In this document: in pieces, positions 1 through 64,000 of the stretch
Numbering within the stretch: the stretch's first letter is position 1
Layout of the letters: every line of letters starts with the position of its first letter
DNA from: Alicyclobacillus sp. SO9
Lineage (GTDB): Bacteria; Bacillota; Bacilli; Alicyclobacillales; Alicyclobacillaceae
DNA length: 64,000 nucleotides
Direction: 5' to 3'
NCBI RefSeq assembly: GCF_016406125.1
Contig: NZ_CP066339.1
Span: forward strand, 3,534,001-3,598,000
Program-made: the position numbers and the translations under genes
Notes under the pieces: generated by a model
What the model was told of the DNA's origin: nothing
What the model saw: the letters and a program-made list of their open reading frames with translations, nothing else
Databases searched by the model: none

Positions 1-540
1 TGCTTTCGCGACAAACATTTTGTTGGGGACTTCCCAGGGCACCGTTTGATTCAAACATCTGTTGCTGTGCCTGCCAAAAGCATCAAAGCACCGCTGTATG
101 CTGACATTGTCATCGATACCTACAGCGGATACACCTTTGGCCATATCGACATGTCTCCTTCAAGGAGCAGCCATGTTCTATTACTGCAACAGTCGGTGTT
201 TCCATTTGTGAGCAAATTGACGGCATACCCCGGCCAGGTTTTCACACCTTCTTCATCGATTTTCTCTCACCGCCAGTTTACAGAATACCTCTCAAACCTC
301 CGTATCGAGCAAGCATTCTTTACTGAGACACCGGGGCTTGTCCATCAGTTTTGGCGGGCGTTTTTACAGCCTTGGGTCAAAGCCGTGCCAGCATACGAAC
401 TCATACGAGGAACTAACTTGCAAAGTCATTTTCAACGCGATCTCGATGATTTTAATCACACATACCCTCTGCCTGGTTTCCCGAACGCAAAACGTTCTCC
501 GCAAACCCGAATTGATGGGTACTTGCGGACACACACCTGA
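1..540 (+). CDS. Partial DDE-transposase/integrase-like protein (3' part, probably inactive)
   Basis: The reading frame is already open at base 1, so the true start lies left of the window; the internal TTG at 46 is not a convincing start. About 180 residues are visible. The pattern resembles the integrase core of IS3/IS481-type transposases: a strand with VIDTYSGYTF, a later segment FSHRQFTEYLSNLRIEQAF, then TPG and a C-terminal DFNHTYPLPGFPNAKRSP, like the usual FN..RPH..L....SP ending. The second catalytic Asp expected in a T-D-N-G motif is replaced (FTPSSSIF), and no clear catalytic Glu follows, so activity is doubtful. It could be a decayed mobile element or a domesticated relative. The family call is by eye and moderate at best. 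Confidence 0.45.
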   Translation, partial: CFRDKHFVGDFPGHRLIQTSVAVPAKSIKAPLYADIVIDTYSGYTFGHIDMSPSRSSHVLLLQQSVFPFVSKLTAYPGQVFTPSSSIFSHRQFTEYLSNLRIEQAFFTETPGLVHQFWRAFLQPWVKAVPAYELIRGTNLQSHFQRDLDDFNHTYPLPGFPNAKRSPQTRIDGYLRTHT

Positions 541-570
541 TTGTTCACCAGGGCAAAAGTCAGGACAACA

Positions 571-1329
571 TCAAGACAGAAGCCGCAAATCAGACAGAAT
601 CTTGACCTGACACCACTTCAGGTCAGCCAAATGTCGTTCTGTGGCCGCATCGTCCATCCGATAGCTCGGTACACTTACACTGACTGCCCCATAGGTTTTC
701 CCATTAGCAACCAGCGGTACTGCAATGCACCGAACTTCAGGTTCGTGTTCGCCATTATCAATACTGTAGCCCTGCTCGCGTACCTCGCGGAGTTCTCGAC
801 GCAACTGGTGTTCGTCTGTCAGCGTTTGATTTGTAATCTTTCGCAGGCTGACACTTGCTAGATACTCTGCCAAGTCAACTTCACCATAGGTGGAGAGAAT
901 GGCTTTTCCGATGCCTGTACAGTACATGGGAGCCGTATTGCCGACTTTAGAATACATCCGTACAGCTTGTTTGCTTTCCAGTTTCGTCACATAGACCACT
1001 TCATTGCGTTCCGCAACACCAAAATGCACCGTCTCTCCAGTCCGCATATTCAATTCCTTCACATAAGGCTCAATCAACCGCACTGTATTTACAGAGTGAA
1101 GCGCTGCACCTGCAATGCGCACGAGGCCCAGTCCCAACCGATATCCTACATCATCGGTCTTTTCGACATAGCCCACTGACTGCAACGTCTCGAGCAATTT
1201 GAATGCGGTCGCCTTGTTTAATCCCGTTGTCTGGCAGATATCCTTTAGTTTTTGTGGTTTATCCACCGTTGATAAGAAATTCAAGATGGAAACTGCTTTC
1301 AGAACGGCAGTTCCGTAGGCTGCAGGCAT
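571..1329 (-). CDS. IclR-family transcriptional regulator
   Basis: The 252-residue protein has the usual IclR length and layout: an N-terminal winged helix-turn-helix (about residues 8-70, with LKDICQTTGLNKATAFKLLETL as recognition region) and a C-terminal effector-binding domain with the typical CIAVPLVANGKTYGAVSVSVPS stretch near residues 200-225. ATG 1329 follows a good GGAGG ribosome site. It is divergent from a sugar-acid kinase gene, and an inverted repeat sits between them, so it probably controls the kinase and transporter genes in response to a sugar-acid intermediate. The effector is not shown by the sequence. Confidence 0.9.
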   Translation of the reverse strand: MPAAYGTAVLKAVSILNFLSTVDKPQKLKDICQTTGLNKATAFKLLETLQSVGYVEKTDDVGYRLGLGLVRIAGAALHSVNTVRLIEPYVKELNMRTGETVHFGVAERNEVVYVTKLESKQAVRMYSKVGNTAPMYCTGIGKAILSTYGEVDLAEYLASVSLRKITNQTLTDEHQLRRELREVREQGYSIDNGEHEPEVRCIAVPLVANGKTYGAVSVSVPSYRMDDAATERHLADLKWCQVKILSDLRLLS

Positions 1330-1360
1330 GTATCAGTACCTCCACTGCTCTTAGGGTTTG

Positions 1361-1432
1361 TTGACCGTCCGGGTTCATCAGATGTATAGTCGAATCATAA
1401 CATATAATAAACTTTGTTTCCTTATAAGAAAC
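1361..1432 (+). promoter_or_regulatory. Promoter and candidate IclR operator upstream of the KDG kinase gene
   Basis: A plus-strand promoter candidate reads TTGACC (1361-1366), 18 bases, TATAGT (1385-1390). About 25 bases downstream lies the inverted repeat GTTTC-N7-GAAAC (1416-1432), centred between the divergent regulator and kinase genes. Short GTTTC/GAAAC-type half sites are common for KdgR/IclR-family proteins, so this is the most likely operator. Binding is inference. Confidence 0.5.
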
Positions 1433-1467
1433 TTGTTAAGAATCAAAGTAGACTGCGAGGAGATCGA

Positions 1468-2412
1468 ATGGACGTCATAACGTGGGGAGAATCCATGGTG
1501 CTGTTCACACCACAAAACAACGGCCCGCTGGAGTCCGTTGCTGCATTCCAAAAAGGTGTTGCAGGAGCAGAATCAAATGTCGCCATTGGCTTGTCCCGCC
1601 TCGGGCATCAAGTTACGTGGATCAGTAAATTAGGTGAGGACAGTTTCGGACGATACATATTCAAGACCTTGCGTGGAGAAGGTGTGGATGTTTCAAAAGT
1701 CCAATTCAGCCGTGACCACAGGACAGGAATTATGTTTAAGGAACTGCTCCACTCCAATCGCACCAATGTTCTCTATTACCGCCAGAACTCTGCAGCCAGT
1801 CACCTTCAGACACAGGATATTTCACTAGAAACACTGCAAGAAACCCCCTTCATGTTAGTCACGGGAATCACGCCGGCGTTAAGCGCCGACAACCGCCTGA
1901 CCACGGCAGAGGTAATGAAGAGGGCGCGAAAGCTGGGAATTCGAGTTGTATTTGACCCGAATATCCGTCTTAAACTCTGGCCGCTAGATGAGGCACGCCC
2001 CGTACTTCTAGAGTTGGCCGCTCTGTCGGATATTGTCCTTCCGGGCATTGACGAAGGTAAGTTACTCGTCAATGAAACACACCCAGAAAGAATTGCAGAT
2101 GCCTTCCTACAGTTAGGAGCCAACACGACAGTCGTGAAACTCGGGCCCAAAGGGGCTTACTATAAGACCCAGCACACTGCAAACTACGTGACTGGATTTC
2201 CCGTTGAACTCGTCAATGAGGTTGGTGCCGGCGATGCCTTTGCTGCAGGACTCGTATCTGGTCTCCTTGATGAACTGTCAATGGATGAAGCAGTCCTGCG
2301 AGCCTGTGCCCTCGGTGCCTTGGCGGTGACGGTCATGGGTGATTACGAAGGTCTTCCGTACCGAGCGGAGTTGAATGATTTTATGTCTGGACAGAGCAAG
2401 CCGGCACGATAA
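1468..2412 (+). CDS. kdgK: 2-dehydro-3-deoxygluconokinase (PfkB family)
   Basis: PfkB-family sugar kinase that most likely phosphorylates 2-keto-3-deoxygluconate to KDPG, the entry to the Entner-Doudoroff-type aldol split. The N-terminus DVITWGESMVLFTP, the GGxxxNVAIGLSRLG-type motif (here GAESNVAIGLSRLG) and the C-terminal anion-hole signature NEVGAGDAFAAG are visible; about 315 residues is normal. ATG 1468 was chosen because GAGGAG lies five bases upstream; an upstream in-frame extension to 1414 runs through the operator and has no ribosome site. The IclR neighbour and downstream transporter support a sugar-acid role. The exact substrate (KDG versus a related keto-deoxy acid) is not proven. 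Confidence 0.8.
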   Translation: MDVITWGESMVLFTPQNNGPLESVAAFQKGVAGAESNVAIGLSRLGHQVTWISKLGEDSFGRYIFKTLRGEGVDVSKVQFSRDHRTGIMFKELLHSNRTNVLYYRQNSAASHLQTQDISLETLQETPFMLVTGITPALSADNRLTTAEVMKRARKLGIRVVFDPNIRLKLWPLDEARPVLLELAALSDIVLPGIDEGKLLVNETHPERIADAFLQLGANTTVVKLGPKGAYYKTQHTANYVTGFPVELVNEVGAGDAFAAGLVSGLLDELSMDEAVLRACALGALAVTVMGDYEGLPYRAELNDFMSGQSKPAR

Positions 2413-2439
2413 CACCCCATGAAAAGAGGAGCACACATC

Positions 2440-2481
2440 ATGGAAAACAGTCCTTTTCAAACAAGGAAATCATTCTGGTGA
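2440..2481 (+). other. Possible 13-codon leader peptide overlapping the transporter start
   Basis: An ATG at 2440 with a strong AAGAGGAG site nine bases upstream opens a 13-codon frame (MENSPFQTRKSFW) whose TGA stop overlaps the GTG start of the next gene as GTGA. This is a classic arrangement for translational coupling. It could also be the remains of a longer N-terminus lost by a frameshift. No function is known. Confidence 0.35.
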
Positions 2482-3467
2482 CTTGGAGAGAAATCGGAAG
2501 CCGAGCGAACGATTATCTTGAAAAGTGGATGTCCGCGGGAGTCATTTCTGCAATCGCAATCGGATACGTATGTCACAGCTGGATGGCAGACGGCAAGTCT
2601 GCTGTCATTGTCCTTTTCGCTTTCATGACATTTGTAACTGCCCTAGGAACTCGCATTCGAGACATCACCTATGTCCTGCGAAGTCCCTGGAAAGTGTTAC
2701 TGGTCATTGCACTGACCCACATCCTGCTGCCCCTCATCGCGTTTTCGGCAGGAAAATTCACACTTTCCCAGTTTCCCCAGTACATCACAGGGATTGTCCT
2801 AGCGGCTTGTATTCCGGTTGGCGTCACCTCCGTGATGTGGACCGACTTGACAAGGGGAAACCTGGCTCTAGCGCTTTCTATTGTGTCTATCGATACACTG
2901 TTTTCGCCATTGATTCTCCCGTTCTCTGTCCATCTGATACTTGGTAAATCAGTCAGCATTCCCGTTGTCAAACTTGTATGGGGCTTAATCTGGATGGTCG
3001 TTCTGCCTACGATTATTGGGATAACGTTGAATGAAATGAGTAAGGGCCGCATTAAACCGGCGATTCATCCTGTGGCATCTCCTTTATCCAAGCTCGCCAT
3101 GCTGTCAGTGGTGGCCATCAATGTCGCTGTTGTCTCTCCCAGTCTTGGCGGACATAAGGGGATTCTTAAATTGTTGATGGTCCTGATATCGCTTGTAATA
3201 ATTGGTTACCTAACTGGACACTTGTCCGGTCGAATTGTTGCAAAGGACAATGCGACTCGCATCTCAATGACATATGGTGTCGGTATGAGAAATATCAGCG
3301 CCGGTATTACAATTGCAACACAATACTTCAGCCACGCTGCGTCAATTCCGGTGGTTTTAATGCTGCTGTTTCAGCAGCCGTCATCAACTGTCGTCTACTG
3401 GCTATACAGACGGTACGGACAAGGCAGGAAAGGGAGAGTCAGAAAAGAGCATACCGTCAGCAATTAG
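2478..3467 (+). CDS. Bile-acid:sodium symporter-family (SBF/BASS) transporter
   Basis: A 329-residue integral membrane protein with about nine or ten hydrophobic segments. The order of segments, LAACIPVGVTSVMWTDLTRGNLALALSIVSIDTLFSPLILP in the middle and a GMRNISAGITIATQYF stretch near the C-terminus, matches the SBF/BASS fold, where these two crossing helices form the ligand and sodium sites. Many such proteins move organic acids rather than bile acids. It follows the KDG kinase by 65 bases and probably shares its transcript, so it may import or export a sugar acid. GTG 2478 is preceded by AAGGA and overlaps the leader stop. Confidence 0.75.
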   Translation: MTWREIGSRANDYLEKWMSAGVISAIAIGYVCHSWMADGKSAVIVLFAFMTFVTALGTRIRDITYVLRSPWKVLLVIALTHILLPLIAFSAGKFTLSQFPQYITGIVLAACIPVGVTSVMWTDLTRGNLALALSIVSIDTLFSPLILPFSVHLILGKSVSIPVVKLVWGLIWMVVLPTIIGITLNEMSKGRIKPAIHPVASPLSKLAMLSVVAINVAVVSPSLGGHKGILKLLMVLISLVIIGYLTGHLSGRIVAKDNATRISMTYGVGMRNISAGITIATQYFSHAASIPVVLMLLFQQPSSTVVYWLYRRYGQGRKGRVRKEHTVSN

Positions 3468-3500
3468 GCACAGGCTGCACAGGCAACGGGGTTACCCAGT

Positions 3501-5135
3501 TCACTCGTTCACAAAACTCGGCGACTTTGGCAGTTTTTCACCCGGATTTGATAATTTCCCGTCCAATGTTTCACGTCCTTCCGTAACTACAATTGTTGCA
3601 AAGAAAAGCAGTAGTACCCCTGTAAACAACGCAGCTCCCAAAAGAGAGGATAGTCCAGTCCTTTCCACCTCAAAACTGCTGAAAAAGCTGATAAGTGCGC
3701 CAAACAATAGAGCCGCACCCAGCTTTCTGCGCGTTTCATTTACTGTGAGGCCGATACGCCCCCTGTTTTCAAGGAGTGTTCCAGCGACAATCACAAGCAT
3801 GGCACATCCCGTTCCAACCCACATTGGATTTATACCAAGCGGAAATGTCACAGCAGAAAATCCGGTCACCGCATTCCAACCGAAGCCCGACACAACGCCG
3901 GCAATCATGGACATCAGGATGGTTCGCTCACGTACAATGGGCCACAGTAAGAATGAAATTGTGGGGCCAACGACAGCAGCGTTTCGGAGCGTCAAACCGA
4001 ACACCGCCCACCAGGCCAAATCCCCGGGCCGCGCCAAGGCGTAGACAACAATCATGACTCCCTGTACCATCATTGCCCAGCGCGTAAATCTCCGGACAGT
4101 ACCAGAATTGTGGGAGACATGCTGGCGATTAAAGAGATCGAGTCCGAAACTGCTTGCTCCCGAAAACATGAGCGGAGCACACCAAATGAGGGCCGCGGAC
4201 CAAAAACCCAAGCCAATGAACAACAAAGCCCAGTGCGGCGCGACAGTCTTCAAATAAGACGGAAACGCCAGTAATCCGCTGGCACGGCTGCCAAGATGCT
4301 CGCGTGCAGCCATTCCCAGCAGTGCAGGTATCACTGCAAACCCAACCAGAACGATGGAAGACAAATACACCCCGCGCCGTCCTGTCCTAATATCTTTTGC
4401 TGCAGAAATTGTTTGAAACTCGGCTTGAGCACTTACGGAATTCAGCAAACTCATGCCAAACCATACAATAATGGTGGATAACCCCACACCGTGAAGACTA
4501 AAGAATCCTGGAGAAGATGTCACCGTTGTATCGACAAGTTGGTGATTCTGCAAAACATAATACGCTGCAACCGCCAGTCCCGCAGAAAACAAGACAAGGT
4601 TTATGACCTGCACGTATGCCAAAGACCAGAGTCCGCCGAATGAGACGTATAAAACGACCAGCATCGTAGTTGCAATCAGGACCACCGCTAAATTCCAATG
4701 AAGCATAATGTGAAGAAAGGACGCAGCGGCAAGAACGTTTTTCATCGCAAAAATCGGAAACGTCAACCCAATGACTAGGGCTGCCACATCCCGCGCTCGC
4801 TGTCCATAGCGCTGACCAATTAGGTTGGAGTTCGTCAAATAGCCAATACGGCGAAACCGGCCCAGGAGAAACGTTGCAATAAACAAAGAGGCAACAATCG
4901 TTGATACCCCGAACCATATGGCTGAGATGCCTGCTCTAAACCCGGTGTCGATTTCAACAGAAAACATTGAAGCTCCCCACATAGCTGTCATGAGTACAAA
5001 AACTTGAAAAGTAGTGAATTGGCGGCCTCCGTCCAGGAATTGTCCTGCATTGTTCGCTTTTTTCTTTGAAGTGTAACTAAGAAGCAGCAAAACACCCGTG
5101 TAGGTCAGCAATAGAACCAGAAAAGCTTCCCCCAA
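3501..5135 (-). CDS. Sodium:solute symporter (SSS family)
   Basis: A 544-residue, roughly 13-segment membrane protein. The start YTGVLLLLSYTSKKKANNAGQF and the segments with GASMFSVEIDTGFRAGISAIWFG, YVSFGGLWSLAYVQVINLVLFSAGL and NSVSAQAEFQTISAAKD are typical of the SSS (SLC5-like) family, which couples sodium entry to uptake of sugars, amino acids or organic anions. TTG 5135 is used, with GGTGGG six bases upstream; the nearer ATG is in another frame. It converges on the SBF-type gene with a 33-base gap and is not part of the KDG operon. Substrate unknown. Confidence 0.85.
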   Translation of the reverse strand: MGEAFLVLLLTYTGVLLLLSYTSKKKANNAGQFLDGGRQFTTFQVFVLMTAMWGASMFSVEIDTGFRAGISAIWFGVSTIVASLFIATFLLGRFRRIGYLTNSNLIGQRYGQRARDVAALVIGLTFPIFAMKNVLAAASFLHIMLHWNLAVVLIATTMLVVLYVSFGGLWSLAYVQVINLVLFSAGLAVAAYYVLQNHQLVDTTVTSSPGFFSLHGVGLSTIIVWFGMSLLNSVSAQAEFQTISAAKDIRTGRRGVYLSSIVLVGFAVIPALLGMAAREHLGSRASGLLAFPSYLKTVAPHWALLFIGLGFWSAALIWCAPLMFSGASSFGLDLFNRQHVSHNSGTVRRFTRWAMMVQGVMIVVYALARPGDLAWWAVFGLTLRNAAVVGPTISFLLWPIVRERTILMSMIAGVVSGFGWNAVTGFSAVTFPLGINPMWVGTGCAMLVIVAGTLLENRGRIGLTVNETRRKLGAALLFGALISFFSSFEVERTGLSSLLGAALFTGVLLLFFATIVVTEGRETLDGKLSNPGEKLPKSPSFVNE

Positions 5136-5232
5136 TATAATCCCACCATTCCTATGTTTTTTATTTATAAAATCATACGTCAGTGCAAATGTAAAGTATT
5201 CATATGAATTTAATTAGTTATAGAACAAAATA

Positions 5233-5265
5233 AAATACTCTGCCTCTGTGGAGGCTAGAGTATTT
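5233..5265 (-). terminator. Rho-independent terminator downstream of leuA
   Basis: On the minus strand a hairpin with arms AAATACTCT and AGAGTATTT, extended by an inner GCCTC/GAGGC pairing with one bulge, is followed by a run rich in T (TATTTTATTTTG). It lies downstream of leuA and upstream of the symporter gene, so it separates the two transcripts. Confidence 0.75.
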
Positions 5266-5372
5266 CATCTGTTAACAATACGGGTTATCTTACAGAGACT
5301 TGTGTCACCAAAAAGCTTGTTGCTCTGTGCCAGGAAAGCACAGCCCGCGTTTTGTTGAAATCCGTAACCGCT

Positions 5373-7115
5373 CTAGTTTTGACCCGTGTTCACCATATCC
5401 TCAAGAGAGACGGAGATACCCAAGCCCAGCACCAGTTTATTCAAGGCACTGAACAGCGCCTTGACAGAAGAAGTCATAATGTCACTGTCTACCCCGCACG
5501 CCCAATAGGTGTTTCCGTCAGACACAGCGGTAATGCCGATATAAGAAATGGCGTGCGACTTCGACCCTATTTCCAAGGCGTGTTCACTATAGACCAAATC
5601 TGAATACTCTATTTCAAGGTTACTTAAAAGTGCGTTGCTGATAGCATCCAATCGACCGTTGCCAATCCCCTCAAGGTCTGTGATTGTATCATTGATGCGA
5701 ATCGTAACGACCGCTTCAAACTCCCGTTGCTGTGTGAACCGAAAGTTGATGAACTCAATGGGTCGCCCAATATTCGCGTACTGGTTCATAAAAATTTCGT
5801 AAATCTCATTGGGCATGAGTTCTTTATGAAGTCTGTCCGATACATCTTTTACGGCATAACCCACAGTCTCTCTCATTTCTCGCGGAAGGTCCAAACCATA
5901 GTGCTGTTCGAGGACATACCCGATACCGCCTTTTCCTGATTGACTGTTAATCCGAATGATATCCCCTTCGTACTCTCGGCCGATGTCCTTTGGGTCAATG
6001 GGAAGATAGGGCACAGACCAGTGACTCCGCTGTGCCTCTTCGCGCCATTTCATTCCCTTTGCAATCGCATCTTGGTGCGACCCGGAAAAAGCAGTAAACA
6101 CAAGTTCACCGCCATAGGGGTGTCTCTTGCCGACTTCCATTTTGGTCAATCGCTGATGTTCAGCGAGAATAGAAGGAATATCTTGGAGATTCAATTCAGG
6201 ATTCACGCCATGGGAGTATAAATTCAGAGCCAGCGTTATCAAATCCACATTTCCTGTTCTCTCCCCGTTGCCAAACAACGTACCTTCGACCCTCTGCGCA
6301 CCCGCTAACAGACCCAGTTCTGCATCTGCAACCCCTGTGCCCCTGTCATTGTGCGGATGAAGTGAAACAACTACGCTGTCGCGGTACTTTAAGTGATTGC
6401 TGACATACTCAATCTGACTGGCGTAGACATGGGGCATTGAGAGGGAAACCGTTGCAGGTAAATTGATGATAACGGGATTGTTTTGTGTCGGACGCCACAC
6501 ATCAAGGACACGATTACAAATTTCAAGAGCAAACTCTATCTCTGTACCTGTAAAGCTCTCAGGCGAGTACTGGAATTGAAAGTGACCTTCTGTCTCTTCA
6601 GCACATTCCTTAAACAGTCTGGCTCCTGTTACAGCAATATCTACAATTTCCTGCCTCGAACTGCGAAAGACCTGTTCACGCTGTGCCAGCGAGGTTGAAT
6701 TGTACAAATGTACAATTGCATTGTTGACACCGCGCAAAGCAGCAAAAGTCTTGCGAATGATATGTTCTCTTGCTTGAGTGAGGACTTGAATGGTTACATC
6801 TTCTGGAATCAGGTTTTCGTCAATCAACTTTCGCAAAAAAGCATACTCTGTCTCAGAAGCCGCCGGAAATCCAACTTCTATCTGCTTAAATCCGATTCCG
6901 ACCAACAGTTGGAAGTACTCTAGCTTCTCATCCAAGTTCATGGGCACAACTAAAGCCTGGTTACCATCTCGCAAATCTACGCTGCACCAAGTCGGTGCTT
7001 TTGTAATGTGCTCCTTCTGCGTCCATCCGAGACTGGGTTCAGGCGGCATAAAATACTGCCTGGCGTACTTGTTGACACTGCTCATACTTGGCTTTACAGG
7101 CGTTCCGTCTCCCAT
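5373..7115 (-). CDS. leuA: 2-isopropylmalate synthase (LeuA type 2)
   Basis: First committed enzyme of leucine synthesis: acetyl-CoA plus 2-ketoisovalerate gives 2-isopropylmalate. The early WCSVDLRDGNQALVVPM motif and the metal-binding SLHPHNDRGTGVAD motif mark the alpha-isopropylmalate synthase TIM barrel. The N-terminal layout (FMPPEPSLGW, then KAPTWCS) is that of the longer actinobacterial/yeast-type LeuA, and a C-terminal regulatory domain follows (about residues 430-580). ATG 7115 is chosen because GGAGAGG lies nine bases upstream; ATG 7160 is in frame but has no ribosome site and abuts the leader terminator. Expression is probably controlled by the leucine T-box just upstream; the regulatory domain is probably the site of leucine inhibition. 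Confidence 0.92.
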   Translation of the reverse strand: MGDGTPVKPSMSSVNKYARQYFMPPEPSLGWTQKEHITKAPTWCSVDLRDGNQALVVPMNLDEKLEYFQLLVGIGFKQIEVGFPAASETEYAFLRKLIDENLIPEDVTIQVLTQAREHIIRKTFAALRGVNNAIVHLYNSTSLAQREQVFRSSRQEIVDIAVTGARLFKECAEETEGHFQFQYSPESFTGTEIEFALEICNRVLDVWRPTQNNPVIINLPATVSLSMPHVYASQIEYVSNHLKYRDSVVVSLHPHNDRGTGVADAELGLLAGAQRVEGTLFGNGERTGNVDLITLALNLYSHGVNPELNLQDIPSILAEHQRLTKMEVGKRHPYGGELVFTAFSGSHQDAIAKGMKWREEAQRSHWSVPYLPIDPKDIGREYEGDIIRINSQSGKGGIGYVLEQHYGLDLPREMRETVGYAVKDVSDRLHKELMPNEIYEIFMNQYANIGRPIEFINFRFTQQREFEAVVTIRINDTITDLEGIGNGRLDAISNALLSNLEIEYSDLVYSEHALEIGSKSHAISYIGITAVSDGNTYWACGVDSDIMTSSVKALFSALNKLVLGLGISVSLEDMVNTGQN

Positions 7116-7170
7116 GATGCTCATCCTCTCCACATTCGCTTTTTTTGCCTCTGACTGCATTTCGTTCTAT

Positions 7171-7445
7171 AAAATAAAAACAGACCACCGCCTCATATTT
7201 AGAGACGACTGGCCATTCCCAACCGCGTTACCACTCCGATTGGTTCACAAAGTGAACCCGCTCTGTCACAGATGTCTGTGCAACCCAATAACAAGGGTCA
7301 ATCGTCCAGGTGTACTTCAGTTCCACCCAGCCGCTCCCGGGCGAGGTTCAGAAATCCGCTCCTGCGTCACACCGCCCCGCAGGTCTCTGGAAAGTGGATA
7401 TATCTTACTGCTCCCGTTCTAAGCGTTTTAAAGGCGAGTGAATTT
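7171..7445 (-). promoter_or_regulatory. T-box riboswitch leader of leuA (leucine specifier CUC)
   Basis: Read on the minus strand, the leader shows a Stem I start (AACGGGAG, then CAGAGACCTGCGGGG), a specifier region GAACCTCGCC in which CTC (7345-7343) is a leucine codon followed by a purine, and a T-box sequence TGGTAACGCGG (7233-7223) that differs from the usual TGGNACCGCG by one base. A terminator hairpin (7214-7182) with one bulge and a T-rich tail (7180-7171) follows. Uncharged tRNA-Leu binding should favour the antiterminator and allow leuA transcription. The codon and the downstream gene agree, which makes the call strong. Confidence 0.88.
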
Positions 7446-7456
7446 TTAGTGATTTC

Positions 7457-7485
7457 AAACTAACATCGTGCTCAACATCCGTCAA
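7457..7485 (-). promoter_or_regulatory. Sigma-A promoter for the leuA T-box leader
   Basis: Minus strand TTGACG (7485-7480), 17 bases, TAGTTT (7462-7457). The -35 box is good and the -10 is weak; the position fits a start just before the T-box Stem I. Confidence 0.55.
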
Positions 7486-7637
7486 GGTGATTTTATTTAA
7501 ATTTTCAATGAATTCGCTTTCATCTGATAAATATCCGAAAATTCTATGACAGAGGACTCCCCAAATGAATAAAACCTTGCTAACATGTATAAATAATTCA
7601 AATTGACTGATGACTCAGTTTAAAATAGGAGGTACCT

Positions 7638-9239
7638 ATGGAACGAGTTCAACTGCTTGATACAACGCTTCGAGACGGGTCACAGGGTGCAGGCATCAGC
7701 CTCACCGTTGCAGATAAACTGCGGATAGCGCAAAGACTTGACGAAATTGGAATTGGTTACATTGAGGGAGGTTTCCCCTCCGCTAATCCGAAAGACCACG
7801 AATTCTTTCAGAGGGCTGCATCTGAACTAAAACTGCAACATTCCAAGCTGACTGCCTTCGGCAGCACGCGCAGACCTTCTGTATCTGCAGATGAGGACGA
7901 ATCACTTGCAGGACTCTTACACTCAGGTGCTCCTGCATTAACAATTGTTGGCAAAGCATGGGACTTTCATGTTCACGATGCGCTCCAAGTCAGTCTTGAC
8001 GAAAACCTTCAGATGATTACAGACACGATATCTTGGCTAAAAAAACACAACAAGGAAATTATTTTTGATGCGGAGCACTTCTTTGACGGGTTCATGAGAA
8101 ACCCGGAGTACGCAATGGCTACTGTTAAAGCGGCCGAAGACGCCGGTGCAGACTGGATAACACTGTGTGATACGAACGGCGGCACACTTCCGCATCAAGT
8201 TCATGAGATTGTTACGGCTGTTTGTAAACAGGCCTCTGCAAAGGTCGGAGTTCATACACATAATGACGGTGAGGTGGCTGTAGCCAACTCCCTGGCCGCG
8301 GTTAGTGCAGGTGCGAGAATGATCCATGGAACCATTAACGGTATTGGTGAGCGTTGCGGAAACGCCAACCTTGTATCCATCATTCCAAACTTGGAACTGA
8401 AACTACAGCACCCTTGCCTCGCGTCGTCGTCCCATTTGCAGCAACTGACGGAACTATCCAAATTCGTTAATGAAGTCGTAAACCTGGTTCCCCACGGCTA
8501 CCAACCCTTTGTTGGACACAGCGCATTTGCACATAAGGGCGGGATCCACGCTAGTGCCATCATGAAAAACCCCACTACCTATGAACACATACGTCCTGAA
8601 CTCGTCGGCAATGAACGACGAATACTTGTATCGGAACTTTCGGGTGTCTCAAACCTGCAGTACCAGGCGGAAAAGCTCGGACTGGATGTGCGAGGCGAAA
8701 AGGACAAGGTTCGAAATCTGCTCAATGAAATTAAGAAATTGGAACATGAAGGCTATCAATTTGAGGATGCTGAGGCTTCACAAGAGTTGCTTTTGCTAAA
8801 AGCACTGGGACAACTGCCTGAACAATTTCAGTTCGACTCCATGCAAGTGGAAGCCACGAAGAAAATTGGAGATGAATTCACTTCTCAGGCCATTGTGAAA
8901 TTCAGGGTGCAAAATGAGATGGTACACACCGTTGCAACAGGGAACGGCCCAGTGAATGCGCTCGATAAGGCACTGAGAAAAGCTATGCAACCTTTTTACC
9001 CTGTCATTGAAACAATGCACTTAACGGATTACAAGGTTCGGGTTTTGGAAGAAAAGGACGGTACAGCTGGTAAAGTACGCGTAATTATCGAGAGTACAAA
9101 CGGTCACGATGTCTGGCGGACGGTAGGTGTCTCAGAAAATATTATCGAAGCAAGCTGGGAAGCGTTGACGGACAGTCTTACCTACTTTCTCTGGTTTATC
9201 CAGAAACCAACGAAGGAAACAGCCGCATACCCGGTCTAA
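7638..9239 (+). CDS. cimA: (R)-citramalate synthase
   Basis: Condenses pyruvate and acetyl-CoA to (R)-citramalate, the threonine-independent route to 2-ketobutyrate and isoleucine. The 533-residue length, VQLLDTTLRDGSQGAGIS at the N-terminus, the HTHNDGEVAVAN metal motif near residue 205 and the GHSAFAHKGGIHASA segment are those of the CimA branch rather than of LeuA or homocitrate synthase. A C-terminal LeuA-type regulatory domain follows residue 390. ATG 7638 has a TAGGAGGT site. It is divergent from leuA, so the two branched-chain entry enzymes share one intergenic region. The family also contains uncharacterised LeuA-like members, so specificity is inferred. Confidence 0.88.
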   Translation: MERVQLLDTTLRDGSQGAGISLTVADKLRIAQRLDEIGIGYIEGGFPSANPKDHEFFQRAASELKLQHSKLTAFGSTRRPSVSADEDESLAGLLHSGAPALTIVGKAWDFHVHDALQVSLDENLQMITDTISWLKKHNKEIIFDAEHFFDGFMRNPEYAMATVKAAEDAGADWITLCDTNGGTLPHQVHEIVTAVCKQASAKVGVHTHNDGEVAVANSLAAVSAGARMIHGTINGIGERCGNANLVSIIPNLELKLQHPCLASSSHLQQLTELSKFVNEVVNLVPHGYQPFVGHSAFAHKGGIHASAIMKNPTTYEHIRPELVGNERRILVSELSGVSNLQYQAEKLGLDVRGEKDKVRNLLNEIKKLEHEGYQFEDAEASQELLLLKALGQLPEQFQFDSMQVEATKKIGDEFTSQAIVKFRVQNEMVHTVATGNGPVNALDKALRKAMQPFYPVIETMHLTDYKVRVLEEKDGTAGKVRVIIESTNGHDVWRTVGVSENIIEASWEALTDSLTYFLWFIQKPTKETAAYPV

Positions 9240-9379
9240 TCTACGCAAGCGAGTTCAGCAGGATGAACGAAAATTCTATGCCGAAAGTCGTCGAACAACT
9301 GCTGAACTCTGTGAACGGATGCGAAGAGGATTTGGATGGAGCAGCTTGTGGTTGATTCCATCCTTGATTCCATCCTTGC

Positions 9380-10063
9380 TTACTGAATCTCATCACGAAT
9401 GCTCCGGATATAACTGACGGTCTCATCGGGTCGTTCAAGCATCACGTAGTGAGCTGCGCTTGGAATCACCCAGGTTCTCACACGAGAATTTGCAGCAAGC
9501 ATCTCGTCCTTAGACAAAGGGGGCAACAGCTTGTCTTCAGAACCGTACAGTACATGTACCGGAAGGGTTAGCTTTGAGAGAGTCGCTTTACCATCGTCGT
9601 ACCGATTGCAACACTCATAGTCTGAGAGTGTAATTTCTGTAGAAACAAGGGTGATTTCTGTGCGCTCATCTTCAATGAGTTTTCTATCGGCATTTTTTCG
9701 ATAAGAAGCATTGAATAAGGAATTTGGAAACTCTCCGTCTCGCAGTCTCGAGAGAATCTTCTCATGCACAGGGAGACGGTAATGACTCGCTACCATGATG
9801 AGACCTTTTACATGGGGATTTCGTGCCGCAAGTTCAATTCCAATCAATCCACCCATGGAATGTCCCACGATGACAACATCCTGATGAATCTGTTCGCTCA
9901 GTGCTTCTGCATAGGCCCTAATGCTCTCCTTGGCTGCCCCTGTCTCAACCCCGTGGCCTGGCAGATCGATATAGAGGCCGTCGGACTCAGGCAGACGTTC
10001 CCGCACGAAACGCCATTTTGATTTTGTGCCACCCGCACCGTGAATAAACAGAAATGGCAGCAT
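9380..10063 (-). CDS. Alpha/beta hydrolase
   Basis: A 227-residue alpha/beta-hydrolase. The oxyanion region FLFIHGAGGTKSKW, the nucleophile elbow GHSMGG (Ser at about residue 69), the acid in LYGSEDKLLP and the catalytic His in PSAAHYVMLERP are all present and correctly spaced. It is the last gene of a catabolic operon with an extradiol dioxygenase and an FAH-type enzyme, so it may cleave a C-C bond in a ring-fission product, as MhpC/BphD-type hydrolases do, or an ester. That role is inferred from context only. Confidence 0.85.
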   Translation of the reverse strand: MLPFLFIHGAGGTKSKWRFVRERLPESDGLYIDLPGHGVETGAAKESIRAYAEALSEQIHQDVVIVGHSMGGLIGIELAARNPHVKGLIMVASHYRLPVHEKILSRLRDGEFPNSLFNASYRKNADRKLIEDERTEITLVSTEITLSDYECCNRYDDGKATLSKLTLPVHVLYGSEDKLLPPLSKDEMLAANSRVRTWVIPSAAHYVMLERPDETVSYIRSIRDEIQ

Positions 10064-10123
10064 GCAACCATCCTCCAGTCTTGTAGTCTGAGTTAGTTAT
10101 TGCTGTTTGTTCCGGATGAGTTT

Positions 10124-10888
10124 CTAAAATCTTGCAGCCCGCTTCTCTGAAAATGCCTGCACACCTTCCATGAAGTCTGCGGCATCTACCCAACTCCGCT
10201 GCTTTGCAGTTGGCTTTGGAACTGGGTTTAACACGTTTTCCTTTACCGCCCTTAACGAAGCGCGAGATTGCATCAATATCTTCCGACATAGTTTAAGGGT
10301 CTCCGAGCCCAAGTTCTCACTGTTCGTCACATAATTCAGTATTCCGACCTCTAGTGCCCTATCTGCATCATAACTGCGAGCCGTATAGACCAAGTCCATG
10401 GTTCTGCTGGTCCCCAAGGTGCGAATCATACGACTCAAAAACGGTTCCTCGAGGGTTATCCCAAGTTTCCCAACAGGCATACCAAATTTTGCTTTTTCTG
10501 TACCAATCCTGATATCACAGGCCATTGCCAGAATAAATCCTGCGCCAAAAGCAGGGCCATTAATAGACGCCATCGTCGGTATTGGAATGCTTTCAATACT
10601 TTTCATTGCCGTTTCCATGGTCTCAAAGGCTTCATTTGCCTCTTGGGGAGACAACTTCGCAAATTCTTTGATGTCGCTTCCTGCAGTAAAATCCTGCCCC
10701 GCACCTCTTATGACCAGCACCCGTGTCTTTTTCGGAAGTTTATTCGTCCATTCCGAGATGGTGTGCCACATGTCCTTTGTCAATGCGTTGCGCTGATGGG
10801 GACGGCTAATTGTAATAATACCGACTGGACCAGCCAGTTGAAAACGCAATGTACCCATGTCATTGAAGCGTTCAACCACAACTTTCAT
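10124..10888 (-). CDS. Enoyl-CoA hydratase/isomerase family protein
   Basis: A 254-residue crotonase-fold protein. GAGQDFTAGSDIKEF forms the first oxyanion-hole segment, INGPAFGAGFILAMACDIRIG the second, and a Glu in GITLEEPFLSRM sits where a catalytic acid is expected. ATG 10888 has a GGGAGGAG site. It is inside the catabolic operon, between an amidohydrolase and an alpha/beta hydrolase, and probably acts on a CoA ester or as a C-C hydrolase. Specific substrate unknown. Confidence 0.87.
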   Translation of the reverse strand: MKVVVERFNDMGTLRFQLAGPVGIITISRPHQRNALTKDMWHTISEWTNKLPKKTRVLVIRGAGQDFTAGSDIKEFAKLSPQEANEAFETMETAMKSIESIPIPTMASINGPAFGAGFILAMACDIRIGTEKAKFGMPVGKLGITLEEPFLSRMIRTLGTSRTMDLVYTARSYDADRALEVGILNYVTNSENLGSETLKLCRKILMQSRASLRAVKENVLNPVPKPTAKQRSWVDAADFMEGVQAFSEKRAARF

Positions 10889-11074
10889 TGTGTCTCCTCC
10901 CGTCTTGCTCAGTTGTCTCGCTCAGTTGGTGCACCAAGTCCCCTTCGTATCCACACACTTACCTTGTCAGTCATCATCAGCAAGTCACGGATTCCGCTGA
11001 TGCGAAATCCGTGAACGCTTTAAAGATGCGTTAGTCACCCAGTTTCAGTTTGCAGAACCTCGACAGCACAATGA

Positions 11075-12442
11075 TTACATTGGCCATGCGCCTTCAGGTA
11101 CTCCGTATTCAGAGAAAATGTAGTCTCGTGATGTAGAGGCAAGGCTTCTAATTCTGTCCATATCCACGTTCAACAGGCGCCCGTCACGCTTCACTGCTTT
11201 TCCTGCAACAAAGACCGAGTCCACATTTCCAACGTGTGCGGAGAAGGTTACGGAACCAACGGGATCGTTCATGGGAGTCATGTTAATATCCGTAGCCCGA
11301 ATCATGATGATGTCGGCTTGTTTACCCGGTGTCAAAGAACCTACTTTCCCTTCCAGCCCCAATGCTCTGGCACCGTCAACCGTTGCAAAATGCAGTATGT
11401 CCTTGGCTGTCATAGGCAGACTCTCCGGCATCTCTCCGCGTGCCAACACTGTTTCATTAATGCGAGAGCGCTCGGCCTGTGCCATAAACTTCATCTGTGC
11501 AAACATCTCGCCGCCGGTGGAAGTTACTACGTCGATTCCAATTGTGGGACGTCCCCCGTGCTTTGTGAGTTTGCCTGTGAGAGGGTAGCCGTGACCCATC
11601 ATCAATTCGACTTCAGGCGTTACTGAGACCGACGCCCCAGTGTCTGCAATCATCTTATATTCTTCATCACTGATAGAGTTGACATGCACGAGATTGAGAT
11701 CGGGAGCCAAGAGACCCGCATTGTACATTTTCTCAATGGAGCGGTCGGCTGAACCCCAGGAGCCAAAGCCCACGTGCATCGAGCAGATTGCATCCAATTC
11801 CCTGGCCAACTTTATATCGTGAAGGGTTGATTCCCATGATGAAAATTCCGGTCCGCGGATTGCCAGACCCATGGTCAAAAGCTGATCTTTGGATGAGAAA
11901 TACTTTTCTTTTAACCGGGTCGCATCGTCAGAGTGATTCAGTGCACTTTCCCTGTGCCAGTAGTCACCGGCCCCGCGCAACGGTGTTCCGTGAGCAAACA
12001 CTGCACGAATTCCCGCCTCTTGCAGCGCGCGCACCATTTCGTCTCCGTGTTCAGGCGAGTTAATCATAGACCAGTCCAAAAGCGATGTGATGCCGGCATT
12101 CAAGGCTTCCAATGCGCCGAGCAAATTCCCAATGTACACGTCCTCCGGTCGCAGTACTCCGCCCAGCCCGCCAAAATACAGGTGGTTCAGATATGTCGGG
12201 AGCGTCCAATCAGGTCCTGCGTTTCGAATGACCGCTTCCCAAACGTGCCGGTGTGTGTCCACAAACCCAGGCAAAACAATCATTTCACTAGCGTCCACTA
12301 CTTCACAGTCAGATGCGTCAATGTTTGGTCCAACAGAGATGATGTTGCCGTTTTCAATCAAGACGTCTGCCGTTTCAAAATTCCCCAGAGATTCATCCAT
12401 TGTCAGGACGCAGCCATTCTTAATGAGCATTCGGTTTGCCAT
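11075..12442 (-). CDS. Amidohydrolase of the ATZ/TRZ (chlorohydrolase/deaminase) type
   Basis: A 455-residue metal-dependent hydrolase. It has the split small beta-domain at both ends (MLIKNGCVLTMD and LTPGKQADIIMIRATD), the metal motif VLPGFVDTHRHVWE at about residue 60, a conserved CSMHVGFG His and an NLVHVNSISDEE His, and an Asp in PTIGIDVVTSTGG. This is the layout of the cytosine/guanine deaminase and triazine hydrolase branch. It lies in a minus-strand operon with an extradiol dioxygenase and FAH-type hydrolase. It may remove an amino or similar group from an N-containing aromatic; that is inference. Confidence 0.85.
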   Translation of the reverse strand: MANRMLIKNGCVLTMDESLGNFETADVLIENGNIISVGPNIDASDCEVVDASEMIVLPGFVDTHRHVWEAVIRNAGPDWTLPTYLNHLYFGGLGGVLRPEDVYIGNLLGALEALNAGITSLLDWSMINSPEHGDEMVRALQEAGIRAVFAHGTPLRGAGDYWHRESALNHSDDATRLKEKYFSSKDQLLTMGLAIRGPEFSSWESTLHDIKLARELDAICSMHVGFGSWGSADRSIEKMYNAGLLAPDLNLVHVNSISDEEYKMIADTGASVSVTPEVELMMGHGYPLTGKLTKHGGRPTIGIDVVTSTGGEMFAQMKFMAQAERSRINETVLARGEMPESLPMTAKDILHFATVDGARALGLEGKVGSLTPGKQADIIMIRATDINMTPMNDPVGSVTFSAHVGNVDSVFVAGKAVKRDGRLLNVDMDRIRSLASTSRDYIFSEYGVPEGAWPM

Positions 12443-12492
12443 TAGATATCCCCCTTAGATTGGTTATATAATCAGTGAATCACTGTTTCACC

Positions 12493-13368
12493 CTAGACCA
12501 ACGATTGCTCAAATGCAGTTCCCCAGCGCGTCATACACTCTTCTGTTTCCCACACGCGCGGTTTCTGGGGGTAGTTTTCATGCCACGGCCGCGGTTCGAA
12601 CATGTCTAATTCTGGAACGTAGATGTCCGCATCTGTGAACAGTTCAATCATGTTCCCATCGGGATCACGATGGTATGTCGCAATGTTATGCCCGGCTCCG
12701 TGACGGGACGGTCCCCACAGAATTCGGATACCGTTGCGCCCCAATGTATCCATTGACTGTATCAAGTGACTGTAATCTCTAAGTTCCAAAGCCATGTGAT
12801 GCATTTCTTTTCTATCAGATGTCGCAAAGTTCAAGACGTGGTGGTCTCGGTTACACGTCATAAATCCAAAAAAGTCTTCAATCCAATCCGTATTTGTGAA
12901 TCCAAACTGCTTATAGAACTCGACGGACTTCTTTGCGTCCTGTACCCGAAGTGACAGGTGCCCCACTTTGTTTGGTGCGACGCCGGTCTTTTTAAAGCCC
13001 TCAGCTGCCAGTTCCATCTCTCCGAAAAGCTGAACGGTGTATCCATCTATATCCTTGAACTCAACCAACTCTGAAACTCCAGGCATCGGGTCTGTCTTCA
13101 CATTCCCATTCAGTCCCATTCGCTCCAGTTCTGACGCAGCCTCTGCTACTGACATTTCCGGAACCAGTTGCAGACCAAATCCGACAACACCAGACTCTGA
13201 GGACTGTTCCAAAATAATATTGTGATGGTCAATGGAAGTGCTTACATAAGCCGTCTGACTGTCTTGCTGAGTGACCGTTAAGCCCAGCACATCCGTATAG
13301 TACTCCAGCATTCTCTCCATGTTTTGTGTCTGAAAGTGAACATAACCTAAACGAAACACCTTAATCAT
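12493..13368 (-). CDS. Extradiol ring-cleavage dioxygenase (VOC family, catechol 2,3-dioxygenase-like)
   Basis: Two tandem vicinal-oxygen-chelate modules are visible (about residues 5-120 and 135-255) in a 291-residue protein, the size of type I extradiol dioxygenases. The second module carries the likely iron ligands: His in NKVGHLSLRV, His in KEMHHMALEL and Glu in DPDGNMIELF. The HNIATYHRDPDGNMIELFTD ending matches the family signature. It probably opens a catecholic ring next to a hydroxyl. ATG 13368 has an AGAAGGAGG site. The neighbouring FAH-type and alpha/beta hydrolase genes fit processing of the ring-fission product. Confidence 0.85.
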   Translation of the reverse strand: MIKVFRLGYVHFQTQNMERMLEYYTDVLGLTVTQQDSQTAYVSTSIDHHNIILEQSSESGVVGFGLQLVPEMSVAEAASELERMGLNGNVKTDPMPGVSELVEFKDIDGYTVQLFGEMELAAEGFKKTGVAPNKVGHLSLRVQDAKKSVEFYKQFGFTNTDWIEDFFGFMTCNRDHHVLNFATSDRKEMHHMALELRDYSHLIQSMDTLGRNGIRILWGPSRHGAGHNIATYHRDPDGNMIELFTDADIYVPELDMFEPRPWHENYPQKPRVWETEECMTRWGTAFEQSLV

Positions 13369-13590
13369 GGTTGTTCCTCCTTCTAAAATGCTTCATAGAT
13401 TTATACTTCATCTCAGTTATATTTCAAAATCCCCGGAAGATTTCGTAACTTTTCTCTTATACAAAACATCCCCTTCCCCGCCGACTTATTTAGACCACTG
13501 GCCCTCCGGGCAGACCTGCTTCAGTTCCTTTATTGAAGAGAGCCGGCGGCCAGCGGATTTCATTCCCTCTGAACTTACTGTTCTCGAAGA

Positions 13591-14556
13591 CTATTTCGCG
13601 GCGCCAGAAACCACTTTGTTCTGTTGAACGCCCAAGTTGATTCGACCGTCACTGCTTTTGATTTCCGTTCGAATCTCATCACCGTCCTTCAAATATGCCT
13701 GCCTTTCTTTTTGAGTGCTTAAGAGACGTTGCATTCTGTCTTCACTCGGCAATGTGGCATTGGAAACGTAGACCATGTCTTCCCTGTCCATCTTAAGTGC
13801 GACGCCGCCTGGGGTACCAGTTAAAACGAGATCGCCGGGAAAGAGGTCTACAATTTCCGAGAGTTCTGAAAGAGACTCTTCAGGCTTAAACAGCAGTTGA
13901 TTTGTGTTTGCGGACTGCCTCACTTCACCGTTTACAGAAAGATTCAAATCCAAATCATGAATAAGGCTCGCTTCATCCTTGCCAAACAGGTACAAGAACG
14001 GTCCTGTCGGGCAGAATGTACGATAACTCTTGCCCTTAAACCACTGACCTTCAACCAACTGAACATCTCTCGCCGAAACATCGTTCGCAATCACGATGCC
14101 AGCTACATAATCCAAAAAGTTGGTTTGCGTAATCTCTGTTGGAGACGTTAAGGGAGATTTGATAACCAAGCCTACTTCGACCTCATAATCCAGGAGTTCT
14201 ACATGTCGCGGTCTGACGATGTTGTCGGTTGGACCTGACAAGGATGTGTAGGACTTAGTAAAAATGAGATTATAGGAGGGCTTGCTCGGCTCCATACCTG
14301 CTTCCTGTCGATGGTTGGAATAGTTTGCACCCTGACAAATAATTTGTGCAGGTGCCGTGACTGGACTGAGCAATTTCACTTGGCTGAGCGAAAATTTCTC
14401 AGATGTCGGAGGTTCACTCATTTCAACAACCCCGCTGGACAGTAAGTCACCTAATGTATCGTAACTTCCTTTCAGTGCGTGAACAGAGTTGTCCTCGACA
14501 AATCCAAAACGAACTTTACTTCCGTCATGAAATCTCACTAGAGTCTTTCCCAACAT
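13591..14556 (-). CDS. Fumarylacetoacetate hydrolase-family protein
   Basis: A FAH-fold enzyme of about 321 residues. The substrate-entry CQGANYSNHRQEAG, the metal-binding LLDYEVEVGLVI with paired acidic residues, the IANDVSARDVQ motif and the LVLTGTPGGVA ending are diagnostic. Family members act as isomerases, decarboxylases or hydrolases on beta-diketo or ring-fission acids. ATG 14556 was chosen because AAGGGAG lies five bases upstream; it overlaps the end of the GntR gene by 32 bases, which suggests translational coupling. The most likely step is after the extradiol dioxygenase. Confidence 0.85.
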   Translation of the reverse strand: MLGKTLVRFHDGSKVRFGFVEDNSVHALKGSYDTLGDLLSSGVVEMSEPPTSEKFSLSQVKLLSPVTAPAQIICQGANYSNHRQEAGMEPSKPSYNLIFTKSYTSLSGPTDNIVRPRHVELLDYEVEVGLVIKSPLTSPTEITQTNFLDYVAGIVIANDVSARDVQLVEGQWFKGKSYRTFCPTGPFLYLFGKDEASLIHDLDLNLSVNGEVRQSANTNQLLFKPEESLSELSEIVDLFPGDLVLTGTPGGVALKMDREDMVYVSNATLPSEDRMQRLLSTQKERQAYLKDGDEIRTEIKSSDGRINLGVQQNKVVSGAAK

Positions 14557-15277
14557 CAGCACTCCCTTCATTGCTTTCCTCAATTAACGCCGTCACACTT
14601 TGCAGCAATTCCGTCATGGTACGTTTAGCTCCAGCTTCGTCACCTTTACAAACTGCGTCCATAACAGCCTTATGCTGCGTCAGTGCATTGGCCCTCGGTT
14701 GTTCTTCTCTTGCTTTCAGAACCGGAATTGTTTTACGTCTGCTATACAAAAGCGCATCCCGTAAAAGTCTTATCAAGTTCAACATGAGCTCGTTGTGTGC
14801 AGCAGCAATGATACTGTCGTGAAAATCGTAGTCTGCAGTTGCCCAGTCGGATTCGTTGTCAGTCGACTGTTGAAGCTTAGCAAATGCTAATCTAATTTCG
14901 TTTCTATCCTCGTCGGTGGCATTTTTCGCCGCCATAGCTACTGCCGCAGGTTCAATCACCAACCTGATTTCTACGACCTGTAGTAAAAACCTCTGATTGA
15001 GCGATGTATCTATCGACCAGCGCAGTACATCAGTATTCCACCACTGCCAGTCAGACCTGTCACGAACCACTGTTCCAACCTTAGGTTGTGAGGCAATGAG
15101 GCCAAGCGTCGACAGTCCTTTTAGAGCCTCACGCGTTACAGTCCTGCTGACCCCTTTCATTTCACTCAGGGCTTCCACACTTGGGAGCACTTGTCCGGAT
15201 TCAAGTTCACCACTTATGATTTCACGCCCAAGTTCCTGAACTAATTGGCCACTTAGTTTCAAATTTCTCATTGACAA
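14525..15277 (-). CDS. GntR-family regulator, FadR/FCD subgroup
   Basis: A 250-residue regulator. The winged helix (about residues 8-75: LVQELGREIISGELESGQVLPSVEALSEMKGVSRTVTREALKGLSTLGLI) is followed by an all-helical FCD effector domain with IEPAAVAMAAKNATDED and the metal/ligand His residues in DYDFHDSIIAAAHNELM and HKAVMDAV. It is the first gene of the catabolic operon and its promoter carries a near-perfect palindrome, so it likely represses itself and the genes downstream until a pathway acid binds. Confidence 0.9.
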   Translation of the reverse strand: MSMRNLKLSGQLVQELGREIISGELESGQVLPSVEALSEMKGVSRTVTREALKGLSTLGLIASQPKVGTVVRDRSDWQWWNTDVLRWSIDTSLNQRFLLQVVEIRLVIEPAAVAMAAKNATDEDRNEIRLAFAKLQQSTDNESDWATADYDFHDSIIAAAHNELMLNLIRLLRDALLYSRRKTIPVLKAREEQPRANALTQHKAVMDAVCKGDEAGAKRTMTELLQSVTALIEESNEGSADVGKDSSEIS

Positions 15278-15314
15278 TCTCCATTCTCATGCATGGAATG
15301 TTCACCATTTATTC

Positions 15315-15344
15315 AATAATAATATGTTATTATTTTTAAATCAA
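15315..15344 (-). promoter_or_regulatory. Promoter with overlapping palindromic operator for the gntR-led catabolic operon
   Basis: Minus strand TTGATT (15344-15339), 17 bases, TATTAT (15321-15316). A 20-base near-perfect palindrome of AATAATAA and TTATTATT arms around a short centre (15315-15334) covers the -10 box. Such overlap would block polymerase, so autorepression by the GntR protein is the simplest reading. Confidence 0.6.
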
Positions 15345-15462
15345 CACCTCAATTTAGAATCGTCTGAAACTATAACGAATAGACTAGCATTCTTTTTATC
15401 GTATCCTGGCCACACGTTGGTTTGGGCCAGTAGATAACTAAATGGCATTTTCAACAAAACAA

Positions 15463-15492
15463 AACAGCACGCGGAGTTAACCGTGCGCTGTT
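15463..15492 (-). terminator. Terminator downstream of the G1 peptidase gene
   Basis: Minus-strand hairpin with arms AACAGCGCACGG and CCGCGTGCTGTT (one mismatch), followed by TTGTTTTG. Confidence 0.7.
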
Positions 15493-15521
15493 CTCGAGAG
15501 ATTACGTAGTGGTACCCTTAA

Positions 15522-16751
15522 CTAACGTCCCCAGACATAAGCTGAATTGGCATTCGTGCTTCGTTGCGTATATAAAGAAACAGCGGCCGAATCTCCATCT
15601 CCTCCACGGCGATTGGCGAACTGCCCGTAAGAACGGTGCGTTCTCGGGTAGAAACTGCCGCTTCCCCTGGTGCGCCAAGAATGGCCGTACCCTGGCGCAA
15701 AGCTCCGTCCCGTTGCTGCCGTGTCGTACCCGCCAATGTTGCCCTGTGTCGCGACAGTCTGCGTGGAAAAGGACTGCCCGTTGTGCCCTAGTTTCGATGG
15801 TGCTATCAAAACAGTCCCATATGAAGAAACCAGTGCCATCGGTTTCATAGAGTTTCCTTTCAGAGCAGGAGCTTGGTGGTTCACAGTAGCTCCAGTGAAC
15901 TGAACCTTTGCAGTACTTGCCAGTGGATAGAGATTGCCATTGGCGTTCGATGGGTCTTCACTGATCCACTCCGCAGATGTACCGATGCCTTGGGCATAAC
16001 TGGCCGTAAGCGTTGTCCTTATAGTTCGTGTCACTGTTTGACCCGATGGCGTTGCGGCAGAAAATTCGAGATTCCATTGTAACCCTGCTGCTTTCGCTAT
16101 GGTTACATGAACAGTAGACCCAACTGGAATCGTCATGACACTCTGTGCAGTATTCGGAAGCTTCTCCCAAAATACATCTACTTGTTCACTTCCATTTGCG
16201 CCTTGTTCCACCGTTCCCATTTGAAGCAAGTTGTTAGATGACACACCGCCAAGTCCAACCCATTGTGCCGCGGCACCGGATTGTCCGCTTGCCACCCTGG
16301 GTACCGTCCAACTTCCAGATACCGAAGTGTAGCCGTTACCAGAGACCGGTTTTGCCACGTATCCTGCCCAATTGCTCGATGGCTGCGTGTTGGCCGGCAT
16401 CCCTGCTGTTGCTGTGCCGCCTACAGATTGAGTCGAAACCGTAACGGCAGGTTGAGTCGGAGGACTCGACGGCTGCCACGAAGGTGAAGCAGAGCTCGGT
16501 ACAGTTGGAGTCCCCACTTCTGACTCGCTCTCTGCAGGAGCATTTGATGTCCATCGAGAAACAGACTGCGGTGCTGCGGTAGACTGCTGCTCAGTGATAG
16601 TGAATCCGGCAGTCGTATCTCCCCCGATATAACGCTGCGTTGAAGGGAAGCTTTGATAACTTCGAAAGTCCTTGTGATATAAGGCATATCCGGCAACTGA
16701 CAGCCCCAGCACGGCAGAAAGCGCAACCGCACCTGTGAGCTTTGTCTTCAT
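15522..16751 (-). CDS. Secreted G1-family (glutamic/eqolisin) peptidase
   Basis: The protein starts with an N-terminal hydrophobic segment (MKTKLTGAVALSAVLGLSVAG), then a Ser/Thr/Pro-rich linker to about residue 120, then a G1 domain: NWAGYVAKP, SGSWTVPRV, QWVGLGG, LLQMGT and SAEWISED. The Gln in LLQMGT (about residue 177) and the Glu in SAEWISED (about 261) are the best candidates for the catalytic Gln/Glu pair of this family, which works at acid pH. ATG 16751 has a GAGGAGGG site; the upstream in-frame ATG 16778 lacks one. The tail after residue 330 is rich in Gly, Ser and Arg. Likely exported to digest protein outside the cell. Confidence 0.82.
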   Translation of the reverse strand: MKTKLTGAVALSAVLGLSVAGYALYHKDFRSYQSFPSTQRYIGGDTTAGFTITEQQSTAAPQSVSRWTSNAPAESESEVGTPTVPSSASPSWQPSSPPTQPAVTVSTQSVGGTATAGMPANTQPSSNWAGYVAKPVSGNGYTSVSGSWTVPRVASGQSGAAAQWVGLGGVSSNNLLQMGTVEQGANGSEQVDVFWEKLPNTAQSVMTIPVGSTVHVTIAKAAGLQWNLEFSAATPSGQTVTRTIRTTLTASYAQGIGTSAEWISEDPSNANGNLYPLASTAKVQFTGATVNHQAPALKGNSMKPMALVSSYGTVLIAPSKLGHNGQSFSTQTVATQGNIGGYDTAATGRSFAPGYGHSWRTRGSGSFYPRTHRSYGQFANRRGGDGDSAAVSLYTQRSTNANSAYVWGR

Positions 16752-16871
16752 GGAGCATCCCTCCTCATTGGTCCCCACATACCAAACTGATTCAATAGGG
16801 TTAGTATAGACAGCAAGTATTGAGGACTTTTGAGGAAGATGTGTAATTATTGTGATGATCCAGAACCTACG

Positions 16872-17696
16872 TTAAAAGAGCGTAAACTGGCTTTCGCTTA
16901 TTCGTGTTTCCGGTTCTCTCTGGACGTCTTTTCGGCTGACGGCAAGATAGGCGACAAAAAAGATGATGAATACTGTGAGAATTGTAGCGACAATCCCATC
17001 ACCATAGCCTAAACCGCTGCTTCCCTTGGGTTTTCCAAACCAGTCAGCAAAGGACGCACCCAGTGGACGAGTAATGACATAGGCAAACCAGAAGGAAAAG
17101 ATTTCATTCCTGTTGAAGATAAAGTACCCGGCAGCGGGGACGAGAAACAACACTGCGAATACCATAGCCGAGGCAAAGTACCCTAAATGAAATGTTGTCG
17201 CCGTCATGTCCCCGGCAGCGGTCCCCATGGCAAATGTGGCCAAAACTGCAAGCCAGTAAAACACCTCACGCCGAGGCGTAAAGATACTGTGGATAGATAG
17301 TGTCCTCTCAACTCTATACCATGTGCTAAACACCGCGGCCAGAAAAATCGCGAACACGGGAGTAGACACATAGTAAGGTACACCCAACACAATATGTGTC
17401 ACATCGGCCACCATCGTTCCGAAAATCGCCACCATGACGACCAAAAACCAATAGACCCACGCGATATATTTGCGAACGGAAAACTGTAACACCAGCGCAA
17501 CGACGAAACCAAGGGCACCAAGGCCTACTGCAAGGTATGGATTTATGTGATAAACCAAATAGTCAGATGTAGATTCACCCATTGCCGTTGTCAGTAACTT
17601 CACTATCCAAAAATACACTGTAATTCGCGGTACTTTCGACAGACCGCGGTTCACTAAATCCTTGTTGTTTGCTGCCTGCTCATTCATCGGTTCCAT
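16872..17696 (-). CDS. DUF347-type repeat membrane protein
   Basis: A protein of about 274 residues with roughly eight membrane segments in four related repeats, each with a Gly/Ala-x-x-x-Asp core: LLTTAMGESTSDY, FGTMVADVTH, FAMGTAAGDMTAT and RPLGASFADW. The repeats and the KVPRITVYFWIVKLLTT start match the DUF347 (COG4705-like) family, whose transport role is not well defined. ATG 17696 has GGGGGG just upstream; ATG 17750 is a weaker choice. It is divergent from a ChrB-N-like gene and an FTR1-like membrane gene, which suggests a shared physiological theme, perhaps a metal or oxyanion. Confidence 0.75.
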   Translation of the reverse strand: MEPMNEQAANNKDLVNRGLSKVPRITVYFWIVKLLTTAMGESTSDYLVYHINPYLAVGLGALGFVVALVLQFSVRKYIAWVYWFLVVMVAIFGTMVADVTHIVLGVPYYVSTPVFAIFLAAVFSTWYRVERTLSIHSIFTPRREVFYWLAVLATFAMGTAAGDMTATTFHLGYFASAMVFAVLFLVPAAGYFIFNRNEIFSFWFAYVITRPLGASFADWFGKPKGSSGLGYGDGIVATILTVFIIFFVAYLAVSRKDVQREPETRISESQFTLF

Positions 17697-17980
17697 GTTC
17701 CCCCCAAGATTGTAGCGACCCTCGATGCCCTTGCCGATTCCAAAACGCATTCAGAAGATAGATTGGGCCCGAACAGTTGGTCCCTGCTAATGGTAGTTCA
17801 AAGTGAGTCACGTTTGCAACGTCAGCAGTCTGCCGTATGCCCGTGCTGTTTGAATCTAGGTTAAACTCGATGCGTGTGCCGAAGTACCTCTCACCATAAA
17901 ATGAAACACATGTTGCATTTTCTAACTTCAAATGATAGCTTGGTACTAGGTGAATTCTCACCGAATACCGAGGTGATTGC

Positions 17981-18445
17981 TTGAGCAACAAGACGATATG
18001 GGTTCTGTTCTCGTACCGGGTGCCCCACGAAACGTCCACGCTGCGTGTGAGGACCTGGCGCATCCTGCGAAGAATTGGTGCACTGGCTCTGCAACAATCA
18101 TTCTACGTTGTTCCCAGCACGCCTGAAACGACCCGAAAATTGCACCAACTCCGCGCTCTCATCGAAGCAGGGCAAGGTCAGGTAATATGGCTCGACGTGG
18201 AGCAATTCGCAGAACAAAGCACCGAGCAATTGACGGCACTATTTAATGAGGCGCGTCAGGCCGAATACGAAGACTTTATCGAGTCGTGCCGAAATTTTTC
18301 AAAGAGTTCTATGTCAGCTGAAACCAGGGAGTCGGAACTAAAGCGTCTTCAGAAGTGGTTTCGAAAACTGCAAGCCAGGGACTACTTTGAATGTTCCAAC
18401 CAGGAACGCGCAGCGAAATGGCTTGAAAAGCTATGCAGCACCTGA
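17981..18445 (+). CDS. ChrB N-terminal-domain-like protein
   Basis: A 154-residue protein whose start (WVLFSYRVPHETSTLRVRTWRILRRIGALALQQSFYVVPST) closely follows the N-terminal domain of the chromate-resistance regulator ChrB. The second half is charged and helical, with EYEDFIESCRNF and a likely coiled region. It lacks the larger C-terminal ChrB domain. TTG 17981 is used, with GAGGTGA just upstream. The gene is 69 bases ahead of an FTR1-like membrane gene and probably forms an operon with it. It may sense a metal or oxyanion or regulate the cluster; this is inferred from the family name only. Confidence 0.7.
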   Translation: MSNKTIWVLFSYRVPHETSTLRVRTWRILRRIGALALQQSFYVVPSTPETTRKLHQLRALIEAGQGQVIWLDVEQFAEQSTEQLTALFNEARQAEYEDFIESCRNFSKSSMSAETRESELKRLQKWFRKLQARDYFECSNQERAAKWLEKLCST

Positions 18446-18514
18446 AGGCAGTAGACAGGATACGAAACCCGCAGGGCAGGCATTGAGCATGATATTTGAA
18501 GGAGAGGTGCCGGT

Positions 18515-19276
18515 ATGTTTCATTCTTACGCCTCACTGGCAAGTTTCCTTGGGGCAAGTGTAGAGTTTATTGAGGCCCTGACCATCGTCTTGGCTGTCGG
18601 CACAATCAGAGGTTGGAAAAGTGCCTTGTCAGGGGCACTGACGGCGGTCGTCATCCTCGGCGCCCTGGTTGCTATTGTGGGTACGCCATTGGTTTTGGTT
18701 GTTCAGATTCCGTGGGTTTCTCTTCTCATCGGTCTCTTTATACTGCTATTTGGGATCCGCTGGTTACGTAAGTCGATTTTACGTTACTCTGGGCTAAAAG
18801 CGTTGCATAACGAAGCTCAGAGCTATGAAAGAGAAGTTGAGCGCCAGAAGCAGGCTGTCCCGTCCACTTCAGGCATCGACAAGTTTGCCTTTGTGACCGC
18901 GTTTAGCGGTACTTTTCTGGAAGGGCTTGAGGCCGTATTTATTGTGATTACCATCGGGCTTAGTACGAACAACATGAAATATGCTGTCTGGGGTGCCGCG
19001 AGTGCTCTCATCCTGGTTGCCCTCGTCGGACTCCTGCTTCGCAGTCCGCTGACGAGAATCCCTGAAAACACCATGAAGTTCGTAGTTGGTATTATGCTCA
19101 CAAGTTTTGGAGCATTTTGGGTCGGAGAGGGTTTGAAAGTAAAGTGGCCGCAACAAGACTTGTCCATCTTGTATATTGCCGCTACGTTGTTCATTCTCTC
19201 TTCAATCTTGATAACTAGATGCCGCACAAAATTAAGCACGACAGTTACTGGCCAGCAGGGCTCAATCGAGGGGTGA
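18515..19276 (+). CDS. FTR1/COG4280-like predicted membrane transporter
   Basis: A 253-residue membrane protein with about seven hydrophobic segments in two halves. Each half starts with an acidic pattern inside a helix: ASVEFIEALTIVLAVG and FSGTFLEGLEAVFIVITIGL. The second resembles the REGLE motif of FTR1 iron permeases, but the Arg is missing. A charged loop (residues 95-115) joins the halves. It is downstream of the ChrB-N-like gene and four bases ahead of a small membrane protein gene. A cation transport role is plausible, not shown. Confidence 0.7.
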   Translation: MFHSYASLASFLGASVEFIEALTIVLAVGTIRGWKSALSGALTAVVILGALVAIVGTPLVLVVQIPWVSLLIGLFILLFGIRWLRKSILRYSGLKALHNEAQSYEREVERQKQAVPSTSGIDKFAFVTAFSGTFLEGLEAVFIVITIGLSTNNMKYAVWGAASALILVALVGLLLRSPLTRIPENTMKFVVGIMLTSFGAFWVGEGLKVKWPQQDLSILYIAATLFILSSILITRCRTKLSTTVTGQQGSIEG

Positions 19277-19280
19277 TTGG

Positions 19281-19484
19281 ATGAAGAAGGTCATCAGTAC
19301 ATTATGGGGACTTGTTGTTGACGATGCCAGGCTCGCATGGACATTGGTGGTTGCTCTCCTTATAGCTGCCGTCATGGCATACATTCTTCATTTAGCATTT
19401 ATTGCAGCGGTTGTTATATGGCTCGGGCTCATCTTGTCTCTTGTGTTGTCAGTCGAACACCAATTAAAACTGCGCATGAAGTGA
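19281..19484 (+). CDS. Small conserved-looking membrane protein
   Basis: A 67-residue protein with one or two hydrophobic segments (about residues 18-62) and a short charged N-terminus, MKKVISTLWGLVVDDARLAW. It starts four bases after the FTR1-like gene stop, with a GGGGTGA site before ATG 19281, so it is surely co-transcribed. No family function is recognised; it may be an accessory subunit. Confidence 0.65.
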   Translation: MKKVISTLWGLVVDDARLAWTLVVALLIAAVMAYILHLAFIAAVVIWLGLILSLVLSVEHQLKLRMK

Positions 19485-19511
19485 CAGAATCTGAACTTGC
19501 GGCAACAGAAA

Positions 19512-19535
19512 GCAGGTGACCCGCAGGTCACCTGC
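19512..19535. terminator. Bidirectional hairpin between convergent genes
   Basis: A perfect ten-base inverted repeat, GCAGGTGACC and GGTCACCTGC, with a four-base loop lies between the small membrane protein gene and ptsH, which converge. There is no clear T run on either side, so termination strength is uncertain. Confidence 0.5.
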
Positions 19536-19577
19536 CGCTCTTACGCCCTATCAAAGCTGTATCTTCCACACCCAAAC

Positions 19578-19838
19578 TTACCCCTCGAGCGCAGAGAGTA
19601 CCTTGGTCAGGTTATCAACAGCTTGCGTCTCGTCTGAACCGTCCGCCGTAATGGTGATTTCATCCCCTTGGCGCACCGAAAGCGACATTACACCGAGAAT
19701 GCTTTTTGCATCGACCTGTTTGTCAGCCTTTTTAATATAAATTTGACTCGAATAATTCCCTGCTTCCCTGACAAACTCAGCCGCCGGACGTGCATGCAAT
19801 CCTGTCGGATTAGAAATACGAACTGTCTTCTCAGTCAT
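19578..19838 (-). CDS. ptsH: HPr phosphocarrier protein
   Basis: An 86-residue HPr. NPTGLHARPAAEFV places the phosphoacceptor at His15, and KSILGVMSLSV places the regulatory Ser at position 46, so both PEP-driven transfer and HPr kinase regulation are possible. It is not next to ptsI; instead it sits beside glpP and the glycerol/dihydroxyacetone genes, and DhaM in this window contains only an EIIA-type domain that would need HPr as its phosphate donor. ATG 19838 has an AAGGGAG site. Confidence 0.92.
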   Translation of the reverse strand: MTEKTVRISNPTGLHARPAAEFVREAGNYSSQIYIKKADKQVDAKSILGVMSLSVRQGDEITITADGSDETQAVDNLTKVLSALEG

Positions 19839-20004
19839 CTGTTCATACTCCCTTATCTACCGTTTTACTGCTGCTCTCAGCATGGACTTGCTTGCGCGAA
19901 GACCCATGAGCGCTGCTGCAGACACCGTCTTGCTCAATGCCTCTATGTGAAAGTATACTGCAAAACACGTCGAATTGCGTGGAAAACAGAGAATTGTGCA
20001 GGGA

Positions 20005-20565
20005 TTAATCTGGTCTAAATTTCCGCCAGATATCCTTTGATGACGTGGTTATGGCTGCTGCTCCGTGAGACAACAACGTATTGACGTCCTCCGTTGTACG
20101 TATAAAACCACCTGCCAACACGGGCCGATTTGCCGCAACGGCCACCTCTTGTACCAGTCTCGGCATCATCCCGGGCAATACTTCAATGTAGTCCGGTTCA
20201 GAAGACTTCATCACTCTGTAACTGGTTTCTAATGAATGGGAATCAATCAGGAAAATTCTGTGAATACTCATGATGTCGTGTTTTTTAGCCGTCGCAATAA
20301 CCTTAGAATGCGTAGAAATCAGACCTGCGGGTTTGATTACCTGACACAGGAACTGTGCTGCAGATTCATCATGTTGCAGACCTTGCACGAGATCGGCGTG
20401 CAATACAAGTTTTTTACCAAAATCGCGTGCTTGTCTCCGGAGATAGACCAGTTGAGCAATGTGCACGTCCAGAAATATAATATACTTAAACGACATGTCC
20501 AGCAGCATCTCAAAATCCTTGATGCTTCTTGCTGCAGGTATGACTGACTGGTCTTCAATTTTCAA
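20005..20565 (-). CDS. glpP: Glycerol-3-phosphate-responsive antiterminator
   Basis: A 186-residue protein of the GlpP family, which has a TIM-barrel-like fold. SVIPAARSIKDFEMLLD at the start, LHADLVQGLQHDESAAQFL, IEVLPGMMPRLVQEV and the end LLSHGAAAITTSSKDIWR are typical. In Bacillus GlpP binds glycerol-3-phosphate and then the leader RNAs of glp genes, which prevents termination. Three leader terminators with related sequences occur in this window (glpD, glpF, dhaK). ATG 20565 has an AAAGGAGGG site. Confidence 0.92.
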   Translation of the reverse strand: MKIEDQSVIPAARSIKDFEMLLDMSFKYIIFLDVHIAQLVYLRRQARDFGKKLVLHADLVQGLQHDESAAQFLCQVIKPAGLISTHSKVIATAKKHDIMSIHRIFLIDSHSLETSYRVMKSSEPDYIEVLPGMMPRLVQEVAVAANRPVLAGGFIRTTEDVNTLLSHGAAAITTSSKDIWRKFRPD

Positions 20566-20719
20566 AATCTTATACCCTCCTTTTTTGAGAGGTGAAAGAA
20601 CATGGAAGACAGCACTTACGGAGGCTCTCGACCAATCGTTAACTCACTTCACAGTCTAGAGCTTGTTCCCAACCTATGCAGCAAATCGCAGGTTCATACT
20701 GTTGTTATTGTGGCAGGCC

Positions 20720-21196
20720 TCACGGTGTGTCACTAGCAAGGCTCTGACCAAGGGATTTTAGGCCGTTGAATAGACTGGACAGTGCCAAACGAATATCGGG
20801 ATCCTTGAGAACTTTGAGCAAATCCAACATTCCGTGAATCTGAATAGAAGAATTTTCATCGCCCATACCTTTCATCAGCGCATTCATATGCTTTACTACA
20901 CGGGGCAACTGCGTAATATCCAACTCCCCTGCAGTCTCTTTAATAACGGGCCCCAATGCTAACAACTTAAACGCCTGGGGAGTCGTCGCCTTTTCAATTC
21001 CCTCGTCCACGAGGTCTTCAAAATCATTGACAAAGTATCCGATAGTACTTAAAAATCCATTTTTATCAAGTTCTTCCACAATGTTGAGCAGTCTCTCTAG
21101 GGACTTTTCTTTACCTGCCGCGACTTCGAGAAGCCGTTCCAACGGATCTGCGCCCGAGTGGTTGTCAGTCTGCACTTCATCATAACTGTGAGTCAT
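20720..21196 (-). CDS. DUF1641 protein
   Basis: A 158-residue acidic, mostly helical protein. LERLLNIVEELDKNGFLSTIGYFVNDFEDLVDEGIEKA and LLKVLKDPDIRLALSSLFNGLKSLGQ match DUF1641, a family often found beside formate- or glycerol-linked dehydrogenases. It lies between glpP and glpD, so a link with glycerol-3-phosphate oxidation is possible. ATG 21196 has a GAGGAGG site. Function unknown. Confidence 0.75.
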   Translation of the reverse strand: MTHSYDEVQTDNHSGADPLERLLEVAAGKEKSLERLLNIVEELDKNGFLSTIGYFVNDFEDLVDEGIEKATTPQAFKLLALGPVIKETAGELDITQLPRVVKHMNALMKGMGDENSSIQIHGMLDLLKVLKDPDIRLALSSLFNGLKSLGQSLASDTP

Positions 21197-21299
21197 TACA
21201 AATTCCTCCTCTTCCAGTCTTAGCTAACACAACATTCTTACTCTCAAAACTAATGCAACACGCTCTAGTCGATTGGCCGTGATGGTCTCAAAAGCAAAG

Positions 21300-22976
21300 T
21301 CATTCGTCGTCGGATACGACCTCTGTTGCCACACTGATGTCATAGTTTAAATCTGCTGCATGCTTCTGTGTCTCATTCTCGGACCAATTCAACACTTTTG
21401 CCATGTAGTTAATGACTGGAACTTTCCATTTCTGAACCCAATCGATGTGAAAGAACATCGCGCCGGTTCTGCGGATAAAGAAGTCGGAAGGAGTCATCAC
21501 CATTTCGTTGTCCAAGCCATACACAAGCGCCCCATAAACTTCCAACGACAATCCAGACGCTTGCGCTTCTAACTGGTTCGCCTTCAAAATATCATACACG
21601 GTAATGACGTTCGTACCATACCTGTTGACAAGCCTTTCAGCTTCCTCCCGAGACAGGCCCAGGGAGACGCCTTCTTCGATTTGCTTCTCGAGAAATCCCC
21701 GCATGTTATGAGAACCACCAAATTTGCCGCCAGACAGCTCAATCTTGTCCGTAAAGCAGTCCGCAAACTCCCTGCCGGTTTCGTTTCTCAGCTCATCTGA
21801 GACAAGAGAAACCACCTTGTCTGCCATCTTGCGGTATCCAGTCAGCTTTCCTCCTGCAATTGTAATGAGTCCGCTGTTTGATACGAAAACTTCATCTTTG
21901 CGGGATATCTCCGAAGGCGCCTTACCGTCTTCGTGAATCAAAGGTCTGACGCCCGCCCAAAATGACTCTATGTCTTCAGACGTAAGTTGTACTGACGGGA
22001 ACATGCTGTTGACACAGTCGACCAAGTAGTCCCTGTCCTGCTTTGTGACTCGCAGTAACTTGGGATCGCCTTGATAATTCGTGTCTGTTGTCCCGACGTA
22101 CACTTTTCCTTCCCTTGGAATTGCGAAAACCATTCTTCCGTCAGGCACATCAAAGTACACAGGGTTTTGCAGAGGAAAACGGGATTGGTCAACGACCACA
22201 TGTACACCCTTGGTCAAGTGCAGCGATTTACCTTGTTTTGATTTATCCATGGTCCGCAGGTCATCAACCCAAGGACCTGCTGCATTAATGACTTTGCTTG
22301 CCTTAATCACGTAAGATGTACCGGTCACGACATCGGACACCTCTACTCCGATTACTTTCCCGTGCTCATACACCAACTGAGTGACACGTGTATAATTTAA
22401 AGCCAACGCTCCACGATGGACCGCTTCCTTCATAATTTCCAGTGTAAGACGTGCATCATCCGTTCTGTATTCCACATATTTGCCCGCGCCTTTCAGGTCC
22501 TCTGCGCGCAGTAAAGGTTCTATGGCCCTTGCTTCCTGCTTCGACAGCATGGTACGGCGCTCTGTTTCTCTCACTTTGGCGAGACGGTCGTACATGTAAA
22601 GACCAATAGAACTCATAAACATACCAAATGTCCCTTTTTTTACGATAGGTAAAATCATCCACAAGGGTGTCGTTACATGCGGGGCATTTTCGTAAACAAT
22701 CGCGCGCTCCTGCCCTACTTCAGCAACTAACTCCACTTCAAATTGCTTGAGGTATCGGAGGCCGCCGTGAACAAGCTTCGTTGACCTGCTCGACGTCCCC
22801 GCTGCAAAATCCTGCATCTCTACCAACCCGGATTTCATACCGCGACTCTGTGCATCGAGCAAAATGCCTGCTCCGGTGACACCTCCGCCGACAACCAGAA
22901 CATCCAAGTCAGCAGACTGCATTTCAGAAATGACATTATTTCTCTCTAAATAGGTGAATTTCTGTCCCATATTCAT
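21300..22976 (-). CDS. glpD: Aerobic glycerol-3-phosphate dehydrogenase
   Basis: FAD enzyme that oxidises glycerol-3-phosphate to dihydroxyacetone phosphate and passes electrons to quinone at the membrane. The FAD-binding VLVVGGGVTGAGILLDAQSRG, the TSSRSTKLVHGGLRYL segment and a C-terminal DAO domain are present; about 558 residues is typical. The start is ATG 22976, after an AGGAG site (ATG 22970 is also possible). The longer frame to 23021 is rejected because those codons overlap the leader terminator hairpin. Control is probably by GlpP antitermination. Confidence 0.93.
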   Translation of the reverse strand: MNMGQKFTYLERNNVISEMQSADLDVLVVGGGVTGAGILLDAQSRGMKSGLVEMQDFAAGTSSRSTKLVHGGLRYLKQFEVELVAEVGQERAIVYENAPHVTTPLWMILPIVKKGTFGMFMSSIGLYMYDRLAKVRETERRTMLSKQEARAIEPLLRAEDLKGAGKYVEYRTDDARLTLEIMKEAVHRGALALNYTRVTQLVYEHGKVIGVEVSDVVTGTSYVIKASKVINAAGPWVDDLRTMDKSKQGKSLHLTKGVHVVVDQSRFPLQNPVYFDVPDGRMVFAIPREGKVYVGTTDTNYQGDPKLLRVTKQDRDYLVDCVNSMFPSVQLTSEDIESFWAGVRPLIHEDGKAPSEISRKDEVFVSNSGLITIAGGKLTGYRKMADKVVSLVSDELRNETGREFADCFTDKIELSGGKFGGSHNMRGFLEKQIEEGVSLGLSREEAERLVNRYGTNVITVYDILKANQLEAQASGLSLEVYGALVYGLDNEMVMTPSDFFIRRTGAMFFHIDWVQKWKVPVINYMAKVLNWSENETQKHAADLNYDISVATEVVSDDE

Positions 22977-22987
22977 CGCTCTCCTAA

Positions 22988-23030
22988 CATAAAAACCACA
23001 AAACGGCCCCTTCCAGGCCATCTTGTGGTT
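22988..23030 (-). terminator. Leader terminator of glpD (probable GlpP antitermination target)
   Basis: On the minus strand a hairpin AACCACAA...GGCC/GGCC...TTGTGGTT (23030-22994) ends in TTTTTAT, just 18 bases before the glpD start. The left arm begins with GAGAAACCACA, a sequence shared in variant form with the glpF and dhaK leaders. It lies between glpK and glpD, so glpD is separately controlled. Confidence 0.8.
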
Positions 23031-23135
23031 TCTCCTATACTCAACACACGACAGTTTTAACTTTTCAAGAAAGACATACTGCTATACATCTCAAACCAGG
23101 GTGTACAACACACACAAATTTGTGCTATCTATATT

Positions 23136-24641
<1,506 letters not shown>

Positions 24642-24693
24642 TCAGTTCCTTCAACATAGCGGCTAACATTGTCTTACCCAAAACACGCAGAGA

Positions 24694-25522
24694 CTAGGAC
24701 TTTTGCAACTGGTCTAAGGTTTTTCCAATAAAGAACTTATAGATAAACGGAGCAATTCCTCCGCCGACTAGCGGACCTATGATAGGAACCCACCAGTATC
24801 CTCCGGGGCCAGGAAACGCATTGCTGCCCCATCCTGCCAGCCAAGTAAAGAGTCGAGGACCGAAATCCCTCGCCGGGTTAATCGCGTATCCTGCATCGAC
24901 CCCAAAGGACATACCGATTGCAGCAACAGCCATACCAACCATGAATGGAGCCATGTTGGACTTTACTCCGGTATTTCTCGAATCTCCTATTGCCAGGACA
25001 AATAAAACCAGGAAGAACGTGCCGATGACCTGATCAAGAAAAGGTCCAAACATATTTCCGTGAAAGTACTGAGCAGGGAATGTGGCGAAAATACTAAATG
25101 TTGTCAGTCCACCGGAAGCCCCGCGGCTTGCCACATGATGTGCCGCATTCCATGCATTAATGGCTTTGTAGTAGTCTACGTAAACAATCGCAGCCCCGAG
25201 AAATGCTCCAACAACCTGGCTAATCCAGTAAGGCACAACTTTTTTCCAAGGAAGGTCTCCTTTGATTGCCATAGCGAATGTCACCGCAGGGTTGATATGT
25301 GCGCCTGTCACGCCCCCAGCTACATAGATGGCCAGCGTAACAGCCAATGCCCAACCCCAGGGTAATTAATAACCAACCCCCGGCTCCCTGAAAAATAACC
25401 TGTGTTCTTCCGGACTCCGTCAGACCTGCGACCGCAACAGCCACAACGCCGTCGCCAAAAGCCATTAGGGCAAAAGTACCAATGAACTCTGCAAGCAACT
25501 CTCCCCATAACGTCTTTCTCAC
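24694..25522 (-). pseudogene. glpF: Glycerol facilitator GlpF, interrupted by a one-base frameshift
   Basis: Two frames together give one full aquaglyceroporin. GTG 25522 (GAGAGGAG site nine bases upstream) starts VRKTLWGELLAEFIGTFAL; after LLITLG the frame shifts to LAVTLAIYVAGGVTGAHINPAVT and runs to a normal end with the second NPA box, INPARDFGPR. Removing one of the two A bases at 25353-25354 (plus strand) yields TLGWALAVTL, the expected family sequence, and a 275-residue protein. The lesion may be real, in which case glycerol enters by diffusion or another route, or a sequencing error. It is first in the glpF-glpK transcript. Confidence 0.85.
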
Positions 25523-25722
25523 ATCAAAACACTCCTCTCGCTCTATTCCAGCTACATTCCTATTTAATTCCATATTTCTACTTGATGGCGGTTTAACTAC
25601 TGCATCGCGAATTACACCTTGGCTGCACCAACCCCTTTTCCAAACTGCGTCATTGCTCCAATGTCTTTCCCGCGTCTTGATTCAAGTTAACTCCGGATGA
25701 ATGAGTACACTAGGAATCAAAA

Positions 25723-25770
25723 AAGACCACTTACCTTGACGGGAAAAAGTCAAGGCATACTAGTGGTCTT
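25723..25770 (-). terminator. Leader terminator of glpFK (probable GlpP antitermination target)
   Basis: A long minus-strand hairpin with arms AAGACCACT/AGTGGTCTT and inner CCTTGAC/GTCAAGG, followed by TTTTTTG. It lies between the glpF promoter and gene. Its 5' arm starts with GAGAAGACCAC, like the glpD and dhaK leaders. Confidence 0.82.
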
Positions 25771-25858
25771 CTCAAAATCTCTATTAGTTATTAACTTGTA
25801 AACAGACTTTTGACGATACGCGTTCGACGCAGGAAAGCGTATTCAACAGCTTGTGTGG

Positions 25859-25888
25859 ATTATACGAAACACTAATTCATATTGTCAA
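25859..25888 (-). promoter_or_regulatory. Sigma-A promoter of glpFK
   Basis: Minus-strand TTGACA (25888-25883), 18 bases, TATAAT (25864-25859): both boxes perfect. Transcription would run into the leader terminator about 90 bases downstream. No catabolite-response element was clearly seen. Confidence 0.8.
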
Positions 25889-26032
25889 GAGTGAGACAAT
25901 ATGCGTAGCAAAGAACAAACACACTCTCTAAGTCTCTCCTTTGCATCACATCTTGATTTATCAGAGAAGTACGTGTACTGTAAAAGTATGATTGGCTCAC
26001 CTCACAAGTTGATATCCGGTAGAGATTAAGAG

Positions 26033-26070
26033 AACCGCAGGTTTCCCTTTTCAACAGGGACTGCGGTTTT
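26033..26070 (+). terminator. Leader terminator of dhaKLM (possible GlpP target)
   Basis: Plus-strand hairpin AACCGCAG...TTCCCT/AGGGA...CTGCGGTT followed by TTAT, about 70 bases ahead of dhaK. The bases GAGAACCGCA at its 5' edge resemble the glpD and glpF leaders. It could terminate an upstream transcript, but no plus-strand gene lies upstream, which favours a leader role. Confidence 0.65.
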
Positions 26071-26140
26071 ATGGTTTCTGACAGGAAAACCCTTTCATGA
26101 GGGAGCATGAGCCGCAGAACAGAATCCGGAGGTGGAGGAA

Positions 26141-27121
26141 ATGAAAAAGGTCATTGATGACGCAGCCAACTATGTCAATCAAATGATTGACGGGTTGGTC
26201 AATGCAGAGCCCAGCCTTAAGAGACTGCCCGGAACTCAAGTCGTCGTGCGCGCTGCAAGTGAAGAAAAAGTAGCTTTGGTCAGCGGCGGTGGAAGCGGGC
26301 ATGAACCGGCCCATGCAGGTTTTGTGGGATACGGAATGTTGGACGCGGCCGTTTCTGGCGAAGTGTTTACCTCTCCTACACCAAATCAAGTGCTGGATGC
26401 CATCAAGGCAGTCGACACAGGCAAAGGCGTACTTCTTGTTATCAAGAACTATACGGGAGACGTCATGAACTTTGAGATGGCAGCTGAACTGGCCTCAGCA
26501 GAGGGCATTGAAGTGGAGCAAGTGATTGTCAATGACGACGTTGCAGTCGAAGACAGCACATTCACGGTTGGTCGGCGCGGCATTGCTGGTACGGTTTTTG
26601 TCCATAAAATTGCAGGGGCCGCGGCAGAGGCAGGCCGCAACCTCCAGCAAGTGAAATCTATCGCACAACGTGTGATTGACAATGTTCATAGCATGGGCGT
26701 AGCTCTATCCCCCTGTACTGTACCCTCAAGCGGCCAACCAAGCTTTGAACTTGGGGAAGATGAAATTGAAATTGGCATCGGTATCCATGGGGAGCCTGGA
26801 GTCAAGCGAATGGAATGGGTCAGTGCTGCAAAAATCGTAGAAATGCTCATTGCAAAAATCTTTGCAAACACCCCTGCCAAACCCGGGGACAATGTTGCAG
26901 TACTGATAAACGGACTGGGCGCGACTCCCTTAAGCGAACTGTATATAGCAAACGTCTCCGTTCAAAAAATGCTGCAAGAGAAAGGGTTAGTCGTTCACAG
27001 AACCCTCATTGGGGAATACATGACTTCGCTAGAGATGGCTGGATTCTCAATATCAGTTCTAAAACTTGATGATGAAATGAGCGACTTTCTTGATGCCGTA
27101 ACCACAGCTCCCGCGTGGTGA
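26141..27121 (+). CDS. dhaK: Dihydroxyacetone kinase subunit DhaK
   Basis: Binds dihydroxyacetone covalently for phosphorylation. VSGGGSGHEPAHAGFVG and the substrate-linking His in IGIGIHGEPG (about residue 216) are present, and 326 residues is normal. ATG 26141 directly follows a purine-rich GGAGGTGGAGG site; a GTG nine bases earlier is possible. It is the first gene of dhaKLM, divergent from glpFK. In this PTS-type kinase, DhaL carries ADP/ATP and DhaM supplies phosphate. Confidence 0.94.
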   Translation: MKKVIDDAANYVNQMIDGLVNAEPSLKRLPGTQVVVRAASEEKVALVSGGGSGHEPAHAGFVGYGMLDAAVSGEVFTSPTPNQVLDAIKAVDTGKGVLLVIKNYTGDVMNFEMAAELASAEGIEVEQVIVNDDVAVEDSTFTVGRRGIAGTVFVHKIAGAAAEAGRNLQQVKSIAQRVIDNVHSMGVALSPCTVPSSGQPSFELGEDEIEIGIGIHGEPGVKRMEWVSAAKIVEMLIAKIFANTPAKPGDNVAVLINGLGATPLSELYIANVSVQKMLQEKGLVVHRTLIGEYMTSLEMAGFSISVLKLDDEMSDFLDAVTTAPAW

Positions 27122-27137
27122 ATGGAGGGGATTCTAC

Positions 27138-27794
27138 TTGACCGAATTTGATGTTAGCGCCTTTTCTCAATTCATCGACACCTACTCGCAGAAGCTCAGT
27201 GAATTTGCAGACATTTTGAACGACCTCGACAACCGGATTGGGGACGGCGATCACGGTTCCAATATGTCACGCGGATTCAAGGCCGCCGCGCATAAACTTC
27301 AGGAATCACCAGCACTCGACCCGGCGTCTGCCTCACAAACCGTTGCCATGAGCTTGTTAAGCACAGTTGGCGGAGCGTCCGGACCCCTCTATGGTACGGT
27401 TTTCATGAAGCTAGCAGCGGCGTGGAAAGGCTGTGCTGTCATTGACCCAACCTTAATGGGGAACGGGTTTCAAGCTGCACTGGACGGGCTGGCTGCAAGA
27501 GGAAAAGCTTCTCTCGGTGATAAAACGATGGTGGACGTGTGGACGCCCGCGGTAGCAGAGATGTTAAAAGATAATGGCGCCATTGATTACGAGAGGACTT
27601 GCCTCGTCGCAAAAGAATCAGCGCTTGCTACCAAAGGGATAATCGCGAAAAGAGGGCGGGCATCCTACTTGGGAGAACGCAGTATCGGTACCTGCGATCC
27701 AGGCAGTATCTCAAGTGCCATGTTGTTCGAAGCCCTCGCAAGTATATTGATAGAAGGAATGGATCCTATCCTATGGCGAACCTTAGCATTATAA
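27138..27794 (+). CDS. dhaL: Dihydroxyacetone kinase subunit DhaL
   Basis: The nucleotide-binding subunit. LDNRIGDGDHGSNMSRGF holds the Asp residues that coordinate magnesium and ADP, and STVGGASGPLYGTVF, KTMVDVWTPA and GTCDPGSISSAML match the family. TTG 27138 is seven bases after GGAGGGG. It follows dhaK by 16 bases and overlaps the dhaM start. Confidence 0.93.
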   Translation: MTEFDVSAFSQFIDTYSQKLSEFADILNDLDNRIGDGDHGSNMSRGFKAAAHKLQESPALDPASASQTVAMSLLSTVGGASGPLYGTVFMKLAAAWKGCAVIDPTLMGNGFQAALDGLAARGKASLGDKTMVDVWTPAVAEMLKDNGAIDYERTCLVAKESALATKGIIAKRGRASYLGERSIGTCDPGSISSAMLFEALASILIEGMDPILWRTLAL

Positions 27795-28171
27795 TCGTAT
27801 CCCACAGCGCTGACTTGGGGACCGGACTTGTAGCACTGTTGCAACAAATGACTCATGATGAAGTCCATATTGCAAGCGCCTCTGGTCTCCAAGACCGACT
27901 CGGCACCGACGCTACTCTTATTTACGATGCCCTGCTCCAGTGCCCCGATGAAGGAGACATCCTCCTGCTGTTCGATTTGGGCAGCGCTCTCCTGAGTTGC
28001 GAAATGGCCATTGAGATGCTGCCGGCAGAGTTCCAGGACCGGGTCTCCATTGTCGACGCTCCACTTGTCGAAGGAGCCGTAGCAACTGCCGTTGCAGCCA
28101 GTATGGGTGAAGACAAGGATACAGCTTTGAGGCAGGCTCAAGAAGCCCGCGACATGAGAAAGATACCTTAA
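27773..28171 (+). CDS. dhaM: PTS-dependent DHA kinase phosphotransferase subunit DhaM (EIIA domain only)
   Basis: A 132-residue EIIA-mannose-type protein. SIIIVSHSADLGTGL carries the phosphoacceptor His at about residue 10, and LLFDLGSALLSCEMAIEML and LVEGAVATAVAASMG follow. It has no fused HPr or EI domains, unlike the enterobacterial DhaM, so it must receive phosphate from a separate HPr; ptsH lies about 8 kb away. ATG 27773 overlaps dhaL by 22 bases, with GAAGGA upstream. Confidence 0.9.
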   Translation: MANLSIIIVSHSADLGTGLVALLQQMTHDEVHIASASGLQDRLGTDATLIYDALLQCPDEGDILLLFDLGSALLSCEMAIEMLPAEFQDRVSIVDAPLVEGAVATAVAASMGEDKDTALRQAQEARDMRKIP

Positions 28172-28180
28172 ACGAAGAGA

Positions 28181-28215
28181 GAGCCCTGGTACCGAATAAC
28201 TTCGGTTCCAGGGCT
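28181..28215 (+). terminator. Terminator-like hairpin after dhaKLM
   Basis: Perfect-looking arms GAGCCCTGG and CCAGGGCTC with inner CCGAA/TTCGG begin ten bases after the dhaM stop. No T run follows, so it may protect RNA or act weakly as terminator. Confidence 0.55.
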
Positions 28216-28290
28216 CAACTCGACGGCATCTATGAACTCTTTAGAACATAGCGCGACTTCTCTCAAGTCAGTCACTATGAATGTCTATTG

Positions 28291-28641
28291 TCACTGCAGA
28301 ATCACATTGGGCCCGTCAAATTGGAATCCATGGTGCTTCAACTCATCATACTGTTGACTTCGAAGCGCTGCAGGTTCTGTTTCTAAGAAACCGTCATGAC
28401 CAACGACACGCCACCAATCATGTACGTCTTCACGCAATTCCATTAAACACTCAGCAATTTCGCGAGGATTACAGCCATTATTCAGGTACATTTCGTAGGC
28501 TTGATAGCCGTTGTTCAGATACGTCGCCACTTCATCGTAGGTACAGAGTTCCGCACGACCTCTTTCCACATTCCGTTTGCAGACAACCCGAATTGCCTGA
28601 TTAAACAGGGTAACTCTAGAAGACACTGCAGCCGTTGTCAT
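28291..28641 (-). CDS. Hypothetical protein
   Basis: A 116-residue frame with GGGGGAAG upstream of ATG 28641. It is helical, with YDEVATYLNNGYQAYEMYLNNGCNPREIAECLMEL, and no signal peptide or membrane segment. No family is recognised. It stands alone between dhaKLM and mscS. Confidence 0.5.
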   Translation of the reverse strand: MTTAAVSSRVTLFNQAIRVVCKRNVERGRAELCTYDEVATYLNNGYQAYEMYLNNGCNPREIAECLMELREDVHDWWRVVGHDGFLETEPAALRSQQYDELKHHGFQFDGPNVILQ

Positions 28642-29003
28642 ACGCGTATCTTCCCCCTTAAAGGTATAGTCCCAGCCGGTTCAATACGTTCAGTTGGGTG
28701 TCCGTTTCTCGCAGACACGTTGATTTTAGCACCTGACACCGAAAATAAAATGACCGTTCGAGACTATCTGTGTACCTCCTCGTACGCATGAGAGACGGAC
28801 CACTCCGAGTGTCTTCATGGAAAGGAGGTCCTGCCGTCTTAACCGGTAGTTGTGTACCGTTCCTCACGGATTTTCTATTGAAGGATTTTTATTTGATGAA
28901 GAGAAGTGTAAAAGTGTACATGAGAAAGGCGTACAGGCGAGCGCGACTGTCACGGCCTATCTGTGTCATGTGAAATCTTGTTGGGAGAGGAGAAGGCTGT
29001 AGT
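28642..29003. other. Intergenic stretch ahead of mscS, nothing firm
   Basis: About 360 bases without a supported gene. A 25-codon basic frame (ATG 28896, ending at 28973) has an AAGGA upstream but no other support. A known riboswitch pattern was looked for and not found. The mscS promoter must lie here, but no clear pair of boxes was seen. Confidence 0.4.
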
Positions 29004-29834
29004 ATGATGATTAACTGGGCACAAATATCTGGACACTTCGCACTCTCAATCGGTGCGGCCATTGTAATTTTAGTCATCGCTTTAATTGTGAACGCCATTG
29101 TAAAGAGAATCATTGCCGGCGCGGTTAAACACAGTCACAAACTAAACCAAGCGAGCTCGCAAAGAATTCGCACGATACAGACAATCCTGACAAGTATCGT
29201 TTCATATGTAATTTTATTCATTGCCGTGACAGCAATTCTTCGGAAGTTTGGAGTTCCTACTTCCGCAATTTTAACGAGTGCAGGGGTAGCTGGCCTTGCG
29301 ATTGGGTTTGGTGCGCAAGGTCTCGTCAGCGATGTTGTCACAGGCTTCTTTATTCTCCTAGAAGGACAAGTGGACATTGAGGAATATGTGACGGTTGCGG
29401 GATACTCTGGAATTGTAGAAGAATTTACCCTTCGCCTCATGAAGATCCGCGGTTTCAACGGAGACCTGCACTATGTACCGAATCGGCAAGTCAGTTCTCT
29501 GACAAACCATTCTCGCGGAAACATGCAGGCCCTTGTTGACCTGAGCATATCGTACGAATCCAATATTGATGACGCAATTAACGTGTTGCAACGAAAGTGC
29601 GATGAGATTGCGGCAGCCACACCAGACATTATTGAAGGTCCTAACGTAGTCGGTGTGCAAAATCTAGGATCATCAGACATAACGCTGCGCATTATAGCCA
29701 AGACAGTCAACCTGCAGCAATGGGCAGTAGAAAGAATCCTGCGCAAAGCCCTAAAGGAAGCACTAGACGAAGCCGCAATTGAAATCCCGTATCCTCATAC
29801 AACTATCATCCAAAAGCAGTCTTCAGGTAGATAG
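29004..29834 (+). CDS. Small-conductance mechanosensitive channel MscS
   Basis: A 276-residue MscS-family channel that opens under membrane tension to release solutes in hypo-osmotic shock. It has an N-terminal helix (residues 10-35), two more helices and the pore-lining TM3 with TSAGVAGLAIGFGAQGLVSDVVTGFFIL, then the beta-domain VEEFTLRLMKIRGFNGDLHYVPN. ATG 29004 has a GAGAGGAGAAGG stretch upstream. Confidence 0.9.
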   Translation: MMINWAQISGHFALSIGAAIVILVIALIVNAIVKRIIAGAVKHSHKLNQASSQRIRTIQTILTSIVSYVILFIAVTAILRKFGVPTSAILTSAGVAGLAIGFGAQGLVSDVVTGFFILLEGQVDIEEYVTVAGYSGIVEEFTLRLMKIRGFNGDLHYVPNRQVSSLTNHSRGNMQALVDLSISYESNIDDAINVLQRKCDEIAAATPDIIEGPNVVGVQNLGSSDITLRIIAKTVNLQQWAVERILRKALKEALDEAAIEIPYPHTTIIQKQSSGR

Positions 29835-29882
29835 GCAGACCGATTTGGAGTTGCAATGCATCCGACGAGGTCGAGTGTTTGT

Positions 29883-30131
29883 TCAACGCTTTCGGTGGAA
29901 CATCTGTCTCCATACCGAGCCGTCATTCGCAGAAGACCGACTATGGTTATGATGCCATTCGGACTTTAAGTGTTCAATTTTTTGAGTAATTTCGTTCGGG
30001 CTCAAATCTTCAGTTGGCTGATACACCAGTGAGAACTTTGGTTTTCTCGCATGACAGTACGGACACGAGGAGGTCAATTCATAAGTGGCTGTATCTCCGC
30101 CACACGATTCACAAAAATAGTAACAAATCAT
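29883..30131 (-). CDS. Small zinc-ribbon-like protein
   Basis: An 82-residue protein with two CxxC pairs, CESC (near residue 8) and CPYC (near 23), typical of a zinc ribbon. The rest is polar and charged. ATG 30131 has no strong ribosome site. It is alone; no function can be assigned. Confidence 0.45.
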   Translation of the reverse strand: MICYYFCESCGGDTATYELTSSCPYCHARKPKFSLVYQPTEDLSPNEITQKIEHLKSEWHHNHSRSSANDGSVWRQMFHRKR

Positions 30132-30171
30132 AGACTAGCACCCCAACAATCTTGGTTTTATGTTGCACACA

Positions 30172-30246
30172 AAGGAACACAACTATCGAACAGTACTAAG
30201 GAACACGACTATCGAATACTACTATCGAATACTACTATCGAATACC
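30172..30246. repeat. Nested short tandem repeat
   Basis: Three 13-base copies of ACTATCGAATAC[TC] run from 30208 to 30246. Before them an imperfect 26-base unit, AAGGAACAC-R-ACTATCGAAY, occurs at about 30172 and 30199. The repeat lies between a zinc-ribbon gene and the response-regulator gene. Confidence 0.8.
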
Positions 30247-30283
30247 ATTGAAGACATAATGTATCGAAGTACTCAAATTCACT

Positions 30284-31378
30284 TCAATCGAACAGTCTGT
30301 TTAGGCTGTCAGATGGGTCTATACCGTATTCTTCCTGAAGCCGCTGTCGCAACACTTGGTACTGCTTTGTTGCTGAAGGGATGTCATCGATAAGCATATA
30401 AGCATGAATTAGTTTTTCAAAAAGCTCTTCATTTAAAGGAACGACACTAAGAATGCCCTGCAACATCTGAATGGCTGCGGGAATGTCACCTTCTTCTACA
30501 AAGGTCTCGTAAAGCAGAATGGAGAACGAAACACATCTTATCTCAAGCTCATGTCTGGTTGGTTCTGCCCAGGACCAACCAGTTCGCTCGAGATACCCTC
30601 CCTTGTACAGGTTGAGAAGCTTCTTCGAAACTTCCATGCGACGATTTTTATCGACTGTCTCTAGCATTAACTGGTCAGTTTCGTAGTAGTCACACTCGAT
30701 ACCATCAATGTCCATCCAGTACATTCCGTTTTCATGATGAACCAAAGCATCATATCCGGCATCGTGGAGGTTCTTCCTCAGATAATACAATGTGGTATGA
30801 AAATGAGTGACCGCTCTGTCCCCGTCTAAATGACTCCAGACACTGTCTAAAATGGCTTGACGGCTTACCGCCTGCCCGCGGCAATGAACCAAAAAGGCAA
30901 ACAATTCTTGAGCTTTAGACGTACGCCATCTAAAGTTTCTAGCAGCATTCGTATCGTTCAATACTTTGAATCCGCCCAAACAGATGACTTTGATGCGCTC
31001 TGTCTTCGCGTGACTTTTCTGACCGATTGTAATCCTGCCTACGGTTTTTTGAAGCCGTTCTCGTCTCACAGGCTTCAGCAAATAGTCGAGCGCATTGAGT
31101 TCAAAAGCTTCAATCGCATACTGGTCATAAGCCGTGACAAAGACAATCTGGGCTCCGGGAACCAGGCTGAAAACGTGATCGGCTAATGCAAGTCCGTCTG
31201 TCTCAGGCATTTCAATATCCAGAAAGAACACATCCGCCTCTATCGATGGGATTGCTGCAATCAGGTCTGCCGGATAGACAAATGTACCAACGACCTCTAC
31301 AACACTCGTCGCATGCAGCAAATTCACGAGCTTCTGAACGGCCAGTGGCTCGTCATCAACGACTATCGCGCGTATCAT
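30284..31378 (-). CDS. Response regulator with SARP-like DNA-binding and BTAD domain
   Basis: A 364-residue regulator. Residues 1-120 are a receiver domain with IVVDDE, the phosphoacceptor Asp54 in FFLDIEMPETDG, and a conserved LKPV Lys. Residues about 125-205 form an OmpR-like winged helix (ERIKVICLGGFKVL...WRTSKAQELFAFLVHCRG), and the rest is a bacterial transcriptional activation domain of helical repeats ending EYGIDPSDSL. This combination is common in Firmicute regulators paired with 7TMR-DISM kinases. It overlaps the kinase stop by four bases (ATGA), so the pair is co-translated. Confidence 0.88.
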   Translation of the reverse strand: MIRAIVVDDEPLAVQKLVNLLHATSVVEVVGTFVYPADLIAAIPSIEADVFFLDIEMPETDGLALADHVFSLVPGAQIVFVTAYDQYAIEAFELNALDYLLKPVRRERLQKTVGRITIGQKSHAKTERIKVICLGGFKVLNDTNAARNFRWRTSKAQELFAFLVHCRGQAVSRQAILDSVWSHLDGDRAVTHFHTTLYYLRKNLHDAGYDALVHHENGMYWMDIDGIECDYYETDQLMLETVDKNRRMEVSKKLLNLYKGGYLERTGWSWAEPTRHELEIRCVSFSILLYETFVEEGDIPAAIQMLQGILSVVPLNEELFEKLIHAYMLIDDIPSATKQYQVLRQRLQEEYGIDPSDSLNRLFD

Positions 31379-34300
31379 CTGTGCAACCTCCGCGGTAACA
31401 TGACGACAACCCTGGTGCCCTCTCCCGGAGCACTTGTTATGGACAGTCCCCTGCCAAATAGTTTTTTTAGGCGTTGGTCTACATTTTTCAATCCGACGCC
31501 CCCACCCTTGCCGTCTCGCAAGATTTCATCAACCTTGACTTGACTCATGCCTACCCCATTATCCACCACTTCCATAATGGTAGCCGACGCCTCGCCAGTA
31601 ACGGTGATTTTCACTTGGCAACCCTCCCGCCGGGACCGTAATCCGTGCTTGACCGCATTTTCTACCAGCGGCTGCAGAATCAACGGAGGAATCCATACGT
31701 CCAAGCCGCTTGCCACATCATAGGTGACTTGGAGACGTTCACCAAAGCGTGCCGTTTCTATATTGATATAAGCATAAATGTACTCCAGCTCTTGCCGCAG
31801 CGGTACCAGCTTGTCCAAATTACTGAAATCAAAGCGGCTTCGCAGGTACAGGGATAGCTCGTCGGTCACGTGCTCTGCTTTAAGGGGATCACTTTCACAC
31901 AGTGCAGATATGGTGTTCAGAGCGTTGTACAGAAAGTGAGGTTTGATTTGAGCCTGCAAAAAGGCAATTTCATTTCTGACAACAGCCTGTGACAATTCCT
32001 TCATTGTTAACAAAGTCGTCACCCGTGCCCGAATTTCTTTTGCCTCAAATGGCTTTGCGATAAAATCGTTGCCTCCCATCGAAAGTGCGTATTCAATATC
32101 CTCTGGTGTGTTGCGCACTGTCAAGAAGAGCACGGGGAGCTCAATTAAGGAGTGTGTTTGCCGAATCAAACGACACACCTCATAGCCGGATATATCTGGT
32201 AAAGTAACATCCAGCAGAATGAGATCTGGCTTCTGACGTTCAATGCTGGCCAACGCTGCCCTTCCGGACTGAACACTCCTAACGTAATAGTCGTCCCCCT
32301 CGAATAGGCTGGACAACACCCGCAGATTCACAAATTCATCGTCTACAGCTAAAATCGTTGGCCGTCCTCGCACCTCTTCATCATCTGGAGAACTTGCCGC
32401 AGATACCTCAGCAGCAGTCGTTAGCCGTTGAGTCTGCGATTTCTGTACTGTCATAGTCGCCGCGCCTTCCACGTTTTCAATATAGCTTTCTCTTCCTACG
32501 GCCGGAAGTTCAAAGACAAATCGACTGCCCTTGTTTGTTTCTGTCCAATCCAGGTATAACTCTCCGCCCATAATCCGGATTAGTTCGCGGGCAATCACCA
32601 GTCCTAAACCAATGCCTGAGTCATGCGTGTTCTTGCCCTCTTCCGACGACTCATAAGGAGTGAATAATGTACTCTGTCTGTCCTCCGAAATTCCCGTCCC
32701 TGTATCTTCGACTGAAATGCAGACATGCCCGTCTTGCCTCTTGGCCGTTAATAGAATGAAGCCTTCCTCCGTGTGTTTAATACTGTTCTGTACCATGTTA
32801 AACAGTACCTGGAGCAGGCGGCTTTCGTCTGCCCTGACGAGCTCCGCACCCGGATAGATTTTGTGTGTCAATTTTAATTTTTGCTCCTTAATCAAATAGG
32901 AAAACAAGTCTGTCGTCAAAGCAAAGCAAGATCGGATATCGACATCGCTAAAGTTGACCTGAAGTCGACCCTCCCGAATTCTTGCCAAGTCCATGATGTC
33001 ATTAACAGTCCCGGACATCCGTCTGGCTGTAACCTGTACAAGTTGAAGTTGCTGTGTGTGAAATCCTTCTGTTCTGGAGCCTGCATTCATCTTTTCAACC
33101 AACGATTGAATAATGTTGATAATGACATGAAGCGGTGTTTTTAGTTCATGCGCGGTTTGTACAAGAAAGCTGTCTTTCAAACGGTCTGACTCTCTCAATT
33201 TCTCAGTAAGGGATTCCATCCGAGAAAAGGCATGGTAATAGCGCACAACCAGCAAACCGGAGATGAGTCCGACTAAAAAGAGTCGAGTAAGATTCGTAAT
33301 CAAATTGTTATTCAAAACTGCATCTACATACAGAGCGTTGTTTACAACAATGACAACCAGACTCAGTGAAGCAAGCATATACAGTTGTATTTCATTCTTC
33401 TCAAAGCGTCCGTAACGTTCTCTGACATAGGCCACAAGTAAAGTTATGAAAATCACGGCGTTTATTAGAGAACCGAATCCCATAAGAGAATGAATAAAGA
33501 CGCCCTTGGCAATCATCCGCATAGGTAGGGCCATTGTTGCGAACCCATACCCCAAAAAGACCATTTCAAAGGCAGTAAATACATGTCGATATTTGGAAGG
33601 GTGCAAAACATACAAGATATATTGAAGTATGAGTAACACCACCAGAACAGGTAGAACAATTTTTAATTTCCAATAGGTCTCATAGGGCATAAGCGGGAAA
33701 ACTTTAAAAATAATTTGGGCCCCTTCGAACGGTACTTCTACCGAAAAAATGAGAAAAAAGGCTCCCATAAGAAGTAAATCGTAGTATCTTTTATACCTCT
33801 GTTTCCACAGAATAAGGAATAGGGAAAGGTAATAGACCCCAAACAACCCAATGATGGACGATGCTGCGAAATCCATTCCATTATTAAAGAAAGTCAGTCT
33901 CTGAATCTGTTGACTGGTACCAAGAACAATCGGACTCACGATACCAGTTCTGTAGAAGTCGAAATTCGCCGTCTGGATAACTATGTTAATTTCTCTGTGA
34001 TGAGGATGAAAATATACAACTTGCGGTTTATCACCTGGAGTATATAAAGCCGGTGAGACTGCGGGAATTCCGGACTGTAGTACTAAAGACCCATTTACAT
34101 ATATTTTTCTGGAACTTTCAATGTTTCTAATCAGGAGTCCCATCTGAGTGTCTTTTGAATTTACATGTATCGTTAAATGATAAGTTTCATATCCCCATGA
34201 ATTGTTTCCCCTAAGCACCTGGCCGTTTGAATTTTGCGCAGGAATTTGTACAAATGAAGACTGCACTTTGCGGGAACCAATCTCTGAAGGATTGAGTAAG

Positions 34301-34509
34301 TGCGACGGGTAGTATGCCCACTGGCCCTGGAGCAGCAAAACTCCCTTTTTAGAGAAATTCCAAGTGGACGCGTCCATCACACCTTTGCGTGCAACGGGCA
34401 TCACGTGTCTTGGTTGGTGGTTTACGTAAAACATGAAACCGAAGACAATGAAAAGTAAAGCAAGTACATGCAGAAATCGGTCTCTGACAAGCGTCTGAAT
34501 CTTCTTCAT
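31375..34509 (-). CDS. Two-headed hybrid sensor histidine kinase (7TMR-DISM)
   Basis: A 1044-residue membrane kinase with unusual make-up. Residues 10-30 are a membrane segment, 60-205 an outside carbohydrate-like domain (DISMED2-like), and 215-425 seven membrane segments. A first kinase follows: HisKA with His454 in TAHELKTP, and an ATPase domain (about 560-670: MVQNSIKHTEEG, SVEDTGTGI, GIGLGLV). Then comes a receiver domain with Asp767 in LILLDVTLPD, and a second, LytS-type kinase with His858 in IKPHFLYNALNT and ATPase motifs NAVKHGL and VVDNGVGM to residue 1040. Both kinases look intact. The promoter lies at 34661-34690. It works with the adjacent response regulator. Confidence 0.9.
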   Translation of the reverse strand: MKKIQTLVRDRFLHVLALLFIVFGFMFYVNHQPRHVMPVARKGVMDASTWNFSKKGVLLLQGQWAYYPSHLLNPSEIGSRKVQSSFVQIPAQNSNGQVLRGNNSWGYETYHLTIHVNSKDTQMGLLIRNIESSRKIYVNGSLVLQSGIPAVSPALYTPGDKPQVVYFHPHHREINIVIQTANFDFYRTGIVSPIVLGTSQQIQRLTFFNNGMDFAASSIIGLFGVYYLSLFLILWKQRYKRYYDLLLMGAFFLIFSVEVPFEGAQIIFKVFPLMPYETYWKLKIVLPVLVVLLILQYILYVLHPSKYRHVFTAFEMVFLGYGFATMALPMRMIAKGVFIHSLMGFGSLINAVIFITLLVAYVRERYGRFEKNEIQLYMLASLSLVVIVVNNALYVDAVLNNNLITNLTRLFLVGLISGLLVVRYYHAFSRMESLTEKLRESDRLKDSFLVQTAHELKTPLHVIINIIQSLVEKMNAGSRTEGFHTQQLQLVQVTARRMSGTVNDIMDLARIREGRLQVNFSDVDIRSCFALTTDLFSYLIKEQKLKLTHKIYPGAELVRADESRLLQVLFNMVQNSIKHTEEGFILLTAKRQDGHVCISVEDTGTGISEDRQSTLFTPYESSEEGKNTHDSGIGLGLVIARELIRIMGGELYLDWTETNKGSRFVFELPAVGRESYIENVEGAATMTVQKSQTQRLTTAAEVSAASSPDDEEVRGRPTILAVDDEFVNLRVLSSLFEGDDYYVRSVQSGRAALASIERQKPDLILLDVTLPDISGYEVCRLIRQTHSLIELPVLFLTVRNTPEDIEYALSMGGNDFIAKPFEAKEIRARVTTLLTMKELSQAVVRNEIAFLQAQIKPHFLYNALNTISALCESDPLKAEHVTDELSLYLRSRFDFSNLDKLVPLRQELEYIYAYINIETARFGERLQVTYDVASGLDVWIPPLILQPLVENAVKHGLRSRREGCQVKITVTGEASATIMEVVDNGVGMSQVKVDEILRDGKGGGVGLKNVDQRLKKLFGRGLSITSAPGEGTRVVVMLPRRLHR

Positions 34510-34615
34510 GTCGGTTGAATTCCAATCACTATGAGAATGGTTTGGAAGTGATGACGAAGTTAACTATATCTTTTTCACAGAGTCACTTTATGAACGAGGT
34601 CGGACTTCAGACTTA

Positions 34616-34690
34616 TGAAATCATTCCATATCACAGAACCTGCAGATGATTTCATCTCTCATTATACCTAATTACCCTATGAAATTTGAA
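34616..34690 (-). promoter_or_regulatory. Kinase promoter with inverted repeat at its start
   Basis: Minus-strand TTCAAA (34690-34685), 18 bases, TATAAT (34666-34661). At the expected start a perfect 10-base inverted repeat, ATGAAATCAT at 34616-34625 and ATGATTTCAT at 34647-34656, could be an operator or an RNA hairpin in the leader. Confidence 0.55.
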
Positions 34691-34737
34691 CGGGCCCCTT
34701 CAAAAGAGACCCATCAAATCTTTAGTATTCACTCGGT

Positions 34738-37005
34738 TCATTCACAATGACTACCCAAATGACTCTCTTCTCTATGTTTTTTCCGCTGCCACCAGAGCAA
34801 GATTCCGCCGGTCAAGATGCTTAGCAATCCGCCCATTCCCCAGGGACGAGCCCCGAAACCTGTCACGGGTTTTGTCGCTTCAGGAACCGCAACCGCTTTG
34901 GACTGTGGCTGCATGACCACAAATGCCGGGTCCGTTGTAAACGTCATGACCGCCTTTCCCTGCGTCACCACAGCACTCACCGGAACAAGCTTTCCGTTCA
35001 AAATCTTGTACACAGTCGACTGTGGCGTAATCCCCGAATTCAGTATGGTGAATGTCATCGGTTTAGACGGAGCATCAGCCTGTGCATCAAAGTTCACCCC
35101 ATATGCCGTGATAAACTTTTGATGGTTGGGAATCAGACCACCCGGTATGCTGCCACTGGTGACATCCATTTGCAGCGGATTCGCAAAAGTTCCCCCAGCT
35201 ACCACCAAAGTGGCCTTTGTGCTGCCGCTGTTCGTAGTCAAAACTCCACCGTGGTTACCTACCACTTGTATGGTATCCACAGTGGGAAGAATCCCTGCCG
35301 GAGCTGCCGGAATGACGTACAAACTCATTTTTTCTGTAGCTGTGTTTCCTTCTTTATCGGTCACTTGTACAGTAAAATCATAACTACCATTTGTCAGCGG
35401 CTTTCCAACCAGATGTCCATTCGATTCAAGTGTCAGCCCCTTCGGCAAAGATCCGCTGGTAACGGCAAACGTGTAGGGAGACAATCCTCCCGTAGCCTGT
35501 ATAACTTGACTGTATTCAGCCCCCTGCAGGACACTGGAAAGCGAAGGACCTGTGGATACGGATAGGGCACCTATCGTTCCAACCGTATCGGTCGTAGACT
35601 GGGCGCTCTGCCCGCCTGCATTGACCGCTGCCACCGTCACTTTGTAACTCGTACCGGCTTGCTCTCCGCTGACGTCATAACTTGTTCCAGTGACTGGACT
35701 CGAGTTCACCTTCGTCCCATTCACGTATACGTTATAACTTGCGGCTCCACTGGCAGCACTCCACGACTCCGTCCAACCGCTCTCTGTGACATTGCTGTGA
35801 TAAATACCGGTTGGAGCACCAGGGACACTAGGCGTACTGCTAAGAGTCGTCACACGGTCCGCCGTGGACTGGGGACTTACCCAGGCTCCGTTCACTGCCT
35901 CTATCGTAACTCTGTACATCGTATCTGGTTTCTGACCACTCACGTCATAACTTGTCCCGGTGACCGGACTCGAGTTCACCTTCGTTCCATTCACGTATAC
36001 GTTATAACTTGTGGCTCCACTGACAGCACTCCACGACTCTGTCCAACCGCTTTGCGTAATACTGCTATGGGTGGGCTGCGCCGGTACGCTCGGTAGAATG
36101 GCACTTGTTTCTTGATAAATTTTGTTTTGGTTCTGATCAGTTACGAATAGATTATTCGCACTGTCAACAGCAATCGCTGTCGGTTTTACAAATGGCCCGC
36201 TAGAAATGTCCCACTGGCTGCTCCCGTGTTTTAGGGCAAATATGTATTTGTCAGCTGCTACAAATACATCACCCTTATTGTCTACCGCAACGCCTGCCGC
36301 CCAGTTCACCGTTGTATCGTTTGGAAGGGGTGTCCAAGTAGTGCTTCCGCTCTTGAGTTCCAAGACAGAACCAAGTCCAGTACCCTGATTGGTAACGAAC
36401 AAATCACCAGCAGTGTCAACTGCAATTTTAAACGGGGAATAGAATGCTCCACCATTTGGAAGTGTGACCCATGTTGAAGTGCCGCTCTTACGTTCCATAA
36501 CTCGGCTATTATTGTAGTTCGTCACAAACAAGTCGCCCGTACTATCTACAGCAATGCCGGTGGGTGAACTAAAGGTGCCTCCATCTGTGATGTTAATCCA
36601 CTTTGTGCTTCCGCTCTTTCTCTCCAGTATTGTGTTGTCGCTCTGCTGTGTTATAAAGACATCACCGGCGCTGTCTATCGCCATTCCGGCCGGACTTGTA
36701 ACAACTCCATTAGGGATGGTTGTCCACGTCGTACTTCCGCTTTTCCTCTCAAGTATCTTACCATTGTAGAAATTGGCTACAAATAAATCCCCAGTACTGT
36801 CCTCGGCAATCCCCCACGGTACATCAAACGATCCGCCGTTGGTGATATTCACCCAACTCCCTGTGGTCGCTGCCAAGACATGAGTATTTTGCATTTGCAT
36901 TAGAGATAGCGGTGTCACAACGATGAAGGCAGTCAGTGACTTTCTCAAACGTTTCCGTTTTGACGGTATCTCTCTTCGTTTACCCTGGCGTTTTCCCACG
37001 AACAT
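34738..37005 (-). CDS. Surface protein: beta-propeller, fibronectin III repeats, putative Ig, C-terminal anchor
   Basis: About 755 residues. A signal-like N-terminus (LTAFIVVTPLSL after a basic stretch) is followed by a beta-propeller of repeated [GS]STxWxxLPNG...GIAVDSTGDLFVTN units (about residues 48-300). Two fibronectin III modules (about 312-480) come next, then a putative Ig module (GGLSPYTFAVTSGSLPKGLTLESNG..., about 490-570) and a further beta domain. The end has VTGFG, a hydrophobic helix and a basic tail, QRKKHREE, which resembles a sortase-type signal but lacks a plain LPXTG. ATG 37005 has a GGGAGGAG site. Likely displayed on the cell surface; ligand unknown. Confidence 0.8.
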   Translation of the reverse strand: MFVGKRQGKRREIPSKRKRLRKSLTAFIVVTPLSLMQMQNTHVLAATTGSWVNITNGGSFDVPWGIAEDSTGDLFVANFYNGKILERKSGSTTWTTIPNGVVTSPAGMAIDSAGDVFITQQSDNTILERKSGSTKWINITDGGTFSSPTGIAVDSTGDLFVTNYNNSRVMERKSGTSTWVTLPNGGAFYSPFKIAVDTAGDLFVTNQGTGLGSVLELKSGSTTWTPLPNDTTVNWAAGVAVDNKGDVFVAADKYIFALKHGSSQWDISSGPFVKPTAIAVDSANNLFVTDQNQNKIYQETSAILPSVPAQPTHSSITQSGWTESWSAVSGATSYNVYVNGTKVNSSPVTGTSYDVSGQKPDTMYRVTIEAVNGAWVSPQSTADRVTTLSSTPSVPGAPTGIYHSNVTESGWTESWSAASGAASYNVYVNGTKVNSSPVTGTSYDVSGEQAGTSYKVTVAAVNAGGQSAQSTTDTVGTIGALSVSTGPSLSSVLQGAEYSQVIQATGGLSPYTFAVTSGSLPKGLTLESNGHLVGKPLTNGSYDFTVQVTDKEGNTATEKMSLYVIPAAPAGILPTVDTIQVVGNHGGVLTTNSGSTKATLVVAGGTFANPLQMDVTSGSIPGGLIPNHQKFITAYGVNFDAQADAPSKPMTFTILNSGITPQSTVYKILNGKLVPVSAVVTQGKAVMTFTTDPAFVVMQPQSKAVAVPEATKPVTGFGARPWGMGGLLSILTGGILLWWQRKKHREESHLGSHCE
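35675..36050. repeat. Pair of near-identical 108-base repeats in the surface protein gene
   Basis: The segments at about 35675-35783 and 35942-36050 encode matching parts of the two fibronectin III modules and differ at only a few positions, including SWSAASGAASYNVYVNGTKV against SWSAVSGATSYNVYVNGTKV. This is a recent internal duplication or gene conversion. Confidence 0.8.
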
Positions 37006-37152
37006 CAATTCTCCTCCCCCACGTACCCGATGATCTAACTATGTGAAGACCTCGCCATCATTTCTCGATAACAGTGAAATCTATCGACTAGCGTAGACTT
37101 GATTCCAATATACACAATGGCCTCTAAACAAATTCTAAACAAAGAGGTCTCA

Positions 37153-37515
37153 TCAACAGATATGCTGACCACGGGAGGAAAAGCAGAAAGTAAAGTAGGC
37201 GTTCACATCACCCTGCAGTGCTACAGTCGAGTCCTGAGATTCGGTCAAAGGGTCTGTTGTGGACAGGCCTTCTTGTAAACTAACATCCGTTACCTTCCCA
37301 GATTTGGAGGGTCCCCAAAAGTCCAGGACGAAAAAAGTATATTTCTTTGAATCTGGGGACTTGCCTCTTCCGCTGCTATCGACACTGATTGGGGTATACG
37401 GCAGCCATGAAGGCAGCCTGTAGTGAAACGCGGCCTTTTTCAGTGTAGGGGAGAGGCCATATTTCACGTTGGGGATACGGCGATACGCGCCTGTTCTGCA
37501 GCTCGTTCGCAACAC
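37153..37515 (-). pseudogene. Possible remnant of a DUF4367-like secreted or anti-sigma domain
   Basis: A 120-residue frame without ribosome site whose centre (LPSWLPYTPISV, then YTFFVLDFWGPSKSGKVTDVSLQEGLS, then DVNAYFTFC) loosely follows a DUF4367-type domain. The N-terminal part looks random, so this is probably a gene remnant, or chance. Low certainty. Confidence 0.3.
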
Positions 37516-37623
37516 GAAAAAACAAATAATGGACCAGAGAGTTCTGATCCATAGTACATCTTAATATGAAGAACACATGACCCAACTTGGAAAAGTGGGT
37601 CTCTTTGCATGCAGATTGGTCTG

Positions 37624-38631
37624 TTACTTTTGTTTCACCATGCCTTTGAATCCAATAAATTTCTTCTTATCTTCGTCCCACAGCCGAAAACGCAGGGAAC
37701 GAAAGCTTGAGAATAAACCAACAGTGGAAACCTCCCGCAGATAGGCAGTCTGGTCATAGATGTGCTGCAGGTTATAATTCGGTATTCTGGGACCAAGGTG
37801 GTGAATGTGATGAAAGCCGATATTCCCAGTCATCCATTGCAAGACTTTAGGCAATTTGTAATAGGAACTGCCTTCAAGGGCTGCCGTAACATAGTCCCAC
37901 TTGTCAGCCTTTTCGAAGTAACTGTCTTCAAATTGATGTTGTACGTAAAACAGCCAAATCCCTGCCATCCCTGACAGATAAAGTATTGGCCCTTCAACGA
38001 ACAGTAGTCTTTCCCATCCCAGTGTATAACCGCCGAGAGTCACCATCGCCAGGAGAATTACTGTAGTGAGGTGCGTATTGAACCGTTCTTTTCGTCCTGC
38101 CCCTTTTCTGTTAAAGCGGTATTTAATGAGCACAAGAAAGATGGGGCCCAAGCCAAACATGACAACTGGATTGCGATAGAGACGGTAGAGCAGTTGCCGA
38201 ACGCGAGGTAACTTCATATATTCATCCACAGTCAGAGTCATAATGTCTCCGAGTCCGCGGCGATTTAAGTTTCCGTTCCCTGCGTGATGAACACTGTGTT
38301 CATATTTCCATTGGTTGTATGGAAAGAAAGTGAGCAGTCCCGTTAGGATACCCACAATACTGTTTGCCTTTGAGCTCTTAAAGAAAGAGTGGTGGCCACA
38401 GTCGTGGAATATAATAAACGTTCGAACTAAAAATCCTGCAGCAGGTATTGTAAGAAAAAGTGTCAACCAGATTGATATGGAGAAAGAGAAGTACGCTCCG
38501 AACCACAATAATACAAAAGGCACTATCGTATTGATTAGCTGCCAGTAGCTTCTCTTAAGACTGGGATTTTGATGGGCCTCAAAATCATTCTTCCAGTGAT
38601 TGGGGTCATCCCTCAGGTTGATTGTCGTCAT
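37624..38631 (-). CDS. Membrane fatty acid desaturase
   Basis: A di-iron acyl-lipid desaturase of about 335 residues, introducing a double bond into membrane fatty acids. The three histidine boxes are HDCGHHS, HSVHHAGNGN and HHIHH, each followed by the expected membrane segments. ATG 38631 fits the length of Bacillus Des; the in-frame ATG 38682 is also possible, and neither has an ideal ribosome site. It lies next to a cold-shock gene, which fits a role in membrane fluidity at low temperature. Confidence 0.9.
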   Translation of the reverse strand: MTTINLRDDPNHWKNDFEAHQNPSLKRSYWQLINTIVPFVLLWFGAYFSFSISIWLTLFLTIPAAGFLVRTFIIFHDCGHHSFFKSSKANSIVGILTGLLTFFPYNQWKYEHSVHHAGNGNLNRRGLGDIMTLTVDEYMKLPRVRQLLYRLYRNPVVMFGLGPIFLVLIKYRFNRKGAGRKERFNTHLTTVILLAMVTLGGYTLGWERLLFVEGPILYLSGMAGIWLFYVQHQFEDSYFEKADKWDYVTAALEGSSYYKLPKVLQWMTGNIGFHHIHHLGPRIPNYNLQHIYDQTAYLREVSTVGLFSSFRSLRFRLWDEDKKKFIGFKGMVKQK

Positions 38632-38769
38632 CTCCTCTTTCTTTTCATCGAAAAGATGATACACGTTGATAGACATTTTCACGTCATCAGGTTTGGTATA
38701 TGGACATAGCCGGTGCGGGAGTACCAGCTAACTCTGTTTTAATGAAAGGTTCAGCCTGGAGACTAAAAA

Positions 38770-38815
38770 GGGCTGCCGCGCAAGGAATCAAGATGATACC
38801 TTAGCAGGACAGCCC
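38770..38815 (-). terminator. Terminator downstream of the cold-shock gene
   Basis: Minus-strand hairpin with arms GGGCTGTC and GGCAGCCC, extended inward by TAAGG/CCTT, followed by TTTTTAG. Confidence 0.8.
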
Positions 38816-38831
38816 ATTGCTTCAGAACGGT

Positions 38832-39026
38832 TTATTCCACGTTTGCAGCTTGAGGACCTTTCGGACCTTGAACGATATCAAACGTTACACGTTGATTTTC
38901 TTCAAGAGTCTTATAGCCATCTCCCTGGATTGCGCTGAAGTGTACAAATACATCTTCTCCGCCTTCAACCTCGATGAAACCAAAACCTTTTTCTGAATTA
39001 AACCACTTTACTGTACCTTGATTCAT
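38832..39026 (-). CDS. Cold-shock protein (CspA family)
   Basis: A 64-residue single-strand nucleic acid-binding protein with both RNA-binding motifs, KGFGFIEV and VFVHFS. ATG 39026 has a GGAGG site; the upstream in-frame GTG-like extension is rejected. It acts as RNA chaperone in cold or growth shifts. The 5' leader is long and can fold. Confidence 0.95.
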
Positions 39027-39346
39027 GAAAATTCCTCCAAGAGTGCTCGTCAAGCACATTTTTTGTTCAATTCGTATAAATAGAAAACCGTTCTATTTTG
39101 CACCCACAATGAGGCGCGAAAAGAACGGCTCAATATGTTTACACATATAAACGATCACGTTTGAACATCAATAGTATACATGTATTACTCAAAAACGTCA
39201 ACACCTGCGACCACCGTTTGGTACTAAGACGTTCGATTCCAAAACGTATCAACCCCGTTACGCACCTAGCTATTAAGTTCCAAACATGGTACACATGAAC
39301 TGAGAGAATAAGCATAAACGGCCAAAGCGTGAAAGGAGTTGGCATA
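39027..39346. promoter_or_regulatory. Divergent region of csp and the DUF1294 gene with csp 5' leader
   Basis: About 320 bases. On the minus strand a weak promoter candidate TTGATG-16-TATATG lies near 39146-39173. Downstream, arms CCGTTCT (39088-39094) and AGAACGG (39122-39128) can form a hairpin in the leader, as in cold-shock genes. No plus-strand promoter was clear. Confidence 0.4.
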
Positions 39347-39613
39347 ATGGTGGAAATTGTGTTGATTTACGGACTCATAATAAATATCATCGGAATGTAC
39401 GTCATGTATGACGATAAACAGCGGGCCAAACGTCGTGCATATCGAATCTCGGAGAAAACCCTGTGGATAATCTCTATCATTGGGGGGGCTGTTGGTGCCA
39501 CAATCGGCATGCATCGTTTCCGACATAAAACTCAACATTTAGCATTTCGCATTGGATTTCCTCTGCTCTCGATAATAGATATTGTAATACTGTTTTTCAT
39601 TCTGTTTCATTAA
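39347..39613 (+). CDS. DUF1294 membrane protein
   Basis: An 88-residue protein with two or three membrane segments and the DUF1294 centre: MYDDKQRAKRRAYRISEKTLWIISIIGGAVGATIGMHRFRHKTQHLAFRIGFPLL. ATG 39347 has an AAGGAG site. In other bacteria DUF1294 is often fused to a cold-shock domain; here the two are neighbours on opposite strands. Function unknown. Confidence 0.85.
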   Translation: MVEIVLIYGLIINIIGMYVMYDDKQRAKRRAYRISEKTLWIISIIGGAVGATIGMHRFRHKTQHLAFRIGFPLLSIIDIVILFFILFH

Positions 39614-39654
39614 ATGCACTAGTGTTCCGAATACATCGCCTGGGAGTGTAAGAT

Positions 39655-41460
39655 TTGTCAACAGACGGACCGCACCATCTTTTCTCACGTCAACCCGGCA
39701 GACTTCCGGATACAACCGAAGGACTGTCTGTTCCGAAGTTTGTAGCATTTGGTTTTCTAGCTTCAATCATTCCAGTTTTGTTACTGTTTCAGAAGACATT
39801 ACTTCATCCATCAACAATCTATATTGGAGAAAATCAGGATTCGGTGCAGTTTATGTGGTATTTGGGGTGGTTTTGGCATGCGGTCTTGAATGGCCACAAT
39901 CCGCTGCATACGTCACTGCTAAACGCGCCGATTGGACTGAATCTAATGCAGAACACTTCTGTAAGTACAGAAGCACTGTTATTTGGCCCAGTCTTTTATC
40001 TCTTCAATCCAGTGCTGGCATACAATCTGGCATTCGCTGCAGGAGTGATACTTACTGGCCTTGCCGCCATGCTGTTGCTCCGACAACTGCGCGTTTCACG
40101 TTGGCTAGCTGTCGGCGGAGGCGTACTCATACAACTTGCTCCCTACTCAACAGCACAATCTGCAGACGGCCACATTAACCTCATTTTCAGTTCTGTGTTT
40201 GTTCTGGCTTCTCTGGTGGTGATTGTACGGGTCCTCCTGCATTCCATTTTGCATCCTCGAATTCTGGGCACAGTCTTCGGGGTGCTCCTTGGCATGCTGT
40301 TTTACACGTCCGCTGAAGTCTTTGCTACGTATGCCTTCATTGCAGTGCTTTCACTCGTCATCTGGACCCGATTGTCTCCCAAGCGAGTCCGTCAAGTTAT
40401 CAGACTGGTTCCCCTGCCATTTTTGTTGTGGGGTCTGTCGATTACTTTACTTGTGCTCAGCCCAGGGCTATACACCTTTTTTGACGGTACCCAAATTCCT
40501 TCTCTCGCCAAGGCAGTGATGCCAGTTGGGGTCTTTGTAACAGACCTCCTTAATCCGGTCCTTCCGACAAGTGTGTTTCTGTTTCACATCCATCTCACAA
40601 GCGTTTTGACGGATCGCATGTCTGGAGACCTCTCTGAAAAAGGCGCTTACTTCGGTATCCCGACGATACTCATTTTGTACTGGGCTATCCGCAAACTCTG
40701 GCCGAGTCAATTATACAGAGGGTTAACCATTCTGTTTGTCGCCGTATTTGTCCTATCTCTTGGTCCCAAGTTGCACATTCTTGGACTCTACACTCCTATC
40801 CCGCTTCCCTGGATACTGATACAGCATATCCCTTTGATGCGCGAAGCACTGCCATCACGATTGATGTTTTACGACGATGTGATTGCCGTGATACTTGTCA
40901 TAGGTGCCATTCACAGAGTGTTGCAAACAACCTCCGCGGAAAAGCGAAAAAAGAATGCTCGAATGAGCATGCTTGCGTTGCTCACTTTGTTTCTCTTATG
41001 GCTTCCCAGGGTAGACTTTGCGAGTCAGGCAATGCCAGCCCTCCAGCCTGCGCTCATGCCGAAAGGAGAAATTTACAAACGCATTCGCAACCAGCCTACG
41101 ACTCTAATCACCTCTTCCTATTTTTCTGGCGCTTATTTTATGGGACTGGCAGCGCAGCTTAAATTCACGGTTCCATTTACGAATGTCTATGGGTTCCCGT
41201 ATACGTCGGAATTTCTAAGCACGGTGAAACCTCAGGTGCAAAGAACCAACTCTATCTATACCAGTGTTTACGCGCACCTAAATGAGAGACAAGCAGTCAC
41301 AGCTATCAAGAGCTTTGTGTCAAAAAGACACCCTCGTTACATTTTGGATGCCAAACCCTACAGTCCAGTCTTACCGAAACAACTCTCACAAGCCTTAAAC
41401 AGTCTTTATGGGGAACCTTACACGGTTAATGGCCTTAGATTATGGCCCATACGTAAATGA
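39655..41460 (+). CDS. Large GT-C-like membrane protein
   Basis: A 601-residue membrane protein with about eleven hydrophobic segments and a hydrophilic C-terminal domain from residue 465. The first loop, IYIGENQDSVQFMWYLGWFWHAVLNGHNPLHTSLLNAPIGLNLMQNTSV, has the acidic motif and layout of GT-C glycosyltransferases that use lipid-linked sugars. TTG 39655 has a GGGAG site. No glycan genes lie nearby, so acceptor and donor are unknown. Confidence 0.6.
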   Translation: MSTDGPHHLFSRQPGRLPDTTEGLSVPKFVAFGFLASIIPVLLLFQKTLLHPSTIYIGENQDSVQFMWYLGWFWHAVLNGHNPLHTSLLNAPIGLNLMQNTSVSTEALLFGPVFYLFNPVLAYNLAFAAGVILTGLAAMLLLRQLRVSRWLAVGGGVLIQLAPYSTAQSADGHINLIFSSVFVLASLVVIVRVLLHSILHPRILGTVFGVLLGMLFYTSAEVFATYAFIAVLSLVIWTRLSPKRVRQVIRLVPLPFLLWGLSITLLVLSPGLYTFFDGTQIPSLAKAVMPVGVFVTDLLNPVLPTSVFLFHIHLTSVLTDRMSGDLSEKGAYFGIPTILILYWAIRKLWPSQLYRGLTILFVAVFVLSLGPKLHILGLYTPIPLPWILIQHIPLMREALPSRLMFYDDVIAVILVIGAIHRVLQTTSAEKRKKNARMSMLALLTLFLLWLPRVDFASQAMPALQPALMPKGEIYKRIRNQPTTLITSSYFSGAYFMGLAAQLKFTVPFTNVYGFPYTSEFLSTVKPQVQRTNSIYTSVYAHLNERQAVTAIKSFVSKRHPRYILDAKPYSPVLPKQLSQALNSLYGEPYTVNGLRLWPIRK

Positions 41461-41490
41461 TTGGATTTCGACACGTTCCAAACACAGTTA

Positions 41491-41523
41491 AAAGCGCGAC
41501 CCTCATGTAGCGGGTCGCGCTTT
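41491..41523. terminator. Bidirectional terminator
   Basis: A perfect hairpin, AAAGCGCGACCC and GGGTCGCGCTTT with a nine-base loop, between two convergent genes. The A/T ends give a T run on both strands. Confidence 0.85.
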
Positions 41524-41526
41524 CAA

Positions 41527-41916
41527 CTATAACACGGCTGTCAGTTCAATTTGTACACGTAAACCCTCCCGCAGATCTGTAACGGTCGTGTGCCTCGCAG
41601 GTCTGTCGTTCTCATCCGGAAACATCTTCAACCACTCAACATTCACTACTTTTTTGTACTCTCTATCATTTACCAAAACCGTTAGATGAGCGATATCATC
41701 AGTGCTTCCTCCAGCAAGATGCATGATCTCTCGAATATAGTGAAAGAGATTGGCCACCTCTTCCTGCACGGTTTCCGGCATCTCACCTGTTTCTGGATTG
41801 GAACCAATGAGAGCTGATGTATAAACCATGTTGCCTGTTTTGACTGCAGTTGGAATCGGATTTTGATGTTCGGAACCTTTCACGTGCAACACTTCCCGCT
41901 TAGCCAAGTTGCGCAC
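41527..41916 (-). CDS. RidA/YjgF-family protein
   Basis: A 129-residue RidA-fold protein (YTSALIGSNPETGEMPETVQEEVANLF near the start, HTTVTDLREGLRVQIELTAV at the end). The Arg of the classic RPARH stretch is present. Family members hydrolyse reactive enamines/imines or act in ring-degradation pathways. GTG 41916 is used, with a weak ribosome site. It is the last gene of a catabolic operon and may act on a pathway intermediate. Confidence 0.85.
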   Translation of the reverse strand: MRNLAKREVLHVKGSEHQNPIPTAVKTGNMVYTSALIGSNPETGEMPETVQEEVANLFHYIREIMHLAGGSTDDIAHLTVLVNDREYKKVVNVEWLKMFPDENDRPARHTTVTDLREGLRVQIELTAVL

Positions 41917-41964
41917 ATCCCTTGTGATAAATTGTCAAGACACAACTGAAAGTCTGAATGAAAT

Positions 41965-42975
41965 TCACATACCCTTTTGTTGATAGTACTCCTTGGCACC
42001 TGCGGCTAGTGGTACACCTGCCAATCCTTTCGTAGCATTGGCTAGTTTGCTGTTTTTGGCTGCTGACACTGTCTGCCCAATAGGTCCGATGTTTTGCCAC
42101 AGAGCCTTGGTCAGTTCATAGGCTTCTTGTTTCGGCATACTGGCAGGAACTACCAGCATAATGTTCTGTGCTACTGTATGGACCGGGGAAGTCTGTTTGT
42201 CGTAGGCCCCAGCTTTGATCGTATAGGGATAGAGCCAGGGATAATTCTTCTGCAGACTGGAAATCTGACCCGAGCCAAGGCTCAACAGTTGACCGTTGGC
42301 AGTCGTGAGCATTTGCGTCACAGCCGATGTTGGAATACCAGCGGTAATAAACGCACCGTCCGCCTGGTGGTTCTTCATTAAATTCACAGCGGATGTGAAC
42401 CCAACAAATTGCGGTTTTACATCTGTCAGTTTCAAGCCGTAGGCCTTGAGAATGGATTGTGCAAGCACCTTGGTTGAGCTGCCAGGTGCGCCGGGGACGA
42501 AACTCTTTCCTTTTAAGTCACTGACAGACTTGATATTCAGCCCCTTTCGAACAATCATTTGTGCGACCGACGGATATAGGCCTGCAAGAACCCGTACATC
42601 CTTGTAAGGCTTGCCTTTGAAAGCACCAGTTCCAGTATAGGCCTCGTGAAGGACGCCAATCGTCGTAAAGGCAACATTAATCTTTCCTTGTTCCAGTAAA
42701 TTCAAGTTTTCAACACTGCCATTCGTTACCTGAGAAGCCGCGTGAACATGGGACAGCTTTTGACTCCAGATTTTCGCCAGTTCTGCACCAAAAGGATAGA
42801 ATACACCGGTGGTTGTAGCCGTACCGATATTCACTTTGTATGTGGCCGTCCCACTCCCTGTACCATTGCTGTGACCGCCGCCATTGGTAGTTGTGTTGTT
42901 GCTTTGACCACACCCCGCCAGAGAAACTCCCAAAGCAATAGTTGCCATTGGCACTGCAAAATACTTGATTTTCAT
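41965..42975 (-). CDS. TAXI-family TRAP transporter solute-binding lipoprotein
   Basis: A 336-residue lipoprotein: signal with lipobox LAGC (Cys at about 22), then VNIGTATTTGVFYPFGAELAKIWSQKL and the TAXI core HAASQVTNGSVENLNLLEQGKINVAFTT. It should capture a substrate outside and hand it to the fused TRAP permease upstream. ATG 42975 is eight bases after GGGAGGG. The gene order (permease then binding protein) and operon suggest a di- or tricarboxylate related to the enzymes encoded with it. Confidence 0.92.
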   Translation of the reverse strand: MKIKYFAVPMATIALGVSLAGCGQSNNTTTNGGGHSNGTGSGTATYKVNIGTATTTGVFYPFGAELAKIWSQKLSHVHAASQVTNGSVENLNLLEQGKINVAFTTIGVLHEAYTGTGAFKGKPYKDVRVLAGLYPSVAQMIVRKGLNIKSVSDLKGKSFVPGAPGSSTKVLAQSILKAYGLKLTDVKPQFVGFTSAVNLMKNHQADGAFITAGIPTSAVTQMLTTANGQLLSLGSGQISSLQKNYPWLYPYTIKAGAYDKQTSPVHTVAQNIMLVVPASMPKQEAYELTKALWQNIGPIGQTVSAAKNSKLANATKGLAGVPLAAGAKEYYQQKGM

Positions 42976-43052
42976 CACATAGACCCTCCCACAGAATTTA
43001 GTTTGGAATTTTCTGAAAAATCATCCTGATGCTTACGTCATCTATCACATCC

Positions 43053-44996
43053 TTAAATGGCTGTGATGGAACGAAGAGTCAGCTTCTGCCACAGTATGAC
43101 CGCAGCAAACAGAACTAGCCCCACCACACCCGTTTGATAGCCAGGAAAGATTAACAAAACCCCTGCAGCGAGAAGCATTAGCCGTTGCGTAATATTCAAG
43201 CGCTTGAACAGGTAGTTGGAGAACGATGAGGCAAAAGCCGTCACGGCAATGACTCCGAGAATGGCGGATATAAAGCCCGCTGCAATGCTCCCGCCGTGAA
43301 ACAGGAGAGCCGGATTATAGAGAAAGAAGTACGGAATAACCAAACCGATGAATCCAAGTCGCATGGCTGCGAAAGAAACCTTGGAAAAAGGTTCTTGAGC
43401 AATGCCCGAAGCCACCATTACTGCTAAGGCTACAGGGGGAATAATGTCTGACAACGCAGCGTAGAAAAAGGCAAACATATGTGCGACCAAAATTGGAACT
43501 CCCATTTTCACTAACAGGGGAGCCGCCACTGTTGCGGTAATAATATAGGAAGCGGTAATCGGTACGCCCATCCCGAGGAGGATGCTTATCAGCATGGTTA
43601 GCAAAGCCACAAGGAACAGGTGGTTGCCAGAAAGCATCAGAATATTGTTTCCCAAGGTCAACCCCAGACTCGTCAGTGCAATGGTTCCTACAACCACACC
43701 AACAATGGCACACGCGGCGCTAATCGTAAGAACGCCTTTTACGCCGTCTTCCACCGCTTCCACAATCTCACGAAATCCCAAGCGGGTTTCCTTGCGGAAC
43801 CAACTGGCAACAATAATCGCCAGCATCGCCCATGGCGCCGCGTAGAGTGGCGTCATACCATCCACTAGCAACACAACTATCAGTAACACCGGAAGGAGCA
43901 GGTGGCCTCGTCGTTTGAGAACATGAATGACGTTCGGAATCTCTTCTTTGGAGAGTCCGGAAAGCCCCAGTTTCTTGGCCTCAAAGTGCACTGACATAAA
44001 GGTCATGCTGTAGTAAAGGATAGCCGGGACGATGGCGGCCAGCATGATTTCTCGGTACGGTACTCCAATGAACTCTGCCATGACAAAACTGGCTGCACCC
44101 ATAATTGGAGGTGCAATTGTGCCCCCCGTGCCGGCAACAGCTTCCACGGCTGCTGCCACGTGTCCCGGCAAACCGTTTCTTTTCATCAGCGGAATGGTCA
44201 CCGTCCCTACAGACGCCGCATTGGCGACGCCGCTGCCATTAATCATACCCATCAAGCCGCTGCCGATGACTGCTACTTTTGCCGGGCCCCCAGATGAACG
44301 TCCCGTCAGGGCGACAGCCAGTTCATTGATAAAATCAATGAATCCACTCTTCCGAAGAAAAGCACCAAAGAGGATAAAGAGAAAGATGTAAGTACTCGCT
44401 ACTCCGAGAATGACACCAAATATGCCCTGCGTGCCCCACCACATGACGTCGATGACCCGCGACAATCCAAAAGACGACGTCTGCAGGATGCCGGGAACAT
44501 ACTGTCCCAAGAAGTTGTAGAGCAGAAAGACCAAGGCGAGAATGGTTAACACTGTTCCTGCCGCGCGTCGAGCGGCTTCAAAAGTAATCACGACACCCAG
44601 TGTGCCAAACACGTAATCCAAGTGGTTGTGCATACCGCTTGCTGCATAGATATCATAGCGATAAAGGAAATACACAACGGTCACGATAGATGCGGCGATG
44701 AGCAGCATATCCCACCATGTCGGAAGTCTCCTGTCGCTCCTTTCTTTTTTGGAAGCGGGGAACAGAAGGAAAATCATCACCACGAGAAAACCGAAAAACC
44801 AAACCCGGGTCTTGATGGTCTCCATGACACCGACACTTGAGACATAAACCTGAAACAGTGCCCAAATCACAGACAGCACAGTTATGATGCGAACCATGGG
44901 ACCTGCGTATTTACGCAGATGGAACACAGATTGCGCCTCGTCCGCAGCGTCATTCTCATGATGCTCGGTGGTGGCAGGCGGGGTTTCCTTTTGCAA
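43053..44996 (-). CDS. TRAP transporter permease, fused 4TM/12TM
   Basis: A 647-residue membrane protein that joins the small and large TRAP subunits, as in TAXI systems. The GSGLMGMINGSGVANAASVGTVTIPLMKRNG and EAVAGTGGTIAPPIMGAASFVMAEFIGV motifs, and the later MLISILLGMGVPITASYIITA, are those of DctM-like units that use an ion gradient. TTG 44996 has an AGAAGGAGGAG site. With the downstream binding lipoprotein it forms a complete importer. Confidence 0.93.
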   Translation of the reverse strand: MQKETPPATTEHHENDAADEAQSVFHLRKYAGPMVRIITVLSVIWALFQVYVSSVGVMETIKTRVWFFGFLVVMIFLLFPASKKERSDRRLPTWWDMLLIAASIVTVVYFLYRYDIYAASGMHNHLDYVFGTLGVVITFEAARRAAGTVLTILALVFLLYNFLGQYVPGILQTSSFGLSRVIDVMWWGTQGIFGVILGVASTYIFLFILFGAFLRKSGFIDFINELAVALTGRSSGGPAKVAVIGSGLMGMINGSGVANAASVGTVTIPLMKRNGLPGHVAAAVEAVAGTGGTIAPPIMGAASFVMAEFIGVPYREIMLAAIVPAILYYSMTFMSVHFEAKKLGLSGLSKEEIPNVIHVLKRRGHLLLPVLLIVVLLVDGMTPLYAAPWAMLAIIVASWFRKETRLGFREIVEAVEDGVKGVLTISAACAIVGVVVGTIALTSLGLTLGNNILMLSGNHLFLVALLTMLISILLGMGVPITASYIITATVAAPLLVKMGVPILVAHMFAFFYAALSDIIPPVALAVMVASGIAQEPFSKVSFAAMRLGFIGLVIPYFFLYNPALLFHGGSIAAGFISAILGVIAVTAFASSFSNYLFKRLNITQRLMLLAAGVLLIFPGYQTGVVGLVLFAAVILWQKLTLRSITAI

Positions 44997-45085
44997 AGGG
45001 ATCTCCTCCTTCTTTTTCAGCCTTGTTGATGGCCAAGACTAGAACGCTTTCATGAACCTTTATCTGAGACAGGGAGGTTTCAGCC

Positions 45086-45973
45086 TCACATCCCTTTTTC
45101 ATCCTGTCTCATTGCCGCCAGCACCTCTCGGAAATCTGCGGGGGTCTGACAGTGAAAAAACTCCTGTAAATCAGAATCAGCAATGTGCTTTAATTTAGCC
45201 TGGGTACCCTCTGACATAACAGTGTCAAGTCCTAGACTCTGCAGTGTTTTCTGAACTTCACCCATTTCTGCAACGCGCCGCTCTGCATGGTTAACAGTAC
45301 GAGTCATCAGCAAGTTCACCGTTTCCTCCAAGTCGCTGGCAGTCATCGTCTCGCTCAGTGAACTCATCACGATATCCACCGCATCGTACTCCCGAGCCAA
45401 AGCGAATGTTTCGAAAAACAGCATCGTTATGCCTTTCATAAAAATGGATCTCGCCATCTTTATGGCGGATGCCCTTCCCGGCATCGTTCCGACACTTGTC
45501 ATGTTCATTCCGTACGGCGCACCAAACGCCTCAAACTGAGAAACCCCGCTGCCGCTGAGAAGCATCGGAACCTTATGACCGTGCTTTGGTACCGCATCCA
45601 TGACTGCCGCATCTACTGACGAAATCTCTTTCGTTTTGAGAACTGCTGCAATCTCTTCCTTCGCCATGGGTGAGGTTGCGTTCATATCCACATACACGTG
45701 ATTTCGCGTTAGGTACGCCGAGGTCTCTTCGGCGATTGACCTTGCATATTTGGCACTGGTAGCGCAGACAATCAAATTCGCTTCGCGACACAGTGTGTCT
45801 AGGCCCGGCAACAGTTTGACAGACAATTCTTGGGCCCGTTGTCGGATAAGCAGGCCATGCTCTGGATGATTCGCATTGACATCAAAGGCGCATACCTCGT
45901 CCAGCCCTTCAGCTATCAATCCCTTGGAAATCAGGTAGGCCGCCTCACCAAAACCAATAAATCCTATTTTCAT
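45086..45973 (-). CDS. NAD(P)-dependent dehydrogenase, DUF1932 type
   Basis: A 295-residue two-domain dehydrogenase. The N-terminal Rossmann fold (MKIGFIGFGEAAYLISKGL) resembles 6-phosphogluconate/3-hydroxyisobutyrate dehydrogenases; the C-terminal half (PGRASAIKMARSIFMKGITMLFFETFALAREYDA) is DUF1932. It is encoded with GalB/GalC-like enzymes, so it may oxidise or reduce a ring-derived hydroxy or keto acid. ATG 45973 has a GAGGTGA site. Confidence 0.85.
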   Translation of the reverse strand: MKIGFIGFGEAAYLISKGLIAEGLDEVCAFDVNANHPEHGLLIRQRAQELSVKLLPGLDTLCREANLIVCATSAKYARSIAEETSAYLTRNHVYVDMNATSPMAKEEIAAVLKTKEISSVDAAVMDAVPKHGHKVPMLLSGSGVSQFEAFGAPYGMNMTSVGTMPGRASAIKMARSIFMKGITMLFFETFALAREYDAVDIVMSSLSETMTASDLEETVNLLMTRTVNHAERRVAEMGEVQKTLQSLGLDTVMSEGTQAKLKHIADSDLQEFFHCQTPADFREVLAAMRQDEKGM

Positions 45974-46012
45974 GGAGAGTCACCTCAATGGCGTCATATT
46001 GTGTCCTGTGCA

Positions 46013-46696
46013 TCAGTCATCCACATAGCGGACGTTTTCCTTTTCCAGGACACCACGCAGGTTGTAGAAATCGATGCTCAATTGCCCGTTTTCTATTTTC
46101 TCCTTGGTCTTGTCTTCTTTCTCAAGGCGGTTCAAAGTCAATTTCTCAGTTTCTTCAATATCTTCTTTCCGAATTACCACAACGCCATCTTCGTCTGCCA
46201 TGACCAGGTCTCCGGGACCGACGGTGACGTCGCCACAGATAGTTTCGGCATTGACCCATCCGCCGCGGACCTTAGTGGTCCCCTCGGAACAAATAGCTCT
46301 GGACCACACCGGGAATCCTAGCTCGCGAATGCGGGCCGCATCCCGTATCCCCGCGTCAATGACCAGTCCCTTGACCCCCCGTTTCATGAGGGCACGAACA
46401 ATCAGTTCACCAACCATACCGCAGTTACTGGGCGAGCCGATGGTGGTCACCACCAGAATGTCCCCCGGCTGACAGGCTTCAACAGCCGCGTGAATCATGA
46501 GATTATCTCCCGCATAGCAGGTGGCCGTTACCGCAGGACCGCAAACCAGAGTATTGTCTATGAGCGGACGCAAGTCATGGGCCATGAGCCCCTGTTTGCG
46601 CTGAGCCTCATAGACTGTAGAAACATCATAGATCTCATAGCGTTTGACGACGGCCTTACTGGGCCTGTCAATGTTGAGTCGAACGAATTTCTCCAT
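46013..46696 (-). CDS. 4-carboxy-4-hydroxy-2-oxoadipate aldolase (RraA-like)
   Basis: A 227-residue RraA-fold protein. VCGPAVTATCYAGDNLMIHAAVEACQPGDILVV, GMVGELIVRALMKRGVKGLVIDAGIRDAARIRELGFPVWSRAICSEGT and the DLVMADEDGVVVI ending are those of the ProA/LigK/GalC aldolases that split CHA to pyruvate and oxaloacetate. The DxGxRD motif carries the key Arg and Asp. The start shares one base with the stop of the preceding GalB-like gene (TAATG), which implies coupled translation. Neighbours support the aldolase reading over an RNase regulator. Confidence 0.87.
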   Translation of the reverse strand: MEKFVRLNIDRPSKAVVKRYEIYDVSTVYEAQRKQGLMAHDLRPLIDNTLVCGPAVTATCYAGDNLMIHAAVEACQPGDILVVTTIGSPSNCGMVGELIVRALMKRGVKGLVIDAGIRDAARIRELGFPVWSRAICSEGTTKVRGGWVNAETICGDVTVGPGDLVMADEDGVVVIRKEDIEETEKLTLNRLEKEDKTKEKIENGQLSIDFYNLRGVLEKENVRYVDD

Positions 46697-47424
46697 TAGA
46701 CAAACTCCCCTCCTACGTATGGATAGAAGCGCGTAAAGGTTTCAGCATACTTGTAGGTCTGGTTTCCAGAGATTCGACGAGCGTGATTCCCCCGCATTTT
46801 GGCTCTGTCCTTGTAGTAGTCAATCAAATGAGGCTGCGCCTCAAAACACTCCATGGCCCGTTTTTTCTGTTCGTAAGCGTCTGTGATGTCGATAATCATG
46901 TCATGCTTGTAATCACTCAGTTCCGTCTGGTGCGGTTCGTAGCCAAAAATCTGAGGTTGCCGTAAATGCGGAAGGCCTTCCATCCTGACGCCCGCGGACG
47001 TTGCCAGTACGCTGGCTTCAAAGACGTACTGAGAGACCGTGTTGTGGTCGGGATTTAGCACATCGTTTTTTGGATGAGTCACAATGAACTGCGGCTTGAC
47101 CTCTCGCATCTTCCGCACAAGACGCTCCATTCTATTGTTGTCGATAAACATGTGATAGTCTTGATAGTCCCAAATTTCGAGATTCGTAACACCCAGGTGT
47201 TTGGCTGCGCCTTCAATTTCGCCGCGGCGAATCTGCTTCACGTTCTGCTCGGTCTGGCCTTCCAGTTTCCACAGTGCTCCAGACTCACCCCTTGCACCAT
47301 AACTGAGTACGACCAAGTGCACATTGGCACCGCCATTGACGTAGGTTGCAATTGTTCCACCGCACCTCCACACAAAATCTGCTGCGTGGGCGCTCACAAC
47401 AAGTAAATTGGTGTGTTTGTTCAT
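46696..47424 (-). CDS. galB: 4-oxalomesaconate hydratase (GalB-like, PIG-L family)
   Basis: A 242-residue zinc-binding PIG-L-fold protein. VVSAHAADFVWRCGGTIA replaces the deacetylase HPDD motif in the same way as Pseudomonas GalB, which hydrates 4-oxalomesaconate to 4-carboxy-4-hydroxy-2-oxoadipate; THPKNDVLNPDH is the second metal motif. The next gene encodes the aldolase for that product, so the pair forms two successive steps of gallate or protocatechuate meta-cleavage. ATG 47424 has a TGGAGG site. Confidence 0.82.
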   Translation of the reverse strand: MNKHTNLLVVSAHAADFVWRCGGTIATYVNGGANVHLVVLSYGARGESGALWKLEGQTEQNVKQIRRGEIEGAAKHLGVTNLEIWDYQDYHMFIDNNRMERLVRKMREVKPQFIVTHPKNDVLNPDHNTVSQYVFEASVLATSAGVRMEGLPHLRQPQIFGYEPHQTELSDYKHDMIIDITDAYEQKKRAMECFEAQPHLIDYYKDRAKMRGNHARRISGNQTYKYAETFTRFYPYVGGEFV

Positions 47425-47443
47425 TCAAATTCCTCCAGTTGGA

Positions 47444-48328
47444 TCAGTCTTCGACAAGTTGTGTTGGATTGTGAACGGACATAGTCCGAATTTCCTCTTC
47501 AGAAAAGCCGTTGTCCAGCAGTCTTTGGGCGAAGTCCATCAAGCCTTCGTCAGGGAAGGGTGCTGTCGGTTGTCCTAGATCGGTGGACAAAATGCAGTGC
47601 TGCGGTCCCACGTAGCGAATTTGTTCATAAACGGTTTCCCATGCCACCTTGTTGGTGTTTGGCGTGGTGAAACAGTGTTCCATATACGCTCCCATGTCTG
47701 CCAACTGTTTCTGCTCTTCTTTGGTATAGAAAGTAGACGGGAAATTCGGGTGGGTAATAACTGTTTTTACGTTCTGTTCACGAGCGGCTTTCACTAAGGT
47801 GAACACTTCCTCTTTGCCCAAGTGGCCCGATGCCAGAATCATATGGTGTTCCTTGACCGCATCGATGATGTCGTGCAATTCGGCTTTCAAGTTCCCGTCC
47901 TCTAGTATCGAAATACTGGCGGTCACTTTACCTTTGGCAATAAGTTCCTCCTGCAGTTTGGCCCAGAATGGTTTTTTCGTGTAGTTTCCACCACGGAAGA
48001 AGGCTTGTTCGTTGGCGGAATCGAACGTAGGCATCCACACCACTTTCGCACCATCTCGTCCAGCCATGTCGACAGCCGTGGCATTAAGCCCTCCGACCGC
48101 ATTGTTCAAGGTGATGGCTCCAATCGGATTGACCTTTGGATACGATTTCTGTGCCAACCGAGCCCTTTCAGCGGTACAAAAGTAGTGTGACTTGATGGCA
48201 AATCCCTTCATACCTGCCATTGACATCCGCTCGGCCATGTCTAAGTCGTCCAGTTTACGATTCATGACATCCGGCCCCGTATGTACGTGCAGGTCATAAG
48301 CCCCTTCCAGTAATTTGCGAATCTCCAT
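47444..48328 (-). CDS. DUF6282-type metal-dependent hydrolase
   Basis: A 294-residue amidohydrolase-fold protein: DLHVHTGPD (first metal His pair), LASGHLGKEE and VITHPNFPS (further His), and ILSTDLGQ (Asp). It is similar in kind to LigI-like lactonases (2-pyrone-4,6-dicarboxylate) or LigJ-like hydratases, also amidohydrolases, and a lactonase that feeds 4-oxalomesaconate would complete this operon. That role is inference. ATG 48328 has a GAAGGAG site. Confidence 0.75.
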   Translation of the reverse strand: MEIRKLLEGAYDLHVHTGPDVMNRKLDDLDMAERMSMAGMKGFAIKSHYFCTAERARLAQKSYPKVNPIGAITLNNAVGGLNATAVDMAGRDGAKVVWMPTFDSANEQAFFRGGNYTKKPFWAKLQEELIAKGKVTASISILEDGNLKAELHDIIDAVKEHHMILASGHLGKEEVFTLVKAAREQNVKTVITHPNFPSTFYTKEEQKQLADMGAYMEHCFTTPNTNKVAWETVYEQIRYVGPQHCILSTDLGQPTAPFPDEGLMDFAQRLLDNGFSEEEIRTMSVHNPTQLVED

Positions 48329-48345
48329 AATTGCTGTCCACTCCT

Positions 48346-48987
48346 TCAGATAAGGTAATGATAAAATTCCTTGATGGTATTGCGGACATTGCCAATGTGC
48401 ACCTGGATTGCCTGTTCCGCCGCATCCTTGTCTCCGCGTTCCAGGGTTTCATAGATGGCCGTGTGCTCTGCCATCGAACTGTCGTTACGCCCTGGAATGA
48501 GAATAGTGCGGAAGTGGTACCGAAGCAGTTGCGTCTTAATGCTCACCACAAACTCCACTGCCTGTTTGTTCGTGGATGCCTCATAAATAATGTTGTGAAA
48601 TTCCTTGTTTAAATCTGAATAGTGGTCCAGGTCATTTTCATCCACACACCGTTGCATCTTATCTAACGTTGCTTTAAGCGCTTTCAACTCTGCTGCAGTA
48701 ATATGTTCTGCAGCGGAAAGTACAATGAGGCGCTCGAGATAAATGCGAATCTCAAAGTAATTCAGAACCTCTTCCAGAGTGAAGGACCGAACCACCGCAC
48801 CCTTGTTTTTCTCAATCTCTACCAGACGTTCCCGCTCCAGGTGCAACAGCGCAAGGCGAATTGTGTTCCTGCTTACACCGAGGTCCTGAGAAAGCGTCGT
48901 CTCCACCAACTTCTGAGCCGGTTTGTACACATTGCTCAGGATTCTCTCCCTAATCATTGCGTATGTCGACTGTACCTGATCGCTCAT
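48346..48987 (-). CDS. GntR-family regulator, FCD subgroup
   Basis: A 213-residue regulator. The winged helix (TYAMIRERILSNVYKPAQKLVETTLSQDLGVSRNTIRLALLHLERERLV) and FCD domain (NYFEIRIYLERLIVLSAAEH, DLNKEFHNIIYEAS, HTAIYETLERGD) are complete. ATG 48987 has a GGGGAGGAG site; upstream ATGs to 49047 lie inside the promoter region. It is first in the operon and should sense a pathway acid. Two palindromes flank the promoter. Confidence 0.9.
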   Translation of the reverse strand: MSDQVQSTYAMIRERILSNVYKPAQKLVETTLSQDLGVSRNTIRLALLHLERERLVEIEKNKGAVVRSFTLEEVLNYFEIRIYLERLIVLSAAEHITAAELKALKATLDKMQRCVDENDLDHYSDLNKEFHNIIYEASTNKQAVEFVVSIKTQLLRYHFRTILIPGRNDSSMAEHTAIYETLERGDKDAAEQAIQVHIGNVRNTIKEFYHYLI

Positions 48988-49011
48988 GTGCTCCTCCCCA
49001 TTGCGGTCAAT

Positions 49012-49093
49012 ATTGTTGAACAATTTCGTCCGCATTATTGAATGCAATAGTGATTGTAATATTACTATTCAAAGTTGTCAAACTGTTCAACAA
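49012..49093 (-). promoter_or_regulatory. Operon promoter with two flanking operator palindromes
   Basis: Minus-strand TTGACA (49081-49076), 17 bases, TACAAT (49058-49053). One palindrome, TTGTTGAACAG, sits right upstream of the -35 box (49083-49093); a second, ATTGTTCAACAAT, lies about 30 bases downstream of the -10 box (49012-49024). Both share TTGTT-S-AACA, so one protein, probably the GntR product, may bind both and repress by looping or block. Confidence 0.7.
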
Positions 49094-49351
49094 AATGGGT
49101 TCTCAAGGCGAATACTGTATTGTGCTTCACAAGGATGGACGTTTGAGGTTATTGCTAATCTAGGCTTGGAATGAAGGGGCACAAGCAGTGGAAATGGTCA
49201 TTCACGGTGGACACGGTCCGGGGGATCGCAGTCATCTCTAACCGCCCGCGGTCTCCTAGCAAGAGAGTTTCCTTAAACGGACGGCAGCAGAGAGTATCGA
49301 TGGGAATATGTTCCCTACCAGTTCGAATGATGAAAAGTCTTCTTATCCAAT

Positions 49352-49822
49352 CTAAGCAGCACCGACGAACTTCCGGCACTCATGGGCGCATTTGAGACAC
49401 ATACGACCACATCGTTGTGAGTGTGAATCACGAAAATGTAAACATTCGTTACTGCATGACTCACAAACCTTCGCGCATAGCTTCACCTTTTTTCTAGCAA
49501 ACGGGCTGTTGGATGACAGGGATTGAGCTGTATCTTTACAGGTTTTTGCACACTCCCTGAGGAGTTGTATCTGTCGAAGACGCTTGGAGGTGTCAGTTGC
49601 CTCCAGAAGAATAGTAATGGTTCTATGACACATATGTTCGCATTCGTGAAGTGTTTTAAGAAGCCTCTCACTGTAGTGGGTTGCCCCATCTTGAAGGTTA
49701 AATGAGTGACTGGGTTGAGCAGCCGAGTGAGCCATCAAATCCTCAGACGAGAGAGGGTGTTGCATCGAAGACTTGTGCATGTGATCTGCACGGTGTGCCG
49801 GTTGCTGACTGTTGTCGTTCAT
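49352..49822 (-). CDS. Cys-rich four-helix copper-binding-like protein (DUF326)
   Basis: A 156-residue protein. After a His/Met-rich leader, a helical domain has many spaced Cys: CEHMCHR, CAKTCKD, CAKVCESCSNECLHF, CGRMCLKCAHECRKF. This is the pattern of DUF326/copper-storage (Csp) proteins, which bind many Cu(I) ions in a four-helix bundle. There is no signal peptide. ATG 49822 has a GAGGAG site. Storage or sequestration of copper in the spore or cytosol is likely, by family. Confidence 0.78.
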   Translation of the reverse strand: MNDNSQQPAHRADHMHKSSMQHPLSSEDLMAHSAAQPSHSFNLQDGATHYSERLLKTLHECEHMCHRTITILLEATDTSKRLRQIQLLRECAKTCKDTAQSLSSNSPFARKKVKLCAKVCESCSNECLHFRDSHSQRCGRMCLKCAHECRKFVGAA

Positions 49823-50104
49823 ATTCTTCTCCTCCTGACTTAGTCTCGAAAATCTATACGATAGGTATGCCCTGTGTCTTTGTCCGTGTGCGAGTCTGAA
49901 GGAAAATTGGGTGTTTGCCGTCAGTGAACCCTAGAATTAAAGGAATTCGTCCCGTCTCAGTCTAATAACCTTTAATAATGCTCCAGTAGATAAATAGACA
50001 CACAGTCTTCAGCGGCCGTCAAGGACACCTCATAGCTGTGGTAAGACAAAACTGAATTGTTATGTACATAGATATACAATAAGGGGTTTTTCAATTGTGC
50101 GTAA

Positions 50105-50311
50105 TTGGCAATGGAGGTCAGCAAGGAGGTAATCGCTCTGATAAAAAATATCCTATGTGGATTTATTGCGCTTGCTGTTATCGTTTTCACGGTCTATGCA
50201 AATTATAAGAGGCGACATAAACAAGGCAACAAGCCTCCTCGAGGTCTAACCAAGGAACAGGAGCAGCAACTGGAGATTGAAAGAAGTCGGCATGCTCCCC
50301 CGGGATTATAA
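50105..50311 (+). CDS. Small single-span membrane protein
   Basis: A 68-residue frame with one hydrophobic helix (about residues 15-31) and a basic, Glu-rich tail. The start is uncertain: TTG 50105 and ATG 50111 lack a ribosome site, while a strong AAGGAGGT lies inside the frame at 50124 without a normal start codon after it. Unknown function. Confidence 0.4.
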   Translation: MAMEVSKEVIALIKNILCGFIALAVIVFTVYANYKRRHKQGNKPPRGLTKEQEQQLEIERSRHAPPGL

Positions 50312-50412
50312 GGAACTTCTCTTCGTGACTGATAGAACTGCATACGTATCCAGCCTCCCGTGACGAGTGAACTTCAGGAAAAGGGCAGGCTAGCGGCGTG
50401 CGCCATGAAACG

Positions 50413-51219
50413 TTATCCCGTGGTCGCCGATAGATACGCTTTGGCAATCGTCTCTAAGTTCTCCTTGGAGGTGGTTCCCCAAACGTAGATACCAACTACC
50501 AGGCTCCCTGTCGAATCGTACACATGAAGAAAGTTTTCATTCGGAATATAAACTCCAAAATTCTGTCCCAAGTTGATTTTCTCACTGTTTGACGGGTCTT
50601 TGATGGTTGGATGCATCCAAGGCGTTTGGTTTGATGCCGTCATCACTGAGTCTTGTTCCTGCATAACAACAACTTTTTTATTTGAACCATTCGTGTATTC
50701 ATCGAGATACACCACCAAGGGCGGGCTGTCATTCGAATTTGGTACGTTGCTTTTCGATGATTTGTTGGCTTGTAACTCCGTTCCCGAACTAAATACCCTG
50801 TGCCAGCCCGGAATATCCTCTGGCTCGGCAATTGGGAACGTGGCGATTGTCCGTGCCTGGGGTAAGGTTAACTTTTGGACGGTTGTATTTTTGGGATGAG
50901 GGAACTTCGAGGGATGCATAAAGAATTGTACAGTTGTGCTGATATCTGGTGCTTGGGAAGTTGTCGGTGATTGGTCAAATCGAAACGTACCATTGTGCCA
51001 GTTAAATGAAAAATACGAGAACCCAACCAGAACTGGAATGGCTGTTGCAGCGATTCCAATCAAAACAGACTTTCTTTTTGGCAAGAATCTTGTTTTCAAA
51101 GGCTTGGGTTCCTTGGAGCAAGCCCTTCGAAGGACGTTGTCTCTGAACTCACCTTGATTGTATTTGGGATCAAAATGATGCTTTGCGTTTTTCATTTCTT
51201 GTTCTATTTGCACCTGCAC
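50413..51219 (-). CDS. Probable anti-sigma factor
   Basis: A 268-residue protein with a cytosolic N-terminus (residues 1-50), one membrane helix (SVLIGIAATAIPVLVGFSYFSF) and an outside domain of about 190 residues rich in Asn/Ser. The position right after an ECF sigma gene and overlap with it are typical of a membrane anti-sigma factor. No zinc-binding motif is visible. The outside domain is not assigned. Confidence 0.65.
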   Translation of the reverse strand: MQVQIEQEMKNAKHHFDPKYNQGEFRDNVLRRACSKEPKPLKTRFLPKRKSVLIGIAATAIPVLVGFSYFSFNWHNGTFRFDQSPTTSQAPDISTTVQFFMHPSKFPHPKNTTVQKLTLPQARTIATFPIAEPEDIPGWHRVFSSGTELQANKSSKSNVPNSNDSPPLVVYLDEYTNGSNKKVVVMQEQDSVMTASNQTPWMHPTIKDPSNSEKINLGQNFGVYIPNENFLHVYDSTGSLVVGIYVWGTTSKENLETIAKAYLSATTG

Positions 51220-51721
51220 CCTCTCCTTCTAAGATTGTTTCGAGTTGTTTGCGAGCCCGTGATAATCGTGACTTAACAGTGCCTTCTCGGACTCCTATGA
51301 TGGACGAGATGTCGTGGACTGAGAACTCGTTAAACTAATACAGGATAATCGGAACTCGAAATTTCTCTGGCGGCATGAGAATGCTATCATGAACCCTTCT
51401 TGAGTCATGATTCTTCATCGCAGTGTCTTCAGCGCTACGGACCGGGGCTACCTCCGGCATTGAGGAAAAACTAATTTCTCTCCATGTTCGCCTTTGTGCT
51501 GATACGCACTCATTAATGACAATACGGGATAGCCAGGGTAATGGGTTATTTTTGTCTCTCAAATTGGCTCTCGACTGATAAGCCTTTACAAATGCATTCT
51601 GTACCATGTCTTGTGCAGTCACCCAATTCCGGGTATAGGCATATGCGAGACGAAGGAGTTTCTTGTCGTACTCGTTCATCCATAACTGGAGTGTTTCTGT
51701 AGGGTCCAAATCCCGTTTCAC
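51170..51721 (-). pseudogene. ECF sigma factor interrupted by an in-frame TAG
   Basis: Sigma-70 region 2 is clear (LLRLAYAYTRNWVTAQDMVQNAFVKAYQ). The frame stops at TAG 51337-51335 after KFRVPIILY, but past it the same frame goes on as FNEFSVHDISSIIGVREGTVKSRLSRARKQLETIL, a full region 4 helix-turn-helix, to TGA 51172-51170. Together the protein would be about 183 residues, normal for ECF factors, and would overlap the anti-sigma gene start. As read, it lacks promoter -35 recognition. Nonsense mutation, or a sequencing error at a Tyr codon. Confidence 0.85.
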
Positions 51722-51930
51722 CTCCCCCAGCTACGTGTATGACGCACTTAAGTGATTTCTGGTTCCCTGAAAAGTAAAGATTAACACCTAGTATGAACCA
51801 CAGAACAAAATGGCCGCCTCCCCATCGTTGGTTGGCGACCTATTTGCTTTCTTCAATTGTCATACTAACATGCTGTGATGAGCGGCATTTCACCGGGTAA
51901 ACTCAAATGTCCAAGGCCGAACGTCATGAC

Positions 51931-52500
51931 CTAAAACACCTTCTGCTCCTCCTGATGTTCTTTCAGCATCTCCACCGCCTCGCGGAAGCGAATGGCATGA
52001 ATCACTTCCCGCTCCCGCAAAAACTTCAGACTGTCCTGAATGTCTACGTCATCTGTGAGGTCAATAATGTGTTCATATGTGGCCCGCGCCTTTTCTTCTG
52101 CGGCAATATCTTCGTACAGGTCTGCAATCGGATCTCCCTTAGAAGCAATGTAGGTAATCGTAAAAGGATTCCCTGCTGCATTATGGTAGAACAAGGACAT
52201 ACCGTGGTTTGCGTAGTGTTCGCCGAGGCCGGCTGCCTTCAATTGATCCGGTGTCGCATCCTTCGTCAGTTTGTAGACCATGGTGGCAATCATTTCGAGG
52301 TGGGCAAATTCTTCCGTACCAATGTCTGTTAAGAGGCCAATGACTTTGTCGGGGATGGTGTAGCGTTGATTCAAATAACGCAAAGCGGCGGCCAGTTCTC
52401 CGTCTGAGCCGCCGTACTGTTCAATGAGATACTTCGCCAGTGTTGGGTCACACTTGCTGACCTTCACTGGATATTGAAGCTTTTTTTCGTACATCCACAT
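51931..52500 (-). CDS. cotJC: Spore coat protein CotJC (manganese catalase family)
   Basis: A 189-residue Mn-catalase-fold protein. Metal ligands lie in DIGTEEFAHLEMI and DIAAEEKARATYEHII, and EVIHAIRF follows. MWMYEKKLQYPVKV is the CotJC start; ATG 52500 has a GGAGG site, and the upstream frame is rejected. It may remove peroxide in the spore coat. It is separated from cotJAB by the ccdC-like gene. Confidence 0.9.
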   Translation of the reverse strand: MWMYEKKLQYPVKVSKCDPTLAKYLIEQYGGSDGELAAALRYLNQRYTIPDKVIGLLTDIGTEEFAHLEMIATMVYKLTKDATPDQLKAAGLGEHYANHGMSLFYHNAAGNPFTITYIASKGDPIADLYEDIAAEEKARATYEHIIDLTDDVDIQDSLKFLREREVIHAIRFREAVEMLKEHQEEQKVF

Positions 52501-52666
52501 TGCACAATCCTCCGTTTCGTGCCCTGCGGGCGCCATCACCAACGGCAACCAGCTGGCATGCTCACTATCCTCATCTATATTCCGACAGGACAAAGAACAG
52601 ACGTACCTCTGCGAAACGGTTTGGCGGATAGGGACAAGAATAAGCCCTCACCCTTGTGCTTTAAGC

Positions 52667-53173
52667 TTACATTTCTTCAAGCTGTCTATTGCTCGAATTG
52701 CCAACGACGTTGCGGGCCAGCTTCTGGTACTGGGCAAACATCGCGACACGCCATGGTAAAATCATGCCAAATGCTAGGATGAAGAAGAGTGATCCCGTTT
52801 GTTCCAACGTCATATACTGCTCAATATACTGGTGCAGCACCATGCGAATCACCAGCAGACCCAGCAGAATGAAAATAAACGCCTTGGAGCGCTTCATACA
52901 GACTTCGCCATTTTCCACATACATTTTGGACGTTGCAATCAATGGACCGCTGAAAAAGACGCCTACCAAGAAGGCGATGATGGCATATTGAACAGGATCG
53001 CGGGTGATTGGCGCCAAAAACATCAAAAACCCCGTGCTCATTCCAAGCGGCGGTATCAGGATTTTGCGAGCATTAGTAGGCTTGCCGCTCCCGCGCATCC
53101 GAACCACGATGATTGTTAATGCTCCTATGATAGTAACGATGGTTGCTAGTAATTCAGCCATGGAGTTTGACAT
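52667..53173 (-). CDS. CcdC-family (DUF1453) membrane protein
   Basis: About 168 residues with five membrane segments; RKILIPPLGMSTGFLMFLAPITRDP and GMILPWRVAMFAQYQKL are typical of CcdC, a protein of unknown role near cytochrome c maturation genes. ATG 53173 has GGGAG upstream. It is inserted between cotJC and cotJAB. Confidence 0.75.
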   Translation of the reverse strand: MSNSMAELLATIVTIIGALTIIVVRMRGSGKPTNARKILIPPLGMSTGFLMFLAPITRDPVQYAIIAFLVGVFFSGPLIATSKMYVENGEVCMKRSKAFIFILLGLLVIRMVLHQYIEQYMTLEQTGSLFFILAFGMILPWRVAMFAQYQKLARNVVGNSSNRQLEEM

Positions 53174-53413
53174 GACATCCCATCTCCCAGTTGTCAAAAA
53201 TATAGCGTATAAGCAGAACGGACTGCTTAACGTAAATTGTATCTCGACAATTTGTACTATCTCAGTGTAGTCCTTCTGTTCATGAAGTCAAACACAGCAG
53301 GGACCTTGTAAGAAAAAGTTCACACTCTCACATTGCTTCACGTTCCCGAAGAGCTTGTACATGTTAAGTTTGAACAGAGGCCATGCATCATCGGCTGGCT
53401 GCAACAATCAGAA

Positions 53414-53442
53414 AGGTCTCTCGATTGCTTTTCGAGAGACCT
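53414..53442 (-). terminator. Terminator after cotJAB
   Basis: Perfect 11-base arms AGGTCTCTCGA and TCGAGAGACCT downstream of cotJB on the minus strand, followed by TTTCTG. Confidence 0.7.
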
Positions 53443-53496
53443 CTTAGACGCCACTCGGCAGCGCGGTATGCAAGCTCAGCGCTCCTGTCGCTCAAC

Positions 53497-53760
53497 CTAC
53501 ACCTGCCAGGGCCACGGGCTCTCCGTCCACGCCCATCTTTGCCCCGTATGATGTGCTCCTGAGCCCGAGAGGATACCGAAACTTGCTTCAAACTGCTGTG
53601 CCAGTGTTTGCTTGCGCCTTTGAAACTGGTTGAACTGTGACAGGGCCTGTTGGTCTTCGGGGTGTGTATCCAGGTACAGCACCAAGTCGTTGACCACAAA
53701 GTCAACAGCCTGTAGTTCATGCAGTATTTGGTAAAATTCCCTAGGCATTGCTTCAGCCAT
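53497..53760 (-). CDS. cotJB: Spore coat protein CotJB
   Basis: An 87-residue protein: ILHELQAVDFVVNDLVLYLDTHPEDQQALSQFNQFQRRKQTLAQQFEASFG is the full CotJB pattern. ATG 53760 has a GGGGGTGG site and overlaps the end of cotJA. Confidence 0.9.
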   Translation of the reverse strand: MAEAMPREFYQILHELQAVDFVVNDLVLYLDTHPEDQQALSQFNQFQRRKQTLAQQFEASFGILSGSGAHHTGQRWAWTESPWPWQV

Positions 53761-53977
53761 GATGACCACCCCCTGTATGAGGCGGTCTGTAAGGACTGTA
53801 TAAATCCGGCCAGAGTGTTCCTCTTTTCAAGGCCTCCCGGGGCGGGAACTGCCGCAATCCCGTGGGTTGAACTGTAATGTATTGGTTGGGAGGAACAATG
53901 TAAGCTTTAGGGTCTCTCTGCGGGCACGGGTCAAGTGGACTGTGGTAAGCGCGATAGGTTCGCCATTGACGATCCAC
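53753..53977 (-). CDS. cotJA: Spore coat-associated protein CotJA
   Basis: A 74-residue Pro-rich protein. YHSPLDPCPQRDPKAYIVPPNQYITVQPTGLRQFPPREALKRGTLWPDLYSPY is a clear CotJA. GTG 53977 lies seven bases after AGAGGAGG; the in-frame start at 54025 has no site. First of the coat operon. Confidence 0.9.
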   Translation of the reverse strand: MDRQWRTYRAYHSPLDPCPQRDPKAYIVPPNQYITVQPTGLRQFPPREALKRGTLWPDLYSPYRPPHTGGGHHG

Positions 53978-54095
53978 AACACATCCTCCTCTAGTGAGAG
54001 TGTAAATATCAAGGAAATCTCTCACATGAGTCTATGCTGCGGAAGAGCGCGGCAGAACGAAAAGCCAGTGGTTTGGTTAGACAGTTGCTGCACAG

Positions 54096-54620
54096 TCAGT
54101 TCAAAATCAGTGCAACGACAATTCCGACGACACATCCGCCCAAGACCTCAACCGGCTTATGCCCGACGTGTTCGTTGAGTACCGGCCAATCAACCAGCCA
54201 CCACGGGGATTTTGCTACTTTCAGAGGGTGCATTCCATCTACAATTTCCTGTTTTGCACGTTCCATTTGTTCCTGTACAGGACCTCTGATATGCCTGCCT
54301 TGAAGGTCGTTCAGAAGTCGATTCAACACAGCAGCGTGGCGGCCAGTCTGCCAGCGAACTCCAGCTGCATCATACATCACGATGAACGCGATGAAAATCG
54401 CAAGTGCAAGTGCAGGATTACGGCCGCCTTCTCTCAACCAGAGTTCAGTAACCAGAGCAACCACCAAAGCTGTATGTGAACTCGGCATCCCGCCTGACTG
54501 ACGCATGCGCTGCCAGTCAATCCGGCGCAGACGGGCGATAATCAAGAGCGGCTTTAAAATTTGGGCGACAAGCATAGCAATGAGCGGACCTATCCATATA
54601 TAGGGTGAAGACTCCAGCAC
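54096..54620 (-). CDS. Divergent PAP2-family membrane protein (DUF212)
   Basis: A 174-residue membrane protein with SGGMPSSHTALVVALVTELWLREG and YDAAGVRWQTGRHAAVLNRL, the DUF212 versions of the acid phosphatase/haloperoxidase motifs; both motif His are kept. ATG-start, DUF212 length. May act on lipid phosphates; substrate unknown. Confidence 0.88.
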   Translation of the reverse strand: MLESSPYIWIGPLIAMLVAQILKPLLIIARLRRIDWQRMRQSGGMPSSHTALVVALVTELWLREGGRNPALALAIFIAFIVMYDAAGVRWQTGRHAAVLNRLLNDLQGRHIRGPVQEQMERAKQEIVDGMHPLKVAKSPWWLVDWPVLNEHVGHKPVEVLGGCVVGIVVALILN

Positions 54621-54703
54621 ACTTACTGCTCCTTTCCTGCTGAGATTCTACCATCTCAAAGCTATTATACCGCGATGGACAAGTATTCGCTCAAGGTCCA
54701 GTA

Positions 54704-55975
54704 CTATCCGATGCGCCCTTTATTTAAATCTACCTTTTCTTCAACTTCACGCTGCCGAAACAAACGCTGCAACGGAGCGAAACCGTAAAAAAACGACATA
54801 AAGATGAGAATGAACGCGGCCAGGTAGAACGGTGCAGAGGGAGCGAGCCAGGTCCACAGCTGTCCGCCGAGAAACGGTCCGAGAGCCATTCCAAGGCCCT
54901 CAACAGTCATAAAAATACCCCACATCACTGCACGCCTTCGCTGTGACACACTGTTGGCAATGACGGAATTCCAGCTAGGTAAAATGAGCGCGTACGCAGC
55001 ACCTAGTACAATAACAGCAAGGGCCACATGTATCAACGTATGCAAATGTACAAGAACGAGTATGGTGCAGGCGGCTAGGACAAAACCTGACAGAAGAAAT
55101 GCCTTGTACCCAAGTCTGTCAATCATTCGACCAAGAGGAATCTGCAACAATACCGTCGCAGTTCCCCCCAGGAGCAGGAGATAGCTGTAGGTTTGCCCAG
55201 ACAACCCCAATTGATATCGTACGTACAGGACAAACACAGGCAAGAGCAATCCGAGAGCAAAAGTCTGAACGAACATCCCGGGAAATAAGAGCCGCAAATC
55301 GCGGGCTTCTGCAACAATTGTATGTATACTCAGTCGATTGGCAGTGCTGCTGCCTTCACCTGCTTTTTCTTCACGACTTCTGATTTTTGGTCGGCTCATT
55401 GTAATCATCGCAATCAGGGCTGCTGCCACCCACACCAAGAGAAGAACCGTAAACCCGGCTCGGACATGGTTTCCCAACAACCAGGCCATACTGACTGTGC
55501 CGATGCCGACACCGACAAGCCAGGCCGAAAACACAGACCCCATGGCCGTTGCATGAGAACCCTGAGGAAGACCTGACGTAACCCGAGAGATAACAACGGG
55601 CCACACGGTTGCCATGCCTGTACCGAACAGAGCGGAACCTATAATTAACGGCATTGCAGCCTGTGCGCGTACGACTGACCACAGGCCAATCCAGCCGAGT
55701 CCTAAAGCAATCAGCAGCACATTGCGTTGCCCGAATTTGTCAGTCAGCCAACCTGCTGGACCGCGAAGAGCAGTATCAACCGCGTAGTGAGCTGCCAAAG
55801 CGTAACCAACAATGGAAGGAGAAAGACCTAGCACACCACGGACGTAAATTGGTAAGATAAAAAAGAGCAGTGCTCCTCGGACGAATTCTGAAAGTCCAAG
55901 GATGAACAAGGACGATAGCCGCATTGGTGTAAAGATCTTTGCACTACTGTGCGCTGTGCTGATTCTTCCCGTCAC
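54704..55975 (-). CDS. Major facilitator superfamily transporter
   Basis: About 423 residues and twelve membrane segments, with the A-like motif GPAGWLTDKFGQRNVLL and its second-half copy GRMIDRLGYKAFLL. GTG 55975 lies six bases after TTAGGAGG; the longer frame to 56161 overlaps the divergent dedA gene and is rejected. Substrate unknown, perhaps a drug or metabolite efflux. Confidence 0.85.
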   Translation of the reverse strand: MTGRISTAHSSAKIFTPMRLSSLFILGLSEFVRGALLFFILPIYVRGVLGLSPSIVGYALAAHYAVDTALRGPAGWLTDKFGQRNVLLIALGLGWIGLWSVVRAQAAMPLIIGSALFGTGMATVWPVVISRVTSGLPQGSHATAMGSVFSAWLVGVGIGTVSMAWLLGNHVRAGFTVLLLVWVAAALIAMITMSRPKIRSREEKAGEGSSTANRLSIHTIVAEARDLRLLFPGMFVQTFALGLLLPVFVLYVRYQLGLSGQTYSYLLLLGGTATVLLQIPLGRMIDRLGYKAFLLSGFVLAACTILVLVHLHTLIHVALAVIVLGAAYALILPSWNSVIANSVSQRRRAVMWGIFMTVEGLGMALGPFLGGQLWTWLAPSAPFYLAAFILIFMSFFYGFAPLQRLFRQREVEEKVDLNKGRIG

Positions 55976-56014
55976 TGTCTGCCTCCTAACTACAATTACA
56001 AAGGAGTACGAGCC

Positions 56015-56776
56015 GTGCACTTGATTAATCATCTGATTCAAAACTGGGGATACTGGGGACTCGTCGGGGGCATGGCGCTGGAATACTCCATTATTATTCC
56101 TGTACCTGCCGAAACAACCCTCACCGCAACCGGTATACTGTATCAACAACATACTTACCACTTCAAACTGATATGGCTCGTAACTGCCGCTTCCATGGGC
56201 ACCTTCTCAGGTGCCATGATAGCATATTTTATTGGTCGAGCCTTAGGTCGACCGTTTTTGGAGCGTTTTGGCAAGTATGTTCGTTTGACACCAGCACGAA
56301 TTGACAAAGCCGAACAGACATTCCAGAAATATACGATTCCCACATTGGCAATTTCGCGTTACATCGCATTTGTTCGAATTTTTGTGCCTTATATTGCCGG
56401 CATCAATCGCATTCGATTAAGAATTTTTGCGCCAGTGATTTTAATTGCGTCCATCTTCTGGACTACCACTTTCATTCTTGCTGGTTCCGTCATTGACAGA
56501 GCGATTATGCAAGTCATTCACCATTGGAAGTCAGAAGTGATTCCTGCCGTTCTAATTCTTATCGTGCTTGGCGGTACATATTGGTGGTTCCACCGCTGGA
56601 TGCACCACAAAATGAACGCTCAACTGGATGGCCAAGACGACAGCAGCCAAAACGACAGCAGCAAAGACGACAGCATCAGCAGCGCTAACATCAGCGACGA
56701 CGACGGCAACAGCAATGTCCCTGAATCCGACAAGGATACGTCCGAGCTAAAAGCTGAATCTCAGGACCTTCCATAA
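56015..56776 (+). CDS. DedA-family membrane protein
   Basis: A 253-residue DedA/SNARE-associated protein with four to six membrane segments; GRALGRPFLERFGKYVRLTPARIDKAEQTFQKY and SRYIAFVRIFVPYIAGINRIRL are the family core, which flips or moves lipids across the membrane. The last 45 residues are Asp/Ser-rich and have no family match. GTG 56015 has an AAAGGAG site eight bases upstream. Confidence 0.88.
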   Translation: MHLINHLIQNWGYWGLVGGMALEYSIIIPVPAETTLTATGILYQQHTYHFKLIWLVTAASMGTFSGAMIAYFIGRALGRPFLERFGKYVRLTPARIDKAEQTFQKYTIPTLAISRYIAFVRIFVPYIAGINRIRLRIFAPVILIASIFWTTTFILAGSVIDRAIMQVIHHWKSEVIPAVLILIVLGGTYWWFHRWMHHKMNAQLDGQDDSSQNDSSKDDSISSANISDDDGNSNVPESDKDTSELKAESQDLP

Positions 56777-56803
56777 ACACAAAAAATCGGCAAAGACGCG
56801 CGG

Positions 56804-56869
56804 CACAGCGGACCTCATGCATGTTCAGTTTCTGCTGAACAGGAAGGAGCTTCCGGCTGGGCCGCTGTG
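56804..56869. other. Structured element with a three-way-junction fold
   Basis: Outer arms CACAGCGG (56804-56811) and CCGCTGTG (56862-56869) enclose two perfect hairpins, GTTCAG/CTGAAC (56823-56840) and GGAAG/CTTCC (56842-56854). On the minus strand, a TTTTTT run follows 17 bases later, so it may end the methylase transcript. A role as a small RNA part cannot be told. Confidence 0.5.
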
Positions 56870-56905
56870 TCCACCCGGTTGTCCGCAATGCCCGCAACTT
56901 ATCCG

Positions 56906-57688
56906 TTATCGGTTTAGCCTTTGACGGAGCATTTCATACATCAGGATGGAGCCGGCCATGGCTGCATTCAGGCTTTCTGCCTGACCTGCCATAGGGATTT
57001 GAACTGTGTCGTCTGAAGCCTCAATCAGCTTCTCCGATACCCCAGTTGCCTCACTCCCGATAATCAGCAGTGTGGGCTTCGTAAAATCCGCCACATAACA
57101 GTGATTGGCTCCTACCGCCTGGGTGCTGATAACCTGTCCGTCAGGCCATGTCTCAGACCAAGTATGAATATACGGCAGAGCATCGATAGCCTGGACACGT
57201 AAGTGAAACAGTCCTCCCATCGTAGAGCGAACCACCTTGGGTGCAAAGGGATCGACCGTTCCAGTAGTGCACACAACTTCTTCCAAGCCAAAGGCTTCGG
57301 CCGCGCGCAGCAGTGTACCTGCGTTCCCGGGGTCTTGGACTTCATCCAAAAGAAGTACATGTTCCGGGTAAGCGGGCGAGGTTGGCGGCAAAGCCGCAAT
57401 CACGATAACACCTTGAGGAGTCACAGTGTCTGATACCGCAGCAAAGGCTGCCGGGGACATCTCCACTATTACAGTATTTCTTTCTTTGGCTCGTGTCAAA
57501 ATCCTCTCGGGCACTTCATCCGTCCCGACATCCCACAACAGATACACCGGTTCCCAGCTTGACTGAAGCAGTTCCTCCACGAGGCGCAATCCCTCTACCA
57601 GAAACAGCTGCTGTTCCTTGCGACCCTTCTTATTCTTCAACTTACGCCATTTTCTGACCTTCTCGTTGGCAGGCGATTCGATAAACAT
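56906..57688 (-). CDS. SpoU-family RNA 2'-O-methyltransferase
   Basis: A 260-residue SPOUT methylase. The N-terminal RNA-binding domain (NEKVRKWRKLKNKKGRKEQQLFLVEGLRLVEELL) and the knotted domain with LDEVQDPGNAGTLLRAAEAFG, LIIGSEATGVSE and IPMAGQAESLNAAMAGSILMYE, i.e. motifs 1-3, are complete. It likely methylates 23S rRNA (RlmB-type) or tRNA. Same type of gene lies near these translation genes in Bacillus. Confidence 0.9.
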   Translation of the reverse strand: MFIESPANEKVRKWRKLKNKKGRKEQQLFLVEGLRLVEELLQSSWEPVYLLWDVGTDEVPERILTRAKERNTVIVEMSPAAFAAVSDTVTPQGVIVIAALPPTSPAYPEHVLLLDEVQDPGNAGTLLRAAEAFGLEEVVCTTGTVDPFAPKVVRSTMGGLFHLRVQAIDALPYIHTWSETWPDGQVISTQAVGANHCYVADFTKPTLLIIGSEATGVSEKLIEASDDTVQIPMAGQAESLNAAMAGSILMYEMLRQRLNR

Positions 57689-57706
57689 GGTTCACCTCAG
57701 GAAAAG

Positions 57707-57733
57707 TCCCGGCCGCCTGTGGCGACCGGGACA
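57707..57733 (-). terminator. Terminator after rplT
   Basis: Minus-strand arms GTCCCGG and CCGGGAC with inner CGCC/GGCG, followed by TTTTCC. Confidence 0.8.
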
Positions 57734-57749
57734 CCCATTTATATTGTTG

Positions 57750-58109
57750 TTATGCTTCAAGCTTTTGTTTTGCAACAGAAGCCAGTTCACTAAACGCTTT
57801 TCCGTCTGCAACTGCCAAGTCCGCCAACATCTTACGGTTTACCTCAACTCCCGCAAGCTTCAGTCCATGCATGAACTTGCTGTATGACAAGCCGTTCATC
57901 CGTGCAGCTGCATTGATTCGTTGAATCCACAGTCTGCGGAAATCGCGCTTGCGAACGCGCCTGTCTCGGTATGCGTATTGGTAGGACTTCATAACCTGCT
58001 GCTTCGCTGTTCTAAACAGACGATGCTTTGATCCGCGGTAACCTCTTGCAAGCTTTAATATCTTTTTATGTCGACGGCGAGTCACCATGCCGCTTTTCAC
58101 ACGTGCCAT
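57750..58109 (-). CDS. rplT: Ribosomal protein L20
   Basis: A 119-residue L20 (start [40 protein letters not shown]). It binds 23S rRNA early in 50S assembly and represses its own operon in Bacillus. Third gene of infC-rpmI-rplT. Confidence 0.98.
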
Positions 58110-58148
58110 GTCTAAGTTCCTCCTTTATTACATCAAGCCATTGTTGCA

Positions 58149-58337
58149 TCAAATCATGTGTTTAATGCGGCGATAATCGCTAGCCGAAATTACTGTGGTA
58201 CCGCTCAAGCGGCGCTTACGCTTGGAGCTCTTGTGTTCTGATTTATGATAAGCGAAAGCATGTGCGCGCTTTAATTTCCCTGAAGCGGTTTTCTTCAAAC
58301 GCTTCTTCGTACCGCTGTGCGTCTTCATTTTCGACAT
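58149..58337 (-). CDS. rpmI: Ribosomal protein L35
   Basis: A 62-residue basic protein (SKMKTHSGTKKRLKKTASGKLKRAHAFA, ending SDYRRIKHMI). ATG 58337 has a GGAGG site; longer frames are rejected. Between infC and rplT. Confidence 0.97.
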   Translation of the reverse strand: MSKMKTHSGTKKRLKKTASGKLKRAHAFAYHKSEHKSSKRKRRLSGTTVISASDYRRIKHMI

Positions 58338-58452
58338 TTTGGCATCCTCCATTTCTATAGTTGCGCGTCTCCTCAATAACCTGGATGCACAGGCGAACTA
58401 GGCGCAAACCGTACAAACAGGTCACAGTGACTGGGTCAAGGTGCAGCCGGAA

Positions 58453-58974
58453 TCAGGACGTCGTCTGTTTTGGCGCCAAAATCATAATCATCTGTCGGCC
58501 TTCCAACTTTGGCATCCGCTCAACAATGGCATCTTCTTTCAAAGCCACGGCGAGCTTCATCAGCAACTGCTGTCCGAGGGAGGAGTGCGTGATTTCACGA
58601 CCGCGGAACCGGACTGAAACTTTCACTTTACTCCCTTCACCGAGGAACTTTATCACGTTTTTCATTTTCACGTTGTAGTCGTGTTCCTCGATATTCGGTG
58701 TCATCCGCACTTCCTTGAGTGTGATGACTTTTTGATTCTTGCGCGCTTCCTTCTCTTTCTTGCTCTGTTCATACTTGAATTTTCCGTAGTCCATAATGCG
58801 GCACACAGGCGGTTTCGCATTTGGAGCTACATTGACCAAGTCGAGATTTTGCTCTTCGGCTTTCCTGCGCGCGTCACGAATATTCATGATTCCCAACTGA
58901 CCACCGTCTTCATCGATGACACGGACTTCGCGAGCGCGAATCGTATCATTGACTTGAAACCCGTCCTTGCTAAT
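58453..58974 (-). CDS. infC: Translation initiation factor IF-3
   Basis: A 173-residue IF-3. The N-terminal part ISKDGFQVNDTIRAREVRVIDEDGGQLGIM lies upstream of the first ATG (58896), so the real start is ATT 58974, with GGAGGTGA six bases upstream. Use of AUU is the well-known IF-3 device for autoregulation, since IF-3 discriminates against that codon. The C-terminal domain (KVITLKEVRMTPNIEEHDYNVKMKN) is complete. Confidence 0.97.
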   Translation of the reverse strand: MSKDGFQVNDTIRAREVRVIDEDGGQLGIMNIRDARRKAEEQNLDLVNVAPNAKPPVCRIMDYGKFKYEQSKKEKEARKNQKVITLKEVRMTPNIEEHDYNVKMKNVIKFLGEGSKVKVSVRFRGREITHSSLGQQLLMKLAVALKEDAIVERMPKLEGRQMIMILAPKQTTS

Positions 58975-59033
58975 ATGCTGTCACCTCCGAAAGATTCTCT
59001 CACTGACGCTTATCGTTACTTGACAGAAACGAA

Positions 59034-59058
59034 GAGGCGCGGGCAAATCCCGCGCCTC
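59034..59058 (-). terminator. Leader hairpin of infC-rpmI-rplT (possible L20 leader attenuator)
   Basis: A minus-strand hairpin with ten-base arms GAGGCGCGGG and CCCGCGCCTC, followed by TTCGTTTCTG, about 60 bases ahead of infC. In Bacillus, L20 binding at this leader stops transcription. The hairpin is clear; the L20-binding fold was not checked. Confidence 0.6.
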
Positions 59059-59229
59059 CACAACCATTTCAAGTACGGTCCCAAAATGGTGAATGGTCTA
59101 TAATACGATAACCCGTCGGCATGAGCCCACAAGGTGAGAAGCGGGATGCTTCTTCTTGCACCGATCTAAAATTTGTGAGTGAGTCATAGATAAGTTTAGA
59201 TCAAAAGTCATGCTGCAGTCAACCTTGAC

Positions 59230-61173
59230 TTACTGCACTAATAACTCCTTGTTCACCACTTCTCGATGCAACACCTCGCTGAACTGCTGCAGAGACATCT
59301 GCCCCAGGTCTCCTTTTCCGTACTTGCGAGCACTGACCAAACCGCCTTCGCGCTCGCGTTGGCCTACAACCAACGTATAAGGTACCTTGTGAACTTGCGC
59401 ATCGCGAATCTTGTACCCGATTTTTTCCGGGCGAATGTCCGCTTCAGCACGAAATCCGGACTCACGAAGCCGGTCGACTACTTCCTCTGCGTAGGCTTCA
59501 AACTCTTCTGCCACAGTTGCTACGCGGACTTGGGTAGGAGCGAGCCACGCCGGAAACGCCCCCTTGTACTGTTCCAAGAGGAAGGCAACAAACCGCTCCA
59601 TGGTACCCACTACCCCGCGGTGAATGACAACCGGGCGGTGGGGCTTGCCGTCTTCGCCAATGTAGGTCAGGTCAAAGCGGTTTGGCAAATGGAAGTCCAG
59701 TTGAACAGTCGACAAAGTTTCGTCTTTGCCCAGTGCCGTGCGCACCTGCACATCAAGCTTTGGTCCGTAGAAGGCCGCTTCCCCGGGTGCTTCGACGTAC
59801 TCGAGTCCCATCTCATCCATGGTTTCTTTCAGCATCTTCTGCGCAAGTTCCCACATTTCATCGTTTTGCACATACTTCTCTTTATCCGTTTTGTCACGGT
59901 ACGACAACCGGTGGTAGTAATCATCAATGCCGAAGTCCTTGTACACCTGCTCAATCAGCTGCACAACTTTGCGAAACTCGCTTTTAATCTGATCGGGACG
60001 CAAAAATAGGTGAGCATCGTTCAAAGTCATGGCACGCACCCGTTGCAGCCCGGCCAAAGCACCAGACATTTCATAGCGGTGCATCATGCCAAGTTCGGCA
60101 ATCCGCAGCGGCAAATCACGGTAACTGTGCATCTCATTGCCGTAAATCATCATATGGTGCGGACAGTTCATTGGACGCAGGACCAGTTCCTCGTTATCCA
60201 TCTGCATCGGAGGATACATGTCTTCATGGTAGTGCTCCCAGTGCCCGGAAATCTTGTACAACTCAACGTTGGCTAGGTGGGGAGTGTACACGTGATGGTA
60301 CCCCCGCTTCTCCTCCAAGTCCACGATGTAGCGCTCAATGGTTCTGCGAATCTTTGCTCCGTTTGGCAGCCACAACGGGAGTCCTTGTCCAACTTCTGGC
60401 GACAACATGAAAATGCCCAGTTCCTTGCCAAGCTTCCGGTGATCCCGTTCCTTAGCCTCTTCCAGCAACCGCAGATACTCATCAAGTTGCGGGGACTTGG
60501 CAAATGCCACCGCATACACCCGGGTCAGCATCTCTCGGTCGGAATCCCCGCGCCAATAGGCACCTGCCAGAGACATCAGCTTAAACACCTTGATTCTGCC
60601 TGTGGACGGTAAGTGCGGTCCTCGGCACAGGTCGATAAATTCGCCCTGTTGATACACAGTAATGGTTTCGGACGCAGGCAGATCGTTGATGATTTCCACT
60701 TTGAAGCGGTCATCCCGTTCGCGGAACATTTCCAGAGCCTCGTCCCGTGTCAGCACCCGCCGCTCCACAGGGTAGTCTTCCTTCACAATCTTCTTCATCT
60801 CAGCCTCAATGGCGGGGAAGTCTTCCGAGGAAAAATCGTGATCGGCGAAATCGTAATAAAAGCCGTTATCAATGACAGGACCAATGGCAAACTTGGTTCC
60901 AGGATACAGCCGTGCTACAGCCTGGGCCATGACATGCGCACAGGTGTGGCGCATCACATCGACGCCTTCTGGGTCCTTCAAGGTGAGCAGTTCAAGTTCA
61001 ACGTCTGATTCCAGAACGCGGTTCAAATCCACCACCTTGCCGTCTGCTTTTGCCGCCACTGCATCCTTAGCCAATCTCGGGCCAATCGCTGCTGCTACAT
61101 CGTAAAAAGTAGTGCCTTCAGGAAAACTCTTTACGGTTCCGTCTTTGAGTCGAACACTTCTATTCTCAGCCAC
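59230..61173 (-). CDS. thrS: Threonyl-tRNA synthetase
   Basis: A 647-residue class II synthetase with TGS domain (residues 1-65), editing domain with [17 protein letters not shown], catalytic core with [10 protein letters not shown] and motif 2 [17 protein letters not shown], and a C-terminal anticodon-binding domain. GTG 61173 has an AGGAG site. A Thr T-box leader lies upstream. Confidence 0.98.
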
Positions 61174-61250
61174 TCTTCATCACTCCTGTATTTGTGTATC
61201 TGTCAGTCCGCAGCACAAGGTCTACTCCCGCGGTTACAGCCAAGAACAAA

Positions 61251-61530
61251 TAAAAAAACGCCCCCGCCCCGATGTTGTTCATCAGGACGAGAACGTTGTT
61301 CCCGTGGTTCCACCCAACTTCGACTGTGACTGCTGTCCGGCTGTTGTTGTTGTTCCGCTTACGCGTCAGCCGTCAGCTTACAGTCCTCATTTTGCGTATA
61401 ACGTACGCCCCGAGACTCGTTTCACAGCGCTCTGCTGATTCCCGGTCCAGCTTGGAAAGTGGTGTCCGATACGTTAGAGGATGGGGAGGCTTTCAGCCAA
61501 GGCACTCCTTCTCTTGTCACCGTGAACGTT
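61251..61530 (-). promoter_or_regulatory. T-box riboswitch leader of thrS (threonine specifier ACC)
   Basis: On the minus strand the T-box bulge TGGAACCACGG (61312-61302) is followed by a terminator hairpin (arms CGTTCTCGTCCTGATG and CATCGGGGCGGGGGCG, 61296-61259) and TTTTTTT. A specifier candidate ACC (61463-61461, in GGACACCACTTTCC) codes for Thr, like the gene. Exact Stem I limits are approximate. Confidence 0.85.
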
Positions 61531-61576
61531 CGGCGCATCTTTCCGCATTGCCAAGTATGTCGAAATTTTGTATAAG

Positions 61577-61605
61577 ATTCTACCCATCCGCCCCGCGAAA
61601 GTCAA
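61577..61605 (-). promoter_or_regulatory. Sigma-A promoter of thrS
   Basis: Minus-strand TTGACT (61605-61600), 17 bases, TAGAAT (61582-61577), right after the ytxC stop and before the T-box. Confidence 0.7.
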
Positions 61606-61613
61606 GGCCAACT

Positions 61614-62495
61614 CTAGGTCAATTCATTGCCGGCAATCGTCTTGCAGGTCGAGCAGTTATGGCACCGCTCCACCCGACCCAAAAAGACTCTTTCACATGT
61701 CTCTGCAAAACTCGGCCACGCGGCATACTGAGTCAAATCGTGCAGAACAATCCGACACGGCGATCTCGTCACCAAAATACTCATCGCCAAATCCTCAGCA
61801 TTGACCTCTTCGTCGGGACACGCCTTGGCTGCCGCCTCAACAACAGCCTCATCTTGGTACAACTGACCTGCTTCATCGGAAATCCAGACTCGTTCGTCTG
61901 TGCAAAATACGTGCAGTGTCTGTGCTGAAGGAGGGTTGGATTCAAGGACATAGCGAAGCGTTGCGACAAACTCTTCGTACTCCGCATCTGATAAAAACTG
62001 CTCTACCATCTCCTCCATACCCTGTTCCAGGAGTTTCACATACCCCTGAACGCGAAAATGGACAATGCCTTGAATGTCAATCCAGTTTGAGGCCGCGGCC
62101 TGGCGAAAAGAACGGACCAGCTCAGCCTCAATGTCTGTCAGTACGCTTGCCAAATCAGGTGATTGTACCCGATTCTGCGTTAACGCATGGGCTACCAGCA
62201 AGCTTAAATACTCGCGCTGATCACCTTTCAGAAACGGATGCTGTTGAACCAAGTATTCCTCCAGGTAAGACCTTTTCCAGTCATCTAACATAAACTGCGT
62301 TAGACACTTTACAAACGTATCAATATCATTCTCCATTACTGTTACTTGTAAAATCGTTTCCGCTCGCAAGACGTCCGTTTGCATGACGTCAGTGTCATGC
62401 TCATCAGTCTGTAACGGAAAGCCACATCCCGCCAACTTGCTCTTCAGGGCATTTGTCCCCCGTTTAGATTGAATGTGTATTTTCGCCACACCCAT
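61614..62495 (-). CDS. ytxC: YtxC-like sporulation protein
   Basis: A 293-residue cytosolic protein. YVKLLEQGMEEMVEQFLSDAEYEEFVATLRYVLESNPP and VNAEDLAMSILVTRSPCRIVLHDLT follow the YtxC family, encoded next to thrS in many Bacilli. Two CxxC-like Cys near the end (CHNCSTC) are of note. Role in sporulation is not well defined. Confidence 0.82.
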   Translation of the reverse strand: MGVAKIHIQSKRGTNALKSKLAGCGFPLQTDEHDTDVMQTDVLRAETILQVTVMENDIDTFVKCLTQFMLDDWKRSYLEEYLVQQHPFLKGDQREYLSLLVAHALTQNRVQSPDLASVLTDIEAELVRSFRQAAASNWIDIQGIVHFRVQGYVKLLEQGMEEMVEQFLSDAEYEEFVATLRYVLESNPPSAQTLHVFCTDERVWISDEAGQLYQDEAVVEAAAKACPDEEVNAEDLAMSILVTRSPCRIVLHDLTQYAAWPSFAETCERVFLGRVERCHNCSTCKTIAGNELT

Positions 62496-62603
62496 CAGTC
62501 CTTCCGATATGCATCTAACTGACAGTATTGAGCGGCGCAGTGAAAAGATATTCCTCTAAGCGGTGAAAAATTGATAAATCCCGACAATATTTTTAAGACG
62601 TAA

Positions 62604-62633
62604 AACCGCCGACACAAATCTGTGTCGGCGGTT
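62604..62633 (-). terminator. Terminator after tRNA-Val
   Basis: Minus-strand perfect 13-base arms AACCGCCGACACA and TGTGTCGGCGGTT with a four-base loop and a TTAC tail. Confidence 0.85.
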
Positions 62634-62638
62634 CACTC

Positions 62639-62713
62639 TGGTGCGACTGACAGGACTTGAACCTGTGGCCCCCACCGTGTCAAGGTGGTGCTCTCCCTCT
62701 GAGCTACAGTCGC
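62639..62713 (-). tRNA. tRNA-Val (anticodon GAC)
   Basis: Minus-strand cloverleaf: acceptor GCGACTG/CAGTCGC, D arm with TAGCTCAGAGGGAGAGC, anticodon stem CCACC/GGTGG around TTGACAC (anticodon GAC), T arm ACAGG-TTCAAGT-CCTGT and an encoded CCA. Confidence 0.96.
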
Positions 62714-62986
62714 TCAATTGGACAGAGCTAATCTTAGCACACACCGTAAAATGAAGTCAATCGAGAATGAACCCGTGCTTTGCCAAACTATTACGGCAAG
62801 ACTAGCAACACACATCATCCAATTTACTGACCAGAAATCAATCATGCAGCACGCCGCTTGCATCCGCCTGTTTTATACCGTATGAACGGACAATCTGGCG
62901 AAGTGAAGGCTGATGCCGCAAATGTAGAGATAAAAGCCGAAAGCGCCGAAAAACAGGCGTAAATCCCGTTCACAAATATTCTGAAC

Positions 62987-63409
62987 CTAGTCCTGGAGAC
63001 GGGATTGCATCAAATTCCACACCTCAGGCAACTTCTTTGCCACATTTACCGCTCGGTTGCGTTCGTCCACGTAGGCATGCTCAGTCTTGCCTTCTGTGCA
63101 CAGCTCTCCCGCGGCATTTACTACGCGGTAGGCCATTTCAATTCTGGTTCTCGTCAGTTTTTCCATTCTGGCTTCTACTTTGACTTGGTCTTCAGCTCTC
63201 AGTGTTTTAAAGTATCGGCTCTGAACTCCAAGCACTACCAAGACAATGCCATTATCGTGAAATGACTCCATGTAGGAAATTCCGTTTTCTTTGAGAAAAT
63301 GCATTCTGGCAACCGAAAACCAATCTATGTAGACCGGGTGGTACACAATCCCAGCGGGATCACATTCGCCCCATCGCACTTCAAAGTCTGTTGTCACAAC
63401 TTTTTTCAC
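62987..63409 (-). CDS. Acyl-CoA thioesterase (4HBT hot-dog family)
   Basis: A 140-residue hot-dog-fold thioesterase. VRWGECDPAGIVYHPVYIDWFSVAR holds the catalytic Asp and the Tyr of the 4-hydroxybenzoyl-CoA thioesterase group. It stands alone; the acyl-CoA substrate cannot be told. ATG 63409 with GGAGG site. Confidence 0.85.
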   Translation of the reverse strand: MKKVVTTDFEVRWGECDPAGIVYHPVYIDWFSVARMHFLKENGISYMESFHDNGIVLVVLGVQSRYFKTLRAEDQVKVEARMEKLTRTRIEMAYRVVNAAGELCTEGKTEHAYVDERNRAVNVAKKLPEVWNLMQSRLQD

Positions 63410-63764
63410 GCAGATTCCTCCTCCAGATGGTTGACGTTGACGGGGATTTTACAGCGCAGCCACCGTACGACAGCAAAATCTTCAAATCTCCGAATCTGTG
63501 AATCCCGGTTTCAAGTATAGCATGTCCCAGGAAATGTTTCGTACCCCGAAGAACACCCCGCCTAAAGCAAATCGACGCCAATGCCACGGACAGAATTCGA
63601 TTGAAACCTATGGAAACCCAAGGGAATTAAGACCAGGCCTTTTCGCCGTTCAAGAAGTAGCGTATAATCTTTGTCTGTGTCCACAGTTTGTTCAACAAGA
63701 GACGGCATACGAAACCGCAAAACTGTGATACTGTAATTGCGGTGAAGAAAGGAAGTGTCTTCGC
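63410..63764. other. Intergenic stretch ahead of panD
   Basis: No gene is supported. A TATAAT (63663-63668) without a good -35 box may be the panD promoter. TTGTTCAACAA at 63688-63698 is a palindrome like those of the GntR operon at 49 kb; this may be chance. Confidence 0.4.
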
Positions 63765-64000
63765 GTGATTCGTACACTCATGAAATCCAAAATTCATCGT
63801 GCTGTGCTGACGGAAGCTAATTTGAACTATATGGGAAGTATTACTATAGATGAAGACTTAGCGAATGCAGCGGGACTCGTTGAGAATGAACGGGTTCAGA
63901 TTGTAAACATTAATAATGGGGCACGGCTTGAAACCTACGTCATTCTTGGCCAGGCGAAATCTGGTGTGATTGGTCTCAACGGCGCCGCAGCCCGTCTCGG
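63765..64000 (+). CDS. panD: Aspartate 1-decarboxylase PanD (partial, runs off the right edge)
   Basis: The start of a pyruvoyl enzyme that makes beta-alanine for pantothenate. GTG 63765 opens [20 protein letters not shown], then [12 protein letters not shown], with the Gly-Ser self-cleavage site that creates the pyruvoyl group at Ser25. AAAGGAAG lies upstream. The frame stays open to base 64000; about 78 of some 127 residues are seen. Confidence 0.95.

Follow-up and report, generated by a model that had tools for sequence, protein, structure and literature searches.

A GalB-type gene unit with its own TAXI-TRAP importer and without a ring-cleaving dioxygenase in Alicyclobacillus sp. SO9

A predicted transcription unit of eight genes in Alicyclobacillus sp. 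SO9 (positions 41490-49081, minus strand, of the 64,000-nucleotide window of contig NZ_CP066339.1 analysed here) joins a GalB/CHA-aldolase lower pathway to its own importer and is devoid of the dioxygenase that most of its relatives keep nearby, which sets it apart from known systems of this kind. The unit probably represents a lower pathway for extradiol cleavage of aromatic rings, similar in kind to the protocatechuate-4,5 and gallate routes, with the steps proposed below. Since the VOC-type dioxygenase gene is missing here, the pathway would be fed by an imported acid or by a dioxygenase whose gene lies at another site in the genome. Import is slightly favoured, at a little under even chances, and a distant dioxygenase is a credible if somewhat less probable source. 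The coupling of a lower pathway to an importer without a ring-cutter makes both the imported compound and the DUF6282 enzyme directly testable.

Organization of the transcription unit

From promoter to terminator, the unit encodes a GntR regulator, a DUF6282 protein, a GalB-like hydratase, an HMG/CHA aldolase, a DUF1932 dehydrogenase, a TAXI permease, a TAXI lipoprotein and a RidA protein, with adjacent genes overlapping by 1 base or separated by 17 to 89 bases. The promoter (TTGACA-17-TACAAT, 49053..49081, minus strand) is predicted from a consensus match only, in a scan whose overall yield was near chance (10 found against 8.4 expected). A 12-bp hairpin followed by a short T run forms the predicted intrinsic terminator (41490..41523, minus strand), and a 60-base stretch of this region folds at -26.4 kcal/mol; the hairpin was missed by a scan with a loop limit of 8 and was recognised directly from the sequence. 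The genes named in the initial annotation all lie at the positions and on the strand given there, and profile searches place them in the families given. Its reading of the unit as free of a ring-cleaving dioxygenase also holds, as none was found among the eight proteins by ORF inspection and Pfam family search. These proteins likewise include neither a LigC-type dehydrogenase nor a GalD/LigU-type tautomerase, and no further dehydrogenase or tautomerase family at E 0.001.

The GntR/FCD regulator (48346..49047, minus strand; PF00392, PF07729) would control the unit. Its translation probably begins at the ATG at 48987, which follows GGGGAGGAG, and not at the TTG at 49047. This gene had gone unnamed in the text of the initial annotation and is an addition here. 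The RidA-family protein (41527..41916, minus strand; PF01042, 56.8 bits, under NCBIfam cut-offs) would clear a reactive by-product. It is strongly conserved, since its identity to the relatives at loci L134, L142 and L143 (80, 81 and 85%) far exceeds that of GalB there (67, 42 and 43%); it scores above the cut in only 7 of 29 GalB loci.

Enzymes and proposed pathway

The GalB-like protein (46696..47424, minus strand) is a PIG-L hydratase of the 4-oxalomesaconate hydratase type, with 5cgz as closest solved structure (E 8e-46, residues 7-237, the whole chain) and the next PDB match at E 8.5e-07. In PIG-L deacetylases the counterpart of the HxADF motif is HPDDE; here the hydratase-type motif is present, as SAHAADF against SAHSADF in 5cgz. 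The aldolase (46013..46696, minus strand; RraA fold) exceeds the NF006731 cut-off (249 against 179 bits) and matches 3noj at E 3e-54. It falls under the stricter LigK/PcmE equivalog TIGR02798 (204.6 against 304.5 bits), which counts against the proposed pathway. Ten of eleven mapped active-site residues are kept: R118, D119, E194, N65 and H69 correspond to R123, D124, E199, N71 and H75 of the Pseudomonas putida enzyme, and G96, G139, T140, K142 and R190 to G101, G144, T145, K147 and R195, the sole change being R40 to K34. This map was made by hand on the 3noj alignment from the site list in the available text of PMC5065237, with the window letters checked. The 5cgz match, the motif and the aldolase residues support, at the level of sequence, the earlier assignment of the two enzymes to the oxalomesaconate steps.

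In the proposed pathway, the hydratase would add water to 4-oxalomesaconate to give 4-carboxy-4-hydroxy-2-oxoadipate (CHA), which the aldolase would cut into pyruvate and oxaloacetate. Before them, DUF6282 would act on an acid that is either cyclic or a ring-fission product, the simplest case being hydrolysis of 2-pyrone-4,6-dicarboxylate to 4-oxalomesaconate, and would itself be preceded by an oxidation step of the DUF1932 protein (45086..45973, minus strand; PF09130; 3qsg E 2e-39, 4ezb E 1e-38), an NAD(P) dehydrogenase resembling 6-phosphogluconate dehydrogenase. The TAXI system would import the acid that starts the pathway, and in most related loci a nearby VOC-type dioxygenase would supply the substrate. 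The gene content, the families, the predicted fold, the residues, the co-occurrence and the lack of the dioxygenase ortholog are observations; all substrates, and the way in which each reaction runs, are inferred from them.

The same enzymes might have been recruited from an aromatic pathway to degrade a branched acid that is not aromatic, such as one converted straight to 4-hydroxy-4-methyl-2-oxoglutarate or CHA. Both compounds are cleaved by the aldolase family, which also occurs in organisms that have neither protocatechuate nor gallate gene clusters, as described in the available part of PMC5065237; its action on 4-hydroxy-4-methyl-2-oxoglutarate counts against the proposed pathway. This origin would also suit the 6-phosphogluconate-dehydrogenase-type likeness of DUF1932 and the lack of a dioxygenase in the unit, but a dioxygenase accompanies this GalB type in 24 of 29 loci and the reading is improbable.

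The DUF6282 protein

DUF6282 (47444..48328, minus strand; PF19799, 225.6 bits) is an amidohydrolase-superfamily enzyme, predicted to hydrolyse a lactone or ring-fission product. Its structure model (pLDDT 95.2) is a TIM barrel of that superfamily, whose pattern comprises HxH after strand 1, His after strands 5 and 6, and Asp after strand 8. At those strands of the model lie H14, H16, H169, H193 and D250, invariant in 45 aligned rows. The model and its fold matches thus support a hydrolase-fold enzyme, as had been proposed. The 50 entries listed by VIA span Z 18.8-20.6 and include dipeptidases, dihydroorotase and phosphotriesterase-like lactonases, and the putative 2-pyrone-4,6-dicarboxylate hydrolase 2ffi ranks 17 in Foldseek, both in favour of the proposed pathway. 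Against it, neither search places the pyrone hydrolase nearer than many other entries (absence from the VIA alignments was not counted as evidence). In sequence, PF19799 is the sole Pfam hit at E 0.001, so the LigI/Amidohydro_2 family is not matched, and the four PDB sequence matches up to E 1 include no amidohydrolase.

PF19799 is catalogued among the domains of unknown function, and a literature search found no paper naming DUF6282. The family occurs on 47 plasmid records, with GalB in 2 of the 6 examined for context. Its position here beside two enzymes of known chemistry narrows the candidate substrates to a few acids. If the pyrone is the substrate, the unit would offer a new type of pyrone lactonase together with an importer, of use in 2-pyrone-4,6-dicarboxylate polymer chemistry.

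The TAXI-TRAP importer

The importer consists of a solute-binding lipoprotein (41965..42978, minus strand; TIGR02122, 265 bits against a cut-off of 84, with PDB relatives) and a fused QM permease (43053..44996, minus strand; TIGR02123, 654.3 against 321), the full TAXI-TRAP architecture. Few substrates are known for TAXI systems as a class of transporters, and the lipoprotein permits a ligand-binding test. The glutamate-binding TAXI proteins 1us4 and 8s4j are among its best PDB relatives, and it could in principle serve glutamate, its position in the unit being incidental. The glutamate ligands of VcGluP are given as Y45, S75, Q93, E125, Y200 and M201 (PMC11574862, available part). Only S75 of these six is kept, with F60, T106, S137, I and T at the other sites (taken by eye from the alignment with 8s4j, the first four checked), and the gene lies inside the unit, between promoter and terminator. 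Glutamate, the counter-case raised in the initial annotation, is thus a very improbable ligand as judged from these residues.

The same annotation had held the TAXI context to be informative, for which the support is weak, as TAXI lies beside the GalB core in 1 of 29 loci. At E 1e-60 the TAXI match occurs in 9 of 398 genomes of the class, the own genome included. Eight TAXI regions from the other genomes (all eight except G087; one of the regions is a 5-kb contig) contain no GalB, DUF6282 or DUF1932. In one of them, L163, a distant member of the RraA family (30%) lies next to TPP-enzyme genes, another, L165, has a GntR-like gene (27%), and the nearest TAXI relatives (L162; permease 66%, lipoprotein 57%) adjoin thiamine and chemotaxis genes. 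Among plasmid records, 94 match GalB and 358 the lipoprotein, with contexts examined in Thermus oshimai and A. dauci. The phthalate TAXI gene was sought in Aromatoleum EbN1 plasmid 2, where no TAXI gene is listed in stretches 1-50000 and 180000-223670.

Dioxygenases in related loci

Neighbours of GalB were counted in 29 loci from ORFs on either strand, at set bit scores and over at best about 9.5 kb per side. The co-occurrence search suggested earlier found the CHA aldolase in 29 of 29, GntR in 26, and DUF6282 and DUF1932 in 21 each; the eight loci in which DUF6282 is absent from the covered stretch, some of them ending at contig ends, count against the proposed pathway. A ring-cleaving dioxygenase flanks GalB in 24 loci, and in 20 it is catechol-2,3-dioxygenase-like (C23O), although the loci are not independent, 10 of these 20 sharing one genus label (g2). 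The same three dioxygenase types occur in none of 31 control loci with DUF6282 and without GalB, a set drawn by the DUF6282 model in which DUF6282 is below the bit cut in 5; other types would escape both groups. The C23O gene of L053 is divergent from the core. Loci L001, L077, L078, L137 and L144 are short, and the counts leave out L036 (A. dauci plasmid, GalB in two frames), L002 (archaeal contig with DUF6282, a distant CHA aldolase and no GalB hit), L038-L041 (plasmids with DUF6282 and without GalB) and G311 (GalB cut at a contig end, C23O hit 5 kb on).

The contrast of 24/29 with 0/31 indicates that loci of this GalB type serve as lower pathways of aromatic breakdown rather than as routes designed around an imported product. 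The initial annotation had read the operon as fed by an imported, ready ring-cleavage product and had itself set an adjacent dioxygenase in relatives against that idea; as a general reading it is not supported, the flanking enzymes presumably feeding the pathway.

The C23O-like neighbours themselves count against the proposed chemistry. Three score as catechol 2,3-dioxygenase (332.2, 322 and 330.6 bits against 320.2), a shortened L143 protein reaching 287.6 against the same cut-off, and catechol would not yield 4-oxalomesaconate. Catechol meta-cleavage is assigned to some Alicyclobacillus reference genomes in the available part of PMC9296663. Also contrary are nine GalB loci with an HMS-type lower pathway (DmpG, PraH-like genes) in the flank, which could be what C23O serves there, and five (L136, L138-L141) in which an alpha/beta hydrolase and a LigB enzyme adjoin GalB and the aldolase and could form a C-C hydrolase pathway.

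Imported product or distant dioxygenase

In the GalB tree the window falls in one group (support 100/100) with three loci that are linked to C23O and two that are not. The sister operons L134 and L135 comprise DUF6282, GalB, the aldolase and an MFS importer nearest the aromatic acid/H+ symport family, yet under its cut-off (232.3 against 418.6). Their flanks lack both DUF1932 and the tested dioxygenases, so only steps past the pyrone remain. This arrangement favours the view that TAXI imports ready 2-pyrone-4,6-dicarboxylate or 4-oxalomesaconate, with DUF6282 opening the pyrone, as do the lack of a dioxygenase in the unit and the unconserved glutamate site. TAXI-TRAP has moreover been reported as an importer of o-phthalate, a diacid similar to 2-pyrone-4,6-dicarboxylate (PMC13040137; suggested in PMC6362003; available parts). 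The GalB-linked C23O type also has no ortholog at E 1e-20 in the own genome, where a query begun from an internal Met (281 aa) gives a single match, an HpaD by its score with 32% identity, nor in genome G304. Against this stand the retention of DUF1932 in the window, the dioxygenase near the core in most relatives, the single TAXI link, a C23O ortholog (74% identical) elsewhere in G300, the home of L135, LigB and other VOC genes in G304 and G300, and further extradiol enzymes in the own genome. Uptake of a ready product in this specific form is rather unlikely.

Alternatively, TAXI may import an intact aromatic acid or diacid that a dioxygenase encoded elsewhere cleaves, the operon finishing the degradation; this has a fair claim, still short of an even chance. 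The own genome holds three LigB-family genes and no fewer than three VOC genes in which two domains match, one of these genes lying in the window (12493-13368), 28 kb off in a separate gene run; the latter is extradiol-dioxygenase-like and under the cut-off of every curated model matched. Ring-hydroxylating dioxygenase genes lie about 113 kb from the unit, and L055 and L056 pair the core with such an enzyme and a DctPQM importer. The individual candidates argue the other way, as only HpaD matches C23O at E 1e-20 and none of the three LigB proteins closely resembles LigB c14 (31% over 71 residues at best). The second LigB is nearest DOPA dioxygenase, under cut-off, and adjoins an amino-acid permease, and the third lies among M20 peptidase, DAP-epimerase and CtaG genes.

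The first, LigB c38, about 109 kb off, has relatives near the GalB core in eight loci. Its neighbours are PobA, a PraH-like amidohydrolase, an ALDH near the HMS-dehydrogenase cut-off and FAH-, DmpF- and DmpG-like genes, a set that resembles a complete pathway of its own for protocatechuate 2,3-cleavage. Because such a pathway requires no GalB, c38 was rejected as the feeder. The available part of PMC12577307 places Alicyclobacillus PcaK homologs with the 2,3 pathway.

Comparison with known systems

The gallate pathway of P. putida comprises GalA, GalD, GalB and GalC (in part PMC5065237, available text). The unit shares with it a GalB-type hydratase followed by an HMG/CHA aldolase. It differs in having no gallate dioxygenase or GalD-type tautomerase and in its additional DUF6282, DUF1932, RidA and TAXI components. 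In Sphingobium SYK-6, protocatechuate 4,5-cleavage proceeds through LigAB, LigC, LigI, LigJ and LigK (in part PMC5065237, available text). Shared features are the predicted end steps, a dehydrogenase and the LigI-type superfamily fold of DUF6282, whereas the LigAB, LigC and LigI families are missing from the unit and a GalB type replaces LigJ. The o-phthalate TAXI-TRAP clusters of Pseudomonas PTH10 (opaL/opaN) and of denitrifiers also place a TAXI lipoprotein and fused permease in an aromatic-acid cluster (PMC6362003, PMC13040137); unlike the unit, PTH10 has its own oxygenases and a 2-hydroxymuconate lower pathway, with no GalB/CHA aldolase in the available text.

A bolder and on balance unlikely proposal is that protocatechuate 4,5-cleavage in Bacilli and Thermus is carried out in full by the C23O-like enzyme, DUF1932, DUF6282, GalB and CHA aldolase, the first three being unrelated replacements of LigAB, LigC and LigI, and that the lineage of the window shed the first enzyme and turned the rest to scavenging an external pyrone-type diacid through TAXI. 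A short contig of bacterium HR27 carries the C23O-like, DUF6282, GalB and CHA aldolase genes, with DUF1932 not seen. Plasmid pTHEOS01 of Thermus oshimai JL-2 (L037) has no TAXI or RidA gene in the stretch covered, unlike the unit, and shares with it the order GntR, DUF6282, GalB, CHA aldolase, DUF1932; there a C23O-like gene lies directly upstream, with PobA and a ring-hydroxylating dioxygenase nearby.

Operon structure and predicted pathway

The operon on the minus strand comprises eight genes, in the order GntR regulator, DUF6282 protein, GalB-like PIG-L protein, HMG/CHA aldolase (CHA, 4-carboxy-4-hydroxy-2-oxoadipate), DUF1932 dehydrogenase, TAXI fused permease, TAXI lipoprotein and RidA. 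A promoter-like site (49081-49053, minus strand) bounds the run upstream and a hairpin terminator (41523-41490, minus strand) downstream, and adjacent genes either share 1 base or are separated by 17 to 89 bases. Family assignments were tested with Pfam and NCBIfam, and five of the eight proteins were also compared with the PDB. There, 4-oxalomesaconate hydratase is by a wide margin a better match to the PIG-L protein than any deacetylase; the protein also carries the SAHxADF motif of that enzyme. Of 11 active-site residues mapped from the P. putida enzyme (PMC5065237), the aldolase keeps 10, with Lys replacing R40. The operon is real and well formed, and is a variant of a known lower pathway. 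In the proposed route, DUF6282, GalB and the aldolase would take a pyrone diacid or ring-fission acid through oxalomesaconate and CHA to pyruvate and oxaloacetate.

Dioxygenases in related loci

The initial annotation had noted the lack of a dioxygenase and proposed that a ready ring-cleavage product is imported. As a general rule this is weakened: at least one of three dioxygenase types tested occurs in 24 of 29 GalB loci (window counted), collected by a GalB search of 41 family genomes, a DUF6282 search, one named contig and one plasmid. None of these types occurs in 31 loci that were retrieved with DUF6282 and lack GalB. CHA aldolase accompanies GalB in 29/29 loci, GntR in 26, DUF6282 and DUF1932 in 21 each, and RidA in seven; a catechol-2,3-dioxygenase-like VOC enzyme (C23O) is found in 20, LigB types c14 and c38 in five and eight, a ring-hydroxylating dioxygenase in seven, and TAXI in one. 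Seven genus labels of the class are represented among the C23O loci, as are Thermus oshimai and bacterium HR27.

The five GalB loci with none of the three types are the window, L134, L135, L142 and L144. In the GalB tree the window groups, with 100/100 support, with L053, L055 and L056, which have C23O, and with L134 and L135, which lack it. The no-dioxygenase label requires at least four changes on this tree, and the simplest reading is an ancestral GalB-dioxygenase link with several later losses.

The Lig pathway has five known steps, and relatives with C23O and DUF1932 added offer one candidate for each. Two observations count against the whole oxalomesaconate scheme: by score the C23O proteins are catechol dioxygenases, and an HMS-type lower pathway, also present in nine loci, could use the C23O. 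On a Thermus oshimai plasmid (L037, 8339-16840), the five-gene core (GntR, DUF6282, GalB, CHA aldolase and DUF1932) stands with a catechol-2,3-dioxygenase-like gene, PobA and a ring-hydroxylating dioxygenase; the catechol-2,3-dioxygenase-like gene may encode a VOC-type protocatechuate 4,5-dioxygenase.

L134 and L135 lack, in the flank, both candidates that precede the pyrone and retain the three following it together with an importer, the gene set expected if the pyrone is taken up; retention of DUF1932 in the window is not expected under such uptake. That the cell takes up a ready ring-cleavage product or close precursor is close to evenly balanced, and uptake of exactly the compounds first named, 2-pyrone-4,6-dicarboxylate or 4-oxalomesaconate, is rather unlikely.

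Several loci vary this arrangement. In L136 and L138-L141, a LigB dioxygenase and an alpha/beta hydrolase adjoin GalB and CHA aldolase in place of DUF6282, and DUF1932 was not seen in four of these five. An A. dauci plasmid (L036, 11163-13432) carries a broken operon start, in which the regulator annotation is split in two and GalB spans two frames; its intact chromosomal counterpart is L135. In L134 alone, an ATP-type PEP carboxykinase gene (13966-15435) lies beyond RidA in the same orientation, which would fit oxaloacetate as a product.

Dioxygenases elsewhere in the genome

The 5.29 Mb genome (two contigs, completeness rating 100 %) yielded no C23O ortholog: at E 1e-20 a single protein matches, with 32 % identity, and by score it is an HpaD (418.7 bits; cut-off 321.4). 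For this genome, import of a ready product is still a serious candidate. G300, the genome of L135, has a 74 % identical C23O ortholog at another place; none was found in genome G304 at E 1e-20.

Alternatively, an unlinked dioxygenase could make the substrate, a serious possibility somewhat short of an even chance, kept alive by LigB and VOC genes in the genome. Of three LigB genes, one lies within a protocatechuate 2,3-cleavage-like cluster whose PobA passes the equivalog cut-off (549.4 vs 538.7), the second is nearest a DOPA dioxygenase model (207.6 bits, below the cut-off of 233), and the third has no other aromatic genes among its scanned neighbours. Further two-domain VOC genes exist, one inside the window, whose protein keeps the H, H, E ligand pattern in alignment.

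The first cluster (L089, 1855-16483), ~100-115 kb from the operon, comprises PobA, Amidohydro_2, FAH, DmpG-like, DmpF-like, ALDH and LigB genes, adjoined by IclR, ring-hydroxylating dioxygenase and MFS genes. The window VOC gene belongs to a second catabolic-looking run (9380-15277, minus strand) with FAH-family hydrolase and amidohydrolase genes, and GntR-like, enoyl-CoA-hydratase-like and alpha/beta-hydrolase-like genes named from sequence alone; the VOC product is extradiol-dioxygenase-like.

The DUF6282 protein

Of 299 class genomes, 45 carry a DUF6282 match at E 0.001, and in 42 it exceeds the cut-off. A structure model built from 45 alignment rows (pLDDT 95.2) has an amidohydrolase-superfamily barrel, with VIA Z 18.8-20.6 across the 50 entries listed, among them dipeptidases, dihydroorotase, isoaspartyl dipeptidase and phosphotriesterase-like lactonases; a putative pyrone hydrolase is Foldseek rank 17. 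The modelled fold supports a hydrolase but points to no given substrate. In alignment, 22 positions tell 18 GalB-linked rows from 23 others; four of these positions, P197, H218, T221 and K227, also set the linked rows apart from the close GalB-lacking rows L058, L059 and L074. These three, 57-61 % identical to the window protein, are accompanied by cupin- and HpcH/HpaI-type genes (L059 by scan, the others by clustering), and by DctP/DctM in two, which suggests a sister function of the subfamily.

The transporter

The importer beside the core varies: TAXI in the window, one MFS in L134 and L135 (83 % alike; nearest the aromatic acid/H+ symport family, below cut-off), DctPQM in L055 and L056, and another MFS type in eight loci. 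TAXI relatives at E 1e-60 occur in nine of 398 class genomes, this one counted, and the core adjoins them in none of the seven others whose TAXI regions were examined. By residue comparison, the VcGluP glutamate site is not conserved in the window lipoprotein. PMC6362003 and PMC13040137 report that denitrifiers import o-phthalate by TAXI-TRAP and that the phthalate cluster of PTH10 includes a TAXI pair, making aromatic diacids a reported ligand class.
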